The position numbers and the translations under genes are program-made. Below, piece by piece: positions 1 to 64,000 of a stretch of DNA of 64,000 bases (its first letter is position 1; each line of letters starts with the position of its first letter). Source of the DNA: Mesorhizobium sp. B1-1-8 (GTDB lineage Bacteria; Pseudomonadota; Alphaproteobacteria; Rhizobiales; Rhizobiaceae). Below the pieces are notes generated by a model. That model saw only the letters and a list, made by a program, of their open reading frames with translations, was not told the origin of the DNA and ran no database searches. The stretch is from NCBI RefSeq assembly GCF_006442795.2, contig NZ_CP083956.1, positions 2,085,501-2,149,500 on the forward strand. The letters are read 5' to 3'.

Positions 1-1040
1 TTCTCTTCCTCGCCGGCATTGAGATCGGAGCGGAAAACGCCGGTGATGGCTTCCAGTATGTCGGCCGGCGTGACGATGCCTTCGAAATGGCCGTATTCGT
101 CATGGACCAACGCCATCGGCACGTCCGATTCCTTCAGCTTGGCCAGCACGTCGAGCGCGTCGGCCTGGTCATGCACGATGGGAGCGGCGCGCACATGCTG
201 GCGCGGATCCAGCACCCTGCCGGCGAGCAGGGCAGCCAGCACGTCGCGCGTCTGGATGACGCCGACCATGGCATCGACATTGCCGTCGCCGGCAGGCAGG
301 CGCGAATGCTGCGTCTCCATCAGCAGCCGTTTGATGGCCGCCTCGTCGGACTGCAGATTGATCCAGTCGACCTCGGTGCGCGGCGTCATCACGGCGCGCA
401 CGGCGCGGTCTCCAAGCCGCATGACGCCGGCGATCATGCGCCGCTCGTCGGATTCGATGGTGCCGTGATGCTCGGCCTCGGCGACCAGCATCTTGATCTC
501 TTCATCGGTGACCTTCTCTTCCGTCTCGCCGCCCTGGCCGAGCAGCCAAAGGACGGCGCGGCCGGAAATGTCGAGCAGGAAGACGACCGGCGCCGAGACG
601 GTGGCAAGGATGGTCATCGCCGGTGCCGCCCGGACGGCGACGCGCTCCGGATCCTTGAGCGCGATCTGCTTCGGCACGAGCTCGCCGACGATCAGCGAGG
701 CATAGGTGATAAGCGCAACCACGATGCCGACGCCGAGCGGGTCGGCGATGTTCTCGCGGACGCCGATCGAGGCGAGATATTGCGCCAATCGCTCACCCAG
801 CGTGGCGCCGGAGAAAGCGCCCGAGAGAACGCCGACCAGCGTGATGCCGATCTGCACCGAGGACAGGAATTTGCCGGGATTGGAACCGAGCGCCAGCGCG
901 CGGCCGGCGCCGTTGACGTTGCGGTCGATCATCGCCTTGAGGCGGGCCGGCCGCGACGAGACGATGGCGAGCTCCGACATCGACAAAAGGCCGTTCACGC
1001 AGATGAGGACGGCCACGACGGCGATTTCAACGTAAAGCAT
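1..1040 (-). CDS. CorC/HlyC-family (CNNM/DUF21 + CBS) membrane protein, 3' end cut
   Basis: The leftward frame opens at an ATG (1038-1040, reverse) and stays open to the window edge, giving about 346 residues. The N-terminus starts with a membrane helix followed by NGLLSMSELAIVSS, typical of DUF21/CNNM proteins, and more hydrophobic helices run to about residue 180. After that come VMTPRTEV and a CBS pair ending near HDEYGHFEGIVTPADILEAI. Proteins of this build are linked to Mg2+/Co2+ export or tolerance in the inner membrane; the 'hemolysin' label is historical. The C-terminal CorC/transporter-associated domain would lie outside the window. The family call is secure, the substrate is not. 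Confidence 0.85.
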   Translation of the reverse strand, partial: MLYVEIAVVAVLICVNGLLSMSELAIVSSRPARLKAMIDRNVNGAGRALALGSNPGKFLSSVQIGITLVGVLSGAFSGATLGERLAQYLASIGVRENIADPLGVGIVVALITYASLIVGELVPKQIALKDPERVAVRAAPAMTILATVSAPVVFLLDISGRAVLWLLGQGGETEEKVTDEEIKMLVAEAEHHGTIESDERRMIAGVMRLGDRAVRAVMTPRTEVDWINLQSDEAAIKRLLMETQHSRLPAGDGNVDAMVGVIQTRDVLAALLAGRVLDPRQHVRAAPIVHDQADALDVLAKLKESDVPMALVHDEYGHFEGIVTPADILEAITGVFRSDLNAGEEE

Positions 1041-1177
1041 GCCGGGTCAATAGCATTGCTGCAGTGCATTCGAAAATAGTCGGTCGTTATTTTCGGAGCA
1101 TGACAGACGAACCGTCAGCGTCATAATCGGCCGCGTCGATGTCTGGACAGACGGATCGGCCTCGCCTCCGAAGCCCT

Positions 1178-2002
1178 TCAGCGGCAGGCGCGATAGCCGT
1201 TTTTGCGGTTCTTGATGTCGAAATGGAAGTGGTTGCGGTGATCGTAATTGTAGCCGGGGCCGAGCACCGTGGTGAAATACTGGCAGCCGTCGGCGCGCAC
1301 ATTGTTGAGGAAGCCGCGGGTGCGGAAAGCGAACAGACCGGGCTTGCGCACGTCGATGTCGTCGCCATTGTTGAGCTCGATGCTCATGACGTCGAGCGCG
1401 TTGCCCTTGCCGTGCTCGGACAGGACGCCTTCGCCGGCGATGTTGCGACAGGAATAGCTCGAGCCCTGGTGGATTGTCCTGACGCCGGAGAAATAGCGCC
1501 AGCGGGCGGCCGGAACGAGTTCATTCTTCGTCCAGGCGGCGAAGGTCGCCGCCATGTTGCAGGTCAGCGTGGCGGCGGGCTTCATTTCGACGCTGCCGAC
1601 GGCCGAGACCTTGACCGGATAGTCGATGCCGCACTGGCCTTCGTGGATCGGCGCCACGTCGGTGTAGACGACGCCGAGCCGCTTCAGCTCGTTGCGGCAG
1701 TCGATTTCGCCGGCCGGCATCTGCTCTTCCGGCGGCATCGGCTCATCCATGCGCGGATAGGCGGCCTGGGTCATATAAGGATTGGAGGGAACGAGCCGCT
1801 GCATGCCGGAATATTGCGGCACCTCAGGCACCGCCGCGGTCTGGTTGCCGACATCGACGGCCGGCTGCAGCGAGAAGACGTCGCCAGTGGTGCAGGCCGA
1901 TGCCGAAGCGACGGCAAGCGCCGTCGCCAGCCTGACGGCGGTTAGGCGCGCAGCCTTGTTTTGTCGCGCCACGGCAAGCATGGCGACAAATCTTCCGGCC
2001 AT
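1178..2002 (-). CDS. extensin family protein (extensin-like C-terminal domain), putative lipoprotein
   Basis: The 274-residue protein begins at the ATG at 2002, which has AGGA nine bases upstream. An in-frame TTG at 2032 is a weaker alternative. The N-terminus is basic then hydrophobic and ends in ASASAC, a possible lipobox, so the protein may be an outer-membrane or periplasmic lipoprotein. The C-terminal half is the bacterial 'extensin-like' domain, with C-GIDYPVKV, SEHGKGNALD and NHFHFDIK. The SEHxxGxALD plus HFH pattern resembles the zinc-ligand layout of M15/LAS peptidases, which suggests a cell-wall role. A second member of the family lies directly upstream on the same strand. The function is inferred and untested. 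Confidence 0.8.
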   Translation of the reverse strand: MAGRFVAMLAVARQNKAARLTAVRLATALAVASASACTTGDVFSLQPAVDVGNQTAAVPEVPQYSGMQRLVPSNPYMTQAAYPRMDEPMPPEEQMPAGEIDCRNELKRLGVVYTDVAPIHEGQCGIDYPVKVSAVGSVEMKPAATLTCNMAATFAAWTKNELVPAARWRYFSGVRTIHQGSSYSCRNIAGEGVLSEHGKGNALDVMSIELNNGDDIDVRKPGLFAFRTRGFLNNVRADGCQYFTTVLGPGYNYDHRNHFHFDIKNRKNGYRACR

Positions 2003-2098
2003 CGAAAGGCATCCTGTCCCCGGATGGGACAAGTCTAGTGAGCAAGGGTAAAGGAAAGGTCAGTGCCGGCATTCATGCCTGGGGCCGAATTGCGGCGA

Positions 2099-3028
2099 TC
2101 ATTGGCAGAAGGTCCCACCGTGCCGGCGCGGCTCGAGATCGAGGTGGAAATGCATGGCATGGTCGGCGTCCGCGCCTGGTCCAAGCACGGTCTTGAATGG
2201 CCCGCAGGCGGCCTTGCGTACCGCGTCGAGAAACTTGCCGTCCTTCTCCGGCGGCGCCGGGCCGACCTCGATCTTCGTGCCGTCCGAAAGGCTGAAGGAG
2301 GCGATGTCGAGCGCGTTGCCGAAGGCATGTTCCGACAGTTTGCCCGGGCTATGACGCGGGCGGCAGACAAAGGCAGACGCCTGGCCGATCGATTTCAGGT
2401 CGGCGCCGAATTCGGCCTTCGCCGCCGGCTGGATGACATCGGCGGCAAAGCGCGCTGCTGCCTCGGCCATCTGGCAGTTGAGTTCGGCGCCGGGGCCGAC
2501 ATCGATGGATTTTCCAAGCGTCTTCAAAACGATCGGGTAGGGAATCGAGCAGCCGATTTCGGCATCATGCTCAGCCTTGTGCTCCTCGAATTCGACGCCG
2601 AGCGCCTTCAGCCGCGCGCGGCACGCCACTTCTTCGTCAGGCATTTTATCGGCTGGCAGGTCGGCGGAACGCGGATCAGGAAGCATTTTCTCCTGCTCCG
2701 GCTTGGCCGGTTTTTCCGGAGGTTGCGGCGCGGTCTCAGGCGGTTCCGGCTCCAACTCGGACGGTTTTTCCGGCGGCGTCGGGGCGACTGCCGGCGTCTC
2801 GGGCTCCGGCTGCGATCCCGGAGTGGGCTTGGCAGCGGGACGCGGCTCGGGAATAGGTGCGGCCGCCGGTGTTTCGGGTGCCGGCGTGGCGCTCTGGCTA
2901 ATCGAAGCCGGATGCCCTTTGTGTACCGGGCGATGGTGCCTGGCTATGGCCGGGGTCATCAGCAAGATTGCCGCCGTCAAAGGCAGTGCCACCCTGCAGA
3001 AAGCGGAAAAGCCCAGCGTTGCCATCAT
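2099..3028 (-). CDS. extensin family protein with proline-rich linker, secreted
   Basis: I place the start at ATG 3028 (a second ATG is at 3025), because the residues after it form a clear signal peptide ending near MTPAIARHH. A TTG at 3085 would add 19 residues in front of that signal. Residues about 30-115 are a Pro/Ala/Glu-rich low-complexity linker that could span the periplasm or cell wall. The C-terminal domain matches the neighbouring extensin-family gene: ELNCQMAEAAARF, SEHAFGNALD and a final HFHLDLE. The two genes are tandem paralogues about 100 bp apart, differing mainly in membrane anchor and linker. This gene probably leads the transcript. Confidence 0.8.
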   Translation of the reverse strand: MMATLGFSAFCRVALPLTAAILLMTPAIARHHRPVHKGHPASISQSATPAPETPAAAPIPEPRPAAKPTPGSQPEPETPAVAPTPPEKPSELEPEPPETAPQPPEKPAKPEQEKMLPDPRSADLPADKMPDEEVACRARLKALGVEFEEHKAEHDAEIGCSIPYPIVLKTLGKSIDVGPGAELNCQMAEAAARFAADVIQPAAKAEFGADLKSIGQASAFVCRPRHSPGKLSEHAFGNALDIASFSLSDGTKIEVGPAPPEKDGKFLDAVRKAACGPFKTVLGPGADADHAMHFHLDLEPRRHGGTFCQ

Positions 3029-3101
3029 CCGCAAACGGTGCCGGCATGGCCGGAGTTGCCTTGGAAGCGGGGTTGCTGCGATCAAAATCGGTTACCGTCG
3101 C

Positions 3102-3527
3102 TCACGCGCCGATCGCCTCCAGCCCTTCTTCCAGCCAGTCGGCAAGCAGCGGCATGCCGAGCAGATATTTCGCCGTGCGCCTGTTGGCGCGCTCGCGCGC
3201 CGCGGCCAGCGCGTCCGCCCACTCGGAAGCGTCGTAATCGCCGCGGCCGACCCAGGCCAGCGCCACGAGCTCGGCCGCTTCATCGATATTGAGATCGTTG
3301 ATCAGCTCGCGAAATTCTTCTTCGGTGAGGTTTTCCGAGGCTTCCTCGGCGAGGCCGTCATGGTGATGGTTGTCATGCGTATCGCCGTCGAACTCGATCT
3401 CGTGCTCGGCGCCGTCGTCGTAATCCTCGTTGACGGCGGCGCTCAATGCCTTGGCCTTGAGAATGAACAGGCGCACGGTATCCGGGCCGATCGAAAGCTC
3501 CCATTCTTTCTCGAGGCGCTGCTGCAC
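3102..3527 (-). CDS. DUF3775 domain protein
   Basis: A 141-residue acidic soluble protein starts at GTG 3527, backed by GGAGAAAGG just upstream. It shows the DUF3775 pattern: a helix with VRLFILKAKALSA, then EEEFRELINDLNIDEAAELVALAWVGRGDY, and a C-terminal LADWLEEGLEAIG. A His/Asp-rich stretch near residues 40-58 could bind metal, but no catalytic motif is visible. It sits only 73 bp upstream of the second extensin gene's start and on the same strand, so the three may share a transcript. The family has no known function. Confidence 0.75.
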   Translation of the reverse strand: MQQRLEKEWELSIGPDTVRLFILKAKALSAAVNEDYDDGAEHEIEFDGDTHDNHHHDGLAEEASENLTEEEFRELINDLNIDEAAELVALAWVGRGDYDASEWADALAAARERANRRTAKYLLGMPLLADWLEEGLEAIGA

Positions 3528-3722
3528 TGACCTTTCTCCGCGTAGTACGTTCCGCCGGTGGCGATGATAGCGGATTTGCAGCGCACGTCACGCCCGTTCG
3601 CGAGAAGCAGAAACTGACTACACAAGTCTCCAAAATAGTTTGATCGCCGCCGGCTTTTCAGGATGAAACCCGATCGAGGCGGCGTTAGTCTGGCATTGTC
3701 ACGCTCATCATGGAGGCTTTCG

Positions 3723-4259
3723 ATGCGCAGACGTTTGCTTGTTCAAGTCATGGCTGTTGCCGCCCTGCCACTGTTCGTAGCGCCTGCATTCGCGGCCGGC
3801 AGCGGCGGCAGCTCCGATACTCAGACCACCACGCAGTGCAAGAAAGGCGAAGTTTGGGACAAAAAGAAGAAGAAATGCGCTGTGCCGAAGTATGGGATGC
3901 TGGATGACGACAACATCTACGACGCAGGCCACGATCTGGCGATGGCCGGACGCTACGACGAGGCGATCGCCGTGCTCAGCCTCGCCGCCAACAAGCAGGA
4001 TCCGCGCATCCTCAACTATCTCGGTTATTCGCACCGCCACTCCGGGCGCGTCACCGTCGGCCTCGGCTATTACGAGGAAGCGCTGCGCATCGACCCGAAC
4101 TACACGCTGGTGCGCGAATATCTCGGCGAGGCGCATCTGCAGATCGGCGATCTGGCCGGCGCCCAGCAGCAGTTGATGGAGATCGAAAAACGGACCGGCA
4201 AGGGCTCGCGCGAATACGGCATGCTGTCCGAGCAGATCGACCATTTCCTGAGAAGTTGA
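3723..4259 (+). CDS. secreted tetratricopeptide-repeat protein
   Basis: The ATG at 3723 follows a GGAGG ribosome site and starts a signal peptide (MRRRLL through APAFAAG), so this start is preferred to an upstream one at 3663. The mature part has a Lys-rich segment (KKGEVWDKKKKKC) with two cysteines, then about three TPR-like helical pairs around YDAGHDLAMAGRYDEAIAVL, ILNYLGYSHRHSGRV and YTLVREYLGEAHLQIGD. The length is 178 residues. TPR proteins are scaffolds, and the partner here is unknown. It stands alone between the leftward DUF3775 gene and greA and ends in its own terminator. Confidence 0.75.
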   Translation: MRRRLLVQVMAVAALPLFVAPAFAAGSGGSSDTQTTTQCKKGEVWDKKKKKCAVPKYGMLDDDNIYDAGHDLAMAGRYDEAIAVLSLAANKQDPRILNYLGYSHRHSGRVTVGLGYYEEALRIDPNYTLVREYLGEAHLQIGDLAGAQQQLMEIEKRTGKGSREYGMLSEQIDHFLRS

Positions 4260-4282
4260 TCCGACTTGCAACGCTTCTCTAA

Positions 4283-4313
4283 CCGGCTGCGAGCGATCGC
4301 AGCCGGCTTTTTG
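4283..4313 (+). terminator. intrinsic terminator after the TPR gene
   Basis: A perfect ten-pair stem, CCGGCTGCGA / TCGCAGCCGG with a GCGA loop, is followed by CTTTTTG. It starts 24 bases after the TPR stop codon and points rightward, so greA should have its own promoter. Confidence 0.85.
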
Positions 4314-4409
4314 CTGTCGTCTGCCGCATTTGCCGGGCTAGGCGCCCGGCGAAAGCCATGAGATTTTGCTAAAGTTGATTTTTTGGACGTGAAAATCGCG
4401 CAAAGATCG

Positions 4410-4476
4410 CTATATTCGGGGAAATTGCGGTGAGACGGTTCCGTTAGCCCGAGGCTGCCGGACCGTTTTCTTTTTG
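4410..4476 (+). promoter_or_regulatory. greA leader with terminator-like hairpin (possible attenuator)
   Basis: A stem (ACGGTTCCG at 4435 with CGGACCGT ending at 4466, one bulged base, inner AGCC/GGCT pairs) is followed by TTTTCTTTTT at 4466-4475. The greA start codon is only 59 bases further on. A CTATAT box at 4410-4415 could be the -10 of a promoter whose transcript would begin just before the hairpin. If so, the hairpin is a leader attenuator. The -35 is poor, so this placement is uncertain. Since the TPR gene already has its own terminator, ending an upstream transcript is the less likely role. Confidence 0.55.
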
Positions 4477-4533
4477 TACCCATTGACAAGGCCATTCCCG
4501 AAAGCGGGGGTGGCGGCAGGAAAGGTCAGGCAT

Positions 4534-5007
4534 ATGATCAAGGTTCCGATGACAGGCGAGGGGTTCGCGTCATTGAAGGAAGAATTGCGCTGGCGCCAGC
4601 AGGCAGAGCGTCCGCGCATCATCGAGGCGATCTCGGAAGCGCGTTCACATGGCGACCTGTCCGAAAATGCCGAATATCACGCCGCCAAGGAGTCGCAGAG
4701 CCACAATGAGGGCCGCATCAACGAACTCGAGGACCTGATCGCGCGGGCCGAGGTCATCGACGTCTCCAAGCTCAGCGGCGACAAGGTCAAGTTCGGCGCC
4801 ACCGTGGTGCTCGTCGACGAGGACACCGAGGAAAAGAAGACCTATCAGATCGTCGGCGACCAGGAAGCCGACGTGAAATCCGGCCGCATCTCGATCTCCT
4901 CGCCGATCGCGCGCGCGCTGATCGGCAAGGAAGTCGGCGACGCCATCGAGGTCAACGCGCCCGGCGGCGCTCGCGGCTATGAGATCGTCCAGGTGCAGTT
5001 CATCTGA
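4534..5007 (+). CDS. greA: transcription elongation factor GreA
   Basis: The 157-residue protein matches GreA over its full length. An N-terminal antiparallel coiled coil (residues about 5-75, with [24 protein letters not shown] and [14 protein letters not shown]) enters the RNA polymerase secondary channel and stimulates cleavage of backtracked RNA. A C-terminal FKBP-like domain (about 80-157, [16 protein letters not shown]) follows, ending in the [13 protein letters not shown] strand. The ATG at 4534 gives the usual N-terminus (MIKVPMT) with AGGAAAGG upstream. A longer frame from 4474 would add unconserved residues and run through the leader hairpin's T tract. The gene is monocistronic and followed by a palindromic repeat. 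Confidence 0.97.
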
Positions 5008-5146
5008 GGATCTTTTGATAATTCTACTCTGGCGGCCGACTAGCGCGGTTTTCTGCGCTTCCGGTGCTCACGTACTTTAGTACGCTCCGCTCCGGTTCTC
5101 GAAAACCACGCTATTCGACTCGCCAGAGCGAATTCTGAAAAGATCC
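5008..5146. repeat. nested palindromic intergenic element between convergent greA and waaC
   Basis: The outer arms are GGATCTTTT...CTCTGGCG and CGCCAGAG...AAAAGATCC. Inside them, GCGCGGTTTTC faces GAAAACCACGC, and the centre holds GTACTTTAGTAC. The whole element of about 139 bp fills the space from the greA stop to the waaC stop. Its form is that of a mobile or dispersed rhizobial palindrome, and it may also end transcription from both sides. Confidence 0.75.
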
Positions 5147-6120
5147 TACGCTGGCGTGTTCGATCTTTGCGCCAGCAGCCTTTCTGCTTCCGCTAGCACA
5201 TCAGCTGGCGTTACCGGGCTTCCCGGTTTCGCCTGCAACGTCGATGAGAACGGCCCGCGCGGGCCGGTGAGGCTAGGCTCGGTCGCGAGGAAAATGGCGA
5301 CGGTCGGCAACCCGAAGGCGCTGGCGAGGTGGGTGAGACCAGTGTCGGCGCCGATCACCAGGGTCGAGTGGCCGAGGATCGCGGCGATTTCGGCCAACGG
5401 CGACTTCGGAACCAGCACGGTCGATGGAACGGCCTCGGCGATTGCCTCTGCCACCGTCTTTTCCGCCTCGTTCGACCAGGTGGTCACCGGCGTAATTTGC
5501 CTGGCTGCCAGGTGCCTGGCGGTCTCGATCCAGTCTTCGGCCGGCCATTTCTTGTCCTCCCGGCTGGTGCCGTGCAGCAGGAAAGCCGTCTTGCCGTCGA
5601 CGCCGGAACGGCCGCCCACCGGCGTCACGATGCCGGACTCAAGCATCGAGAGATCGGGCTCATAGCCGAGCGCCAGGCCGAACAGCCGCCGCGTGCGCTC
5701 GATGGCGTGCAGGTCGCGGGATACCGCGTATTTGCGGTCGTAGAACAGCGTTGCCGAGGGCTCCCGCACGCTTGAACGGTCGAAGCCGGCAATGGGCGCG
5801 CCGGCCTGCCTGGCGACGACGGCCGATTTCAGCAGTCCCTGCGCGTCGATGACCAGATCATAATGACCGGCGCGTTGCGCGCTGCGCAGGCCGGTCATCT
5901 CGCGCCACGTGCCCCCGGCAAAAGGCTTCTTGCGCCACCGCCGGATCGCAACCTTGTGGATGGTCCGGATGGCCGGATGGAGCGCGACAATGCCGGCGAA
6001 AGCCTCTTCCACACACCAGTCGAAGCTCAAGTCGGGGCGGTGTCGAACCGCATCCTCGACAGCGGGAAAGGTATGGATGACATCACCCATCGACGACGTC
6101 TTGACGATCAGGATCTTCAT
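5146..6120 (-). CDS. waaC: LPS heptosyltransferase I
   Basis: The 324-residue glycosyltransferase (family 9) adds the first L-glycero-D-manno-heptose to Kdo of the lipid A-core at the inner face of the cytoplasmic membrane. The start [19 protein letters not shown] is diagnostic of the WaaC N-terminal domain. The C-terminal domain shows LLHGTSREDKKWP and GADTGLTHLASAFGLPTVAIF, the ADP-heptose-binding region. Its ATG overlaps the waaF stop by four bases, so the two are translationally coupled. A longer frame running through from 7059 is a chance read-through of waaF in another frame. Confidence 0.94.
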   Translation of the reverse strand: MKILIVKTSSMGDVIHTFPAVEDAVRHRPDLSFDWCVEEAFAGIVALHPAIRTIHKVAIRRWRKKPFAGGTWREMTGLRSAQRAGHYDLVIDAQGLLKSAVVARQAGAPIAGFDRSSVREPSATLFYDRKYAVSRDLHAIERTRRLFGLALGYEPDLSMLESGIVTPVGGRSGVDGKTAFLLHGTSREDKKWPAEDWIETARHLAARQITPVTTWSNEAEKTVAEAIAEAVPSTVLVPKSPLAEIAAILGHSTLVIGADTGLTHLASAFGLPTVAIFLATEPSLTGPRGPFSSTLQAKPGSPVTPADVLAEAERLLAQRSNTPA

Positions 6121-7124
6121 GCTGGCGCCGCAACCTGAAGCAGCCGGTCGGCGGCAGCCGCGACGCGCGCGACGTCGAGCGTCTTCAGGCAGTTGAGGTG
6201 GCCGAGCGGGCAGACCTTGCGGTGGCAGGGCGAGCAGGAGAGGCCGAGCCAGATCAGCTCCGAACGGTCGGACAGCGGCGGGGTATTCTCGGGCGAGGTC
6301 GAGCCGTAGACGGCGACGATCGGGGTGCCGACGGCAGCCGCGACATGCATCAGGCCGCTGTCGTTCGACACGGCGAGCTTCGCCGCGGCGATCAAGTCGA
6401 TGGCGTCCTCCAGCCGCGTCTTGCCGGCAAGGTCGGCGGCGCCCGGCGCCAGGGCGGCGATCTCGGCGGTCACGCCGGCGTCGTTCCTGGAACCCAGCAG
6501 AGCGACCCCGAGACCCTTCGCCATCATCGTGCGGGCGAGCTCCGCATAATGTTCGCTCGGCCAGCGTTTTGCCGGGCCGAACTCGGCGCCGGGCATCAGG
6601 ACGACGAATTTTCGCGCAGCCAGCCCGTGCCGTGCCAGCAAATCCATCTGGTTGGCCGCATCGACGGTGAGCTTTGGAGCGCGGAAAGTGCCGCCGCGGG
6701 CGAGGCCGAAATAGGCCTGCGCCGTGCGCCGCTTGAGCGCGTCGGGCAGGGGAACGACATCGGTCAAAAGCCCGTAGCGCATTTCCCTCAGATTGCCGAT
6801 GCGGCGCGGGATACGGGCAAAGAACGGGATCAGCGCCGATTTCCAGCTTCCCGGCAGCACATAGGCCATGTCGTAGCGGCCACGCAACAGGCGGCCGAAG
6901 CGCCGGCGGCTGCGAAATTCGAGCGCGCCGGGCATCAGCGGAAAGTCGATCTGGTTGCGTATTTCGGGCATGCGCTTGACCAGGGGCGCCGCCCAGGCCG
7001 GCGCCAGCACGTCGATCGCGGCGTTCGGGTATTGCTCCTTCAGCGCCGAGAACAGGCATTGCGCCATGACCATGTCGCCCACCCAGCGGGGGCCGATCAC
7101 GAGGATCGTTGGGCTTTCAGCCAT
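6117..7124 (-). CDS. waaF: LPS heptosyltransferase II
   Basis: The 335-residue family 9 glycosyltransferase adds the second heptose of the inner core. It begins [19 protein letters not shown], the WaaF N-terminal signature. The C-terminal domain has [13 protein letters not shown] and [31 protein letters not shown], followed by a Cys-rich [17 protein letters not shown] segment common in this subfamily. It overlaps the hldD stop by 28 bases upstream and the waaC start by four bases downstream, so hldD-waaF-waaC form one operon. Confidence 0.95.
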
Positions 7125-8047
7125 TCGACATAATCTCTGACGCCGGTTTCGACGCTGCGGAATTGGCCATTGTAACCGGCCGCGCGCAAACGGGACATAT
7201 CCGCCTGCGTAAAACTCTGATAGCTGCCCTTGAGGTGGTCGGGGAACTCGACGAATTCGATCTCACCCTTGCCCAGCGTGTCGATCACCGTCTCGGCAAT
7301 GGCCCGGAACGGCTGGGCGCGGCCGGTGCCGCAGTTGAAGATGCCGCTCGCGCCGCGCTTCCACAGCCACAGATTGACGTCGGCGACATCGCCGACATGG
7401 ATGAAGTCGCGGCTTTGCTCGCCCGGGCCGAAACCGCCATAGGCGCCGAACAGTTTCGGGTTCTGGCCCTGCTCGACCTGGTTGAACAGATGAAAGGCGA
7501 CAGAGGCCATGGCGCCCTTATGCGCCTCGCGCGGACCGTAGACGTTGAAATAGCGCAGGCCCGCGACTTGCGAATGATCGGTGTCGAAGACATTGCGGCG
7601 GACATAGTCGTCGAACAGTTTTTTGGAGTAGGCGTAGACGTTGAGCGGCCGCTCGCATTCCGGCTCCTCGCGAAATTCGGAACCGCCGCCATAGACCGAC
7701 GCCGAGGAGGCATAGAGGAAAGGCACGCGCAGCGCGAGGCAGGCATGCAGCAGGCGCTTCGAATAGGCGTAGTTCACCTCCATCATGAACTTGCCGTTCC
7801 ATTCGGTGGTGGTCGAGCAGGCGCCCTGGTGGAACACGGCCTCGATGCGGCCAAGGCCGCCGTCTTCGAGGCGCGCCAGGAAATCGTCCTTGTCGAGATA
7901 GTCGGCGATTCTGAGGTCGGCCAGGTTGGCGATCTTGTGGCCGTCGGTGAGATCGTCGACGACGACGATGTCGTCGTGCCCCTCGGCATTGAGCGCGGCG
8001 ACGATGTTGGAGCCGATCATGCCGGCGCCGCCCGTGACAATGATCAT
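7097..8047 (-). CDS. hldD: ADP-L-glycero-D-manno-heptose 6-epimerase
   Basis: The 316-residue extended SDR (also known as rfaD) converts ADP-D-glycero- to ADP-L-glycero-D-manno-heptose, the last step before transfer by WaaC and WaaF. The start at 8047 yields [15 protein letters not shown], the NADP-binding Rossmann GxxGxxG, and has GAGG upstream. A frame opening at 8200 would add 51 unrelated residues. [13 protein letters not shown] supplies the catalytic Tyr-x3-Lys, and SSASVYG and [10 protein letters not shown] are typical HldD segments. It leads the leftward heptose operon, divergent from the LysE gene. Confidence 0.95.
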
Positions 8048-8199
8048 GAGTGCCTCTGGTTTTTCTGGTCGATTCCGGCCCTTATAGGGGAGGCACTGCG
8101 GGCTGTCGATAAAGCAGGCCCGGGCAATTGCCACAGTCGCGCCGCAAAGCTCCCGCTTCAGTCGGCACGCGCCGTCCGGCGGATCGTGAGGGACCAGCA

Positions 8200-8832
8200 A
8201 TGCCTTCGATGGAACTGCTCATCGCGTTTTTCGCCACCACGGCGATCTTCGCCTATATCCCGGGGCCGGCCATGCTCTATGCCGCTGCGCAGACAATGGC
8301 GCGCGGGCGATGGTCCGGCCTGACGGCTGCGCTCGGCATCCATCTTGGCGGCTATGTGCATGTCTTTGCCGCCGCCGCCGGTCTGTCGGTGCTGTTCCAC
8401 GCCGTGCCGACGCTCTACATGGCGGTCAAGCTCGTCGGCGCTTTCTACCTGATCTGGCTGGGCGTTTCCCTGTTCCGCAAGCGCGCCGAGGGCGATGCGG
8501 CTCTGCCTGCCATCGAACGGAAGTCGGCCCGCCGCGCCTTTTTTGAAAGCATCTCCGTCGAGGTGCTCAATCCCAAGACGGCCATTTTCTTCATGGCGTT
8601 CCTGCCGCAGTTCATCGACGCCTCGGCGGCATTCCCGGTCTGGCTGCAGTTCGTCGTGCTCGGAACGATCGTCAATCTGATGTTCTCGTCGGCCGACATC
8701 GCCTGCGTGTTCCTGGCCGGCGCGGTGATTGCCCGGCTGCGACGCTCCGGCCGCGCGCAGCGGCTGATGCAGCGCGCGGGTGGGGCGGTGCTGGTCGGGC
8801 TGGGCGTGCACGTCGCCTTGCAGAAAACCTGA
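8200..8832 (+). CDS. LysE/RhtB family amino-acid exporter
   Basis: A 210-residue inner-membrane protein with about six hydrophobic helices. It contains [20 protein letters not shown], the conserved N-terminal LysE signature, and [18 protein letters not shown] in the middle. The ATG at 8200 follows GTGAGGGA. Such proteins export amino acids or homoserine-type compounds; the substrate cannot be told from sequence. It lies between the two arms of the heptose cluster, 152 bp from hldD (divergent) and 137 bp before hldE, with no evident link to LPS synthesis. Confidence 0.88.
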
Positions 8833-8969
8833 TCCGTCGCTTTTCGCCGAAACCGGCGCGAAGTTGCGCTGGCTTAAATTGCGGTATATCGGCATCGCCA
8901 TGAACGACCGGTCCTGCGAACCGAACCGCGAATATCATCAGGGACCGGCCATTGCGCATCGCCAGTGAC

Positions 8970-10454
8970 ATGATCAAGCACCATTTGCCTTCTCCCGAAC
9001 CCTTGCACCGCGCCATCGCCGGCTTCGGCAGCGCCACCGTCCTGGTGGTCGGTGACTTCATCCTCGACCGCTTCGTCAGCGGCGTCATCGAACGCATCTC
9101 GCCGGAAGCGCCTATCCCCGTGCTGCATGGAAAGGGCGAGATGCTGGCCATGGGCGGCGCCGGCAACGTCGTTTCCAACATCGTCTCGCTGGGCGCCGCC
9201 GCGATCCCGGTTTCGGTGATCGGCGCCGACCAGGCGGGCGGCCATCTGATGCGCATGCTCAGCGAGATCGGCGTCGAGACCGACGGCCTGTTGCGGCAGA
9301 ACGGCCGCATGACCTCCTCGAAGAGCCGCTTCAGCGCGCTCAACCAGCAGGTGCTGCGTTTCGACGAAGAGGAGATCAAGCCACTCTTTGCCGCCGAGCG
9401 GGCGACGCTGATCGAATATTTCCAGGCGGCGCTTATGCGCGCCGATATCGTCATCCTGTCCGATTACGGCAAGGGCATCCTGCTCGCCGGCGTCGCCGCC
9501 GAACTGATCGCGATCTGCCGCGATGCCGGGAAGCCGGTGCTGGTCGACCCGAAGGGGCGCGACTATGCGCGCTATGCCGGCGCCACCGCGGTCACGCCCA
9601 ACCGCAAGGAACTTGGCGAGGCGGTCGGACGCAAAGTGTTCGGCGATGACGAGATCGTCGCGGCCGCACGCGACCTGATCGCGGTGCATGATTTCGAATT
9701 CATCGTCGCCACGCGCAGCGAAAAGGGCATGAGCGTGGTGACCGCCGAGGATGCTCGCCATATTTCCACCCAGGCGCGCGAAGTGTTCGACGTATCCGGC
9801 GCTGGCGATACCGTCATTGCGACTTTCGCGCTTGCGCTCGCCGCTGGTGCCGACCGTGTGCAGGCCGCTACAATCGCCAATGCCGCCGGCGGCGTCGTGG
9901 TCGGAAAACGCGGCACCGCGCGGCTGACGGTCGAGGAGCTCTCCGGCGCGCTGTTCCGCTCGCATGGGCCGGTGGCGCACAAGGACGCCATTCTGGACGC
10001 CAACGCCGCGGCGCGGATGGTGGCGGCGTGGAAGGAGGAAGGCTTGAGCGTCGGCTTCACCAATGGCTGCTTCGATATCCTGCATGCCGGCCATGTCAGC
10101 CTGCTGCACGCCGCGCGCAGCCAGTGCGACCGGCTGGTGCTGGGCTTGAACAGCGATGCATCGGTGCGCCGGCTGAAAGGGCCTGGACGTCCGGTCAACG
10201 ACCAGCATGACCGCGCCTGCGTGCTGGCCGCACTTGCCTCGGTCGATGCCGTCGTCGTCTTCGAGGAGGACACGCCACTGGCGCTGATCGAAGCCTTGCT
10301 GCCGGATATCCTGGTCAAGGGCGCGGATTATACGATCGAGACCGTGGTCGGCGCCGATGTAGTCCAGAAGGCGGGCGGGCGCGTGGTGTTGGTCGACCTC
10401 GTCGCCGGCAAGAGCACGACGAGCACCATCGGCAAGCTGCGCGCCACAAGCTGA
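8970..10454 (+). CDS. hldE: bifunctional heptose 7-phosphate kinase / heptose 1-phosphate adenylyltransferase
   Basis: The roughly 494-residue fusion (also called rfaE) catalyses steps 2 and 4 of ADP-heptose synthesis. Residues about 15-325 are a PfkB/ribokinase domain with GGAGNVVSNIVSLGA, LVDPKGRDYARY and the catalytic GAGDTVIATFALALAAG. Residues about 350-494 are a nucleotidyltransferase with FTNGCFDILHAGHVSLL (HxGH) and LGLNSDASVRRLKGPGRP. The start is uncertain: TTG 8952 has AGGGA eight bases upstream, while ATG 8970 has no clear ribosome site. gmhA follows after eight bases. Confidence 0.95.
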   Translation: MIKHHLPSPEPLHRAIAGFGSATVLVVGDFILDRFVSGVIERISPEAPIPVLHGKGEMLAMGGAGNVVSNIVSLGAAAIPVSVIGADQAGGHLMRMLSEIGVETDGLLRQNGRMTSSKSRFSALNQQVLRFDEEEIKPLFAAERATLIEYFQAALMRADIVILSDYGKGILLAGVAAELIAICRDAGKPVLVDPKGRDYARYAGATAVTPNRKELGEAVGRKVFGDDEIVAAARDLIAVHDFEFIVATRSEKGMSVVTAEDARHISTQAREVFDVSGAGDTVIATFALALAAGADRVQAATIANAAGGVVVGKRGTARLTVEELSGALFRSHGPVAHKDAILDANAAARMVAAWKEEGLSVGFTNGCFDILHAGHVSLLHAARSQCDRLVLGLNSDASVRRLKGPGRPVNDQHDRACVLAALASVDAVVVFEEDTPLALIEALLPDILVKGADYTIETVVGADVVQKAGGRVVLVDLVAGKSTTSTIGKLRATS

Positions 10455-10462
10455 GGATTTTG

Positions 10463-11035
10463 ATGTCCGAACTGAACGATTATCTGGTCCGCTCCGCGGC
10501 GGTGATCTCGGCGATGGTCGAGCGCGACCTCACGAAAGAGATGGAGCGTGCCGTCACCACCGTCGTCGAGGCGTTGTCGCAAGGCAAGGCGCTGCTGATC
10601 TGCGGCAATGGTGGCTCGGCCAGCGATGCCATCCATATCGCCACCGAACTGGTCGGCCGCTTCCTAAGGGAGCGCAAGGCCTACAATGTCATCGCACTAT
10701 CGGCCAACGCCGGGGTGCTGACCGCCTGGGGCAATGATTACGGCTTCGACACCGTGTTCTCGCGCCAGGTCGAGGCGCATGGCTCGCAAGGCGCAGTGCT
10801 GCTCGCCATCTCGACCAGCGGCAACTCGCCGAGCATCCTTGCCGCAGCCGAGCAGGCGCGGGCGATGGGCATGACGGTGATCAGCCTGACCGGCGACACC
10901 GGCGGCAAGCTCAAGCCGCTGACCGATATCCTGCTCAACGTGCCGTCGACCTCGACGCCGATCATCCAGCAGGGGCATGTGTGCCTCTACCACCACTTGT
11001 GTGAAGCGGTCGAAGCGCGTCTCAGCGATGGCTGA
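10463..11035 (+). CDS. gmhA: D-sedoheptulose 7-phosphate isomerase
   Basis: The 190-residue SIS-domain isomerase makes D-glycero-D-manno-heptose 7-phosphate, the first step of ADP-heptose synthesis. ICGNGGSASDAIHIATELVGRF and LLAISTSGNSPSIL are the phosphosugar-binding loops. STPIIQQGHVCLYHHLCEAVE at the C-terminus carries the metal and catalytic Gln/His typical of GmhA. The ATG at 10463 has GAGG ten bases upstream. The next gene starts eight bases before this stop, so translation is probably coupled. Confidence 0.95.
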   Translation: MSELNDYLVRSAAVISAMVERDLTKEMERAVTTVVEALSQGKALLICGNGGSASDAIHIATELVGRFLRERKAYNVIALSANAGVLTAWGNDYGFDTVFSRQVEAHGSQGAVLLAISTSGNSPSILAAAEQARAMGMTVISLTGDTGGKLKPLTDILLNVPSTSTPIIQQGHVCLYHHLCEAVEARLSDG

Positions 11036-11675
11036 CGAAAAGAGCGGCTTTCCGCTCGTCGAGCCCGGCCTCTGGGTCGAGCGCGTCGGCACCAGGGATT
11101 TTCCGAGCGGCCGACCGGCGCTGTTCCTCGACCGCGACGGCACCATCAATGTCGATACCGGCTATCCCGACGATCCGGCCGACGTGGTGCTGCGCGACGG
11201 TATCGCGCCGGCGATCGAGGCGGCTAACCGGTGTGGCGTCCCGGTGGTCATGGTCAGCAACCAGTCCGGCATCGCGCGCGGCTATTTCGGATGGGATGCG
11301 TTCGCGCGGGTCAACCGGCGCGTGCTCGACCTTCTTGGTGAGAGGAACGCCTTCGTCGACATGGTGCTTGCCTGCGCTTACCACGAGGCCGGCTCCGGCC
11401 CGCTGGGCGTAGCCGACCATCCCATGCGCAAGCCCAATCCGGGCATGCTGATCGAGGCGCAGAAGCGTCTTGGCCTCGATCTCCAGCGGTCACTGATCGT
11501 CGGCGATAAAGCCGCGGACATGGAGGCAGGCCAGCGCGCCGGTCTGGCGCGCGGATGGCTCGTCGACGGTGAAGCCATCAAGGAAGCAGGCTTTGAGGTT
11601 CTGTCGCTGCGGGACAACGGCGACCGGGATGGGCTGCTGGGGGCCATGGAGGCGCTCAGGTCGAGACTGAGTTAG
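11028..11675 (+). CDS. gmhB: D-glycero-D-manno-heptose 1,7-bisphosphate 7-phosphatase
   Basis: The 215-residue HAD phosphatase performs step 3 of ADP-heptose synthesis. LFLDRDGTINVDTGYP is motif I (DxDGT), MVSNQSGIARGYF is motif II, RKPNPGML carries the motif III Lys, and SLIVGDKAADMEAG is motif IV. The Cys-rich zinc loop of E. coli GmhB is only partly recognisable (ACAYHEAGSG), so metal binding may differ. The ATG at 11028 overlaps gmhA by eight bases. With hldE, gmhA and hldD this completes the ADP-heptose pathway within about 4.6 kb. Confidence 0.9.
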   Translation: MADEKSGFPLVEPGLWVERVGTRDFPSGRPALFLDRDGTINVDTGYPDDPADVVLRDGIAPAIEAANRCGVPVVMVSNQSGIARGYFGWDAFARVNRRVLDLLGERNAFVDMVLACAYHEAGSGPLGVADHPMRKPNPGMLIEAQKRLGLDLQRSLIVGDKAADMEAGQRAGLARGWLVDGEAIKEAGFEVLSLRDNGDRDGLLGAMEALRSRLS

Positions 11676-11809
11676 CTGACCACTTCCGGACCCGTTCCGC
11701 CAACGACCACAATATGCGGCTTTTGCAGAAAAACTGCAGAGATGAGACATCATTCAGGCAAAAAATTTCAGACTTATTCCCTCAATAAAAGCGGGGAAAT
11801 CCATTGACC

Positions 11810-12139
11810 ATGTTTAAGCAATCTGACCTAGGATACCCTACGATTTTGCCGCCAGAATTCGCGGTCTCGCTTATATTCGTCGTGAACATAATTGCGCTTG
11901 GCGCGGCGTTTCTGGCCTCCATGAACATGTCCCGTCTCAAATGGTTGCCGCATGTCATCACAATCGCCTGGCTTGTTTGCTCACCTATTTTGGTAGCTTT
12001 TTTAGCTTTGCCGGACATGTCCCCTGGCGAGAGCCCTGGACCTGGCGACGGCTTCGTTCTCTTGCCAGTTATTGGAGAGGTAGCAGCATGTCTATTGGGA
12101 TATGTCTTAGTCAGCGCTGCGCATGCTTTTCGAAGTTAA
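11810..12139 (+). CDS. small membrane protein of unknown function
   Basis: A 109-residue protein with three probable membrane segments: EFAVSLIFVVNIIALGAAFL, LPHVITIAWLVCSPILVAFL and FVLLPVIGEVAACLLGYVLV. The ATG at 11810 and a TTG at 11804 are both possible starts, and GGGGA at about 11793 is better spaced for TTG. The stretch has visibly lower GC than its neighbours and ends ten bases before the lrp stop codon on the other strand. I recognise no family. The frame and its hydrophobic pattern are the only support. Confidence 0.5.
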   Translation: MFKQSDLGYPTILPPEFAVSLIFVVNIIALGAAFLASMNMSRLKWLPHVITIAWLVCSPILVAFLALPDMSPGESPGPGDGFVLLPVIGEVAACLLGYVLVSAAHAFRS

Positions 12140-12149
12140 TCTCGCTTTA

Positions 12150-12626
12150 TCAGGTCCCGAACGCCACCAGCCCCTCGTCCTTGACGCGGCGGATGGTCAG
12201 CGCGGTGCGCACCGTGTCGACATTCGGGGCGGAAGCCAGCTGCTCGATGACGAAAGTCTGGAACGTGCCGAGATCGCTTGCCACGCAATGCAGCAGGAAG
12301 TCGGATTCGCCCGACACCATCCAGGCGTCGCGCACGATCGACCAGCCGCGCGTGCGCTCGGCGAAGGTCTTGAGCTCGGCGTCGGCCTGGTGGTGAAGGC
12401 CGATGAGGCAGAAGGCGACGACGTCCATGCCGAGCGCCGGGGCGTTGAGAAGCGCGCGGTAGCCGCGGATGATGCCGGTCTCCTCGAGCCGCCTGACGCG
12501 GCGCAGGCAAGGCGGCGCCGAGATGCCGACCCGGTTCGACAACTCGACATTGGTCATGCGCCCGTCATCCTGCAACTCGCGCAGGATCTTCCAGTCGATG
12601 GCATCGAGATCGGCTTTGAGCGGCAT
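12150..12626 (-). CDS. lrp: Lrp/AsnC family transcriptional regulator
   Basis: The 158-residue protein has the two-domain Lrp plan. Residues about 6-55 are a winged helix with LDAIDWKILRELQDDGRMTNVELSNRVGIS, and the rest is a RAM effector domain with VVAFCLIGLHHQADAELKTF and SGESDFLLHCVASDLGTFQTF. It is divergent from trxB with about 250 bp between the starts. In Sinorhizobium an lrp gene also lies with trxB and lsrB, which supports orthology. The effector is probably an amino acid, as in the family. The intergenic region with trxB is a likely autoregulatory site, though I saw no clear operator. Confidence 0.88.
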   Translation of the reverse strand: MPLKADLDAIDWKILRELQDDGRMTNVELSNRVGISAPPCLRRVRRLEETGIIRGYRALLNAPALGMDVVAFCLIGLHHQADAELKTFAERTRGWSIVRDAWMVSGESDFLLHCVASDLGTFQTFVIEQLASAPNVDTVRTALTIRRVKDEGLVAFGT

Positions 12627-12878
12627 GGCAGTCTCTCGGCTCGGCGCAAGAATCTTTCGTGGTTTTGTAATTAAACGACTTTTACGTCCCTGCCAGCCCT
12701 CCCATGTGCGATTTTAGGCCTGTTGCAAAAACCGCTGTTCCGCGACTATTCACAGCGTTGAAGCTTTCCGGGGACGAACGCCAACCTGCCTTGCTGGCAT
12801 CGTAGGCAACACTTACATTACCCGCGACGTCGGACGGGATTTTCAATGCTTCCCGCTGTCCCCTTCGCAGAGGATCTC

Positions 12879-13853
12879 ATGACAACCAAACACGCGCCTG
12901 TTCTCATCATCGGCTCCGGGCCGGCCGGCTATACGGCGGCGATCTATGCCGCCCGCGCCATGCTGAAGCCGATGCTGGTCGCCGGGCTGCAGCAGGGTGG
13001 CCAGCTGATGATTACCACCGACGTCGAGAATTATCCGGGCTTTGCCGATCCGATCCAGGGCCCGTGGCTGATGGAGCAAATGCTGAAGCAGGCCGAGCAT
13101 GTCGGCACCGAGGTCATCAACGACATCATCACCGAGGTGGATCTCGAGGTGCGGCCGTTCCGCGCCACCGGCGATTCCGGCACCGTCTACACCGCCGATG
13201 CGCTGATCATCGCTACCGGCGCGCAGGCCAAGTGGCTTGGCATTCCGTCGGAGCAGACCTTCATGGGCTTCGGCGTGTCGGCCTGCGCCACCTGCGACGG
13301 CTTCTTCTACCGGGGCAAGGACGTCGCGGTGGTAGGCGGCGGCAATTCGGCAGTGGAGGAAGCGCTCTATCTGTCGAACCTCGCCAAGACCGTCACCGTC
13401 ATTCACCGGCGCAGCGATTTCCGCGCCGAGCGCATCCTGCGCGAACGGCTGTTCAAGAAGGACAATGTCCGCGTCATCTGGGACACGGTCGTCGACGAGA
13501 TCACCGGGCAGCCGGGAAGGGCGCCGCTGCCGCCTTCGGTCGAGGGGCTGAAGCTGCGCAATGTGGCGACCGGAGAGGCGTCGCGGCTTAAGGTCGACGG
13601 CGTCTTCGTCGCGATCGGCCATGCGCCCGCGGTTGAGCTTTTCGCCGGCAAACTGAAGCAGAAGCCGAACGGCTATCTGTGGACGGCGCCGGATTCGACC
13701 CGCACCGATGTGCCCGGCGTGTTTGCCGCGGGCGACGTCACCGACGATATCTACCGGCAGGCGGTGACGGCGGCCGGGCTTGGCTGCATGGCCGCGCTCG
13801 AGGCGGAAAAATACCTGGCGGGAATAGAAGTTCACCGCGAAGCGGCGGAATAA
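12879..13853 (+). CDS. trxB: thioredoxin reductase
   Basis: The 324-residue flavoprotein passes electrons from NADPH through FAD to thioredoxin. VLIIGSGPAGYTAAIYAARA binds FAD, the redox-active ACATCDG (CxxC) is near residue 145, VVGGGNSAVEEALYLS is the NADPH Rossmann motif, and GVFAAGDVTDDIYRQAVTAAGLG closes the FAD domain. The ATG at 12879 follows AGAGGA. An upstream ATG at 12846 would add 11 unconserved residues. The redox-linked regulator gene lsrB follows 71 bp downstream on the same strand. Confidence 0.97.
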   Translation: MTTKHAPVLIIGSGPAGYTAAIYAARAMLKPMLVAGLQQGGQLMITTDVENYPGFADPIQGPWLMEQMLKQAEHVGTEVINDIITEVDLEVRPFRATGDSGTVYTADALIIATGAQAKWLGIPSEQTFMGFGVSACATCDGFFYRGKDVAVVGGGNSAVEEALYLSNLAKTVTVIHRRSDFRAERILRERLFKKDNVRVIWDTVVDEITGQPGRAPLPPSVEGLKLRNVATGEASRLKVDGVFVAIGHAPAVELFAGKLKQKPNGYLWTAPDSTRTDVPGVFAAGDVTDDIYRQAVTAAGLGCMAALEAEKYLAGIEVHREAAE

Positions 13854-13924
13854 GCAATCGGCCGAAAGCCGTTTAAAAGCCTGATTTTTCATTCAGACGC
13901 CAAACAGGCAACGCGAGGGGAATC

Positions 13925-14821
13925 ATGGCGCTGGACTGGGACAAGCTACGCGTGTTTCACGCTGCGGCGGAGGCTGGGTCGTTCACCCATGCCGCCGAGA
14001 CGCTGCATCTTTCGCAATCGGCGATCTCGCGGCAGGTCAGCGCGCTGGAGCATGATGTCGGCGTGGCGCTGTTTAATCGCCATGCCCGCGGGCTGGTGCT
14101 GACCGAGCAGGGCGAGATGCTGTTCCGCACGGCACATGACGTGCTGATGAAGCTGGAGACCATCAAGACACGGCTGACCGAGACCAAGGATCGGCCCTCC
14201 GGCGTGCTGCGGGTGACGACCACGGTGGGCCTCGGCGCCGGCTGGCTGACCGAGCGCGTGCAGGAGTTCATCGAGCTCTATCCCGAGATCAGCCTGCAAC
14301 TGATCCTCGCCAATGAGGAGCTCGACCTCACCATGCGCCAGGCCGATTGCGCCATTCGGCTGCGCCAGCCGCAGCAGCCCGATCTCATCCAGCGCCGGTT
14401 GTTCACCGTGCATTTCCATCTCTACGCGGCACCGTCCTATGTGGCGAAGTTCGGCAAGCCGGCCTCGGTCGCCGAGCTCAGGAACCATCGCATCGTCACC
14501 TTCGGCGTGCCGGTGCCCTCGCATTTGTCGGAGCTGAACTGGCTGGAGACGGTCGGCGATTTCGAGGGCGGCCAAAGAGTGCCGACGCTGCAGATCAACG
14601 ATATTTTGTCGATCAAGCGCGCGGTCCAGGGCGGCGCCGGCATCGCCATGCTGCCCGACTATGTGATCAACAAGGATTCCGGTCTGGTGCAACTTTTGCC
14701 GGAGACGGAGGTGCCGTCCTTCGACACCTATTTCGCCTATCCCGACGCGATGAAGAACCAGGCCAAGCTGCACGTCTTCCGCGATTTCATCATCGCCAAG
14801 GCGCGCAGCTGGTCTTACTAG
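13925..14821 (+). CDS. lsrB: LysR-type regulator LsrB/VtlR
   Basis: The 298-residue LysR protein begins MALDWDKLRVFHAAAEAGSF, followed by the helix-turn-helix LHLSQSAISRQVSALEHDVG, closely like Sinorhizobium LsrB and Brucella/Agrobacterium VtlR. The effector domain includes LRVTTTVGLGAGWLTERVQEF and DLTMRQADCAIRLRQPQQ. The lone cysteine (about residue 142) lies in that last segment. The trxB neighbour matches the Sinorhizobium locus. Known orthologues control oxidative-stress and symbiosis genes and activate abcR small RNAs. A candidate AbcR RNA is encoded about 770 bp downstream, which fits. Confidence 0.88.
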   Translation: MALDWDKLRVFHAAAEAGSFTHAAETLHLSQSAISRQVSALEHDVGVALFNRHARGLVLTEQGEMLFRTAHDVLMKLETIKTRLTETKDRPSGVLRVTTTVGLGAGWLTERVQEFIELYPEISLQLILANEELDLTMRQADCAIRLRQPQQPDLIQRRLFTVHFHLYAAPSYVAKFGKPASVAELRNHRIVTFGVPVPSHLSELNWLETVGDFEGGQRVPTLQINDILSIKRAVQGGAGIAMLPDYVINKDSGLVQLLPETEVPSFDTYFAYPDAMKNQAKLHVFRDFIIAKARSWSY

Positions 14822-14836
14822 GTCATTGCGACAGGC

Positions 14837-15334
14837 TTAGCCCCGCCAGGGCGTGATGCGCGGCAGCCAGCCGGGGACCGCGCGGCGGTAGGTTTCATAT
14901 TCGGCACCGTAGCGGCAAGCGAGCGTCGGCTCTTCGTAGACCTTGACGAAGGAGATCATCGCCGCGCCGGCGATCATCCCATAAACAATGACGGCCCAGC
15001 TCGAAAACAGCAGCGCCTGGCCGAGAATGATCGACAGCACCGCGACATACATCGGGTTGCGCACATGGCGGTAGATGCCGCCGATCACCAGTTTCTCGGT
15101 CGGCGCAACGGGAGCCGGCGTGCCCAGGCCCTCCAGGGCGAAACGGGCGAAGGCATGAAGCAGGATCGCTGCTGCGGCGACCACCAGGATCCAGCCTGCC
15201 GGCGCAAAGCCCGGAATGGTCGACAGCGGCATGCGATAATGTTGGGTCAGCAGCCAGGGCACCAGCCCGGCGACGACGCCAGGCGCGGCGACAAGGAACA
15301 GGGCGCTGCCGGCGATTGCCGAAAAAGTCCGCAT
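14837..15334 (-). CDS. isoprenylcysteine methyltransferase-like (ICMT/PEMT) membrane protein
   Basis: A 165-residue protein with four to five hydrophobic helices. The conserved GGIYRHVRNPMYVAVL and a C-terminal YGAEYETYRRAVPGWLPR are the SAM-binding features of the ICMT/phospholipid-methyltransferase family. The ATG at 15334 follows AGGAG. A longer frame from 15406 lacks support. Bacterial members methylate lipids or small molecules, and the substrate is unknown. It is convergent with lsrB, with 15 bp between the stops. Confidence 0.8.
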   Translation of the reverse strand: MRTFSAIAGSALFLVAAPGVVAGLVPWLLTQHYRMPLSTIPGFAPAGWILVVAAAAILLHAFARFALEGLGTPAPVAPTEKLVIGGIYRHVRNPMYVAVLSIILGQALLFSSWAVIVYGMIAGAAMISFVKVYEEPTLACRYGAEYETYRRAVPGWLPRITPWRG

Positions 15335-15497
15335 CTGACTCTCCTGCCGCAAAAATATACGCTGGCTGCCCGAATCCGCATCATTTGGTATTTCACGTAT
15401 TTCCAAGCAGAATCGGCTCCGCTTTGCATTTCAGCAATCGCTTTAGGTCCGAAGAGGCTTCGGAATCGGCAATTTTTCTGGTCCTATCGGTTCTCGG

Positions 15498-15527
15498 GAG
15501 GGGTTGGACCACAGCCTGCCTCTTTTT
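15498..15527 (+). terminator. terminator-like hairpin upstream of the AbcR candidate
   Basis: GAGG-GGTT pairs with AGCC-(TG)-CCTC around a GGACCAC loop and is followed by TTTTTG. A separate perfect seven-pair hairpin (TCCGAAG-AGG-CTTCGGA) lies just upstream at about 15448-15464. The pair could be the 3' end of another short RNA or simply insulate the AbcR promoter. No promoter is evident for it. Confidence 0.35.
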
Positions 15528-15587
15528 GCATGCGTGTGTTGCAAAATAGATGCTTGTTTCTTGGGCATGATGAGCACATATATAGTT

Positions 15588-15705
15588 CATCTCCAGGGCG
15601 CGTTCTCCTCCCATTAGCGCCCTCGAGTGTTCCCCTCTGGAGGTTAGCCTTAATCGGCACTTCCAATCAAACTCAGCCGGATCTTTATTGATCCGGCTTT
15701 TTTGT
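15588..15705 (+). ncRNA. abcR: candidate AbcR (alpha-r15) trans-acting small RNA
   Basis: About 115 nt run from a TATATA box (15579-15584) to a strong intrinsic terminator, AGCCGGATC-TTTATT-GATCCGGCT followed by TTTTTTG (15674-15704). Near the 5' end the stem GGGCGC/GCGCCC displays a loop with CTCCTCCCATTA, and a second pyrimidine-rich site, GTGTTCCCCTC, follows. The outer pairing CTCCAG/CTGGAG encloses them. Two anti-Shine-Dalgarno motifs, this length and this terminator are the hallmarks of AbcR RNAs, Hfq-dependent repressors of ABC-transporter mRNAs in rhizobia, Agrobacterium and Brucella. It lies downstream of lsrB/vtlR, whose product activates abcR genes elsewhere. No conserved reading frame occupies the stretch. 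Confidence 0.75.
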
Positions 15706-15816
15706 TGCGCGCAGGTCACGCAGCGGCTGGAAAAGCGTTCCCGAGGCCCACGTAACAGTGACATGTAACATTGGGTAACATGTCGCAGACGCACTCTATG
15801 GATTAAGTAGATCATA

Positions 15817-15978
15817 GGACGCGGTTGGTCGGTTCGGGAGATGGGGGCATCACTCGAATAGACCGGGCTCAGGCAGCTGCCGCGTCCGAACCATTTTTCC
15901 TGCTGCGGCGGACCTGCCGTTTGCCTCCCAGGAAAACGGTCCGCAAGACGGCGTCCGGATGCTCCGGGCGCCGTTTTC
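15817..15978 (+). ncRNA. candidate second structured RNA with anti-SD loop and terminator
   Basis: Three structured parts can be read. First, GGACGCGG (15817) can pair with CCGCGTCC (ending 15887), or alternatively GGTTCGG (15831) with CCGAACC (ending 15892), the latter followed by ATTTTT; the two pairings exclude each other. Second, GCGGA/TCCGC plus CCGTTT/AAACGG (15908-15944) holds a loop GCCTCCCAGGA, again anti-SD-like. Third, a 12-pair stem ACGGCG...CGCCGT at 15948-15974 is followed by TTTTC. A promoter is not clear. The rest of the gene-free stretch (15706-15816 and 15979-16020) shows nothing I can name. Confidence 0.35.
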
Positions 15979-16020
15979 ATGTCTCCAACAGAAGCCTGTC
16001 AGGTAGGCCGACCTGCTAGT

Positions 16021-16120
16021 GCGGTTCACCGTTTCACGGAAACGGCGAACCGCACAATCTCCTTGTTCTCACGCAATTCCGGACGGAAAACCGCTCACAC
16101 TTTTCCTGGAATTGCTCTAG
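16021..16120. repeat. palindromic dispersed repeat abutting the EF-G-like stop codon
   Basis: It opens with a near-perfect 15-bp palindrome, GCGGTTCACCGTTTC / GAAACGGCGAACCGC around ACG, and continues with GCAATTCC ... GGAATTGC arms, ending GCTCTAG at 16120. The arrangement is that of the intergenic mosaic elements common in Mesorhizobium. The TAG at its end supplies the stop codon (16117-16119, reverse) of the neighbouring gene. Confidence 0.7.
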
Positions 16121-18168
16121 GCGGCTTTGCCGTTGGCGTTCATCGCCTCGTCGGCCAGCCGGCCGGTGAGCTCGGCCATGTGGTCGAACGCGGCCCTGTA
16201 GCTGGCGACGCCGGCCGTTGCCGAACGCAACTCGATGATCAGGTCGCCGATTTCGGCCTGCGGCATCGTCGCCTCGACCACGTCCCATCCCGGCCAGTCG
16301 GGCCGCGCGTCGTAGCCGAGGATCTGGCCGCGCCGCTGCGGGATCAGCGCGATGATCTTCGAGGTCGCATCGGAAGGCGTGACGATCTCGACCTTCATGA
16401 TCGGCTCCAGCAGGACCGGCGAACAGGCCGCCATGCCTTCCTTCATCGCCAGTTTCGCCGCCATCTGGAAGGCCATGTCGGACGAATCGACGGCATGGTA
16501 GGAGCCGTCCGATAAGTTGACCGCGACATCGACGACCGGGAAGCCGAGCGGGCCGGATTTCAGATAGTCGCGAATGCCTGTCTCCACCGACTGGATGTAG
16601 GTCTTGGGCACGACGCCGCCGGTGATGGTGTCGGTGAACTGGAAGCCCGAGCCGCGCGGCAGCGGCTTGATCTCGATCACCACGTCGCCGAACTGGCCGT
16701 GACCGCCTGACTGCTTCTTGTGGCGGCCGCGCTGCTGCGCGCCTTTGCGGATCGTTTCCCGATAAGGCACCGCCGGGGTGTGACCCTCGATCGGGATCTG
16801 GTTCTTGCCCTCCAGGCGCTCTCGCACCACGCGCAGATGCATTTCGCCATGCCCCGACAGCACGGTTTCAGCCGAGTCCTGGTTGTGTCGCAGGCTGAGC
16901 GAAGGATCCTCCTCGGCGAGCCTTTGGATCGCCGCCGACATCTTGACCTCGTCCTTGCGCTCCTTGGGACGCAGCGCGAAGGCAAAGACCGGCTGCGGCG
17001 CTTCCAGCGTGACCAGCGGCCTGATGCCCCCTTTGGCCGAACTCAGCGTCTGGCCGGTCTTGACGTTGTCGAGCTTGCCGAGCGCAACGGTATCGCCAGC
17101 CTTGGCGGAGGCCAGCTTGGACTGGTCCTTGCCGAGCATCCTGTAGATGCCTGAAACCTTCGCCGTGTCGCCATTGGAGAGGAAAAGCTCGGCCGCGTCG
17201 GCCAGTTGCCCGGAAAGCACCCGCGAGACCGACAGTTTGCCGCCATGCGCCGTGTGGATGGTCTTCATCACCTGCACGACAGTCTGGTTGCCGTCGGGCG
17301 CGCCCAGGTGCTTGCGGGTCGCCTCGACATCCGGCGCATCATGACGGATCGTCTTCAACAGGCGCAGCACGCCATTGCCTTTCTCGGCGGTGCCGATCAG
17401 CACCGGCGTCACCGCGCCGATGCGCAGGTCTGCGGCAAGGTCGTCGAAAATCGCGTCCTTTGGCGGCTCGATCTCCTCCAGCAATTGCTCCATCAGCTGG
17501 TCGTCGTGGTCGGCCAGCGTCTCCAGCATCGAGAAGCGTGCCTCCAGCTCGCGCGCCTTGTCGTCGCCCGGTATCTCGGCGACCTCGCTCTCGGCATATT
17601 CGCGATAGATGTAGGCGCGCTCCAGCGCCAGATCGATCGAGCCGATGACGACGCCATCCTTGCGCAGCGGAATCTGGCGCAACAGCAGCGGCACCGAACT
17701 TGCCGGCTGCAGCATCTTCAGCGTGTCGCGCACGCCGGCGATAGCCTTGTCGACCTTGTTCAGGAACAGGATGCGCGGCACGCCGAGATCGTCGAGCTTG
17801 CGCATGATGAGCTGCAGCGCCGGGATCTTCTTCTCGTCGGCCTCGGCCACGACCACAGCCATGTCGCAAGCGGCAAGCACCGGCTCGGCCTCGAAGGCGA
17901 ATTCGATCGAGCCGGGGCAGTCGACGAAGGTGAACGGTTCGCCCATGAATTCCGTGGTGGCGAAGGTCGCCTCGACGCTCATGGCGTGGGCGCGGGCCTC
18001 GGGCGAATGATCGGAGACAGTGTTGCCCGATGAAACCGGATTCTGGCGGGGAATGGCGCCCGTTCGGGCGAGGATGGCTTCGAGAAGTGTCGTCTTACCG
18101 CTTGCGAAGGGACCGACTATGGCAATGCATTTCGGTCCCGTGCGTCGTCCTCCGGCGCGAGTACCCAT
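16117..18168 (-). CDS. elongation factor G-like GTPase (EF-G paralogue)
   Basis: The 683-residue protein has all five EF-G domains. The G domain shows GPFASGKTTLLEAIL (P loop), FVDCPGSIEFAFE (G3) and LFLNKVDKA (G4). Domains II-III follow, then domain IV near QFGDVVIEIKPL, and domain V with GDLIIELRSATAGVASYRAAF. Canonical EF-G reads AHIDAGKTT and DTPGHVDF; here the P-loop Asp and the catalytic G3 His are replaced (FASGKTT and DCPGS). It therefore belongs to an EF-G-like side branch that may hydrolyse GTP differently or act outside translocation. It lacks the usual rpsL-rpsG-tuf context. GGAGG precedes the ATG. Confidence 0.88.
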   Translation of the reverse strand: MGTRAGGRRTGPKCIAIVGPFASGKTTLLEAILARTGAIPRQNPVSSGNTVSDHSPEARAHAMSVEATFATTEFMGEPFTFVDCPGSIEFAFEAEPVLAACDMAVVVAEADEKKIPALQLIMRKLDDLGVPRILFLNKVDKAIAGVRDTLKMLQPASSVPLLLRQIPLRKDGVVIGSIDLALERAYIYREYAESEVAEIPGDDKARELEARFSMLETLADHDDQLMEQLLEEIEPPKDAIFDDLAADLRIGAVTPVLIGTAEKGNGVLRLLKTIRHDAPDVEATRKHLGAPDGNQTVVQVMKTIHTAHGGKLSVSRVLSGQLADAAELFLSNGDTAKVSGIYRMLGKDQSKLASAKAGDTVALGKLDNVKTGQTLSSAKGGIRPLVTLEAPQPVFAFALRPKERKDEVKMSAAIQRLAEEDPSLSLRHNQDSAETVLSGHGEMHLRVVRERLEGKNQIPIEGHTPAVPYRETIRKGAQQRGRHKKQSGGHGQFGDVVIEIKPLPRGSGFQFTDTITGGVVPKTYIQSVETGIRDYLKSGPLGFPVVDVAVNLSDGSYHAVDSSDMAFQMAAKLAMKEGMAACSPVLLEPIMKVEIVTPSDATSKIIALIPQRRGQILGYDARPDWPGWDVVEATMPQAEIGDLIIELRSATAGVASYRAAFDHMAELTGRLADEAMNANGKAA

Positions 18169-18319
18169 GGCTGACCTCCACTCAGGCGTTTCCCTGGGAG
18201 CGGCGGCCGGCCTGCTCGGCCGTCGCGGGCGGGGTTTATTTCACCACCTGCCCAAAGGCATCGTCACACGGGTTTGCGGGGAGGGCAAGAAAAATAGGAA
18301 TTCGCCGGCTTTGGGTTTG

Positions 18320-19849
18320 TCAGGCAATCAGGGCAAGCGGCTCGTTGCCGGCGGCGCACAGGGCGCTGATCTTGTCGCGCGGTGCTGGCCTGCCGAAGAA
18401 ATAGCCCTGGAAACGGCTGCAGCCGGCCGTGCGGGCAAGGGCGAATTCCTCCGACGTCTCCACGCCTTCGGCAACGATGGTGATGTCCTGGATGCGCGCG
18501 ATCTGGGCCAGCGCCGAAACGAAGATCTGCGCCACCTGGTCGTGCGCGAGGCTGCGGATGTAGGACCGGTCGATCTTGACGCAGTCGATGGGCAAGGTCT
18601 TCAGGTAGTTGAAGCCGCAATGGCCGGTGCCGAAATCATCGAGCGCGATGTGGAAGCCGAGGCCGCGTAGGGCTTCCAGGCGCCTGAGGATCTCCGGCGT
18701 GGCGGCGGTCGCAACCGTCTCGGTGATCTCGATGATGAACTCGGATGCCGACCTGCCGCTCTCTCGCAGTATGCGGTCGCACATGGTCACGATCTCGTCG
18801 CGCTTCAGCTGCTCGCCTGACACGTTGACCGAGATTCGCCGTCCTGGAAAGTGGCCAATGTCGGCGCAGGCGCGCTTGAAGACCCACTCGCCGATCATGT
18901 CGATGAGGGTCGAGCGCTCGGCGATCGGGATGAATTCGGCCGGCGAGATCAGGCCGCGGACGGGATGGCGCCAGCGGATCAGGCCCTCGAGCGAGTCGAT
19001 GGAGCCATCGGGCTCGACGATCGGCTGGTAATGGAGCTCCAACTCGCCGAGATAGATGGCGGCGCGCAACTCGCGCTCGACCAGCCGGCGATAGCGCTTG
19101 TCCGACAGCATCTCCTCGTCGAACACGGTGATACGGCCCCGGCCACCGGCTTTGCTCTCATAGAGCGCGAGGTCGGCCAGCAGCATCAATTCCGTCGCGT
19201 TGGAGGCGTGCAGCGGAGCAAGTGCGACGCCCACCGAGATCGAAAGCGGAATGACCTTGCCCTCGTGCCGTTTTCCGGCCCGCATCGTTTCCAGCAACCG
19301 CCGCACATCCCTTTGGATGAAGGCCATGTCGCCATGGGGCAGAAAGACGCCGAACTCGTCGCCGCCGAGCCTTCCAATGACCCCGTCGGTGAAGATGCGC
19401 TCGGCTTCCTTGACCAGATGCGCCAGGGCGATATCGCCGAACTGGTGGCCGAAGGTGTCGTTGAGCTGCTTGAAATGGTCGACGTCGATCAGCAGCAGGG
19501 CTGCCTCCCGCCGGTTGCGCAAGGTGCCCAGCCTGTCGCGCAGCGCCTCGATGAAATAGCGGCGCGTCATGGCGCCGGTCATCGCGTCGATCGTCAGAAA
19601 GCGGTGCTTCTCGGCCTCGGCGGCCTCCGCCGATTGCAGGCGCTGGACGACGCTCGAGCGCATATACATCAGCACCACAAGCGCCAGGCAGGTCGATGCC
19701 GCTGACATGGTAAGGGCACTGGCGCGCGAGGCGTTCTCGGTCAGCCCGAAAGCGGCAAGCGCGATGGCGCCAATGCTGACCACAAGCAATGCCTGAATGC
19801 CGCGGTAAATCCTGCCGCTATGGTCCTTGATCGTCGCCAAAATGCTCAT
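18320..19849 (-). CDS. GGDEF-EAL cyclic-di-GMP protein, membrane-anchored
   Basis: The 509-residue protein has two N-terminal membrane helices (about residues 15-35 and 45-65) and no recognisable sensor. A GGDEF domain (about 85-240) keeps RLGGDEF, so cyclase activity is possible. An EAL domain (about 255-495) has SLEGLIRW in place of EAL but keeps the Glu, plus EITET, ALDDFGTGHCGFNYL, VKIDRSYI, VAEGVET and QGYFFGRP. The metal and catalytic residues of a phosphodiesterase therefore look intact. Such dual proteins set local c-di-GMP levels. It is monocistronic, about 150 bp downstream of the EF-G-like gene's start on the same strand. Confidence 0.92.
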   Translation of the reverse strand: MSILATIKDHSGRIYRGIQALLVVSIGAIALAAFGLTENASRASALTMSAASTCLALVVLMYMRSSVVQRLQSAEAAEAEKHRFLTIDAMTGAMTRRYFIEALRDRLGTLRNRREAALLLIDVDHFKQLNDTFGHQFGDIALAHLVKEAERIFTDGVIGRLGGDEFGVFLPHGDMAFIQRDVRRLLETMRAGKRHEGKVIPLSISVGVALAPLHASNATELMLLADLALYESKAGGRGRITVFDEEMLSDKRYRRLVERELRAAIYLGELELHYQPIVEPDGSIDSLEGLIRWRHPVRGLISPAEFIPIAERSTLIDMIGEWVFKRACADIGHFPGRRISVNVSGEQLKRDEIVTMCDRILRESGRSASEFIIEITETVATAATPEILRRLEALRGLGFHIALDDFGTGHCGFNYLKTLPIDCVKIDRSYIRSLAHDQVAQIFVSALAQIARIQDITIVAEGVETSEEFALARTAGCSRFQGYFFGRPAPRDKISALCAAGNEPLALIA

Positions 19850-19930
19850 GTCCGCGCCCCCACAGCACGCGCCATGGCTAGAGCCTAGCCGTTAAGAAAC
19901 ATTAAGCGCGGCGACCGGCGCGCCATATTC

Positions 19931-19956
19931 CTGCGCGCCCTTTTGGGGGGGCGCAG
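19931..19956. other. hairpin in the 299-bp gap between the GGDEF-EAL and cupin genes
   Basis: CTGCGC/GCGCAG with inner GCCC/GGGG pairs forms a strong stem-loop, followed rightward by TTTATGGTT. It lies in the shared upstream region of two divergent genes, so it could be a leader structure or operator of either. The rest of the gap shows no gene. Confidence 0.35.
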
Positions 19957-20148
19957 TTTATGGTTAAAAAGCAACAGCTTGTGACGAGGTTTTGCGGGAT
20001 TTGATGAAACGTGCCGTTCGTGCCGCAAAGGCGGCCCGACGCCATTCCGGCAGCGGCCTGTTGCACCAGTTCCGATATCGGTTGAAACTGGGATAACGAG
20101 GCGCCGCGCTTGCGGCTGCACCATCCGACAAGCCTTGAGGATTTCAAC

Positions 20149-20544
20149 GTGAAGATCATTGTATGCGGCAGCGTGCCGACGATCATCGCGCCGGATAAAT
20201 ATTTCACCGGACGAGTGCTGCAGACGCCGATTATCGAGAAGGAGGCGCCGGCGCGGCTGAGGGCAACGCTGGTCAGCTTCGAACCCGGCGCGCGAACTCA
20301 TTGGCACACGCATCCGCTCGGCCAGACGCTCTATGTCACGGCCGGCTCCGGCCTGGCGCAGACGTGGGATGGGCCGGTCGAGGTGATCAGGGCTGGCGAC
20401 GTCATCTCCTTCGCGCCCGGCGAAAAGCACTGGCATGGCGCCGGCGCGAAAACAGCAATGACGCATATCGCCATGCAGGAGGCGCTCGAGGGTGTTCACG
20501 CCGAGTGGCTGGAAGAAGTCTCCGCCGAACAGTACGGCAGCTGA
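20149..20544 (+). CDS. cupin-domain protein
   Basis: A 131-residue single-domain cupin. The GTG at 20149 is chosen because TTGAGGA lies seven bases upstream; a TTG at 20110 would give 13 more residues with no ribosome site. Cupin motif 1 reads GARTHWHTHPLGQTLYVTAGSG and motif 2 GDVISFAPGEKHWHGAG, giving the His/Glu-type metal ligands (HWHTH...H). Relatives are annotated as carboxymuconolactone-like or (R)-mandelonitrile-lyase-like cupins, but the reaction cannot be assigned. It is convergent with aatA. Confidence 0.78.
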   Translation: MKIIVCGSVPTIIAPDKYFTGRVLQTPIIEKEAPARLRATLVSFEPGARTHWHTHPLGQTLYVTAGSGLAQTWDGPVEVIRAGDVISFAPGEKHWHGAGAKTAMTHIAMQEALEGVHAEWLEEVSAEQYGS

Positions 20545-20601
20545 CCGGCGCCCATCCCGGCCCTGAGCCGGGTTCCCGGATGCCGGTGATGGCTTTGCCG
20601 A

Positions 20602-21855
<1,254 letters not shown>

Positions 21856-21987
21856 TCATGTCGCATCATCTCGCCAAGCGCAAGCATTGTCGGATGAGCC
21901 AGAGGTCAAGGTGGCGTGAGCGGCAACCTTAAATTCATCAACGACCGGTAAACCCTTCACTGGCAGGATCGCAGATTGAATTCCGCC

Positions 21988-22896
21988 ATGTCGCGGAGCG
22001 AGGGACCCTTGTCGCGCAGCATCGGGCTTGCTCACATCATCCGTCATGATGACGGCACCTCCAGCGGTGTCTGGGGAATCTATACGCTGCGGAGCGCCTT
22101 CCAGCCGATCTTCGCCTTCAACGAGGGCAAGCTTTCGGTCGTCGCCTTCGAGGGGCTGATCCGGCCATTCCGCGACGGCGAGCCGCAGTCGCCGATGAGC
22201 TTCTTCAGCACCTGTCCGACCGGCGACCGGCTGCATATCGAGGCGCTGACGCGCACGCTGCATCTGTTGAACGCCGGCGCCTGCCTGCCGCAGGAGGCGT
22301 CGATCTTCATCAATTTCGACCCGTCTGTCTTCACCGACCGCGGCATTACCGACAAGGCGTTGCGCGACATGCGCCTGGTGCTGCACGAAGCAGGCATCGA
22401 TCCGCGCCGCATCGTCTGCGAGGTCACGGAGCAGAAATCGGCTTCGCAGGAGACGCTTTACAGTTTCGTCGAGGCGCTGAGGGCCAACGGTTTCCGCATC
22501 GCCGTCGACGATTATGGCGCTGATGATTCCGACATCAACCGCATCAAGGAATTGCGGCCGGACGTCGTCAAATTCGACGCCCTCTGGATCACCCAGCTGA
22601 TGGAGTCCGGCGCCGGCTTCGCGCTGCTGACCGCCATGGTGAAGGGTTTCGAACAGCAAGACATCCGCACCGTATTCGAAGGCATCGAGGAAGGCTGGCA
22701 GCTCGAACTGGCGGAGAAGTCAGGCGCCTCGATGGTGCAAGGCTACGTGCTTGCCCGGCCGGAACTGGCCCCGACCAGTTTTCGGGTTTTCGGCAAGGGC
22801 CCGCCGCCGGTCGAGGACAGCAAGGCCACAGCCAGCCCAGCGCCGGAGTCGCCGGCGCGGCCGGCAAAGGCGTTCGGGCGCAGGACCGCGCCGTGA
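21988..22896 (+). CDS. stand-alone EAL-domain protein (first of a tandem pair)
   Basis: A 302-residue cytosolic protein made almost wholly of an EAL domain. The catalytic positions can be followed: FEGLIRP (E), INFDPS (N), CEVTEQK (E), VDDYGADDSD (DD), VVKFD (K), FEGIEEG (E) and VQGYVLARP (Q). The loop-6 sequence DDFGTGxS of typical EAL enzymes is replaced by DDYGADDSD, which may weaken dimerisation or catalysis. The ATG at 21988 is taken as start; TTG 21976 has AGGA at a good distance and is an alternative. Its stop overlaps the start of the next EAL gene, so the two are co-translated. Confidence 0.85.
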   Translation: MSRSEGPLSRSIGLAHIIRHDDGTSSGVWGIYTLRSAFQPIFAFNEGKLSVVAFEGLIRPFRDGEPQSPMSFFSTCPTGDRLHIEALTRTLHLLNAGACLPQEASIFINFDPSVFTDRGITDKALRDMRLVLHEAGIDPRRIVCEVTEQKSASQETLYSFVEALRANGFRIAVDDYGADDSDINRIKELRPDVVKFDALWITQLMESGAGFALLTAMVKGFEQQDIRTVFEGIEEGWQLELAEKSGASMVQGYVLARPELAPTSFRVFGKGPPPVEDSKATASPAPESPARPAKAFGRRTAP

Positions 22897-23753
22897 GCGC
22901 GCGGCCGGACAGGCGGCGGAACGCCGCCGAGGCGATCTTCGCCGACGAGATCGGCATTCAGTTCGGTGTTTATGGCGAGTTCCGGCTGTGGAGCGCCTAT
23001 CAGCCGATCTTCGCGCCGCAGGGCAGGACACTTCAAGCAGTCGCCGTCGAAGCGTTGATCGAGCCGCGCCGCGCCGCGAGGCCGGTGGCGACGCCTGTGT
23101 TCTTCGACAGCGTACCGGCATCGGACCGCCTGTTCGTCGAGACGATGTGCCGGATGCTGCATCTCGGCAATTACCGGAACATCGGCGTCGACGGGCTCTC
23201 CCTGTTCTTCAATTACAATCCGCTGATCAATGATCATCTCGGGCGGGCGCTGGCCGAAATCCGGGTGATGACCCGGCATCTCGGCGATTTCGGCCTGGAG
23301 CCGGCCATGCTGGTTTGCGAGATCACCGAACAGGCGGCCGACAACCAGGTTCTCACCCGCCTCGTGCGGGAAATGAAACGCGACGGCATCCGTATCGCCA
23401 TAGACGATTTCGGCACCGGCCATTCGACCGAGGAGCGCATCGGCCTGCTTTCCCCCGATATCGTCAAGATCGACGGCGCCTGGTTCGCCGAGTTCTGCCG
23501 GCATGCCGCCGCCGAGCGGTTCTTCCGGCCGCTGGTCTCGATGCTGCACGACCACGGCGCCAAGGTGCTTGTCGAAGGCATCGAGCAGGCCACGCATCTG
23601 CGCGTCGCGCTGGATGGCGGCGTCGACCTCCTGCAGGGGTTCCATCTGGCGCGCCCGGCGCTCGCCGGCACGATCTTCAACGAAGAGCCGATGTCGGTCG
23701 ATGCGCTGCTCGGGATCGACAACAAGGTCGTGCCGTTGCATCAGCGCCGCTGA
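22893..23753 (+). CDS. stand-alone EAL-domain phosphodiesterase (second of a tandem pair)
   Basis: The 286-residue protein starts at a GTG sharing GTGA with the upstream stop. It keeps a full set of EAL residues: VEALIEP, LFFNYNPL, CEITEQA, IDDFGTGHS, DIVKIDGAW, LVEGIEQ and LQGFHLARP. A c-di-GMP phosphodiesterase is therefore likely. It is paralogous to the upstream gene (both contain a WSAYQPIFA/LRSAFQPIFA-type start and a similar length) but has the canonical loop 6. Neither has a sensor or membrane segment. Coupled expression suggests a heteromeric pair or division of work. Confidence 0.87.
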   Translation: MSARPDRRRNAAEAIFADEIGIQFGVYGEFRLWSAYQPIFAPQGRTLQAVAVEALIEPRRAARPVATPVFFDSVPASDRLFVETMCRMLHLGNYRNIGVDGLSLFFNYNPLINDHLGRALAEIRVMTRHLGDFGLEPAMLVCEITEQAADNQVLTRLVREMKRDGIRIAIDDFGTGHSTEERIGLLSPDIVKIDGAWFAEFCRHAAAERFFRPLVSMLHDHGAKVLVEGIEQATHLRVALDGGVDLLQGFHLARPALAGTIFNEEPMSVDALLGIDNKVVPLHQRR

Positions 23754-23837
23754 TGTTTTTACCTAAAAACAAATCACTGGATGAGACCTGCGCAGGCGAG
23801 TTAAAGCCTTTCCGATCGACTGCACGGGGACAATGGC

Positions 23838-24446
23838 ATGATCCTTTACGACATGATCGACAGCGGCAATTGCTACAAGCCGCGTCTGTTGATGGCCAAG
23901 CTCGGCACGCCCTTCACCCGCGTCGAGGTGAATTCACATACCGGCGAGACGCGCAAGGCCGACTATGTCGCCAAGAATCCGAACGCCATGGTGCCGCTGC
24001 TCGAGCTCGACGATGGCAGGCGCATCGCCGAATCCAATGCCATCCTGCTCTATCTCGCCGAAGGCACGCGCTTCCTGCCGGCCGACAGATACGAGCGGGC
24101 GCTGGCCTACCAGTGGCTGTTCTTCGAACAATACAGCCACGAGCCCTATATCGCCGTGCGCAAGGCGCTGCTCACCTTTCCCGAGCGGGCCAAAGATGCG
24201 ACGCCGGAACGGCTGGCGCTCACATTGGAGCGCGGCAACAAGGCGCTCGGCGTGATGAACAGGCATCTGGAGACAGACGCCTTCTTCACCGGCGGCGCCT
24301 TCAGCGTCGCCGACATCGCGCTCTATGCCTACACCCACACCGCCGAGATGGGTGGCTTCCAGCTCGATGCCTATCCGGCCGTTGTTGCCTGGCTGAAGCG
24401 GGTCGAGGCCGACAAGGGCCATGTGCCGATCGAGTGGGTGGGGTAG
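23838..24446 (+). CDS. glutathione S-transferase family protein
   Basis: A 202-residue two-domain GST. The thioredoxin-like N-domain has YDMIDSGNCYKPRLLMAKLG at the active-site end and NPNAMVPLLELDDGRRIAESNAIL, the glutathione-binding cis-Pro and ESxAI motif. The helical C-domain contains FFTGGAFSVADIALYAYTH, the conserved N-capping box. A Ser or Cys at positions 9-11 could be the catalytic residue, as in beta- or xi-like classes. The role is probably detoxification. It is convergent with the toxin-antitoxin pair. Confidence 0.88.
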   Translation: MILYDMIDSGNCYKPRLLMAKLGTPFTRVEVNSHTGETRKADYVAKNPNAMVPLLELDDGRRIAESNAILLYLAEGTRFLPADRYERALAYQWLFFEQYSHEPYIAVRKALLTFPERAKDATPERLALTLERGNKALGVMNRHLETDAFFTGGAFSVADIALYAYTHTAEMGGFQLDAYPAVVAWLKRVEADKGHVPIEWVG

Positions 24447-24497
24447 TTTTCTCTCGCTACCGTCACTTCCCTGCGGCAGCAGCGTTCGCAGGCGCAC

Positions 24498-24747
24498 CTA
24501 TTTAACAAGCCGGTCATACTCGGAATGGGTGCCGATCCAGAACCAGATCGTCATGGTCGCGGACTGACACAGCGCGGTAATTCAGGTCAACCCGCGCCGA
24601 CCAGTAACGTCCAACCAACTTCAAATGCAGGGAAGGGTGAAAGGGATCAGCGCGTAATCTGGCGAAACTATTGTCCGCCTTTGTCCGGATTGAGGAGGGC
24701 AATTTGCCGTAAGCCTCCCAGAAAGAGGGAGCGGCAAAGTGATTCAC
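24498..24747 (-). pseudogene. RelE/ParE-like toxin, frameshifted near the C-terminus
   Basis: The reading starts at GTG 24747 (VNHFAAPSFWEAYGKLPSSI), overlapping the antitoxin stop by four bases. It runs through LHLKLVGRYWSARVDLNYRAVSV, a RelE-fold toxin core, to DHDDL. In frame it then reads VLDRHPFRV and stops at 24514. Shifting by one base at about 24552 restores WFWIGTHSEYDRLVK and a TAG at 24498, the usual end of this toxin family. The C-terminal strand and catalytic tail are therefore probably lost. A sequencing error or an unusual short but active form are the alternatives. Confidence 0.7.
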
Positions 24748-24944
24748 AGAGGCCGGGTCCGGCCGGCGCGATGATCGGCCAAAGCCTGTTCCGCAAGTTT
24801 GTCCAGCCGTCCCGCTTTTGCGTCGGCCCCGATCTGCCGATCCCACATATCCGCCTGAAGCTCCTCGAACCAGGCGGCAAACGCCTTCAGCTCGTCAGGG
24901 CTCAGTTCGGCGATGGACTTTTCGATCTGTTCTAGCTTGGTCAT
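24744..24944 (-). CDS. antitoxin of a RelE/ParE-type toxin-antitoxin pair
   Basis: A 66-residue protein from ATG 24944: MTKLEQIEKSIAELSPDELK, then FAAWFEELQADMWDRQIGADAKAG and LDKLAEQALADHRAGRTRPL. This matches short helical antitoxins found next to RelE-like toxins: an N-terminal amphipathic part for DNA or dimer contacts and an acidic C-terminus that wraps the toxin. The stop overlaps the toxin start (GTGA), the usual coupling. An upstream start at 24998 would add 18 unconserved residues. It appears intact although the partner toxin is frameshifted. Confidence 0.72.
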   Translation of the reverse strand: MTKLEQIEKSIAELSPDELKAFAAWFEELQADMWDRQIGADAKAGRLDKLAEQALADHRAGRTRPL

Positions 24945-24997
24945 GGCGAGCAAATAACATAATTGCCTCGGCGAGGCCAACAACCGTGATACAGACA

Positions 24998-25025
24998 AAT
25001 AAAAAGGCGGGACAATGCCCGCCTT
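24998..25025 (-). terminator. intrinsic terminator of the cold-shock transcript
   Basis: Read leftward, the stem AAGGCGGG / CCCGCCTT with a six-base loop is followed by TTTTATTTG. It lies about 165 bases beyond the csp stop codon, so the mRNA would have a long structured 3' untranslated part that includes another GC-rich hairpin near 25140-25180. Confidence 0.75.
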
Positions 25026-25191
25026 CCCATTTCGGTAGCCTGATCGGGAGCGTCCGGTCCGGGCTGGCAGCTATCTGCTGTTCCAGCTTGTCGGTTCTTT
25101 TCGCTCCGGCGCGCTTCTCACGCGACCGTCAGTACATCCGTGACTTGCCGCGCGCCCCGAACCTTCGTCCGGCGCGCGCCATTCGCAAAAA

Positions 25192-25404
25192 TCAGGCTGC
25201 CTTGCTCAGAGATCCAGCCGCGGACTTGCCGGTGCGGCGGTCCTGCTCGATCTCGAAGTTGATTTTCTGGCCCTCGACGAGGGTGCTCATGCCAGCGCGT
25301 TCGACAGCGGAGATGTGGACGAAAACGTCCGCGCCGCCGGCGTCAGGCTGGATGAAACCGAAGCCCTTGGTGGCGTTGAACCACTTGACCGTACCAGTTG
25401 CCAT
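25192..25404 (-). CDS. cspA: CspA-family cold-shock protein
   Basis: A 70-residue OB-fold RNA chaperone: [19 protein letters not shown], with RNP1 (KGFGFI) and RNP2 (VFVHIS) intact, ending in GSLSKAA as in many rhizobial Csp proteins. The ATG at 25404 has GAAGGACAC upstream. The longer open frame to 25701 is the untranslated leader. A good promoter about 130 bases upstream implies a long 5' leader, the usual place of cold-responsive RNA folding in cspA mRNAs. Rhizobia carry several csp paralogues, so the exact symbol is provisional. Confidence 0.93.
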
Positions 25405-25536
25405 TAGAGTGTCCTTCACATTTGCTTTGGTTTGACCGGACCGAAGTCCAGCCGGTGGTATCGAAATTTTGGAGATAGACGTCAGCAAACGCGAAGGATC
25501 GCGAGGCCCGATCGATCGGCCAAATTCAATACCGGG

Positions 25537-25565
25537 GATATAGGATGTTTTGCGGACGAAAACAA
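25537..25565 (-). promoter_or_regulatory. sigma-70-type promoter of the csp gene
   Basis: Reading leftward, TTGTTT (25565-25560) and TATATC (25542-25537) are separated by exactly 17 bases. The predicted start near 25530 leaves a leader of about 125 nt before the csp ATG. Confidence 0.6.
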
Positions 25566-25690
25566 GACGGTATGGTGGGAAGCACCGGGATGCCGTCGAA
25601 TGGCCGCGCCGATCGCGTGGAATTTTTGCGGCCGGGCGCGCGTTGTGGAGGCAAACGGCACGTTCGCCGCCGCGGTTTTGGGAGACGATC

Positions 25691-26017
25691 ATGAAAGCCA
25701 TTCTGCTTGCCGCCTGCCTGATGCTGGTGGGCGCCGAGGCGCAGGCGGTCTCGCGCTACGACCCGACGCGCATGAGCTGCGACAGGGTGCAGGCGACGAT
25801 CGCCAGGCAAGGCGCCGTCATCCTGCGCTATCAGTCGACGCGCGTGCCGGGGCTGCCGCTCTACGACCGCTATGTGCAGGACGAGCGTTTCTGCAACATG
25901 GGCGAGATCAGATCGAGGGCCTATGTGCCGAGCGCCGACACAAGGTCCTGCGCGGTCTATGTCTGCAAAAGGCCCGACTTCGACCGGCATTTCCGCCGCC
26001 GTATCCTCAGGCACTGA
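25691..26017 (+). CDS. small secreted protein of unknown function
   Basis: A 108-residue protein from ATG 25691 (GGAGACGATC upstream), with a signal peptide [19 protein letters not shown]. The mature part is about 90 residues, basic at the C-terminus, and holds four cysteines (SCDRV, FCNMG, SCAVYVC) that could form two disulfides in the periplasm. I recognise no named family, although similar short Cys proteins are common in rhizobia. It is convergent with ogt, ten bases apart. Confidence 0.68.
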
Positions 26018-26027
26018 GGCCCTGGAA

Positions 26028-26597
26028 TCAGAAACCGAACGAAGCCTGCGCGGCCGGCGGCGGGCCGACGCGCACGCCTTCCATGGCCAGCATCTTTTCC
26101 TTGGTGGTCGAGCCGCCCGGCGCGGAGAAGCCGCCGATCTTGCCGCCCGCGGCAAGGATGCGGTGGCATGGGATGACCAGCGGCACCGGGTTCGAGCCCA
26201 ACGCCGCCCCGGTTTCGCGGGCAAGCCCGGCATGGCCGGCACGCTTCGCCAACTCGCCATAGGTGGTGGTCTCGCCGAAGGCGAGCTTGCGCGCCGCATC
26301 ATAGATGGCAAGGCGGAAATCGTCGACGCCGGCGAGATCGACCGGGACGCCGGAGAAATCGACATCCTCACCCGCGGCGTAGGCCTTGATCGAGGCGATC
26401 AGATCGACAACCCATTGCGGCTCGGCGGTTGATGCGGCGACGGCGGGATGCTTGTGCAGCCGGCGTTCCACGGAGTCGCGATTGCGCTGCGGCAGGCAAA
26501 GCCGGATCAGCCCTGCCTCGCTCCAGGCGATGCCCATGAAGCCGAGCGCCGTCTCGAAGACGGCATGGCCGGCGGTGGTCCGAGCGGCGGTTTCCAT
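26028..26597 (-). CDS. ogt: methylated-DNA--protein-cysteine methyltransferase
   Basis: The 189-residue protein repairs O6-alkylguanine by accepting the alkyl group in a suicide reaction. VIPCHRIL holds the active-site Cys. FGETTTYGELAKRAG is the helix-turn-helix that flips the base, and GGFSAPGGSTTKEKMLAMEG completes the active site. The N-terminal domain resembles Ogt/AGT and there is no AdaA-type domain. The ATG at 26597 follows AAAGGAGA. A longer frame to 26687 adds no conserved sequence. It is divergent from the transglycosylase gene. Confidence 0.92.
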   Translation of the reverse strand: METAARTTAGHAVFETALGFMGIAWSEAGLIRLCLPQRNRDSVERRLHKHPAVAASTAEPQWVVDLIASIKAYAAGEDVDFSGVPVDLAGVDDFRLAIYDAARKLAFGETTTYGELAKRAGHAGLARETGAALGSNPVPLVIPCHRILAAGGKIGGFSAPGGSTTKEKMLAMEGVRVGPPPAAQASFGF

Positions 26598-26764
26598 GAC
26601 ATTCTCCTTTCCGTCCCACGGAGGAAATCCGATACATATCGGGAACAATATGGCGCTTCGGACGGCCATCCACCACCCGAAAACCATCGCTCTACCCGGA
26701 TTGCCGGGGAAAAAGCGCTGGTGTAAGGACTTCTTAACAGCCCGACAAACCGGACCCGCACGGC

Positions 26765-27712
26765 TTGCCAGTTAAAATCATCCTTACCGCGATCGGCGTG
26801 CTCGTTGCAGCGGCCGGTCTCAGCGGCTGTACTTCGACCTCGCAGACGAAGGCCGCGCCGGCGCTTGCGGCGGCTTCAACCCCGACGGTCGAGGACGACA
26901 CACCGACCGTTATGCTGCCTGAAACGGTGGCGGTGCTGCCTGAATCCTCCGGTCTGGTTCCGGTGCAGACAGCCGTGCTGACAGGCGATGCCGCAGCGGC
27001 GCCGGCTGGCACGTCGCTGCCGGCGCCCGCGCAGCCTGGGGCGCCATTGCCGCCGCCCGCGCAGCCGGCGGCCTTTGCCGGCTCGACGCCCGTCGCCGGA
27101 CAGTTTCCCTCGGCGCCGGCGCTCATAGCGGCCGCGGTGCCGACCAGCCCTGCCGCACTCAAGGCGGCGCCCGTCTACGCAACGGCCGCCGTCGCCATGC
27201 CGGTCACCGGCCAGTCGGTGAAGGCCGTAGCAATGCCGGGCGTCCAGCAGGTCGCCTATGTCGTGCCGCAGAACCCGGCACTGCTCGCTCCCCCGGGGCA
27301 GCCCGAGCAGCATGCCAGCGGCCCGCGCGCCGAGATCGAGCGGCTGATCGAGAAATATTCCGCGCTCTATGAAGTGCCGATCGACCTGGTTCGCCATGTC
27401 GTCAATCGCGAGAGCACCTTCAACCCGAAAGCCTACAATCACGGCCATTGGGGGCTGATGCAGATCAAGCACACGACGGCGCGCGGCATGGGCTATGACG
27501 GACCGGCGACCGGCCTCTTCGACGCCGAGACCAATCTCAAATACGCGGTGAAATATCTGCGCGGCGCCTGGCTGGTGGCCGGCGGCAACGCCAAGCGCGC
27601 CGACCAGCTCTACCAGACCGGCTATTACTACGACGCCAAACGCAAGGGTCTGCTCGATGCGACCGGCCTCGGCGCCGACCGCAAGGGGCACCGTCTGCCG
27701 CCCGACGCCTGA
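26765..27712 (+). CDS. lytic transglycosylase lipoprotein (SLT fold)
   Basis: Translation probably begins at TTG 26765. An in-frame stop sits 30 bases upstream, and the TTG opens a complete lipoprotein signal peptide ending LSGC (Cys near 22). Residues about 25-180 are a Pro/Ala-rich linker. The C-terminal SLT domain (about 195-300) includes LIEKYSALYEVPIDLVRHVV and the catalytic Glu in NRESTFNPKAYN, then GLMQIKHTTARGMGY and NLKYAVKYLRG. It should cleave peptidoglycan glycan strands at the outer membrane. The long linker could span the periplasm. Confidence 0.85.
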   Translation: MPVKIILTAIGVLVAAAGLSGCTSTSQTKAAPALAAASTPTVEDDTPTVMLPETVAVLPESSGLVPVQTAVLTGDAAAAPAGTSLPAPAQPGAPLPPPAQPAAFAGSTPVAGQFPSAPALIAAAVPTSPAALKAAPVYATAAVAMPVTGQSVKAVAMPGVQQVAYVVPQNPALLAPPGQPEQHASGPRAEIERLIEKYSALYEVPIDLVRHVVNRESTFNPKAYNHGHWGLMQIKHTTARGMGYDGPATGLFDAETNLKYAVKYLRGAWLVAGGNAKRADQLYQTGYYYDAKRKGLLDATGLGADRKGHRLPPDA

Positions 27713-27856
27713 GCGGAAGTCCCTTGGTTTGTGAACTCCTTCACATTGGCTGACCTTAGGGAATGCTAATTCATCGAGATGCCGGGCGGCGATCGGGGAT
27801 CGACGCTGGCAAGGCGTCGGAGGAGGCTGCGCCGGCATGTGTCAGCCACTCCTAAG

Positions 27857-27896
27857 GCGGGCTCCGGGGCGGCGGGTTTCGGAGCCCGCCCGCTTT
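27857..27896 (+). terminator. stem-loop in the 354-bp gap before the sugar ABC genes
   Basis: GCGGGCTCCG (27857-27866) and CGGAGCCCGC (27880-27889) form a perfect ten-pair stem followed by CCGCTTTTGC. The T tract is short, so termination of the transglycosylase transcript is plausible rather than certain. The gap 27713-28066 holds no convincing gene; a short open frame at 27779-27961 has only Arg-rich low-complexity sequence. Confidence 0.45.
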
Positions 27897-28066
27897 TGCT
27901 CCGCGGAAGCATCGATCCCGCTAATCTCCGACCGTCTTCAGGCGGCTCGGCCACCGAATAGCCTGTGTCGGGAACCCAAAGCGCCGCCCCGCATTCAAGG
28001 GGCTGGGTGGGCATCTGACGAGCTGTTGACGCGCTAGGGTCCCAGCTCCGCGGGAGATCCGCCGCC

Positions 28067-29335
28067 GTGAAGCTCTTTCACGCCTTTGTTGCGCTTGCGC
28101 TCGGCATCATGCTGATGGCCGCTCCGGCCCGCGCGGTCGATCTGTCGATCGTGTCGGGAGACACCGGCAATGGCATCAAGGTGCTGCGCGAGATACTCGA
28201 CCGCTATGAGAAGCAAAGCGGCAACAAGGTCACTATCGTTGTCCTGCCACCATCGACGACCGACCAGTTCGGCCTTTACCGGTTGTGGCTTGCCGCCGGA
28301 AACACCGACATCGACGTCTACCAGACCGACGTCATCTGGGCGCCGCAGCTCGCCAGCCAGCTCGTCGACCTGACGGAGGCGACCAGGGATATCGTGGCTG
28401 AGCATTTCCCGTCGATCATCCAGTCGCAGACCGTCAATGGCAGGCTGGTGGCGCTGCCGATCTTCACCGATGCGCCGGCGCTCTATTACCGCAAGGATCT
28501 GCTCGACAAATACGGTGCCAAGGTGCCGGCCACCTGGAAGGAGCTGGCCGACACCGCCAGGCTGGTCGTGGACAAGGAGCGCGCGGCCGGCAACAAGGAT
28601 ATCTGGGGCTTCGTCTTCCAGGGCAACGCCTATGAGGGGCTGACCTGCGATGCGCTCGAATGGGTGATGTCGAATGGCGGCGGCCAGATTATCGAGCCGG
28701 ACGGAACGGTTTCTATCAACAACCCGAGAGCCGCGGCCGCGCTCGACATGGCCAGGGGCTGGATCGGCACCATCTCGCCTCCCGGTGTGCTTGCCTACCA
28801 GGAGGAGGAATCGCGCGGCGTCTGGCAGACCGGCAATGCGGTTTTCATGCGCAACTGGCCTTACGCCTATGCGCTCGGCAACAGCGCGGATTCGCCGATC
28901 AAGGGCGAGTTCGACGTGGCGCCGCTGCCGGCTGGCACAGGCGAGGGCGCCCGCCCCGTGGCGACGCTCGGCGGCTGGAACCTGGCGGTCTCCAAATATT
29001 CGAAACACCGGGATGCCGCGATCGAGCTGGTCAAGTTCATCGCCTCGCCGCAGATGCAGAAATACCGCACGCTGAAGACGGCCAATCTGCCAACCATAGA
29101 GGCGCTCTATGACGATGCTGATATCGCCAGGCAACAGCCGATCGTGCCGCGCTGGAAGCAGATTTTCCTCAACGCGGTGCCGCGCCCGTCGGCCACCGTC
29201 AAGATCAAATACAACGAGGCGTCGAGCCAGTTCTGGACGGCCGTGCACAACACCATGTCGGGCGAAGGCAGCGCCGCCGGCAATCTGGCAGACCTTGAAG
29301 CGAGGCTGACCAAGTTGAAGGGCAAGGGCTGGTGA
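28067..29335 (+). CDS. ABC transporter sugar-binding protein (trehalose/maltose type)
   Basis: A 422-residue family 1 periplasmic binding protein. The GTG at 28067, with GGGAG upstream, opens a signal peptide ending APARAVDL. FVFQGNAYEGLTCDALEWV and NPRAAAALDMARGWIG are segments typical of the ThuE/AglE-like disaccharide binders of rhizobia, and LGGWNLAVSKYSKHRDAAIELVKFI is the general family 1 signature. It overlaps the first permease gene by four bases (GTGA). The likely ligands are trehalose, maltose or sucrose, by family resemblance only. Confidence 0.85.
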   Translation: MKLFHAFVALALGIMLMAAPARAVDLSIVSGDTGNGIKVLREILDRYEKQSGNKVTIVVLPPSTTDQFGLYRLWLAAGNTDIDVYQTDVIWAPQLASQLVDLTEATRDIVAEHFPSIIQSQTVNGRLVALPIFTDAPALYYRKDLLDKYGAKVPATWKELADTARLVVDKERAAGNKDIWGFVFQGNAYEGLTCDALEWVMSNGGGQIIEPDGTVSINNPRAAAALDMARGWIGTISPPGVLAYQEEESRGVWQTGNAVFMRNWPYAYALGNSADSPIKGEFDVAPLPAGTGEGARPVATLGGWNLAVSKYSKHRDAAIELVKFIASPQMQKYRTLKTANLPTIEALYDDADIARQQPIVPRWKQIFLNAVPRPSATVKIKYNEASSQFWTAVHNTMSGEGSAAGNLADLEARLTKLKGKGW

Positions 29336-30279
29336 GCGTCACGCCTGCGAGGCGACCGCGGCTGATGGCGCAGCGCGTGCGCTCTGCATGGCTGTTCCTG
29401 GCGCCGATGCTTGCGGTGCTGGCCGCCGTTGCCGGCTGGCCGCTGCTGCGCACCGTCTATTTCAGTTTCACGGACGCTTCGCTGGCAGACCTCGATGCCC
29501 GCCAATTTGTCGGCTTCGCCAATTATTTCTCGGTGCTGCGCCTGCCGAGCGGCCGGGTGCTCTATGACGGGCTGCTTGTCGATCCGGTCTGGTGGGGCGC
29601 GGTCTGGAACACCGCACGCTTCACTGTGATCTCGGTGACGTGCGAGACGGTGCTCGGCACGATCGTCGCCCTGGTGCTCAACGCCAACTTCCCCGGCCGC
29701 GGCATCGTCAGGGCGGCCATCCTCATCCCCTGGGCGATCCCGACGATCGTCTCGGCCAAGATGTGGCAATGGATGCTCAACGACCAATTCGGCATCATCA
29801 ATGTCGTGCTGGTCAATCTCGGCCTGATCAGCCACAAGATCGCCTGGACCGCCAGGGCCGACACGGCGATGGCGGCCGTACTCATCGTCGATATCTGGAA
29901 GACGACGCCGTTCATGGCGCTGCTGATCCTTGCAGCACTGCAGATGCTGCCGCGCGAGATCATCGAGGTCGCCAGGCTCGACGGCGCCAACCCATGGCAG
30001 ATTTTCTGGAAAGTGACGTTGCCGCTCATCCGCCCGGCGGTGATGGTGGCCGTCATCTTCCGCGCGCTCGATGCGCTGCGCATCTTCGATCTGATCTATG
30101 TGCTGACGCCCAATAATGTGCACACCAAATCGATGTCGGTGTTCACCCGCGAGAACCTTTTCGAGTTCGACAAGTTCGCCTACGGCTCAGCCGCCTCGAC
30201 CCTGTTTTTCCTGATCCTCGCGCTGCTTACGATTTCCTACATACGGATCGGCCGCATCAGCCTCGACGGAGGCCGTTGA
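29332..30279 (+). CDS. sugar ABC transporter permease (MalF type)
   Basis: The 315-residue inner-membrane protein has six or more hydrophobic helices. The EAA loop reads EIIEVARLDGANPWQIFWKVTLPLI, the contact site for the ATPase. The GTG start overlaps the binding-protein stop. The order binding protein, MalF-type, MalG-type is that of thuEFG and similar operons. It should pair with the following permease to form the channel. Confidence 0.88.
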   Translation: MSVTPARRPRLMAQRVRSAWLFLAPMLAVLAAVAGWPLLRTVYFSFTDASLADLDARQFVGFANYFSVLRLPSGRVLYDGLLVDPVWWGAVWNTARFTVISVTCETVLGTIVALVLNANFPGRGIVRAAILIPWAIPTIVSAKMWQWMLNDQFGIINVVLVNLGLISHKIAWTARADTAMAAVLIVDIWKTTPFMALLILAALQMLPREIIEVARLDGANPWQIFWKVTLPLIRPAVMVAVIFRALDALRIFDLIYVLTPNNVHTKSMSVFTRENLFEFDKFAYGSAASTLFFLILALLTISYIRIGRISLDGGR

Positions 30280-30280
30280 G

Positions 30281-31105
30281 ATGAGAATCCTGAAGCGCGC
30301 GGCCTTCTATCTGCTGGTTTTGATGATCGTCTTTGTCGCGGTGTTCCCGTTCTACTATGCCATCGTCACCAGCCTGAAGTCGGGAACAGAGCTGTTCCAG
30401 GCTGACCTGTGGCCGAGGACGTTCAGCCTCGGCAATTACAGGAACGTGCTGACCGAGGGCGCTTTCGCGCGCAATCTCGTGAACTCGCTGATCGTCTCAG
30501 GGGCGGTCGTCTCGGTCTCCCTGCTGCTCGGCGTCACCGCGGCCTACGCGCTGGCGCGCATCCGCTTCCGCGGCCGCTCGGCCCTGCTGCTTGCCATCCT
30601 GTCGGTCTCGATGTTCCCGCAGGTGGCGGTGCTGGCCGGCCTGTTCGAGATTATCCGGATGTTCGGCCTCTACAATTCGCTCGTCGCACTGATCTTCTCC
30701 TACATGATCTTCACCTTGCCGTTCATCGTCTGGGTGCTCACCACCTTCGTGCGCGACCTGCCGGTCGAGGTCGAGGAAGCGGCGATCCTCGATGGCGCGA
30801 CGCCGTGGATCATCGTCACCCGCGTCTTCCTGCCGCTGATGTGGCCGGCGCTGGCGACGACCGGCATGCTCGCCTTCATCGGCGCCTGGAACGAGTTCCT
30901 GTTTGCGCTCACCTTCACCTCCAATAATACGCAGCGGACCGTGCCGGTGGCGATCGCGCTGCTGTCCGGCAATTCGCAGTTCGAAATCCCGTGGGGCAAC
31001 ATCATGGCCGCGTCGGTGATCGTCACCGTGCCGCTGGTGGTGCTGGTGCTCATCTTCCAGCGCAAGATCGTCTCCGGCCTCACTGCCGGCGGCGTCAAGG
31101 GATGA
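30281..31105 (+). CDS. sugar ABC transporter permease (MalG type)
   Basis: The 274-residue permease has six hydrophobic helices and the EAA loop EVEEAAILDGATPWIIVTRVFLPLM. It starts one base after the stop of the preceding permease. No ATP-binding gene follows: the next gene encodes a DUF899 protein after 138 bp. The transporter must therefore borrow an ATPase encoded elsewhere, as in MsiK-type systems, or the operon has lost it. Confidence 0.88.
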   Translation: MRILKRAAFYLLVLMIVFVAVFPFYYAIVTSLKSGTELFQADLWPRTFSLGNYRNVLTEGAFARNLVNSLIVSGAVVSVSLLLGVTAAYALARIRFRGRSALLLAILSVSMFPQVAVLAGLFEIIRMFGLYNSLVALIFSYMIFTLPFIVWVLTTFVRDLPVEVEEAAILDGATPWIIVTRVFLPLMWPALATTGMLAFIGAWNEFLFALTFTSNNTQRTVPVAIALLSGNSQFEIPWGNIMAASVIVTVPLVVLVLIFQRKIVSGLTAGGVKG

Positions 31106-31243
31106 ACATCGACCGGTGGAGAATGCCGCGAAGCGGGTTGGTTTTCGGGGTGAAAAAATGTCGGAAGCGATCGGGCCGGCACGTCCTTAGGGCGTAAAGC
31201 CATCCGCGCCGGGACGCCGGCGCGGCGATCCAAGGAGCCGATC

Positions 31244-31987
31244 ATGATCACCTTTCCCAATGAATCCGCCAAATACCGCACCGCCCGCGAAAAGCTGCTG
31301 CAAAAGGAAATCGAATTGCGCCGCGCCATGGAAGCCGTTGCCGCGGCAAGGCGCGCGCTGCCGCCCGGCGGACTGGTACCGCAGGATTATGTCTTCGACG
31401 GGCTGGATGCCGAGGGCAAGCCCACGGAGATAAAACTGTCGGAGCTGTTCGCGCCGGGCAAGGACACGCTGATCCTCTATCAGATGATGTTTCCGCGCCA
31501 TCCGCAAGAAACCCGCGATGTGGCTACCAGCGGCGAGACGGCGAAGCTCGAGCGGCGGGACCAACTATGCCCGTCCTGCACCGCGCTGCTTGACCAGTTC
31601 GACGGCGCCGTCGGCCATTTGCAGGCGGCCGGCTTCAACTTCGCCGTGGTAGCGAAGACGGCCCTCGACAACCTGACGGCGCTCGGCCGCGATCGCGGCT
31701 GGCAAAACATGCGGCTTGTCTCGTCGGCCTGCAACAGTTTCAAGCGCGACTACAATTCCGAGACGGCTGACGGCGCGCAGGTGCCGCTGCTTTCGGTGTT
31801 CCATCGCGATGCCGAGGGGATCCGCCATTTCTGGTCGTCGGAGCTTGGCTTTGCGCCGACCGACCCCGGCCAGGACCCCCGCGCGATCGGCACCTGCGAG
31901 ATCCTGTGGAACCTGATGGATTTCACCCCGGAAGGCCGGCCGGACTGGCACGAGCAGCTGCAATATTCCGGCGCGTGCTGCCATTAG
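31244..31987 (+). CDS. DUF899 (thioredoxin-like) family protein
   Basis: The 247-residue protein has the DUF899 layout: an N-terminal helix with KYRTAREKLLQKEIELRRAME, PPGGLVPQDYVFDG, then a thioredoxin-like fold with LILYQMMFPRH and CPSCTALLDQFDGAVGHL (CxxC), and a C-terminal FSVFHRD-like strand. The CPSC pair could be redox active. AAGGAG precedes the ATG. A perfect GC stem (CCGCGCCGG/CCGGCGCGG) at about 31205-31226 lies just upstream of the ribosome site. The physiological role is unknown. Confidence 0.82.
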   Translation: MITFPNESAKYRTAREKLLQKEIELRRAMEAVAAARRALPPGGLVPQDYVFDGLDAEGKPTEIKLSELFAPGKDTLILYQMMFPRHPQETRDVATSGETAKLERRDQLCPSCTALLDQFDGAVGHLQAAGFNFAVVAKTALDNLTALGRDRGWQNMRLVSSACNSFKRDYNSETADGAQVPLLSVFHRDAEGIRHFWSSELGFAPTDPGQDPRAIGTCEILWNLMDFTPEGRPDWHEQLQYSGACCH

Positions 31988-32130
31988 GATAGAGCGGCGG
32001 CAGGGGCGTTGCATACCGAACGGTTCCGGCGAACTGGCTGCTTACGAGCTGCTTCGCAGGGCTCGACGCAACCCTGCTGCCGATGCCGCGTTGGAAGATC
32101 AGAGGGACCATTCCGGATCGGAGATTTCTC

Positions 32131-32694
32131 ATGAAAACGCTTCTGACCGTGGTCGCAGCCGCCCTGCTCGCCGGCGCGCCTGCAGCCCTTGCCCAATCGG
32201 GCAACAGCAATTCCACCAAGGCCGCGCCGATGGCGGCCGACAGCAAGGTCGACACCCAGACCTTCATCAAGACGGTGCCCAACGCCAACGAATTCGAGAT
32301 CCAGTCGAGCAAGCTCGCCGAGCAAAAATCGGCGTCGAAGGACGTCAAGGCTTTTGCCAGCCAGATGATCAAGGACCACACCAAGGCCGGCAAGGATTTC
32401 AAGGCGGCGCTCGCCCAGGGCCAGACCACCGGCTCGACCGAGCCCGCCGGCCCCGCCCTGCAGCCGAAGGAACAGCAGATGCTCGACGAGCTGAAGAGCG
32501 CGAGCGGCAAGGATTTCGACCAGAAATACATCACCATGCAGACCGACGCGCATAAGGACGCTGTCGCCCTGTTCAGCACCTATTCGAAGTCAGGCGACGA
32601 CCCGGCGATGAAGGAATTCGCCAAGAAGACGCTGCCGGTGCTGAAGATGCACGAGACACATGTGAAGGAGCTGGCGGTGGCGCATCAGGGGTGA
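32131..32694 (+). CDS. DUF4142 secreted ferritin-like protein
   Basis: A 187-residue protein from ATG 32131 with a signal peptide cut near AALAQSG. It has the DUF4142 helical bundle: TFIKTVPNANEFEIQSSKLAEQKS, VKAFASQMIKDHTKAGKDF and FDQKYITMQTDAHKDAVALF, ending LKMHETHVKELA. The recurring His and acidic residues resemble ferritin-like metal sites, but metal binding is unproven. Rhizobia usually carry several such genes, often stress-induced. GGAG lies upstream of the start. Confidence 0.82.
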   Translation: MKTLLTVVAAALLAGAPAALAQSGNSNSTKAAPMAADSKVDTQTFIKTVPNANEFEIQSSKLAEQKSASKDVKAFASQMIKDHTKAGKDFKAALAQGQTTGSTEPAGPALQPKEQQMLDELKSASGKDFDQKYITMQTDAHKDAVALFSTYSKSGDDPAMKEFAKKTLPVLKMHETHVKELAVAHQG

Positions 32695-32728
32695 GGGCCG
32701 ATTGAGATTGGCCGAGCCGCCTACGCTT

Positions 32729-32910
32729 CGTCATCCACGGGCGAAGCGAGGAGCGTAGCGACGCAGCGCAGACCCGAGGATCCATGCCGTTACTCTGGAG
32801 CGCTGCTACGGCGCAGAATTCTGCTCCGCTGCGACCTTCGGCCGACGTCACGGAATGGATCCCAGGGTCTCCGCGACGGAGCTTCGCTCCTGCTTTGCCC
32901 TGGGATGACG
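32729..32910. repeat. long imperfect inverted repeat in the 339-bp gap before the cupin gene
   Basis: The outer arms CGTCATCC...GGGCGAAGCGAGGAGCG and, inverted, CGTCATCCCAGGGCAAAGC match imperfectly. An inner pair GGATCCATGCCGT / ACGGAATGGATCC is nearly exact. The element of about 180 bp fills most of 32695-33033, where no gene is seen. Confidence 0.65.
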
Positions 32911-33033
32911 ACGCTGGGGGAAGCCTGCGCCAAGCTCCAAGTGTTGCGACAACTGGCGAACCGAGCGCCGCAAGCTGGCTCTGTGTTTGCGCCCGCCGCG
33001 GGTTAGACTTGGAGTATCAATCCGGGAGTGCCC

Positions 33034-33498
33034 ATGCCCAAGATCGACCTATCCGCCGTGCCGGTCCGCAAAGGCTCCGGCTATCCGCCACCTTTCGACC
33101 AACCCTGCGCCGAGCGCATCCGCCGCCGCCTGGGCGATGCCGGCGGGCTGAAGGATTTCGGCGTCAACCTGATGACGCTCCCGCCGGGCGGCTGGTCCAG
33201 CCAGCGCCACTGGCACAGCCATGAGGACGAGTTCGTCTACGTGCTGGAGGGCGAGCTGACGCTGGTCGAGGACGGCGGCGAGACGCTGCTCAAGGCAGGC
33301 GACTGCGCCACCTTTCCCAAGGACAGCGGCGACGGCCACCACATGATCAACCGCTCGTCGGTGACGGCGCGCTATCTGGAGGTCGGCTCACGCAACCCGG
33401 ACGATCTCATCACCTGCTCCGACATCGACATGATGAGCCCGAGCTCGGACGGACGCTTCCTGCACAAGGACGGGATGCCTTATCCGGGGCAGGGGTGA
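33034..33498 (+). CDS. cupin-domain protein
   Basis: The ATG at 33034 has GGGAG six bases upstream and gives 154 residues; a GTG at 33028 overlaps that ribosome site. The cupin core has WSSQRHWHSHEDEFVYVLEGELTLVEDGGETLL (HxH...E, motif 1) and GDCATFPKDSGDGHHMINRS (motif 2). Both the length and LEVGSRNPDD-type C-terminus fit a family of uncharacterised sugar- or metal-binding cupins. No enzyme activity can be assigned. Confidence 0.8.
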   Translation: MPKIDLSAVPVRKGSGYPPPFDQPCAERIRRRLGDAGGLKDFGVNLMTLPPGGWSSQRHWHSHEDEFVYVLEGELTLVEDGGETLLKAGDCATFPKDSGDGHHMINRSSVTARYLEVGSRNPDDLITCSDIDMMSPSSDGRFLHKDGMPYPGQG

Positions 33499-33569
33499 GC
33501 TCTGGATCATGCGTTGCTGCTGGCGTTCGGCCGGTGGGAGGATAAGCTCCTAAACCAAGGTGTGGCGCA

Positions 33570-33698
33570 GGCCCCCTCATCCGGCCGCTTCGCGGCCACC
33601 TTCTCCCCGAGGGGAGAAGAGGTGGGCGCCGGCGCTGAAAGCCTCCTCTCCCCTCGGGGAGAGGTCAGCCGAGCGAAGCGGAGGCTGGGTGAGGGGCC
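33570..33698. repeat. dispersed palindromic element upstream of ridA
   Basis: GGCCCCCTCATCC at the left faces GGGTGAGGGGCC at the right. Inner parts include GGCCGCTTCGCGGCC and a CTCCCCGAGGGGAG palindrome repeated in inverted form at about 33648. It ends 36 bases before the ridA start and probably adds structure to the leader of that mRNA. Confidence 0.7.
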
Positions 33699-33733
33699 TT
33701 GGCGCCGACCTGACCAGCAAAGGGAGGATTGCC

Positions 33734-34126
33734 ATGAAGAAGGAAGTCGTCGAAGTACCCGTAATGTCGGCCAAGGTGCGGTCGCTCGGCTTGCCGTGCT
33801 CGACGGCGGTGAAGGCCAACGGCTTCGTGTTCATCTCGGCGACGCCGCCGGTGGACATGGTGACCGGCGAGATGGTGCGCGGCGACATCGAGGTCCAGAC
33901 AGAGGCGTCGCTGAAAGCGCTGAAACATTGCCTGGAAGCGGCCGGCACCTCGCTGGAAAACGTGGTGATGGTGCGCATCTATGCCGCCAATTCCGGCTTC
34001 TACAACGCGATAAACCGGGTTTATGCGAAGTACTTCAGCGTCAACCCGCCGGCGCGCAGTTTTGTGCCGGTGGCTTCGTGGCCCATGGAGTTTGACATCG
34101 AGATTGAGTGCGTGGCGGTGGGGTGA
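33734..34126 (+). CDS. RidA family (YjgF/YER057c/UK114) protein
   Basis: The 130-residue protein starts at ATG 33734 after AGGGAGG. It keeps the RidA fold: PCSTAVKANGFVFISATPPVD, VQTEASLKALKHCLEAAGTSLENVVMVRIYAAN and a C-terminal ARSFVPVASWPMEFDIEIECVAV. Classic RidA proteins hydrolyse reactive imines made by PLP enzymes and carry an Arg in RSxVEV(A). Here ARSFVPVASW retains the Arg. It is therefore probably a Rid-family deaminase; the subfamily is unclear. Confidence 0.85.
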   Translation: MKKEVVEVPVMSAKVRSLGLPCSTAVKANGFVFISATPPVDMVTGEMVRGDIEVQTEASLKALKHCLEAAGTSLENVVMVRIYAANSGFYNAINRVYAKYFSVNPPARSFVPVASWPMEFDIEIECVAVG

Positions 34127-34233
34127 GCCTGTCGCGTGGATCCTTTCGCCGCGGAGGCTTTCAATTTACTAAAGACGCGTGTTAGCTTCCTTTCTCGGAA
34201 GACTACTTCTTAAATACTGTTTGGGGAGCGGAC

Positions 34234-35388
34234 ATGCGTAATTCGGGGGCCGAGTTGGCTCGGCTTTTCACAATATTGGCGTTGGGATTATTGACGGCGT
34301 CAACGACTCCCCTGTTAGCGGTCGCCGCATGTCCGGATATTCCGATGGCAGTGGTCGGCCCCATGACGGGGGACTGGGCGTATGACGGTGAGGAGATGAG
34401 GCGGGGTGCTCAACTCGCGGTAGACGACATCAATGCCAAGGGCGGGGTGCGAGGATGCAAGATAGCACTCACCGTGCTTGATGATCAGTATACACCCGCC
34501 ACCGCGATAGCCCTTGCCACGAAACTGGCGAAAGACGGAGTTCGCTTTGTCATCGGCCACTTCAATTCGGGCAGTTCTGTTCCCGCCGCGATGATCTACG
34601 CCAAGAACAATACTTTGATGATCAGTCCCGCATCGACAAATCCCGCTCTCACCGAATTCAAACTCTGGAATGTTCTCCGGACCGCAGGTCGCGACGATGT
34701 TCAAGGGACGTTTGCCGGTGAATATATGGCCGCTCATTTCACAACAAAGAATCTTGCAATCGTTAGCGATGGTACGCCCTATGGCGATGGCTTGGCGAAC
34801 AAAGCAAGAAAAGCGCTGCGGGCAAAGGGGAACCCTGAAAAGCTTGCCAAAAAGATCAAACCTGGCCAAGGAGATTTTGCGGACCTTATCGGCGAACTCA
34901 AATCCATGAAGATCGATGCTCTCTTCTTTGCTGGTCTTGCCGGCGATTTTGGTCCGCTCGTTCGCCAAACCAAAGAAGCAGGGTTGAAGGTTCAGTTCAT
35001 CTCAGGAGATGGAGCTCTAGTCCACGATTTACCGGGGAAAGCAGGACCCGCATTGGAAGGTGTCCTCATCGCGTTTTCGCTTGATGACCGCGGCAATCCC
35101 TCCGCGGCGGACGTGGTCGCGCGCTTTCGGTCTCAAGGGTTTGAGCCAGCAGACTATACGCTGAAGTCCTATGCTGCAGTCCAAGTGGCGGCTAAGGGTA
35201 TCCAAATGGCAGGCAGCCAGGCCCCAAGGGCCGTTGTGGCTTCCATAAAGTCCGGTCAGCCAATTCCGACCGTGTTGGGGGATCTTACCTTCGATGACAA
35301 GGGAGACAGGATTCAGCGTGACGTAACAATGTACGTCTGGAAGAAGCGGGGGGACGGCACCCTCACGATGGATTTCCAGTCGCAATAA
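34234..35388 (+). CDS. orphan branched-chain amino-acid-type ABC binding protein
   Basis: A 384-residue periplasmic binding protein of the LivJ/LivK type. It has a signal peptide (to LLAVAAC), then AVVGPMTGDWAYDGEEMRRGAQLAVDDINAKGG, FVIGHFNSGSSVPAAMIYAKNN, DGTPYGDGLANKARKAL and DALFFAGLAGDFGPLVRQTKEAGL. No permease or ATPase gene is nearby. Base and codon use is clearly more A/T-rich than in flanking genes, a sign of acquisition. Its stop is a single base from the carB stop on the other strand. The ligand is unknown. Confidence 0.85.
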   Translation: MRNSGAELARLFTILALGLLTASTTPLLAVAACPDIPMAVVGPMTGDWAYDGEEMRRGAQLAVDDINAKGGVRGCKIALTVLDDQYTPATAIALATKLAKDGVRFVIGHFNSGSSVPAAMIYAKNNTLMISPASTNPALTEFKLWNVLRTAGRDDVQGTFAGEYMAAHFTTKNLAIVSDGTPYGDGLANKARKALRAKGNPEKLAKKIKPGQGDFADLIGELKSMKIDALFFAGLAGDFGPLVRQTKEAGLKVQFISGDGALVHDLPGKAGPALEGVLIAFSLDDRGNPSAADVVARFRSQGFEPADYTLKSYAAVQVAAKGIQMAGSQAPRAVVASIKSGQPIPTVLGDLTFDDKGDRIQRDVTMYVWKKRGDGTLTMDFQSQ

Positions 35389-35389
35389 T

Positions 35390-38893
<3,504 letters not shown>

Positions 38894-39033
38894 AGGCTTA
38901 AGAATTCCGTTCGGCGAGCGGCTTGCACGAAAAACCGGGCGGGGAGGACCCGGCCGGTTGTGCTTGCGATTCTGGTATCAGGCTAGGAGGGCCTTATAGG
39001 GAAGAGTTTTGGCGGATGTAACCCCGAAAATGA

Positions 39034-39183
39034 GGGAGTAGGGCAGGGAATAGGGGAGTAGGGGAGTAGGGGAATAGGGGAATAGGGGAATAGGGGAATA
39101 GGGGAATAGGGGAGTAGGATAGGTGTGTGAAGGTTCGATCGCTTAACTTACTCCCTTACTCCCTTACTCCCCTATTCCCCTAA
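39034..39183. repeat. G-rich octamer array with inverted C-rich arm, upstream of carB
   Basis: Eight head-to-tail copies of GGGGAATA or GGGGAGTA occupy 39053-39116, with degenerate copies just before. A shorter complementary arm (CTCCCTTA, CTCCCTTA, CTCCCCTA, TTCCCCTA) lies at 39150-39182. Together they can fold as a long hairpin, and the G-rich strand has enough G4 runs for quadruplexes. The array ends 140 bp from the carB start codon, on its promoter side, and four bases from the stop of the SH3 gene. Confidence 0.85.
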
Positions 39184-39186
39184 CAC

Positions 39187-39984
39187 CTAATCTCCCAACG
39201 CCAGTTCGTCGGTGATCTCGAAGCGCTCGGAGACGCCGATCCGGATCATGTTCAAGCTGCCTTCGCGGGTGAAACGGAAGTCGTCGGACGAGTCGGAGCC
39301 GACGGGCAGGCCGCCATGAAAGCTGATGACGCGGGTGCCGCCGTCCGGCCAGGTCACGGTCACGGCGCTGTCGCTGCCGGCATGCGCGACGCTGACCTTG
39401 CAGCGGGTCATCGGCTGGCCGACATGGCGCGCGCAGGGAATGCCGCCATCGGGGGCAGGGGCGTCGGAACCGGGAAGTCCACCCGCAGACGCGGCGAAGG
39501 CGAGGATATAGGCATCCTGCATGGCGGTCCTGCCGATGTCGGCAGCGGTCAGCGGTTCGGACGGCTCGCCGCCGAGGCGAGCCGCAATGTCGGACGGCGG
39601 TGCATCGGGGATCTGAGGCGCGACGGCCTCGGCCGCCGGCGCGGCGGTGTCTTCAGGTGCCGGCGCCGGATTGTTGGGGGTGAGATAGCGGGCAGGCGCC
39701 CATCCGACGATGCGAGCGTCCTGGGTATCCTCGACCTTGCACCAGGGATAGCCGTTGACGACGTTGCAGCCGAGATTCTTGACGGCTGCACCGTTGGGCA
39801 GGCGCACCGCGACCTTCCCCATGGCCGATGCCGTGGCGCGGATGTTGAGGAGATCGTCGGGCGCCAGGCCGCTAACGATGGAAATGATCGTCCCCGGCGC
39901 TTCCTCAGCGATCGCCGGCAATGCAGCAATCAGCAGCGGAGCGGCAATCAACAGCGTTGTGCGGATTCTGAATTTACGCCTCAT
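39187..39984 (-). CDS. secreted SH3-domain protein
   Basis: A 265-residue protein from ATG 39984 with a signal peptide ending ALPAIAEE. Residues about 32-100 are a bacterial SH3 (SH3b) domain: LNIRATASAMGKVAVRLPNGAAVKNLGC, then GYPWCKVED and VGWAPARYL. A Pro/Ala-rich linker follows. The C-terminal part (about 175-265) holds PCARHVGQPMTRCKVSVAHAGS and VTVTWPDGGTRVISF, a small beta domain I cannot name. SH3b domains usually bind peptidoglycan, so envelope localisation is likely. Confidence 0.78.
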   Translation of the reverse strand: MRRKFRIRTTLLIAAPLLIAALPAIAEEAPGTIISIVSGLAPDDLLNIRATASAMGKVAVRLPNGAAVKNLGCNVVNGYPWCKVEDTQDARIVGWAPARYLTPNNPAPAPEDTAAPAAEAVAPQIPDAPPSDIAARLGGEPSEPLTAADIGRTAMQDAYILAFAASAGGLPGSDAPAPDGGIPCARHVGQPMTRCKVSVAHAGSDSAVTVTWPDGGTRVISFHGGLPVGSDSSDDFRFTREGSLNMIRIGVSERFEITDELALGD

Positions 39985-40127
39985 CACCTTGCCGTGGCGA
40001 TAGATTTTGCGTTGGCACGACTCGCACCAACGGTGTGGTCCGCCGAGGCGGTTTTATAAGAGACGGCGGCGCGATGTCATCGGAAAACTTTGCCGGGTCC
40101 GTCTCGTCCGGATAAGGAAGCGGGATT

Positions 40128-40484
40128 TTAGGCGATAACGTCGATCTCGGACGTGCCGACGGCGGGCAGCGCCGGATCGCCGTCCGCGGCGGCTATCACG
40201 CTGTCGAGCAGGCCGGGGAAGCGCCTGTCGAGGTCGTCGCGGCGCAGCGTGATCAGCCGGCTGGTGCCGACTGCTTCGCTGCGAGTGACGCCCGCCTCGC
40301 GCAGTTTGGCGAGGTGGTAGCTGAGATTGGTCTTGGAAGCCAGGTCGAGGAATTTGCTGCAGTTCAGCGGCACGCCTTCCTTGCTGGCGAGATAGCGCAC
40401 GATGGCAAGCCTGGTCGGATCGCCGAGCACGGCGAGCACGATCGGCAGGCTGATTTGGTCGGTTGTCGGATGGGGCAAGCTCAT
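40128..40484 (-). CDS. ArsR-family transcriptional regulator
   Basis: A 118-residue winged-helix protein: VLAVLGDPTRLAIVRYLASKEGVPLNCSKF, then SKTNLSYHLAKLREAGVTRSEAVGTSRLITLRRDDL, the recognition helix and wing. No CxC metal motif of ArsR/SmtB is present, and the single Cys near residue 42 suggests a non-metal or redox signal. It is divergent from an MFS exporter gene with about 200 bp between. A palindrome there is the probable operator. Confidence 0.87.
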   Translation of the reverse strand: MSLPHPTTDQISLPIVLAVLGDPTRLAIVRYLASKEGVPLNCSKFLDLASKTNLSYHLAKLREAGVTRSEAVGTSRLITLRRDDLDRRFPGLLDSVIAAADGDPALPAVGTSEIDVIA

Positions 40485-40646
40485 GGCCCAGAATTAAGCA
40501 CAAACGCTCCCAACTTCAACGCGCCTCCTCTTCTCGCCCGTTTACATAGCATCTTCATCGCCTCTTCGATTTCCGGTCCGTCCTGACACAGTGCTGTCAG
40601 CAGGGTTCAGCTATTTTTCCCAGGATGGTTGACATCATGCCCTGTT

Positions 40647-40683
40647 ATGTCCAATTGTTCAACAACCTTTGAACTAAGGACAT
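40647..40683. promoter_or_regulatory. palindromic operator between the ArsR-type regulator and MFS genes
   Basis: ATGTCC-aatt-GTTCAA at the left mirrors TTGAAC-taa-GGACAT at the right about a centre near 40665. It follows a TTGACA (40629-40634) that could be the MFS promoter's -35, so a bound regulator would block transcription. It ends eight bases before the MFS start codon. Confidence 0.6.
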
Positions 40684-40690
40684 CTCCCCA

Positions 40691-41869
40691 ATGGACAAGC
40701 GCCTCTACTGGCTTGCGCTCGGATCGTTCACGATCTCGACCGAAGGCTTCGTCATCTCCAGCCTCCTCCCCGACATCGCCGCCGATGCCGGCATTTCCAT
40801 TCCACTCGCCGGCACGCTGATCACGGCCTTCGCGCTCGCCTACGCTTTCGGCACGCCGATCCTGGCGACCCTGACCGGCGAATGGGATCGCCGCCGCGTC
40901 ATCCTGTGGACGATGGCGTTCTTCGTGCTCGGCAATCTCGTCGCGGCGCTGAGCTCCTCCTTCGAACTGCTGCTGATCGCCCGCATCGTCATGGCGCTGT
41001 CCTCCGGCCTGTTCGCGGCCACCGCGCAGGGCACGGCGGTGGCGCTGGTCGACGACCATCACCGGGCCCGCGCCATTGCCGTCGTCGTCGGCGGCACCAC
41101 GGTTGCGGTCGCAGTCGGTGCGCCGCTCGGCGCGTTGGTCGCGGCCATCGCCGGCTGGCGCGGCGCTTTCTTTGCCATTGCCGGGCTCGGCGCGCTAGCG
41201 GGCGCCATCCTGTGGTACCGGCTGCCGCGTGGCATTATCGGCACAAAGCTGTCGCTGCGGGCAAGGCTGGCGGCCGCGGTCCGCCCTGGCGTGATGCCGA
41301 TCCTGGCAACGACCGTGCTCGCCCTGATCGGCGCGTTCACCGTCTTTGCCTTCATTGCGCCTTTGGCCATCGAAAGCGGCGGTTTGAGCCCGCTGGCGCT
41401 GCCCGCCATGCTGCTCGCCTTCGGCGTCGGCGCCGTCATCGGCAACATCGCCGGCGGCCAGGCGGCCGACCGCTTCGGCGCCACGCGCACCGTCTTCTGG
41501 TCGCTGGCGCTCTCCGCCGCCATGCTCGCCACCTTCTCGCTGATCCCGACCTTGCTGCCGCAGGCGATCGCCGGGCCTGCGCTGATGGGCATGATGGTGC
41601 CATGGGGCATCGTCGGCTGGGCCTTCCCGCCGGCGCAGGCCAGCCGCATCATCAAGATAGCGCCGGACGCAGCTCCCATCGTGCTATCGCTCAACGCTTC
41701 GGCGCTCTATCTCGGCGTCGCACTTGGTGCGGTGGTCGGTGGTGCGGTACTGCGCTTCGGCGCGCCGGCCGATCTAGGCATCGTCGCGGCAGTGTTTCCG
41801 ATCGTCGGCCTTGTCGTGGTGCTGGCGGGTCGGGCGCTGGCCCGGCCGGTGGCGATGCCGGCGGAGTAG
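40691..41869 (+). CDS. MFS transporter (DHA1-like, AraJ/sugar-efflux type)
   Basis: The 392-residue inner-membrane protein has about 12 hydrophobic helices. LGSFTISTEGFVISSLLPDIAADAG at the start and GEWDRRRVILWTM (motif A) between helices 2 and 3 are typical of DHA1 arabinose/drug efflux proteins. GGQAADRFGATRTVFWSLAL repeats motif A in the second half. The substrate is unknown. Divergent arrangement with the ArsR-type regulator suggests de-repression by an exported compound. Confidence 0.88.
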   Translation: MDKRLYWLALGSFTISTEGFVISSLLPDIAADAGISIPLAGTLITAFALAYAFGTPILATLTGEWDRRRVILWTMAFFVLGNLVAALSSSFELLLIARIVMALSSGLFAATAQGTAVALVDDHHRARAIAVVVGGTTVAVAVGAPLGALVAAIAGWRGAFFAIAGLGALAGAILWYRLPRGIIGTKLSLRARLAAAVRPGVMPILATTVLALIGAFTVFAFIAPLAIESGGLSPLALPAMLLAFGVGAVIGNIAGGQAADRFGATRTVFWSLALSAAMLATFSLIPTLLPQAIAGPALMGMMVPWGIVGWAFPPAQASRIIKIAPDAAPIVLSLNASALYLGVALGAVVGGAVLRFGAPADLGIVAAVFPIVGLVVVLAGRALARPVAMPAE

Positions 41870-41904
41870 AGCTTTTTGACAGAACCGATTTGACGGCCGC
41901 TCCT

Positions 41905-42369
41905 TTACATCGAAGGGGCGGCCGTCGGCGTTTCGAATTCCAGCGCCGCGATTTCGTTCAGCGCTGCGCGCATCTCCGCCGCCCGTTTCTCGCCGACCAT
42001 GGCCTCGAACCGCTGCTGGGCAACGTTCCATAATTTTATGGCTTCCTCGAGCTTGACCTTGCCCTGCTGCGTCAGCCGCACGCGCTTGACGCGGCGGTCG
42101 TTCTCGTCGGCGAAGGTTTCGACATAGCCGTCGCGGATCAGCGGCTTCAGCGTGTGGCCGAGCGCCGACAGGTCCATGATCAATGCTTCGGCGACGGCAC
42201 CCATCGCCGGCTCGCCGCCGATGTGGATCTGATGGAGCAAGCCGTATTGCGTGCCCTTCAGGCCCGACGGCGCCAGCGCATCGTCGTAGAAGCGGCCGAG
42301 CCTGCGCCCGGCGCGCCGAAGCGAGGCATTGTTGCATAAGCTAAGCGTCGGCAGCGCAGCTTTGGTCAT
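41905..42369 (-). CDS. MarR-family transcriptional regulator
   Basis: A 154-residue protein from ATG 42369 (AAGGAG upstream); the frame continues to 42489 without support. The winged helix reads LKGTQYGLLHQIHIGGEPAMGAVAEAL, DLSALGHTLKPLIRDGYVETFADENDRRVKRVRLTQQG, including the wing DENDRR typical of MarR. Flanking helices form the dimer interface. It is divergent from an SDR gene with two palindromes between, and probably represses that gene and itself. Confidence 0.87.
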   Translation of the reverse strand: MTKAALPTLSLCNNASLRRAGRRLGRFYDDALAPSGLKGTQYGLLHQIHIGGEPAMGAVAEALIMDLSALGHTLKPLIRDGYVETFADENDRRVKRVRLTQQGKVKLEEAIKLWNVAQQRFEAMVGEKRAAEMRAALNEIAALEFETPTAAPSM

Positions 42370-42443
42370 GACGGCTCCTTGCCGGCGAACGGTTCGCCGG
42401 CCTTCTCCAAAATAGTTTCCGCCATCGCCGTTGACAAGATAGT

Positions 42444-42481
42444 GGCATATGCCTACTTCACGGAAAGTGGCATATACCACT
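42444..42481. promoter_or_regulatory. tandem palindromes between the MarR and SDR genes
   Basis: GGCATATGCC (42444-42453) is a perfect palindrome and AGTGGCATATACCACT (42466-42481) a near-perfect one. Both contain GTGGCATAT as a direct repeat (also from 42442), 26 bases apart. TTGACA at 42431-42436 lies just before the first. Two sites about 2.5 helical turns apart fit a MarR dimer pair. Confidence 0.65.
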
Positions 42482-42550
42482 AATAGCACCGGTAAACGAG
42501 ATGGAGAGCGTCTGCCTCATCTTGCCGCGACAGCGAAAAGGAACAGGACA

Positions 42551-43345
42551 ATGAGCACGAAGGACAACAAGGGCACGGCCATGATCACCGGCGCCTCGTC
42601 GGGGATCGGCGCGGTCTATGCGGACCGGCTGGCCGGGCAGGGCTACGATCTTGTGCTGGTGGCGCGGCGTGCCGACCGGCTGCAGGACCTGGCGGAGAGG
42701 CTGCAATATGCCTATGGCCGCAAGGTCAAGGTGATTGCCGCCGATCTCGCCGACGACGCCGACCTGCGCCGGGTCGAACAGGCGGTCGCGACCGATGAGA
42801 ACGTGACGCTGCTGGTCAACAATGCCGGCCTCGGCGGCCAGCAGGTGGTGGCGACCGCCGATGCCGATGCGGCCGAGCGCATGATCAGGGTCAATGTCGT
42901 GGCACTGACCAGGCTGACGCGCGCGGTGCTGCCGGTGCTGCTCAAGCGCAACCGCGGCGCCATCATCAACATCGCCTCGGTTGTTGCCTATAGCACCGCC
43001 GTCGGCGGCATCTACAGCGGCACCAAAGCCTATGTTGTCAATTTCAGCGAGGCGCTGCAGCGCGAGATTGCCGGCACCGAGGTGAGGGTGCAGGTGGTGC
43101 TGCCCGGGCCGATCCGCACCGAGTTCTGGGAACTCGCCGGCGTTGATCTCGACGCCCTCAACCAGGACTGGGTGATGACGGCGGACGATCTGGTCGACGC
43201 AGCGCTTGCCGGCCTTGCCCAGGGCGAGACGGTTACCGCGCCGGGGCTTGCCGACCCGGCCGGATTGGATGCCTATCTCGGTGCCAGGGATAGTTTCTAC
43301 GGCAGCCTGATCGCCGGCAAGCCGGCGCCGCGCTACGCCGTCTGA
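42551..43345 (+). CDS. short-chain dehydrogenase/reductase
   Basis: The 264-residue NAD(P) oxidoreductase starts at ATG 42551 after AAGGAAC. TGASSGIGAVYADRLA is the cofactor-binding TGxxxGxG, LLVNNAGLGG the NNAG motif, and the catalytic YSGTKAYVVNFSEAL has Tyr-x3-Lys, with the Ser in NIASVVAY. AARRADRL after the second strand suggests NADP. The substrate is unknown. Control by the divergent MarR protein suggests a response to a small aromatic or oxidant. Confidence 0.9.
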   Translation: MSTKDNKGTAMITGASSGIGAVYADRLAGQGYDLVLVARRADRLQDLAERLQYAYGRKVKVIAADLADDADLRRVEQAVATDENVTLLVNNAGLGGQQVVATADADAAERMIRVNVVALTRLTRAVLPVLLKRNRGAIINIASVVAYSTAVGGIYSGTKAYVVNFSEALQREIAGTEVRVQVVLPGPIRTEFWELAGVDLDALNQDWVMTADDLVDAALAGLAQGETVTAPGLADPAGLDAYLGARDSFYGSLIAGKPAPRYAV

Positions 43346-43523
43346 GCGCCAGTTCCTCGCCCCGCAAAGCGGGGAGAGGTGGCCGCGAAGCGGCCGGAGA
43401 GGGGCTTTCGTAGGGCAAATCCCTTCGCCGGATAATCGGTGACCTTGGGCGCCAGTCCCCCCTCTCCGTCTCGGCTTCGCCGAGCCACCTCTCCCCCACC
43501 TTCGTGGGGGCGAGGAACGGCGC
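43346..43523. repeat. palindromic element between convergent SDR and LysE-type genes
   Basis: GCGCCAGTTCCTCGCCCC at the left mirrors GGGGCGAGGAACGGCGC at the right. Inner pairs include CCGGAGAGGGG / CCCCCTCTCCG and AGAGGTGGC / GCCACCTCT. It exactly fills the 178 bp between two stop codons and could serve as a bidirectional terminator. Confidence 0.75.
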
Positions 43524-44122
43524 TACACCGGCCGCCACATCGGGACAATCGAGGCGGCCAGCAGCAGGCCGAGCACGATGTTGAGCGCGCGCCACTGCCG
43601 CTCGCTCTTGAGCAACCGGGCGAGCAGTGCGCCGGCCACGCACCACAGTGACAGCGAGAAGGCGGCGGCGAGGCCGAAGGTGGCGCCAAGCAGGAGGGCA
43701 AGCTGCAACGGGCCGTCGGCAAATGCGGCGAAAGATGCCGCGGCGCCCAGTCCCATGGCCCAGCCCTTGGGGTTCATCCACTGGATGCCGGCGCCGGCGA
43801 AGAAGCTGTTCGGCTTGGCCATGGTGACGTCGAGATCGGGCGCTCCGGCGCGGCCGATCTTGAGCGCCAGCCAAAGCAAATAAAACGAGCCTGCGATCTT
43901 CATCGCCAGCTGCAGGGAAGGAACGGCGGCAAGAAGCCCGGCGAGGCCGGCCGCACCTGCCGCAGCCACCGAAGCCAGCCCGGCGGCGCTGCCGGCCATC
44001 AGCGGCACGGAGCGGCGAAAGCCAAACTGGGCGCCGGACGCGGTCGACAGCGTCGTGGCGATGCCCGGCGTCGAGGTCGAGACCAGCGCGAACAGGATAA
44101 GAGGGATGACGGTCTCGGACAT
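43523..44122 (-). CDS. LysE/RhtB family exporter
   Basis: The 199-residue inner-membrane protein has six hydrophobic helices, beginning VIPLILFALVSTSTPGIATTLSTASGAQFGFRRS, the LysE N-terminal signature with TPG in place of PGP. GAGIQWMNPKGWAMGLGAAASF is the central Asn-Pro-Lys motif. The substrate is unknown. It is divergent from a LysR gene with a palindrome between, the usual layout of an exporter and its activator. Confidence 0.86.
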   Translation of the reverse strand: MSETVIPLILFALVSTSTPGIATTLSTASGAQFGFRRSVPLMAGSAAGLASVAAAGAAGLAGLLAAVPSLQLAMKIAGSFYLLWLALKIGRAGAPDLDVTMAKPNSFFAGAGIQWMNPKGWAMGLGAAASFAAFADGPLQLALLLGATFGLAAAFSLSLWCVAGALLARLLKSERQWRALNIVLGLLLAASIVPMWRPV

Positions 44123-44175
44123 GCAGGTTTCCCGGTCGAAGGAACTGGCATGCTAAGCCTGCCGTGGCATCAGTA

Positions 44176-44202
44176 AATGCAATGTTTGATATGATTTGCA
44201 TT
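44176..44202. promoter_or_regulatory. LysR-type binding palindrome
   Basis: Perfect seven-base arms AATGCAA (44176-44182) and TTGCATT (44196-44202) flank TGTTTGATATGAT. It sits 11 bases before the LysR start codon and about 55 bases before the exporter start codon, a position suited to autorepression and activation of the exporter. Confidence 0.6.
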
Positions 44203-44212
44203 AGGAACTATA

Positions 44213-45088
44213 ATGCCAAAAATGATCCGCGATCTCGACACCACGCTCATCCGCACCTTTGTCACGGCGGCCGACAAGGCGAGCATGACGGCCGCCGCCA
44301 ATGCGCTGCACCTGACGCAAGGCGCCGTCAGCCAACAGATCAGGCGGCTTGAGGAGGTTCTTGGCCAAAGCCTTTTCCAGCGCGACCGGCGCGGCTTGCG
44401 GCTGACACGCACGGGCGAGCGGCTGCTCGACAGGGGCAGGCGGCTGCTTGCGCTCAACGACGAGATTCTGGCGGAGGCCAGGGGCAGGGCGGTCGCGGGG
44501 CAGGTGCGGCTCGGCGTGCCTTACGATCTGGTCGGCACGCTGCTTCAGCCGGTGCTGAAAGCCTATGCCGAAGCCCATCCGCAGGTGGAGGTCTCGCTGG
44601 TCTGCGCCTCTTCGCCGGAACTCGCGACGGCGCTGGCGGCGGGCACGATCGATCTGGCCGTCATCGAGGAGCGGGTCGGCCCCACCGCCGGCGAATGCCT
44701 GCTGGTCGACCGGCTGGTGTGGGTCGGCGCCAGGGGCGGCGCGGCGCGGGCCAAGCGCCCGCTGCCGGTCTCGATGGTGGCCGACACCTGCGCGTTCCGG
44801 CCGGCTGTGCTAGCGGCGCTCGGCGCGCATGAGCTCCACTGGCGCACCGTGTTCGAGAACGGCAACATCGACGCAACGACGGCGACGGTGCGCTCCGATC
44901 TCGCCGTCACCACCTGGCTGGCTTCGACGGTTCCCGCCGACCTCGACATCCTGGCCGATGCCGAGCTTCCCGCCTTGCCGAATTTCTCGGTCAGTTTGCA
45001 TCTGCCGAAGCATGCCATCGCGCCGGCCGCACAAGCCTTCGCCGCTCAGATCCGCGACGGTCTTTCCCGCTACCGCCAGGCAGCGTGA
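44213..45088 (+). CDS. LysR-family transcriptional regulator
   Basis: The 291-residue protein has an N-terminal helix-turn-helix (TLIRTFVTAADKASMTAAANALHLTQGAVSQQIRRLEEVLG) and a periplasmic-binding-like effector domain with VRLGVPYDLVGTLLQPVLKAYAEAHPQVEVSL. ATG 44213 and ATG 44222 are both possible starts. It is divergent from the LysE-type exporter, which it probably activates when the exported amino acid accumulates, as LysG does for LysE. The ligand is unknown. Confidence 0.89.
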   Translation: MPKMIRDLDTTLIRTFVTAADKASMTAAANALHLTQGAVSQQIRRLEEVLGQSLFQRDRRGLRLTRTGERLLDRGRRLLALNDEILAEARGRAVAGQVRLGVPYDLVGTLLQPVLKAYAEAHPQVEVSLVCASSPELATALAAGTIDLAVIEERVGPTAGECLLVDRLVWVGARGGAARAKRPLPVSMVADTCAFRPAVLAALGAHELHWRTVFENGNIDATTATVRSDLAVTTWLASTVPADLDILADAELPALPNFSVSLHLPKHAIAPAAQAFAAQIRDGLSRYRQAA

Positions 45089-45094
45089 GCACTG

Positions 45095-45126
45095 TTCCTC
45101 GCCCCCTGTTCTGAGAGGGCGAGGAA
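45095..45126. terminator. bidirectional hairpin between convergent LysR and DHFR-like genes
   Basis: TTCCTCGCCC and GGGCGAGGAA form a perfect ten-pair stem with a 12-base loop. The arms are the same TTCCTCGCCC motif that borders the larger element at 43346, so this looks like a reduced copy. No T tract follows on either side, so termination is plausible but not assured. Confidence 0.5.
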
Positions 45127-45135
45127 AAGCCCGCG

Positions 45136-45786
45136 CTATTTCCAGTTCCTGCGCCGCTCGAGCTCGGCTGCGGAAGGCTCCTGCGTGGCAAAAGAGCCGA
45201 CCTGGATGTCGCCCGCGCGCTCATAAGTCGCCATGATGACACCGGTGCTGGAAGTCTGCGACTTCGTGAGCTTAAAGGCGGCGGGCATCGCGCTGTCGCC
45301 GAACAGCCGCTTGCCCTTGCCCAGCAACAGCGGGAAGATCATCAGCCGGATCTCGTCGATCAGCCCGTTCGCGAGCAGCGTCTGGATCAGGTTGCCCGAT
45401 CCCTGGATGAGCAGGTCGGGTCCGTCTTCCCGCTTGAGTTCCTTAAGCCTTGCAACGATGTCGGGCCCGAGCGACTGGGTGTTCTGCCAGGTCAGCGAAT
45501 CCGGGCGGTGCGTCGCCACATATTTGGTCGCCGGGTTGAAGGCATCGCCGATCGGATCTTTCTGATACGGCCAGTAGGCGGCGAAGATGTCGTAGGTCCT
45601 GCGGCCGAGCAGCAGCGCGAAGGGCTTGGAAAATAATTCGTTTATGGCCGCACCCGCCACCTCGTCAAAATAATGGAAGGTCCAGCCGCCGAACTGGAAG
45701 CCGCCGACCGGATCTTCTTCCGGCCCGCCGGGGGCCTGCATGACACCGTCAAGGCTGACGAAGGTGGCGGCGATGATCTTTCGCAT
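45136..45786 (-). CDS. dihydrofolate reductase family (RibD C-terminal-like) protein
   Basis: The 216-residue protein from ATG 45786 (GGAGAAG upstream) opens MRKIIAATFVSLDGVMQAPGG, the RibD_C/DHFR-like signature. FALLLGRRTYDIFAAYWP and LLIQGSGNLIQTLLANGLIDEIRLMIFPLLLGKGKRLF follow, forming the NADPH-binding half. Members are reductases of unknown substrate rather than true folA. The frame continues to 45927 but without conserved sequence. Confidence 0.88.
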   Translation of the reverse strand: MRKIIAATFVSLDGVMQAPGGPEEDPVGGFQFGGWTFHYFDEVAGAAINELFSKPFALLLGRRTYDIFAAYWPYQKDPIGDAFNPATKYVATHRPDSLTWQNTQSLGPDIVARLKELKREDGPDLLIQGSGNLIQTLLANGLIDEIRLMIFPLLLGKGKRLFGDSAMPAAFKLTKSQTSSTGVIMATYERAGDIQVGSFATQEPSAAELERRRNWK

Positions 45787-45880
45787 CTGTCTTCTCCGTT
45801 TGTGATCCGCGCCGTTGCGGCCGGATTTCGATCCAAGGACGAACGACGAGGCTCCTGTTCGACACGAGCCGACAAAATTT

Positions 45881-46723
45881 TCAGCGCTTGCTTTTGGCTT
45901 GAATGTCGCGTGACGAGAACCAGACATCGCCGAAGACGGCGGTGGCTGTGCGGTCCGGCGCCTTGTCTTGCATCAGCCAGATCGAGCGTGTGCGCGCGGC
46001 GCGTTCGCGGGTCGGGATCCTTGCTTGAGGGCCGGCGACCGAGGCGCCGACGCAAGGGATGAACCACGAACCCATGAGCGCCCGGCAAGCAAAGCCAGCT
46101 TCCATCCGGGTTACCAGCATGGCAAGGCCGACGCGCTCGGACGGACGCCAGGGGAAAATCATGCGGCCGCCAGGCTTCAGCGCCTTTAGCCACGCAGCGG
46201 GAGGCGCTGCGACGCCGGCGTTGACATAGACGATGTCGGAAGGCGGTAGCGGGGTGGCGACTGCGTCGCCGTGGATCACTTCCACATTGGCGTAAGCCGC
46301 GAGGCTCTGCCTGGCGCGCGCGGCGAGACCGGCCTCGAGCTCGAAGGCGATGACACGGCCGCCCGGCACGACCAGCCTGGCCAGCAGTGCGGTGTAATAG
46401 CCGGTGCCGGCGCCGATATGGGTGACGGCCTCGCCTGGCTTGGGTTCGACCCTGGCGATCCAGATGGCGTGCAGAAGCGGCTCGCCGTTGTTGATGCCCT
46501 TATCGGCATCGAGCACGACGAGCACGTTCTGGTAGATGTAGCTTGGGTCGGCGCTCGGCGTTTCAACCCGGCCGTCGCCGGCAAAAACGGTCCATGGTCC
46601 CGGACCGAGAAATGCCTCACGGGGCACCGAGGCGAACACTTCCTCGATGCGCGGATCGGCGGACCTCGCATGAGCGGCCATCAGCTTGGCGTAGAATCTG
46701 CGGGCCTCGTCCGATCCGGTCAT
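45881..46723 (-). CDS. protein-L-isoaspartate O-methyltransferase-like protein
   Basis: The 280-residue SAM-dependent methyltransferase has a PCMT-like start (VPREAFLGPGPW, then PSYIYQNVLVVLDADKGINNGEP) and a SAM motif HIGAGTGYYTALLARLVVPGGRVIAFELE, where true PCMT has EIGTGSGYQ. DIVYVNAGVAAPPAAWLKALKPGGRMIFP matches the later strands. The first segment differs from the PCMT substrate loop, so repair of isoaspartate is uncertain. It lies 38 bases downstream of the mntH stop and may be co-transcribed with mntH. Confidence 0.78.
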   Translation of the reverse strand: MTGSDEARRFYAKLMAAHARSADPRIEEVFASVPREAFLGPGPWTVFAGDGRVETPSADPSYIYQNVLVVLDADKGINNGEPLLHAIWIARVEPKPGEAVTHIGAGTGYYTALLARLVVPGGRVIAFELEAGLAARARQSLAAYANVEVIHGDAVATPLPPSDIVYVNAGVAAPPAAWLKALKPGGRMIFPWRPSERVGLAMLVTRMEAGFACRALMGSWFIPCVGASVAGPQARIPTRERAARTRSIWLMQDKAPDRTATAVFGDVWFSSRDIQAKSKR

Positions 46724-46761
46724 GGTCGAGAAGATAGCGCGGCCGGCGCGAATGTCGCGGT

Positions 46762-48135
46762 TCAGCCGGCGAAGGCGTCGTAAAGCAGCTTGAAATTGAG
46801 CACCAGGATGATTGAGGCGACAACCCAGGCCAACGCAGCAACGCCGCGCGGAATGGCGAAATTGCCCATCTTCTTCTTGTCAGAGACGAACTGGACCAGC
46901 GGCACCACCGCGAAGGGCAGTTGCATCGACAGGATCACTTGGCTGAACACCAGCAACTGGCCGGTGCCCTTCTCGCCATAGAGCGCCGTGACGATCACCA
47001 CGGGGACAATGGCGACACCGCGCGTCAGCAGGCGGCGCGCCCATTGCGGGATACGCAGGCGCAGAAAACCTTCCATTACGATCTGGCCGGCAAGCGTGGC
47101 CGTGACCGTCGAGTTGAGGCCGGAGGCAAGCAGCGCCACCGCGAACAGGATCGAGGCAATGCTCAAGCCGAGCAGCGGCGACAAGAGCTCGAAAGCCTGG
47201 CCTATCTCCGCGACGTTCTGATGGCCGCTGTTGTGGAACGCCACCGCCGAGACGATCAGGATGGTGGCGTTGACGAAGAGGGCCAGCATCAGCGCGATGG
47301 TGGAGTCCGCCGTCGCCCATTTGATGGCGTCGCGCTTTCCGGCGTCGGTGCGTTCATAGGCGCGGGTCTGCACGATCGAGGAATGCAGATAGAGATTGTG
47401 CGGCATCACGGTGGCGCCGATGATGCCGATGGCGATGTAGAGCATCGCCGGGTTGGTGACGATCTCGGAGGACGGCACGAACATCGAATGCAGGATCGAG
47501 CCGGCCGGCGGGGCGGCGACGAGTATCTGGATGGCAAAGCAGCCGAAGATGATGATCAGCAGCGCCACGACGAATGCCTCGAGGTAGCGGAAGCCCCTGT
47601 TCATCAACATCAGCACCAGGAAGGCATCGAGCGCGGTGATGAGGGCGCCGCCGATCAGCGGAATGCCGAACAGAAGCTGCAGCGCGATCGCGGTGCCGAT
47701 CACCTCGGCGAGGTCGCAGGCGATGATCGCCAACTCGCAGGCGATCCAGAGCAGGAGATTGACCGGGCGCGGATAGTAGGCGCGGCAGGCCTGCGCGAGA
47801 TCGCGGCCGGTAGCGATGCCGAGGCGCGCGGCCAGCGCCTGCAGCAGGATCGCCATCAGGTTCGACAGCATGATGACGAACAGCAGCGTGTAGCCGAACT
47901 GGGCGCCGCCGGCGAGGTCGGTCGCCCAGTTGCCCGGGTCCATATAGCCGACCGAAACCATGTAGCCTGGGCCCATGAAGGCGAACAGGCGGCGGAACCA
48001 GAGTCCCGTCTGTGGCACGGAGATCGTGGCGTTGACCTCGCGCAGGCTCGGCTGCTCGGCCTCATCGGGCCGCGCAAAACGCCATGAAGAACGGGACACA
48101 ACGTCAGACATCAGGGATTTCCGCTGGATTGTCAT
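46762..48135 (-). CDS. mntH: Nramp-family Mn2+/divalent metal transporter
   Basis: The 457-residue inner-membrane protein has 11 hydrophobic helices. The metal site residues are present: DPGNWATD in helix 1 and [10 protein letters not shown] in helix 6, plus the Nramp transport signature around GATVMPHN. It imports Mn2+ (or Fe2+) with protons. ATG 48135 is used; an in-frame ATG eight codons later is possible. It is divergent from mntR, with an AT-rich palindromic stretch between. Confidence 0.94.
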
Positions 48136-48164
48136 GATGACGCCTCTTATCTACGACATGGCTC

Positions 48165-48190
48165 AACATTATGCAATATGCTATATTTCA
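48165..48190. promoter_or_regulatory. candidate MntR operator and mntH promoter
   Basis: AACATTATGCAATATGCTATATTTC is an AT-rich, partly palindromic stretch around GCAATATGC in an otherwise GC-rich region. Leftward, CATAAT could be the mntH -10 with TAAACA 17 bases before it. Position and base content fit a metal-regulator box, but it does not match a consensus I can name. Confidence 0.45.
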
Positions 48191-48330
48191 TTGTTTATGC
48201 TTTTTGTCCGAAGTTCCCGCAAGCGCTGGTTGCGCCCACCCGGGAATGCGAATAAACGGCCAGACCACCGGGTCCGTGCTATGACTACAGACCCGATTCA
48301 AACTTCGGGGCAGCTAAGGAGGAGCGCGTA

Positions 48331-48786
48331 TTGGCGCTGAGGAACAGACCGGTTCGACGCGAAAAGCCGCTTCCCGATGCCGAGGCTCATTCGGAAGGGT
48401 TCCGGCAGACGCGTGAGGCGCGCCGCAGCGCGCTGGTCGAGGACTATGTCGAACTGATCGCCGACCTGATCGAGGACGGCAACGAGGCGCGCCAGGTCGA
48501 TATCGCGGCGCGGCTCGGCGTCGCCCAGCCGACGGTGGCGAAAATGCTGACCAGGCTGTGCGCCGACGGGCTGGTTTCGAGAAAACCTTATCGCGGAGTG
48601 TTCCTGACCGAGGCCGGCCGCAAGGTCGCCAAGGAGAGCCGTGTCAGGCATCAGACGGTGGAAGCCTTCCTGCGCTCGCTGGGCGTCAGCGCCGAGACGG
48701 CGCGCATCGATGCCGAGGGCATAGAGCACCATGTCAGCGCCGAGACGCTCGAGGCTTTTCGCAGGGCGATGACGTCCGCACGCTGA
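48331..48786 (+). CDS. mntR: manganese-responsive regulator MntR
   Basis: The 151-residue DtxR/MntR-family repressor starts at TTG 48331, chosen because AAGGAGG lies seven bases upstream and no ATG fits. The helix-turn-helix is [42 protein letters not shown]. The dimer domain has [32 protein letters not shown], where Asp, Glu and His residues form the metal site. It should repress mntH when Mn2+ is plentiful. Confidence 0.9.
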
Positions 48787-48929
48787 GCGTCCGATGCGTT
48801 CGAGGATGGCGATGGAATCGCCGCGGCAACGCGAAAAATTGCTGTGACTTGGCGCAATCGTTGCGATAATTGTTGGGAGGGGCGGCGCGGGCCGGACCTT
48901 CCAGGATATTTGCATAGCGAGGAGTTGCC

Positions 48930-49853
48930 ATGCTTTGGAGAGGCCGCCGTCAGAGCGACAATATCGAGGACGAGCGCAGCGACAGCGGTGGCGGCGGCTT
49001 CGGCGGCGGCAGCCCTGGCCAGTTCCGCATTCCGATCGGCGGCCGGGCCGGCGGCGGCTCGAGCATCATTTTTGTCATCCTGGTCGTCCTCGCCGGATGG
49101 TATTTCGGCTTTGATCCGTCGCAGATCCTGGGCGACGGCGGCGGGCTGCTGCCGGGCGGCGGTGGCCAGATCACCGACAACAGCGGCGCGCCCGACAGCA
49201 CCGGCGCTCCGGCCAACGATGAGATGAAGCAATTCGTGGCGACAGTGCTGGCCGACACCGAGGAAACCTGGACCGGCATCTTCAAGTCCGAAGGTCTAAC
49301 CTATGAGGACCCGAAGCTCGTGCTGTTCAGCGGCCAGACGCGTTCCGCCTGCGGCTTCGCTTCTTCGGCGGCAGGGCCTTTTTATTGCCCCGGCAACCAC
49401 AAGGTCTATCTCGACATGACCTTCTTCCAGCAACTCGACCAGCAGTTCGGCGCTTCCGGAGAGTTCGCCCGAGCCTATGTGATCGCGCATGAGGTCGGCC
49501 ATCACGTGCAGAACCTCACCGGCATCATGCAGAAGTTCAACCAGATGCGCCAGGGCGCGAGCGAGGCCGAGGCCAACCAGATGTCGGTGCGGATCGAGCT
49601 CCAGGCCGACTGTTTTGCCGGTGTCTGGGCGCACTACACGGCGAAGAAGGGCATATTGGAGCAGGGCGACATGGAAAGCGCGCTGAACGCCGCCAAGCAG
49701 ATCGGCGACGACACGCTGCAGAAGAAGATGCAGGGCTATGTCGTGCCGGAAAGCTTCAACCACGGCACCTCGCAGCAGCGGCAGACATGGCTGGCGCGCG
49801 GCTATAAGAACGGCAGGCTTTCGGACTGCGATACGTTCAACAATCCGGTCTGA
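48930..49853 (+). CDS. neutral zinc metallopeptidase (YpfJ family)
   Basis: The 307-residue protein has a Gly-rich N-terminus and one membrane helix (SIIFVILVVLAGWYFGF), so the rest faces the periplasm. The catalytic AHEVGHHVQNLTGI supplies HExxH, and ELQADCFAGVWAHYTAKK supplies the third ligand region (ExxxD). FNHGTSQQRQTWLARGY near the end is typical of this PF04228 family. GAGGAG precedes the ATG. Its substrate is unknown. Confidence 0.9.
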   Translation: MLWRGRRQSDNIEDERSDSGGGGFGGGSPGQFRIPIGGRAGGGSSIIFVILVVLAGWYFGFDPSQILGDGGGLLPGGGGQITDNSGAPDSTGAPANDEMKQFVATVLADTEETWTGIFKSEGLTYEDPKLVLFSGQTRSACGFASSAAGPFYCPGNHKVYLDMTFFQQLDQQFGASGEFARAYVIAHEVGHHVQNLTGIMQKFNQMRQGASEAEANQMSVRIELQADCFAGVWAHYTAKKGILEQGDMESALNAAKQIGDDTLQKKMQGYVVPESFNHGTSQQRQTWLARGYKNGRLSDCDTFNNPV

Positions 49854-49980
49854 AGCGGCGTTGGGAACTTTAGCCTCCTGACGACAAGTCGCGGCACCTG
49901 ATGTCAGGATGAGGCAGTTGCCGCCGTTCGCGTATTGTTCCAGGCGCCAGGCGCGCCTATAAGGTGCGTCCCGCCTTAGC

Positions 49981-50030
49981 CCTAAAGCGCGTTGCGCTGA
50001 ACGGAGTCGGGCGACGCGCTTTAGGTTTTT
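49981..50030 (+). terminator. intrinsic terminator after the metallopeptidase gene
   Basis: Perfect 12-base arms, CCTAAAGCGCGT (49981) and ACGCGCTTTAGG (50014), enclose a 21-base loop and are followed by TTTTTG. The arm sequence also ends other repeats in this window (CTTTAGG), so the hairpin may be part of a dispersed element used as a terminator. Confidence 0.7.
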
Positions 50031-50038
50031 GAATTTGC

Positions 50039-50082
50039 GCATGTCCTCATCCCGAAACCGGTTCCACTTTCGGGAGACATGC
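50039..50082. repeat. GCATGTC-type palindromic repeat, copy 1
   Basis: GCATGTC...CCCGAAA faces TTTCGGG...GACATGC around ACCGGTTCCAC. The same layout occurs at 56343-56390 and, more diverged, at 61462-61510. It lies just upstream of the TetA-like exporter's ribosome site. Confidence 0.7.
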
Positions 50083-50108
50083 TTTAGGCGGCCGAGGAGC
50101 TTATCGTC

Positions 50109-51377
50109 ATGATCGATCCCAAAACCGCCAGGCGGGGCCTTGCGCTCGTTTTTTCCACGCTGCTGCTCGACATTATCGGCTTCGGCATCATCATGCCGGT
50201 GCTGCCGGCCTATCTGCAGGAATTGACCGGGGTCGGCGTCAGCGAGGCGGCGATCGAGGGTGGCTGGCTGTTCTTTGTCTACGCGGCGATGCAGTTCTTC
50301 TTCGCGCCCGTCATGGGAGGCTTGAGCGACCGTTTCGGCCGGCGGCCGATCCTGCTTGCCTCGGTGCTCACCTTTTCCATCGACAATCTGATTTGCGCCG
50401 TCGCCTGGTCCTACCCGATGCTGTTCATCGGGCGCGTGCTGGCCGGCATTTCGGGCGCCAGCTATTCGACGACATCGGCCTTCATCGCCGACATCTCGAC
50501 CGACGAGAACCGGGCCAAGAATTTCGGCCTGCTCGGCATCGCCTTCGGCGTCGGCTTCGTCATCGGGCCGGTTTTGGGCGGGCTGCTCGGCACGTTCGGG
50601 CCGCGCGTGCCGTTCTATTTCGCAGCCGGGCTTGCCCTGGTGAATTTCCTGATCGCGACGTTCTTCCTGCCGGAAACGCTGGACGAAAAGCACCGCCGCC
50701 GCTTCGAATGGAAGCGCGCCAATCCCGTCGGCACGCTCATCCAGATGCGCAATTACCAGGGCATCGGCTGGATCGGGCTGGTCTTTTTCCTGATGACGCT
50801 TGGTCACATGATGTATCCAGCGGTATGGTCGTTCGTCTCCACCTACCGCTATGGCTGGAACCAACAGCAGATCGGCTTCTCGCTCGGCGCCTTCGGCCTG
50901 TGCGGAGCGATCATCATGGCGACGGTATTGCCACGGGTCATTCCCATGCTCGGCGAATGGAGGACGGCGGCGATCGGCCTGACCTTCACCGCGCTCAGCG
51001 CCTTCGGCTATGCGTTTTCGACGCAAGGCTGGATGATCTATGCCGTCATCGTCGCCGGCTGCCTGGAGGCGCTGGCAGACCCACCTCTGAGAAGCCTCGC
51101 CGCCGCCAAGGTGCCGCCCTCGGCGCAGGGCGAGCTGCAGGGCGCGATGACCTCGATCTTCTCGATCACCTCGATCGTCACGCCGCTGCTCTATACGGGG
51201 ATATTTTCCTGGTTCACCGGACCGAGCGCACCGGTGGTGTTCGGCGGTGCGCCTTACGTGCTCGGCGCGATTTTCTTGACGCTAGCGGTCATCGTCTTCG
51301 TCACCAAAGTGGCTAAGCCGACGCCGAAGGAAGTCGAGCGCATGCACACCCAGGAGGCTGTGACGGACACGGCTTGA
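50109..51377 (+). CDS. TetA-like MFS drug exporter
   Basis: The 422-residue inner-membrane protein has 12 hydrophobic helices and the start ALVFSTLLLDIIGFGIIMPVLPAYLQEL of the TCR/Tet (DHA1) family. GGLSDRFGRRPILLASVLTF is motif A, and ATSAFIADIS-like TTSAFIADIS lies in helix 5. The family includes tetracycline exporters, but chromosomal rhizobial members usually have other or unknown substrates, and no TetR gene is adjacent. GAGGAG precedes the ATG. Confidence 0.87.
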   Translation: MIDPKTARRGLALVFSTLLLDIIGFGIIMPVLPAYLQELTGVGVSEAAIEGGWLFFVYAAMQFFFAPVMGGLSDRFGRRPILLASVLTFSIDNLICAVAWSYPMLFIGRVLAGISGASYSTTSAFIADISTDENRAKNFGLLGIAFGVGFVIGPVLGGLLGTFGPRVPFYFAAGLALVNFLIATFFLPETLDEKHRRRFEWKRANPVGTLIQMRNYQGIGWIGLVFFLMTLGHMMYPAVWSFVSTYRYGWNQQQIGFSLGAFGLCGAIIMATVLPRVIPMLGEWRTAAIGLTFTALSAFGYAFSTQGWMIYAVIVAGCLEALADPPLRSLAAAKVPPSAQGELQGAMTSIFSITSIVTPLLYTGIFSWFTGPSAPVVFGGAPYVLGAIFLTLAVIVFVTKVAKPTPKEVERMHTQEAVTDTA

Positions 51378-51389
51378 GGCCGTGTCAAG

Positions 51390-52592
51390 TCACCCCCGCT
51401 CGGCCAGCGCTGGCTCGCTGCGCCGCTCGCGGATGAGATTGACGAAGCGGCGGAAGAGGTAGTGCGAATCCTGCGGGCCGGGCGAGGCCTCGGGGTGATG
51501 CTGGACCGAGAACACCGGCCGGCCGGTCAGCGCGATGCCGCAATTGGAACCGTCGAAGAGCGAGACATGGGTTTCCTCGATGCCATCGGGCAGCGAGTCG
51601 GCGTCGACGGCGAAGCCATGGTTCATCGAGACGATCTCCACCTTGCCGGTGGTGTGATCCTTGACCGGATGATTGGCGCCGTGATGGCCCTGGTGCATCT
51701 TCTCGGTCCTGCCGCCGAGCGCCAGCGCCAGCATCTGGTGGCCGAGGCAGATGCCGAACACCGGAAGCTCGGTCTTGAGCAGGTCCTGGATGACCGGAAC
51801 GGCATATTCGCCGGTCGCTTCCGGATCGCCGGGCCCGTTGGAGAGAAAAATCCCGTCCGGCTGCATGGCCAGGATCTCTTCCGCTCCGGTCTTGGCCGGC
51901 ACGACGGTGACCTTGACGCCGAGACCGGCGAGCAGGCGCAGGATGTTGCGCTTGACGCCATAGTCGATGGCCACGACGTGCATCGTCGGCTCGTCCTGCT
52001 CACCAAAACCTTCGTTCCAGATCCAGGGCGTCTCGCGCCAGACCGAGGACTGGCCGGAGGTGACTTCCTTGGCAAGGTCTAGCCCGATCAGGCCCGACCA
52101 GGCCGCGGCGCGCCGCTTCAGATCGTCGATGTCGAAGACGCCGTCGGGCGCATGGGCGATGACGGCATTCGGCATGCCCTTTTCACGGATCAGCGCGGTC
52201 AAGGCGCGGGTATCGATACCCGAGAGCGCCACGATACCGCGCTTCTTCAGCCACTGGTCGAGATGTCCGGCGGCGCGGTAGTTCGACGGGTTGGTTACAT
52301 CGGCCTTGAAGACGGCGCCGACGGCGCCCGCGCGGGCAAGCGGGTGCAAATCCTCGATGTCCTCGTCGTTGGTGCCGATATTTCCGATATGCGGGAAGGT
52401 GAAGGTGACGATCTGGCCGGCATAGGAGGGATCGGTGAGGATCTCCTCGTAACCTGTAAGCGCGGTGTTGAAACACACTTCGGCGACGGCCGATCCGGTT
52501 GCGCCCAGGCCACGCCCTTCGATCACCATACCGTCGGCGAGCACCAGAAGGGCGGTCGGCTTTTCGGTGACCCAGGGGGCGGTGGTGGCCAT
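51390..52592 (-). CDS. carA: carbamoyl-phosphate synthase small subunit
   Basis: The 400-residue glutaminase subunit releases ammonia from glutamine for CarB. The N-terminal domain has ALTGYEEILTDPSYAGQIV and GIDTRALTALIREKG. The class I amidotransferase domain has FLSNGPGDPEA, the nucleophile in FGICLGHQMLALALGG, and VQHHPEASPGPQD with the catalytic His and Glu. ATG 52592 follows AGGAG; the upstream open stretch to 52739 is leader. A CCGTTTGC-GCA-GCAAACGG hairpin lies in that leader. Confidence 0.97.
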   Translation of the reverse strand: MATTAPWVTEKPTALLVLADGMVIEGRGLGATGSAVAEVCFNTALTGYEEILTDPSYAGQIVTFTFPHIGNIGTNDEDIEDLHPLARAGAVGAVFKADVTNPSNYRAAGHLDQWLKKRGIVALSGIDTRALTALIREKGMPNAVIAHAPDGVFDIDDLKRRAAAWSGLIGLDLAKEVTSGQSSVWRETPWIWNEGFGEQDEPTMHVVAIDYGVKRNILRLLAGLGVKVTVVPAKTGAEEILAMQPDGIFLSNGPGDPEATGEYAVPVIQDLLKTELPVFGICLGHQMLALALGGRTEKMHQGHHGANHPVKDHTTGKVEIVSMNHGFAVDADSLPDGIEETHVSLFDGSNCGIALTGRPVFSVQHHPEASPGPQDSHYLFRRFVNLIRERRSEPALAERG

Positions 52593-52710
52593 GGCGGCGC
52601 TCCTGTCAGGCTGCGCCGCATCGGCTCGGGACCGTTTGCGCAGCAAACGGCGCGCAGCAGCGATTTCTCGAGCCTCGGCGCGCCAACTCATCGTCTCATG
52701 CAAGGCCGAG

Positions 52711-52739
52711 TACATAGGGGAAGGCGCCGGAACGGTCAA
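52711..52739 (-). promoter_or_regulatory. sigma-70-type promoter of carA
   Basis: Leftward, TTGACC (52739-52734) and TATGTA (52716-52711) are separated by exactly 17 bases. Transcription would begin near 52704, giving a leader of about 110 nt with one stable hairpin. Confidence 0.7.
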
Positions 52740-52867
52740 TGACGCGACCGCCGGGCCGCGTTGATTTTATTTCGCCGAACAATATCAGTGGTTTGCCCGC
52801 CGCCATCAGAATTTGCCTTGAACCTGCGCCAAGGCTATGGTCCGCGCCGATCGAAGGAGACAGAACA

Positions 52868-53317
52868 ATGCGCGAAAAAATCGCCGAATCCCTGAAGAGC
52901 GCGATGAAGGCGCAGGACAAGCACCGCCTGCCGACTCTCAGGCTGATCCAGGCCGCCATCCACGATCGCGACATCGCCAATCGCGGCGCCGGCAAGCCGG
53001 CGGCGAGCGAGGAGGAGATACTGCAGATCCTGGCCAAGATGGTGAAGCAGCGCGAGGAATCGGCCAAGGCCTTCGAAGACGGCAAGCGGCCGGAACTGGC
53101 GGCGCAGGAGCGCGGCGAGATGGAGATCATCCGCGGCTTCCTGCCGACGCAGCTCGACGATGCCGCGGTGACGGCGGCGGCGCAGGAAGCGATCGCTGCG
53201 ACCGGAGCGGCCAGCCAGAAGGACATGGGCAAGGTGATCGGCGCGCTGAAGCAGAAATATGCCGGCCAGATGGACTTCGCCAAGGCCAGCGCCATCGTCA
53301 AGGGACTGCTGCAGTAA
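52868..53317 (+). CDS. GatB/YqeY domain protein
   Basis: The 149-residue protein starts at ATG 52868 after AAGGAG: MREKIAESLKSAMKAQDKHRLPTLRLIQAAIHDRDI, then EEEILQILAKMVKQREESAKAFEDG, and QKDMGKVIGALKQKYAGQMDFAKAS. This all-helical YqeY fold resembles the tRNA-binding tail of GatB, so a role near tRNA or amidotransferase is supposed but unproven. In alphaproteobacteria it commonly lies between divergent carA and dnaG, as it does here apart from an insertion of accessory genes. Confidence 0.92.
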   Translation: MREKIAESLKSAMKAQDKHRLPTLRLIQAAIHDRDIANRGAGKPAASEEEILQILAKMVKQREESAKAFEDGKRPELAAQERGEMEIIRGFLPTQLDDAAVTAAAQEAIAATGAASQKDMGKVIGALKQKYAGQMDFAKASAIVKGLLQ

Positions 53318-53332
53318 TGGTCACGCGGAGCC

Positions 53333-54349
53333 TCACGGCTCCTTGCAGATCGGCACCGGCTGCGGCGGCGGTGCCGGGTGGTCCTTCTTGTATTGAGCGA
53401 TAATCGGTTCAAGGGTCTTTTTCGGCCAGAATTTCGGCGCGCCGATTTCCTTCAGGCAGGATGCGTTCCAGTAGAGGCCGGCGCCAGACAACGCCTGGCG
53501 GGCAGCGACACTATGCGCGACGGCGGCGATATCTCGCGATTCAGGATAGATGTAGAGCGTCGTCGGATTGTTCTTCACCATCGGGATGATCAGCTGCGCG
53601 TCCGCCGGCGACCAACTGGTGCAGCCATTGCTGCGGCCGCCGGCATAGTTCACCAGCTTGCCGAACGGCACGTAGCCGTCATGGTCGGCGTAAGAGCTGG
53701 TCGGGCTTTTGCGAAGGCACATTCCCCTCAACAATGCGGCCGGATGCCCGCCGATCACACGCTGCCTGGCGTTTGCGGTCTCGCCTTCGCCGTCGAACTG
53801 GATGAAGGTGCGCATGAAAACCGCATCCTGTTTGGCCGCGACGCGATAATAGCCCTTGAACGACGTCTTCGCCTCGGCGGTCATGTAGGCGCCGCCGGCC
53901 GTCAGTTCCGAATCCATCGCATTGCCAAAATTTTTCGCGCAGCGCCTGCTGTTGGAGAAATCCGCGACGCCCTTCAGGTTGCGGCCGCCGCCATGGCCCG
54001 ACGAGACCGCGCGAAACGACTGCTCGGCTTCGCAGATGATGTAATAGCGCCGCCCCAACACACCGTTGCCCAGATCGCCGGGGCGCGTCGCATCCATGGC
54101 GAAATAGCAGGGATTCTTGACCGCGCCTTCGCTTACCTTTTTCAGGTAGAGCGCGCGCGCCCGCTCCAGGACCAGTTGCGAGATCTGACCGTCGCCGTCG
54201 CCGACATGGGCCTCCAGCCAGGCCGGAATGGCCGGCGGCCGCAGCGCGGCAAACGATCTGGCCGACACCGTCAAGGCGATGGCGACGATGAGCAGGCTGA
54301 AAATGCTGACAATACCCAGCGGGACAAATCTCGATCGCACCGGATCCAT
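53333..54349 (-). CDS. L,D-transpeptidase-like (YkuD_2-type) exported protein
   Basis: The 338-residue protein has an N-terminal membrane anchor (PLGIVSIFSLLIVAIALTVSA) and a long periplasmic part. GHGGGRNLKG, GYYRVAAKQDAVFMRTFIQFDGEGETANAR and AGGRSNGCTSWSPADAQLIIP recall murein L,D-transpeptidase catalytic domains of the YkuD_2 type, where the nucleophile lies in S-H-G-C. Here the residue before Gly is Asn (SNGC), so activity may be altered. Seven or so Cys residues are present. AGGAGA precedes the ATG. The family call is moderate. Confidence 0.6.
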   Translation of the reverse strand: MDPVRSRFVPLGIVSIFSLLIVAIALTVSARSFAALRPPAIPAWLEAHVGDGDGQISQLVLERARALYLKKVSEGAVKNPCYFAMDATRPGDLGNGVLGRRYYIICEAEQSFRAVSSGHGGGRNLKGVADFSNSRRCAKNFGNAMDSELTAGGAYMTAEAKTSFKGYYRVAAKQDAVFMRTFIQFDGEGETANARQRVIGGHPAALLRGMCLRKSPTSSYADHDGYVPFGKLVNYAGGRSNGCTSWSPADAQLIIPMVKNNPTTLYIYPESRDIAAVAHSVAARQALSGAGLYWNASCLKEIGAPKFWPKKTLEPIIAQYKKDHPAPPPQPVPICKEP

Positions 54350-54467
54350 TCTCCTGTCGAAGTCTTTGCAATCCCTGGCGGTGAATCACCGGGCGCAACT
54401 ATAAAAGGCTTGGTGCCGATCGGCGAAACACTTCTAGTTTAGCAGCCGCTGGAAAGCCGGGGATTAC

Positions 54468-55028
54468 ATGATGGTTGAAATCGTCAAACCTGCACTCGAG
54501 CATCTGCCGTCCTACAAGGCCGCGCTGGAACGCGGCTGGTCGCCGGACAATGTGCGGCTGCTCGAAGCGACGCGCGAGCAGCTCGCGGCGATCGCGGATG
54601 ATCCGGTGGCGTTCCTGGCCAGCCTCGACGACCGCGAGGCGAAGGGGCCGCCGATAACGCTGCCGGATGGCAAGCAGGTGCCGCGCATACCCGGGTACCG
54701 GCGCTGGATCTGGGATGGCGAGGCCGCCGGCTCGATCGGCTTTCGCTGGCAGCCGGGCACGTCCGCGCTGCCTTCACATGTGCTTGGCCATATCGGCTAC
54801 GCTGTGGTGCCGTGGAAGCGTGGCCGCGGCTATGCGACCGAGGCGCTGCGCCTGATGCTGGACGAGGCAAGGGTGGTGGGCCTCGACTATGTCGAGATCA
54901 CCGCAAAGCCCGGCAATCCGGCATCGCACAAAGTGATAACAGCCAATGGCGGCAGGCTGGTGGAGCGCTTCTTCGAGGACGCCGCCTATGGCGGCGCCGA
55001 GAGTCTGCGGTTCCGGATCGATCTTTAG
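54468..55028 (+). CDS. GNAT-family N-acetyltransferase
   Basis: The 186-residue protein carries the GNAT core: GHIGYAVVPWKRGRGYATEALRLMLDEARVVGLDYVEITAKPGNPASHKVITANGGRLVERF, with the acetyl-CoA pyrophosphate loop RGRGYA. ATG 54468 and ATG 54471 are adjacent starts. The substrate is not evident; the layout is close to YjdJ/RimJ-like acetyltransferases. It is convergent with the following MFS gene, 12 bases apart. Confidence 0.85.
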   Translation: MMVEIVKPALEHLPSYKAALERGWSPDNVRLLEATREQLAAIADDPVAFLASLDDREAKGPPITLPDGKQVPRIPGYRRWIWDGEAAGSIGFRWQPGTSALPSHVLGHIGYAVVPWKRGRGYATEALRLMLDEARVVGLDYVEITAKPGNPASHKVITANGGRLVERFFEDAAYGGAESLRFRIDL

Positions 55029-55040
55029 CGGCCTTATGCT

Positions 55041-56222
55041 CTACTCGGCCGCGGCAGGCAGCGGCGGCGTCGCTTGGCTGCGCCATTCCCAGGCTTGCGA
55101 GGCAAGCGCCACCACCACCGCCACCAGCATGGCCAGGGTGCCGGCGAGCGGCAGGCTGCGGTAGCCGTAGCCGGCATTCAGCATCGCCGCGCCCAGCGAG
55201 GCGGCGAGCGCGATGCCGACATTGAAGCCAGACGGGATCAAGGAAGAGGCGAGGTTCGCGGCATCGGCGGTCCAGGCGAGGATACGGGTCTGGATCGGTG
55301 CGCCGATGGCGAAGTTGAGCCCGCCCCAGATGACGATCGCGATGACCATCGGCACAGGATAGGGGCTGACGGCGTAGATGACGGCAAGCATCAGCGCCTG
55401 CAGGAACAGCATGGTGATCAGCGAAGGCATCAGCTTCCAGTCGGCGAGCCTGCCGCCGAGAAAGACGCCGATCGTGGCGCCGACACCGTTGAGCAGCAGC
55501 ACCCAGGGAATAAGACTCGGGTCGAGGCCGGTGACCTCGAGCAGTGTCGGCGTGATGTAGGTGAAGAGGCCGAACTGGCCGATCATCAGCATCAGCATCA
55601 GAATGAGCGAGGTCCAGACCTGCTGGCGGCCAAGCACGCGCACCTCGCGTGCCAACCCGGCCGGCCGGGTTGCGCAGCCGGCCGTGCGCGGCAGCAGCGC
55701 AAGCATGGCGATGATCGCGACAATGCCAAGCGCGCCCATGACCCAGAAGGTCGCGCGCCAGCCCCACAGGCTGCCGATGGCGGTGCCGGCGGGCACGCCG
55801 ATGACATTGGAGACGGTCAGCCCCGACAGGATGACGGCAACCGCGACGCCGCGCTGGTCCTCGCGCACCAGGCCGACCGCGACAACCATGGCGACGCCGA
55901 AATAGGCGCCATGCGCCACGGCAATGGCGATGCGCAGGACAAGCATCGAGGTGAAGTCTGGCGCGAGCGCGCAGGCCACCTGACCGATAGCGAAGGCGAT
56001 CACCAGCCCTAGCAGCAGCATCTTTCGCGGTACCTTGCTGGTGGCGAGGGCAAGCAGCGGGCCACCAATCGCAATGCCGCAAGCATAGCCGGACACCAGA
56101 TAACCGGCGGTCGGGATCGAAACGCCGAGGCCTTGCGCCACCTCCGGCAACACGCCGGCAATGACGAATTCGGTGGTGCCGAAGGCGAAGGCGGCGATGA
56201 ACAGGGCAATCAGCGGCAGCAT
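55041..56222 (-). CDS. MFS transporter (DHA1, AraJ/purine-efflux type)
   Basis: The 393-residue inner-membrane protein has 12 hydrophobic helices, with AAFAFGTTEFVIAGVLPEVAQGLGVSIPTAGYLVSGYA at the start, typical of arabinose/sugar/purine-nucleoside efflux MFS. ATG 56222 is used; a GTG at 56252 would add ten residues. GGRLADWKLMPSLITM is the second-half motif A. No regulator is adjacent and the substrate is unknown. Confidence 0.87.
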   Translation of the reverse strand: MLPLIALFIAAFAFGTTEFVIAGVLPEVAQGLGVSIPTAGYLVSGYACGIAIGGPLLALATSKVPRKMLLLGLVIAFAIGQVACALAPDFTSMLVLRIAIAVAHGAYFGVAMVVAVGLVREDQRGVAVAVILSGLTVSNVIGVPAGTAIGSLWGWRATFWVMGALGIVAIIAMLALLPRTAGCATRPAGLAREVRVLGRQQVWTSLILMLMLMIGQFGLFTYITPTLLEVTGLDPSLIPWVLLLNGVGATIGVFLGGRLADWKLMPSLITMLFLQALMLAVIYAVSPYPVPMVIAIVIWGGLNFAIGAPIQTRILAWTADAANLASSLIPSGFNVGIALAASLGAAMLNAGYGYRSLPLAGTLAMLVAVVVALASQAWEWRSQATPPLPAAAE

Positions 56223-56342
56223 GGCGCAAAGACTTGAAAATGAATGCAGCACGTCAAACCATGGATGACCGCCGCCGGCAATGCAGAAATTATCGACGCA
56301 ACTTTAGCTTTTCTTGACCGGGCGCGGCTGCTTTAGACCTTT

Positions 56343-56390
56343 AAGCATGTCTTTGTCCCGAAACCGCGGCACACTTCGGGAGACATGCTT
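56343..56390. repeat. GCATGTC-type palindromic repeat, copy 2
   Basis: AAGCATGTCT and AGACATGCTT are perfect ten-base arms, with inner CCCGAA/TTCGGG. The central part and the trailing CTTTAGG match the copy at 50039. It sits just after the DUF2061 stop codon (leftward), where it could end that transcript. Confidence 0.7.
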
Positions 56391-56400
56391 TAGGTTCGTC

Positions 56401-56616
56401 TCAGGGATTGCGCTCCGTTTTGCGCCCATAGGGGATTTTCAGCCACGCCCGCTCGTGGAGATAATAGAGCAGCGACTTGGTCACGACTTCGGTGAGGCCG
56501 ATAGTGGCGGCGAGCTTGATGCTGCCGGTCACCACCAGCGAGATGATCATGGTGTCGATCGTCCCGGTGGCGCGCCAGGAAAGCGCCTTGGCGAAGCTGC
56601 GCGAATGCGTGTCCAT
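56401..56616 (-). CDS. DUF2061 small membrane protein
   Basis: A 71-residue protein: SFAKALSWRATGTIDTMIISLVVTGSIKLAATIGLTEVVTKSLLYYLHERAW, the full DUF2061 pattern with two hydrophobic helices. GGAGG precedes the ATG. The family has no known function; in some bacteria it is fused to or located with sulfate-assimilation (CysC/CysN) genes, which are absent here. It lies 106 bp downstream of the Na/Pi symporter gene on the same strand. Confidence 0.85.
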   Translation of the reverse strand: MDTHSRSFAKALSWRATGTIDTMIISLVVTGSIKLAATIGLTEVVTKSLLYYLHERAWLKIPYGRKTERNP

Positions 56617-56722
56617 CGACCGATCGTCCTCCCAATGGATATCGGGCGATCCTTAGCCGACAGAGGCGAGGATGAGCAAAGCCTAAATTTTCGTGTCGTC
56701 AGGGATGTCGATCGCGACAATA

Positions 56723-58387
56723 CTAACTTGCCTTCAGCCGTGAGCCGCCGAGCAGTCCGCGCTCCTCGAGCACGGGATAAGCAATCGAGGCAAGCAGCGA
56801 GTTGATCTGCTTGAGGTCGCGAATGGTATCCAGATGGATGGAACTGGTCTCGACGCTGCGGGCGGCGCCGTCACGCAGCCGCACGAAATGGCTGGCGCTG
56901 GTCTCCTTCTCGCGCTCGCGCAGCAAATCCTTTTCCAGCACCAGCTGTCGGGCGGTTTCGGGATCGCGCGAGACCAGCACGTTGAAAGCCAGTCGCGCGT
57001 TGGCGAGCACCGAAGCATGGAAGGCGCAGAGCTCACGCCAGCCTTCAGGCGTGAATTCCAGGCCGCGCTCCAGCTTCTTCCTCACATGCACCAGCATGTT
57101 GCGCACGATGATGTCGCCGACCTGCTCCAGCTTGACGCAGGCGCCGATCAGTTCCTGGCAGCGCAGCGCCTCATACTCGCCGAGCGGGTTCAGCGTGACC
57201 TTGGCAAGGTAGAGCTTGATCGCCGCGTGTTTGCTGTCGACCCGGTCGTCCAAGGCGGCAAGCGCCTTGATCTTGTCAGTATCGGCGCTCTCATAGAGTT
57301 CGATGATGCGCTTCAGCATGATCTCGACCGTCTCGCAGACCCGCACCACCTCGCGCGTAGCATTGGCGAGCGCCTGGCTTGGCGTATCGAGCGCGCTTTC
57401 GTTCAGCGCAGACAGTTCGATGACGTCGAGCGTTGCGGCCACCGCCGGCCTTGTGCCCAGTGATACGATCTTCGCCGAGACACGGTAGACGAGGCCGGCA
57501 AGCGGCAGACCGGTAAGCAGGATGATCACGTTGAAGAGGATGTGGGCGTTGACGATCTGGTCCGGCCCGGTCGCGCCCAGAAAGGCGACCGGCGGCTTGA
57601 TCGTCATGAACAGGGCGAGCATGACGAGCGAGCCCATGCCGCGCATCAGGAGATTGCCGATCGGCACGACGCGAACGGCTGGATCGGCATTGCGGGTGAG
57701 GAGAGGCGCGATGATCGAGGAGCCGAGATTGACGCCGAGCACCAGCACGATGCCGAGTTCGGGCGGAATGAAGCCACGGCCGGCCAGCGTCACCAGCAAC
57801 AGCACGGCGGCGATCGAGGAGTGGAACAGCCAGGTGACGAGCGCCGCAAGCAGATAGGCGCTGACCGGATCGCCGGAGAAATAGCTGACGATCATCGGCA
57901 TCAGCGTGCTCTGGCGTAGCGGTTCGGACGCCTGGCCGATCATTTGCAGCGAAAGCAGCAGCAGGCCGATGCCGACCAGAATGCGGCCGAACTGGCGCCA
58001 ATCGCGCCGCTCGGTGGCCATGAACATCACGGTCCCGGCGACCAGACAAAGCGGCACCAGCAGGGAAAGATCGAACGTGAGCAGCTTGACGACCAACGCC
58101 GAGCCGATCTCGGCGCCGCGCACGGCAAGCTGTCCGGCGGCGCCCGATACGATGCCGGCGCCGGCGAAGGAGCCGACCAGGAGCGTGACGGCGGTCGAAC
58201 TCTGCAGCGCGATCGCGAGACCGCAGCCGGCCAGGACCGCCATAAGCGGATTGCGCATGGTGTCGCGCAGCCTGTGGCGCAGCACATCGCCATAGGCGCG
58301 CTCGACGCCCGTTTTGACCATGCGGGTGGCAAACAGCATCAGGGCCACCGCGCCGGCGAGATGCAGAAGGACGACGGATCCGCTCAT
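56723..58387 (-). CDS. Na+/phosphate symporter family protein with PhoU-like tail
   Basis: The 554-residue protein has two inverted Na_Pi_cotrans repeats, each with the QSST-type motif: ALQSSTAVTLLVGSFAGAG in the first and FHSSIAAVLLLVTLAG in the second. The C-terminal third (about 345-554) is a cytosolic helical PhoU-like domain, with SALNESALDTPSQALANATREVVRVCETVEIML and LEQVGDIIVRNML. Proteins of this build (YjbB/NptA-like) take up or export phosphate with Na+. Confidence 0.9.
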   Translation of the reverse strand: MSGSVVLLHLAGAVALMLFATRMVKTGVERAYGDVLRHRLRDTMRNPLMAVLAGCGLAIALQSSTAVTLLVGSFAGAGIVSGAAGQLAVRGAEIGSALVVKLLTFDLSLLVPLCLVAGTVMFMATERRDWRQFGRILVGIGLLLLSLQMIGQASEPLRQSTLMPMIVSYFSGDPVSAYLLAALVTWLFHSSIAAVLLLVTLAGRGFIPPELGIVLVLGVNLGSSIIAPLLTRNADPAVRVVPIGNLLMRGMGSLVMLALFMTIKPPVAFLGATGPDQIVNAHILFNVIILLTGLPLAGLVYRVSAKIVSLGTRPAVAATLDVIELSALNESALDTPSQALANATREVVRVCETVEIMLKRIIELYESADTDKIKALAALDDRVDSKHAAIKLYLAKVTLNPLGEYEALRCQELIGACVKLEQVGDIIVRNMLVHVRKKLERGLEFTPEGWRELCAFHASVLANARLAFNVLVSRDPETARQLVLEKDLLREREKETSASHFVRLRDGAARSVETSSIHLDTIRDLKQINSLLASIAYPVLEERGLLGGSRLKAS

Positions 58388-58752
58388 GCCGAGCCTCGCA
58401 ACCAGGCGGCCAGGAAGCGGAAAAGGGCGCGAATCGCGAGCATTTCAGGTATTGAGATTACTCCAAATTACTTTAGCCGGATAATAAATTTTGCCCGACT
58501 CGACCGCCTGTCGCCACGCGACGGCGTGTGTCGGAAATGGATTGGGGGCGCATTGGTTGCATGCGCCGGTGACATTGCGCGGACGGATACCGCGCGAGCG
58601 GCGAGCCGACGATCTGCATGGTTTCGGCAGATTGTTGAAGCTGCTTATATAACCATCGGAAATCATTACAGAAAAGTAAATGCACCTGTTCGGTCTCAGT
58701 TCATCGGTTGCTGGTTATCTCCTTATCTATCGACAACCAGGGAGCACCAACC
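58388..58752. other. 365-bp gene-free region between divergent Na/Pi and RcnB-like genes
   Basis: No gene is seen. The right half is AT-richer and holds TATATA (58646-58651), a possible rcnB-like promoter -10. CTGGTT (58711) and AACCAG (58740) can pair directly in front of the ribosome site GGGAG, with CTCC in the loop as a possible alternative partner of that site. Confidence 0.4.
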
Positions 58753-59124
58753 ATGAAGCGTCTCATACTTTCAGCCGTCGCCGCCTCGATGCTGGCTGCC
58801 TCGGTCGTTTCGGGCCAGGCCGCGCCGCTCAATCAGCCGAGCGCGCCGCAGTCGAATTACACGAAGGTCGACTGGCAGAAGCCCGGCACAAATCGCGACG
58901 TGAAGAAGCGTGTCATCATCAAGAAGAAGGTCGTCTTGAAGCGGAACAACTGGCGCAACGGCCAGCGCTATTCCGACTGGCGGCGTCACCAGGCGATCCG
59001 CGACTGGCACCGCTACGGCCTGCGCCGCCCGGGCCCCGGCCAGGAGTGGATCCGCGTCGGCAACGACTATGTGCTGGTCAGCATTGTCTCGGGCATCATC
59101 TTCGGCGCCATCGCGGCGCACTAA
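58753..59124 (+). CDS. RcnB-family periplasmic protein
   Basis: A 123-residue protein from ATG 58753 (GGGAG upstream) with a signal peptide ending SGQAAP. The mature part is very basic (KKRVIIKKKVVLKRNNWRNGQRYSDWRRH) and ends with the RcnB pattern LRRPGPGQEWIRVGNDYVLVSIVSGIIFGAI. E. coli RcnB modulates Ni/Co export, but rhizobial members are numerous and mostly untested. It has its own terminator and stands directly before dnaG. Confidence 0.82.
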   Translation: MKRLILSAVAASMLAASVVSGQAAPLNQPSAPQSNYTKVDWQKPGTNRDVKKRVIIKKKVVLKRNNWRNGQRYSDWRRHQAIRDWHRYGLRRPGPGQEWIRVGNDYVLVSIVSGIIFGAIAAH

Positions 59125-59153
59125 GTCTGGCCGGCACTGCGCCGGATTTCGAA

Positions 59154-59186
59154 GGAAGGCGGCCGGCCGCGGCCGCCTTCCCTTTG
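59154..59186 (+). terminator. intrinsic terminator after the RcnB-like gene
   Basis: Perfect 11-base arms GGAAGGCGGCC / GGCCGCCTTCC with a six-base loop are followed by CTTTG. The T tract is short but the stem is very stable. It lies 30 bases after the stop codon. Confidence 0.65.
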
Positions 59187-59269
59187 CCCTGTGGAAACCG
59201 GGTATCGGCCGCATTTGGGATCGTGCAGTCCGGCAAGCGTGATTATATGGACGGGAAAAGAGTTTCCCC

Positions 59270-61207
59270 ATGCGCTTTCCGCCTGCCTTCCTCGATGAGA
59301 TCCGCGACCGCGTGCCGATTTCGCAGGTCATCGGCCAGCGCGTCACCTGGGACAGGAAGAAGACCAACGCGCCGCGCGGCGACTATTGGGCGTGCTGCCC
59401 GTTCCATGGCGAGAAGAGCCCGTCCTTCCACTGCGAGGACAAGAAGGGCCGCTACCATTGTTTCGGCTGCTCGGTCTCGGGCGACCATTTCAAGTTCCTC
59501 ACCGAGCTCGACGGCATGAGCTTTCCAGAGGCGGTCGAAAAGATCGCCGACATGGCCGGCGTGCCGATGCCGGTGCGCGACGCCGAGGAGGAACGGCGCG
59601 AGAAGGAACGCGCCAGCCTGACTGACGTCATGGAGATGGCGACCGCCTTCTTTCAGGAGCGGCTGCAGGGGCCGGAAGGTGCAAAAGCCCGCGCCTATCT
59701 GCGCGACCGCGGGCTGACGCCGGCGACACAACAGTCGTTCCGGCTGGGCTTTGCGCCGGATAGCCGCAACGCGCTGAAGGAATATCTTGCCGCCAAGGGC
59801 GTGCCGAAGGCCGATATCGAGGCCTGCGGGCTGGTGCGGCATGGCGACGACATTCCGGTCTCCTACGACTGGTTCCGCGACCGCATCATGTTCCCGATCC
59901 CGGATTCGCGTGGGCGGATCATCGCCTTCGGCGGGCGGGCGCTGGCGCCCGATGCGCTTGCCAAATACATGAACTCGCCGGACACGGAACTCTTCCACAA
60001 GGGCAACGTGCTCTATAATTTCGCCCGTGCCCGCAAGGCGATCGCGAAGGGCGGCACAGTCATTGCCGTCGAAGGCTATATGGATGTGATCGCGCTGGCG
60101 CAGGCCGGCTTCGAGAATGCCGTGGCGCCGCTCGGCACCGCGCTCACCGAAAACCAGCTGGAGCTGCTGTGGCGCATGGCCGGCGAGCCGGTGCTTTGCT
60201 TCGACGGCGACCAGGCCGGGCTGAAAGCAGCCTGGCGCGCCGCCGACCTGGCGCTGCCTTCGGTCCAGCCCGGTCGCTCGGCGCGTTTTGCGCTGCTGCC
60301 CGAGGGCAAGGATCCGGACGACCTGGTCAAGGCCGATGGTCCGGATGCTTTTCGCGCGGTGCTGGCGGAGGCCAGGCCGCTCGCCGACCTGTTGTGGATG
60401 CGTGAGACCGCCGGCGGCGTCTTCGATACGCCGGAGCGGCGGGCGGAGCTGGAAAAGACGCTGCGCGAATTGACCGGCCGCATCCGCGACGAAAGCCTGC
60501 GCTACCACTACAGCCAAGAGATGCGTGAGCGGGTGCTGACCTTCTTCGGCTCGCAACGCGCGCAGAGGCAAGGCCGACCAGGCGATCGTGACCGTGGCAA
60601 GGCATCGGCGCCCGGCGGAGCCTTCGCGCGAGGTGCCGCCGCCGGCGGGCGCGCGGCGATCACCGAAAGCCTCGGCCGCTCGGCGCTGATCAAGCGGGCC
60701 GGCGAGGGCATGTCGGTGCGCGAGGCGACCATCATCGTGGCGCTGGTCAACCACCCGGCGCTGATCGACGAGAATTTCGCCCATGTCGAATTCCTCGATC
60801 TCGCCAATTCGGACCTGCGGCGGCTGCATGCCGCCATTCTCGACGCGATGGCGCACAACATGGCCGATGACCGTGATGCGGTCATCGCGACGATCGAGCG
60901 TGCCGGATGCGGTCCCATCTGGGAGCGTGCCGTGGCGCTGATCAAGCGCGCGCGGCAGTGGCCGGCATTGGAAACAGCCGCACTCGACGATGCCCGCGAC
61001 GCGTTCAACCAAGCGCTGCACTTGCAGCGCAGCGCGCGCACCTTACATAGAGAGCTGAAACAGGCGCAGGCGGCGCTCGATGCAGACCCTTCGGACGAAA
61101 ACTTCCGGCATCTGGTCGAGATTCAAGCGCAATTCAACGATGTACAGGCAACGGAAGCGCTGATCGAAGGATTCGGCGTTTCATCTGGCAGGGCCGGCCG
61201 CGTTTAG
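59270..61207 (+). CDS. dnaG: DNA primase
   Basis: The 645-residue primase makes RNA primers at the replication fork. The N-terminal CHC2-type zinc ribbon is CCPFHGEKSPSFHC...YHCFGC (residues about 40-66). The catalytic core has the TOPRIM motifs AVEGYMDVIALAQAG and LCFDGDQAG. The C-terminal helicase-binding domain is less conserved, after a Gly/Ala-rich linker near residues 440-465. ATG 59270 opens MRFPPAFLDEIRDRVPISQVI. rpoD follows on the same strand after 425 bp. Confidence 0.96.
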   Translation: MRFPPAFLDEIRDRVPISQVIGQRVTWDRKKTNAPRGDYWACCPFHGEKSPSFHCEDKKGRYHCFGCSVSGDHFKFLTELDGMSFPEAVEKIADMAGVPMPVRDAEEERREKERASLTDVMEMATAFFQERLQGPEGAKARAYLRDRGLTPATQQSFRLGFAPDSRNALKEYLAAKGVPKADIEACGLVRHGDDIPVSYDWFRDRIMFPIPDSRGRIIAFGGRALAPDALAKYMNSPDTELFHKGNVLYNFARARKAIAKGGTVIAVEGYMDVIALAQAGFENAVAPLGTALTENQLELLWRMAGEPVLCFDGDQAGLKAAWRAADLALPSVQPGRSARFALLPEGKDPDDLVKADGPDAFRAVLAEARPLADLLWMRETAGGVFDTPERRAELEKTLRELTGRIRDESLRYHYSQEMRERVLTFFGSQRAQRQGRPGDRDRGKASAPGGAFARGAAAGGRAAITESLGRSALIKRAGEGMSVREATIIVALVNHPALIDENFAHVEFLDLANSDLRRLHAAILDAMAHNMADDRDAVIATIERAGCGPIWERAVALIKRARQWPALETAALDDARDAFNQALHLQRSARTLHRELKQAQAALDADPSDENFRHLVEIQAQFNDVQATEALIEGFGVSSGRAGRV

Positions 61208-61632
61208 GTCATGGGTCTGCCCTTAAAAATGAAGTGGAAACGGGCAGCGCGTCGAATCGACGCCCCTAAGTCGGGTAATTGATTCGCTTTTTTCATGCGA
61301 ATCATGCCAGAGGCGCTTGACCTTCTGGCAGATTGGCGGAATCAGAACGATTCGAAACGTTAACCGTGCCCCGGCGTCGGCGCGAAATTTGGGCGATGTG
61401 AGGTAATGGTGACTGGACAGGCACAAGGCCTGCCACAGATACCAGGGTTAATCTGGACTTAATGCATGTCGCCCAAAAACGGAAACCGGTTTTGGGGCAA
61501 CGACATGCATCAAACAAAGAGATGATGCGGTTACTGGTCCGGTGAAAATGCGTTCTGGTGCGAACGCGGCCGGTATGACCGGTCCGACAGTTTACGCGGC
61601 TTCGATATTGGGCCGCTTGGAGACGACAAAGA
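61208..61632 (+). other. 425-bp dnaG-rpoD intergenic region
   Basis: No gene is seen. It holds GCGTCGA-A-TCGACGC near 61247, TGATTCGC / GCGAATCA around TTTTTTCAT at 61280-61304 (either could be a dnaG 3' structure), a TTGACC near 61318 without a convincing -10, and a palindromic repeat at 61462-61510. The rpoD promoter should lie in the final 150-300 bases but I cannot place it. Confidence 0.5.
61462..61510. repeat. GCATGTC-type palindromic repeat, diverged copy 3
   Basis: ATGCATGTCG and CGACATGCAT are perfect arms with inner GCCCAAAA / TTTTGGGGC. The layout matches the copies at 50039 and 56343 but the inner arm has changed in a compensated way, which suggests that structure is kept. It lies about 120 bases before the rpoD start codon. 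Confidence 0.65.
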
Positions 61633-63663
61633 ATGGCGACAAAGGAAAAGGAAGAGGTCGAAACCGAACGTGAAGGCGCCACCGATGGCCCTCTGCTCGA
61701 CCTTTCCGACGATGCTGTCAAGAAGATGATCAAGGCCGCCAAGAAGCGCGGCTATGTAACCATGGACGAACTGAACTCGGTGCTGCCTTCGGAGGAAGTG
61801 ACCTCCGAGCAGATCGAGGACACCATGGCCATGCTTTCGGACATGGGCATCAACGTCGTCGAGGACGACGAGCAGGGCGAGGAGGCCGAGGCCACCGACA
61901 CCGCGGCCGACGCCGAGGAAGACGCCAACGAGCTCGCCGAGCAGACCGGCACCGCCGTTGCCACGACGACGACCAAGAAAGAGCCGACCGACCGCACCGA
62001 CGACCCGGTGCGCATGTATCTGCGCGAGATGGGCTCGGTGGAGCTTCTGTCGCGCGAGGGCGAAATTGCGATTGCCAAGCGCATCGAGGCCGGCCGCGAG
62101 ACGATGATCGCCGGCCTGTGCGAAAGCCCGCTGACCTTCCAGGCCATCATCATCTGGCGCGACGAGCTCAACGAATCGAAGATCCTGCTGCGCGAGATCA
62201 TCGATCTCGAGGCGACCTATGCCGGCCCCGAGGCCAAGCAGGCGCCGGTGGTCGAACGCATCGAGGAAGCGCCGAAGGTCGACGAGAAGCCGCGCGGCCG
62301 CGGCGCTGGGCGCGAAGAAGAAGACGACATCACCAATGTCGGCGGCGACACCCGCGGCCTCGAGGAAGACGAGGACGACGAGGACGAGGCAAGCCTGTCG
62401 CTGGCGGCGATGGAAGCCGAACTGCGTCCGCAGGTGATGGAGACGCTCGACGTCATCGCCGACACCTACAAGAAGCTGCGCAAGCTGCAGGACCAGCAGG
62501 TCGAGAACCGGCTGGCAGCGGCCGGCACGCTGTCGCCCAGCCAGGATCGCCGGCTGAAGGAGCTGAAGGATCAGCTGATCAAGGCGGTGAAGTCGCTGTC
62601 GCTCAACACGGCGCGCATCGAGGCGCTGGTCGAGCAGCTTTACGACATCAACAAGCGCCTGGTGCAGAACGAGGGCAGGCTGCTCAGGCTCGCCGAGAGC
62701 TATGGCGTGCGCCGCGAGGAATTCCTCAGGGAATATCAGGGCTCGGAACTCGACCCGAACTGGACGCGCTCGATCGCCAACCTGACGTCGCGCGGCTGGA
62801 AGGAATTCACCAAGAACGAGAAGGATGCGATCAAGGAGCTGCGCACCGAGATCCAGAACCTCGCCACCGAGACGGCGATCTCGATCCAGGAATTCCGTAA
62901 GATCGTCAACCAGGTGCAAAAGGGCGAGCGCGAGGCCGCGATCGCCAAGAAGGAAATGGTCGAGGCCAATCTTCGTCTCGTCATCTCCATCGCCAAGAAA
63001 TACACCAACCGCGGCCTGCAGTTCCTCGACCTGATCCAGGAAGGCAATATCGGCTTGATGAAGGCGGTGGACAAATTCGAATACCGCCGCGGCTACAAGT
63101 TCTCGACCTACGCGACGTGGTGGATCCGGCAGGCGATCACCCGTTCGATCGCCGACCAGGCGCGCACCATCCGCATTCCGGTGCACATGATCGAGACGAT
63201 CAACAAGATCGTGCGCACCTCGCGCCAGATGCTGCACGAGATCGGCCGCGAGCCGACGCCGGAGGAACTGGCCGAAAAGCTCGCAATGCCGCTCGAAAAA
63301 GTGCGCAAGGTGCTGAAGATCGCCAAGGAGCCGATCTCACTCGAAACGCCGGTCGGCGACGAGGAGGATTCGCATCTGGGCGACTTCATCGAGGACAAGA
63401 TGGCGATCCTGCCGATCGATGCTGCGATCCAGGCCAATCTGCGCGAGACCACCACGCGCGTGCTGGCTTCGCTGACGCCGCGCGAGGAGCGCGTCCTGCG
63501 CATGCGCTTCGGCATCGGCATGAACACCGACCACACGTTGGAAGAGGTCGGCCAGCAATTCTCGGTCACCCGCGAGCGCATCCGCCAGATTGAGGCCAAG
63601 GCGCTGCGCAAGCTCAAGCATCCGAGCCGCAGCCGCAAGCTGAGAAGCTTCCTCGACAGCTGA
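61633..63663 (+). CDS. rpoD: RNA polymerase primary sigma factor RpoD (SigA)
   Basis: The 676-residue housekeeping sigma factor has region 1.1 (about 20-90), region 1.2 ([30 protein letters not shown]), a long acidic non-conserved region (about 210-260), region 2 with [27 protein letters not shown] and [32 protein letters not shown] for -10 recognition, region 3, and region 4.2 [32 protein letters not shown] for -35 recognition. TTGGAG precedes the ATG. Order dnaG-rpoD without rpsU is usual in alphaproteobacteria. Confidence 0.97.
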
Positions 63664-63677
63664 GGCTAGGCACCCCC

Positions 63678-64000
63678 ATGGGAGAGGCGGTAGTAGTCAG
63701 ACGGCCGTCGCGCCGTCTCCTCCCAAGGGTCTTCCTCTTCTGCCTGCTTGGCTTTGCAATCCACCTATGGATCCTGCTTGGAGCCATGATTTTCGGCCAT
63801 CCTTTTTTGCCTTCGCAGGCTTATGTCAGCAGCCACGATATGATCGCGAAATCGGTAGCAATACCGGTTGGCTGCCTAATGTTGTTCTTTTGCTGCCGGA
63901 AGTTTGCGAAGGATTTCCAGAGCCCGAACTTATCCACCAAGACCTTCCTTGTTTCCGGCTTCGGTATTCTTGTCGTGCCTCTCGTTTTCGGGGTTTTTGC
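63678..64000 (+). CDS. membrane protein of unknown function, 3' end cut
   Basis: An ATG 15 bases after the rpoD stop opens a frame that stays open to the window edge (107 residues seen). The start is basic (MGEAVVVRRPSRRLLPR), then come hydrophobic segments VFLFCLLGFAIHLWILLGAMIF, SVAIPVGCLMLFFCC and FLVSGFGILVVPLVFGVF, so three membrane helices are likely. The DNA has lower GC than rpoD. No ribosome site is obvious (TAGGCACCCCC). I recognise no family, and the gene depends on the sequence beyond the window. Confidence 0.5.
   Translation, partial: MGEAVVVRRPSRRLLPRVFLFCLLGFAIHLWILLGAMIFGHPFLPSQAYVSSHDMIAKSVAIPVGCLMLFFCCRKFAKDFQSPNLSTKTFLVSGFGILVVPLVFGVF

Follow-up and report, generated by a model that had tools for sequence, protein, structure and literature searches.

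An LsrB-AbcR locus in Mesorhizobium with an additional, apparently undescribed structured RNA behind AbcR

Results

Organisation of the locus

The window analysed here is a stretch of 64,000 nucleotides of contig NZ_CP083956.1 from Mesorhizobium sp. B1-1-8 (genome size 6.19 Mb), and coordinates refer to this window unless they are called genome positions. On its plus strand, trxB (12846-13853) is followed by an lsrB/vtlR orthologue (13925-14821) encoding a LysR-type regulator of 298 aa and then, beyond a methyltransferase-like gene on the minus strand (about 14837-15334), by the gene for an AbcR (ar15) small RNA (15589-15703, plus strand, with ends taken from the Rfam match). Behind AbcR lies a second plus-strand block that is conserved across 80 sequences (15748-15980) and holds the element that we call RNA B (about 15817-15979, plus strand, ends inferred). 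An EF-G-like gene on the minus strand (16117-18168) is convergent and faces RNA B. The comparison set was made up of the best 80 matches to the window LsrB, which are 96-99% identical and of which 78 are from Mesorhizobium; the 80-sequence alignment comprises the window and the loci of 79 of these 80 relatives, L034 having been left out because its contig ends before the small RNA. One locus, L080, has about 2.6 kb of extra sequence ahead of abcR in comparison with most loci, and AbcR and RNA B are still found together there. Between RNA B and the EF-G-like gene there is a long near-perfect inverted repeat (16016-16058) that is poorly conserved among relatives, and we rejected the low Rfam matches near it, including mir-299, as an inverted repeat resembling these families by chance. 

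The sequence-only reading of this DNA had placed the small RNA within 0.8 kb of an lsrB/vtlR orthologue. This proved correct, since the lsrB stop (14821) lies 768 bp before the AbcR start at 15589 and the lsrB product aligns along residues 1-298 with PDB 9HH1 at 478.7 bits, 9HH1 being the structure of LsrB from A. tumefaciens (PMC11975290). In the A. tumefaciens protein a disulfide between C144 and C273 has been proposed, and replacement of C273 gave the peroxide sensitivity of an lsrB mutant (PMC11975290). The window LsrB has a single cysteine, C142, which aligns with C144 and is likewise the one cysteine in all 80 close relatives, and it has alanine 271 at the position of C273. Both cysteines are kept in 7 of 7 sequences read from genomes that carry tandem AbcR genes (see below), and the C273 position in the 14 readable B-bearing loci outside the genus is Cys in 7, Ala in 6 and Val in 1. 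The missing cysteine predicts that this LsrB does not respond to peroxide via the cysteine pair described in Agrobacterium. Since LsrB of M. huakuii interacts in two-hybrid assays with four methionine sulfoxide reductases (PMC13272141), redox control of LsrB may, by analogy, follow another route, in which a different residue such as a methionine might take over.

The AbcR gene and its probable promoter

An RNA gene of about 115 nt had been proposed within 15540-15710, with a covariance search as its check. This search places the gene at 15589-15703, where the Rfam model RF02345 (ar15/AbcR) matches the plus strand over model positions 1-112 of 112 with 48.7 bits against a gathering score of 40 (E = 7.2e-07 for the whole window), so that the proposal was not refuted. 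The RNA is predicted to fold into three hairpins at -47.1 kcal/mol, compared with -25.4 +/- 3.2 for 200 dinucleotide shuffles, of which 0 were as stable (z = -6.9). Following the motif definition of PMC8844928, the first anti-Shine-Dalgarno motif, aSD1 (CUCCUCCC, 15605-15612, plus strand), is the loop of the first, 5' hairpin, and the second, aSD2 (UUCCCCUC, 15630-15637, plus strand), lies in an open single-stranded linker. Just as had been read from the letters, one motif is thus held in a stem-loop and the other in an open segment, and both are unpaired in the minimum-energy fold (RNA positions 17-24 and 42-49, the latter being TTCCCCTC at 15630-15637). The expected nine-pair terminator with T6 is also present (15675-15703, plus strand), its hairpin occupying 15675-15698 before the T run. 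Covariance model, motifs, fold and synteny agree on AbcR, which confirms the original observation and supports the identity of the gene as a member of the AbcR/ar15 family.

The abcR promoter and the RNA are nearly invariant among the 80 sequences. At E <= 0.01 the ar15 model matched 37 of the 37 genomes of the genus in one sample of 61 genomes, 34 of them at least twice, and 116 of 151 genomes in the family sample, in 84 of 109 genera. An AbcR in Mesorhizobium is not new, because M. loti is named in the legend of the ar15 alignment in PMC3712013; the gene described here adds one more member to an established family and is ordinary in kind. According to PMC5596092, the majority of widespread rhizobial small RNAs, among which AbcR1/2 are named, had not been discovered in M. 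huakuii 7653R. Transcription of the gene, binding of the RNA to Hfq and ABC-transporter mRNAs as its targets would be expected from its family.

Ahead of the RNA lies the inverted repeat TTTTGCA-N9-TGCAAAA (15524-15546, plus strand), the sole perfect copy in the genome, the arms of which are perfect in 80 of 80 aligned sequences. Within it, at 15528-15540, is found the LsrB-box consensus GCAT-N3-TG-N3-T, whose sequence and position have been published for S. meliloti (PMC8844928); it is fully kept in 70 of 80 sequences and falls exactly at -61 to -49 provided that the transcript begins with base 15589, as the Rfam match does. The TATATA box that had been noticed ahead of the RNA corresponds to a TATATA run at 15579-15584, and from the position of the published PabcR1 (PMC8844928) we place a conserved -35 element CTTGTT and -10 element ACATAT, separated by a 17-nt spacer, at 15553-15581 (plus strand). 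A simple sigma-70 scan found no promoter at abcR. With a predicted LsrB box that is conserved and stands at the published position, LsrB may activate abcR here as well. We do not claim further LsrB sites in the genome because, at up to 2 mismatches, a reversed-pattern control gave 12 matches and the pattern itself 8. A site resembling the LsrB box with one mismatch is found at genome positions 940534-940556 (L165), beside a gene that is OsmC-like by translation.

A second ar15 copy is present in this genome at genome positions 5152696-5152793 (L002, minus strand, 47.4 bits), and it has no LsrB-type site at up to 2 mismatches. By eye its promoter is unlike the RpoH1 consensus of S. meliloti abcR2. 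At least 24 genomes of the family have a second ar15 RNA adjoining the first, mostly about 200 nt apart, and a credible match to RNA B was found in 0 of these 24 tandem-AbcR genomes, the match of G234 (24.8 bits) lying about 1 Mb away. It follows that RNA B mostly fills the position that a second AbcR has in those genomes. In G294 (L151) three tandem AbcR copies are followed by RNA B. Extra ar15 copies in G016, G019 and G030 (L085-L087) score 99-109 bits, much nearer to the Rfam consensus than the lsrB-linked copies, and were perhaps acquired horizontally.

Leaders with complementarity to AbcR

The Shine-Dalgarno sequence of lsrB, GAGGGGAA (13915-13922, plus strand), is proposed as a target site of AbcR, and the lsrB leader ranks 2nd among the 58 predicted leaders of the window for pairing with the AbcR motifs. 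The full 8-mer occurs in 61 of 80 lsrB leaders of relatives and is absent from 19, these leaders being closely related and hence not independent, compared with 0 of 425 other ORFs, the starts of which were picked by a simple rule; the core GAGGGG occurs in 77 of the same 80 leaders and in 3 of the 425 ORFs. An earlier control based on the first ATG contained the 8-mer in 0 of 185 cases. Among 21 distinct leaders from other loci, some of them of the genus, the 8-mer is present in 7 and absent in 14, among which are 7 of 7 leaders of tandem-AbcR genomes. In the predicted local fold the lsrB Shine-Dalgarno sequence is mostly paired (unpaired probability 0.01-0.42). GAGGGGAA and aSD2 are exactly complementary, which suggests that AbcR may exert negative feedback on lsrB in Mesorhizobium. 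In A. tumefaciens, LsrB is described as autoregulating the trxB-lsrB operon transcriptionally (PMC11975290). The terms "feedback" and "autoregul" are absent from the main texts of PMC8844928 and PMC7486931; other literature may differ.

The sequence-only reading also counted several ABC transporters in the window, which is weakly borne out. Pfam scans of 25 of the 58 predicted ORFs revealed one ABC import operon, with a solute-binding protein at 28067-29332 and permeases at 29332-31102. In a strict motif search, none of the window ORFs combined a Walker A motif with an ABC signature. When the 58 leaders are ordered by the energy of their pairing with the AbcR motifs, that of the operon comes 22nd, and the energies across the window show no selectivity for ABC genes. 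Such genes in the window therefore add little to the reading of AbcR targets.

A second conserved RNA behind AbcR

After the AbcR terminator, identity among the 80 sequences is 0.45-0.47 at 15710-15749 and is high again over 15748-15980. This block, which is absent from the sequence-only reading, spans 171-203 nt in the genus, and the model match to RNA B begins 107 nt past the end of the AbcR match. We used two covariance models: R1, of the B block, built from 33 sequences (L081 was left out when diverse B sequences were chosen), and R2, of the 5' domain of RNA B. In this genome R1 finds one full-length copy, the other two matches being an echo of the terminator hairpin and a 14-bit match. 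Within the genus RNA B is found in 144 of 146 genomes at E <= 1e-8. In the family sample R1 gave matches at E <= 0.001 in 22 of 151 genomes, and 16 of these genomes reach at least 37 bits. Outside the genus, 14 genomes from 12 further genera reach at least 37 bits, and in 14 of these 14 the AbcR core motif stands upstream on the same strand; the ar15 model confirmed the upstream AbcR in the four of these loci that were scanned. The weaker family matches come from six genomes, of which G249 (L162, 26.2 bits) is syntenic and a marginal member; L160, L161 and L163, weak matches that lack AbcR/lsrB synteny, were rejected as RNA B, and G234 and G263 were not among the loci fetched.

R2 matched 28 of 297 genomes of the family, which belong to 14 of 109 genera. 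At its 34 loci, the AbcR core motif is found upstream in 32, the nearest copy 204-477 nt before B; these 32 loci represent 32 genomes, 9 of the genus, and many of them are also in the R1 family set. Among the 32, lsrB lies within the flank examined in 30; when up to 2 mismatches are allowed, the repeat TGTAAC-N4-GGTAAC-NT is found in 29 and the LsrB box in 27. The two exceptions (L206 and L207, on contig C73 of G029) are copies of the 5' domain of B only; they have shared flanks in a duplicated segment, neither abcR nor lsrB is present in the 3 kb examined, and they were perhaps carried there by a duplicated or mobile segment. At the level of the order, where both models were run with Infernal's stricter filters and weak matches are lost, R2 found the genus only (9 of 397 genomes), and R1 matched 26 of 199 genomes at E <= 0.01. 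Of these 26, 4 belong to the genus; none of the remaining 22 exceeds 37.9 bits, and many match the terminator hairpin only. The best of these 22, L120, was the sole one inspected and was rejected, as by eye it is an unrelated sequence with a terminator hairpin and has no LsrB nearby.

RNA B is composed of a 5' domain with a GAUG-GGGG-CAUC hairpin, a 3' hairpin with a CCUCCC loop and a terminator-like hairpin. In alignment A4 (26 sequences; L119, L120 and L159-L162 left out), which was fitted to the model and so favours its structure, 97.6% of cells pair. In the same alignment 21 of 47 pairs have changes on both sides, compared with 8.5 +/- 1.8 in shuffles, which ignore relatedness, and at most 8 when the partners were slid. 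RNAalifold applied to the 33 close B sequences alone gave 4 of 47 pairs changed on both sides. The GAUG-GGGG-CAUC hairpin pairs in 141 of 176 cells over 22 sequences (L158, 1 of 23, was set aside as it has no core match), compared with 114 +/- 4.4 when the 3' halves were dealt anew. There are 117 G-U cells but only 10 A-C cells, a large excess that places RNA B on the plus strand, and its fold gives z = -2.1 to -5.9 in seven loci. CCTCC is found in the 3' hairpin loop of 72 of the 74 genus sequences (of 80) that match the flanking pattern. The CCUCCC loop is missing in L155, L157, L158 and L159, and because it is missing in some genera it may not be the working part of B. The terminator-like hairpin (15945-15977, plus strand) has 15 pairs, with the last four U within the stem; a simple terminator scan of the window did not list it, and minus-strand terminator echoes were not used.

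Upstream of B, the repeat TGTAAC-N4-GGTAAC-AT (15764-15781, plus strand) is a proposed activator site; it lies at a similar distance from B across loci, and no other perfect TGTAAC-N4-GGTAAC site was found in the genome. ChvI was considered as the regulator and rejected, its published consensuses (N-GCC-N8-GCC in S. meliloti and TTGC-N3-GCAA in Caulobacter; PMC9731502) being unlike this repeat. RNA B is without a match in Rfam 15: the best scores over B in the window were 16.4 bits for Scr6925 (cut-off 50) and 14.9 for BcKCsr2 (cut-off 40), and nothing relevant was found at E <= 0.1 over B in four loci of other genera. We also rejected B as a paralogue of AbcR, since in the window and in the same four loci ar15 matched the upstream AbcR only. 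RNA B, whose conservation, structure, coding strand and synteny are shown above, is apparently an undescribed structured RNA separate from AbcR, for which a function can be proposed (see below).

Discussion

The locus is close to that of AbcR1 of S. meliloti (alpha-r15, RF02345; SMc01226-lsrB intergenic region), with which it shares the family model, both aSD motifs, the predicted LsrB box at -61 to -49, the terminator and the nearness to lsrB (PMC8844928). In S. meliloti, however, the second AbcR stands in tandem with the first, whereas here the unrelated RNA B follows and the second AbcR copy is elsewhere on the contig; the methyltransferase-like gene between lsrB and abcR is a further difference. 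The activation of an AbcR RNA by a regulator of the LsrB/VtlR type that is predicted here has a counterpart in Brucella abortus (AbcR2/VtlR, compared by description), and the Brucella seeds M1 CUCCCA and M2 GUUCCC (PMC9751625) are both present in the AbcR described here. NfeR1 of S. meliloti (alpha-r14) is an LsrB-activated small RNA with aSD motifs, and it takes part in a feedback loop on ntrBC (PMC10746234). The RNA described here differs from NfeR1 in its ar14 score in the window (20.3 bits, cut-off 58.8) and in that the proposed feedback is on lsrB.

We think it likely that the locus consists of an LsrB-AbcR module and, behind this, a second RNA gene that is separate from it. In this module LsrB would bind the inverted repeat at 15524-15546 and activate the sigma-70 promoter, giving rise to the 115-nt AbcR. 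With aSD1 displayed in a loop and aSD2 in an open segment, AbcR would then cover the ribosome-binding sites of many mRNAs, mainly those for nutrient uptake, and pairing would lower their translation. In Mesorhizobium one likely target would be lsrB itself, which would close a negative loop. This account is carried by the AbcR family membership, the conserved box with its position and the complementarity to lsrB, and it would imply transcription, activation by LsrB in the genus, target pairing and the feedback loop. RNA B would have a promoter of its own, controlled by a different regulator that recognises the TGTAAC-N4-GGTAAC repeat, would stop at its own terminator and would probably act in trans via the CCUCCC loop of its 3' hairpin.

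Several other explanations can be considered. AbcR and B are close, on the same strand and together in 32 of 34 loci, and the EF-G-like gene that faces B ends at 16117, so that only AbcR might be functional and B might be a read-through tail or a cis element, either belonging to the convergent EF-G-like gene as its 3' UTR or forming part of a long AbcR. However, AbcR closes with a strong terminator, identity drops between the two blocks and is high on both sides, B comes with a conserved upstream repeat and a terminator-like hairpin of its own, and the G-U counts put B on the plus strand, the EF-G-like gene being on the minus strand. We therefore regard this explanation as unlikely. That B is a sponge, with its invariant GAUGGGGGCAUC hairpin capturing the AbcR motifs, appears quite improbable. 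It can be read from the letters that GAUGGGGG of B could pair with CUCCCAUU of AbcR over eight positions, two of them G-U, the isolated segments pair at -12.8 kcal/mol (aSD1) and -16.6 kcal/mol (aSD2), and the tandem position of B would suit such a role. However, co-folding B with AbcR, a calculation that is blind to loop-loop contacts, gained only -0.7 kcal/mol compared with a shuffled mean of -5.3, and 95 of 100 shuffles equalled or exceeded this gain; a sponge is thus unsupported by co-folding. As both RNAs are nearly invariant, covariation between them is uninformative. We consider it highly improbable that the ar15 match beside lsrB is a decayed or silent copy and that the copy at 5152696-5152793 is the working AbcR, for although the latter has a nearly equal score, it has no LsrB-type site, and the promoter, the box and both motifs are nearly invariant at the lsrB-linked copy in the 80 sequences.

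A separate matter is whether B is already known as a small RNA, such as MH_s25 or MH_s39, that was detected in M. huakuii 7653R and is unannotated, which we see as a real possibility while leaning against it. Both of these RNAs oppose two co-directional flanking genes, as B does (Table 1 of PMC5596092), and both were tested on northern blots; MH_s25 is also similar in length, its 187 nt by RNA-seq falling within the span of the B block (PMC5596092). Against this, B lies at the 7653R coordinates 4532142-4532343 or 6026827-6027187 in 0 of 146 genus genomes. The marker sequences GATGGGGGCATC and GGACGCGG would serve to recognise B in 7653R.

Under the preferred reading, the locus is a variant that possibly combines a self-limiting LsrB-AbcR loop with an additional conserved RNA. 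More tentatively, we propose that the lsrB locus of Mesorhizobium and of at least a dozen related genera is a two-RNA module, in which an LsrB-activated AbcR, repressing its own activator in Mesorhizobium, is joined by the new family B under a separate activator, mostly in the slot of the tandem AbcR, and that in lineages without the LsrB cysteine the Agrobacterium cysteine switch would no longer drive the module. The AbcR RNAs of S. meliloti control nutrient uptake and root colonisation. Our literature search found little published work on the AbcR module in Mesorhizobium, the layout of which is shown here. Two sharp predictions arise, namely negative feedback of AbcR on lsrB and no peroxide response via an Agrobacterium-type cysteine pair. 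RNA B, if our reading is true, would be a new and easily tested RNA family tied to the LsrB-AbcR module.
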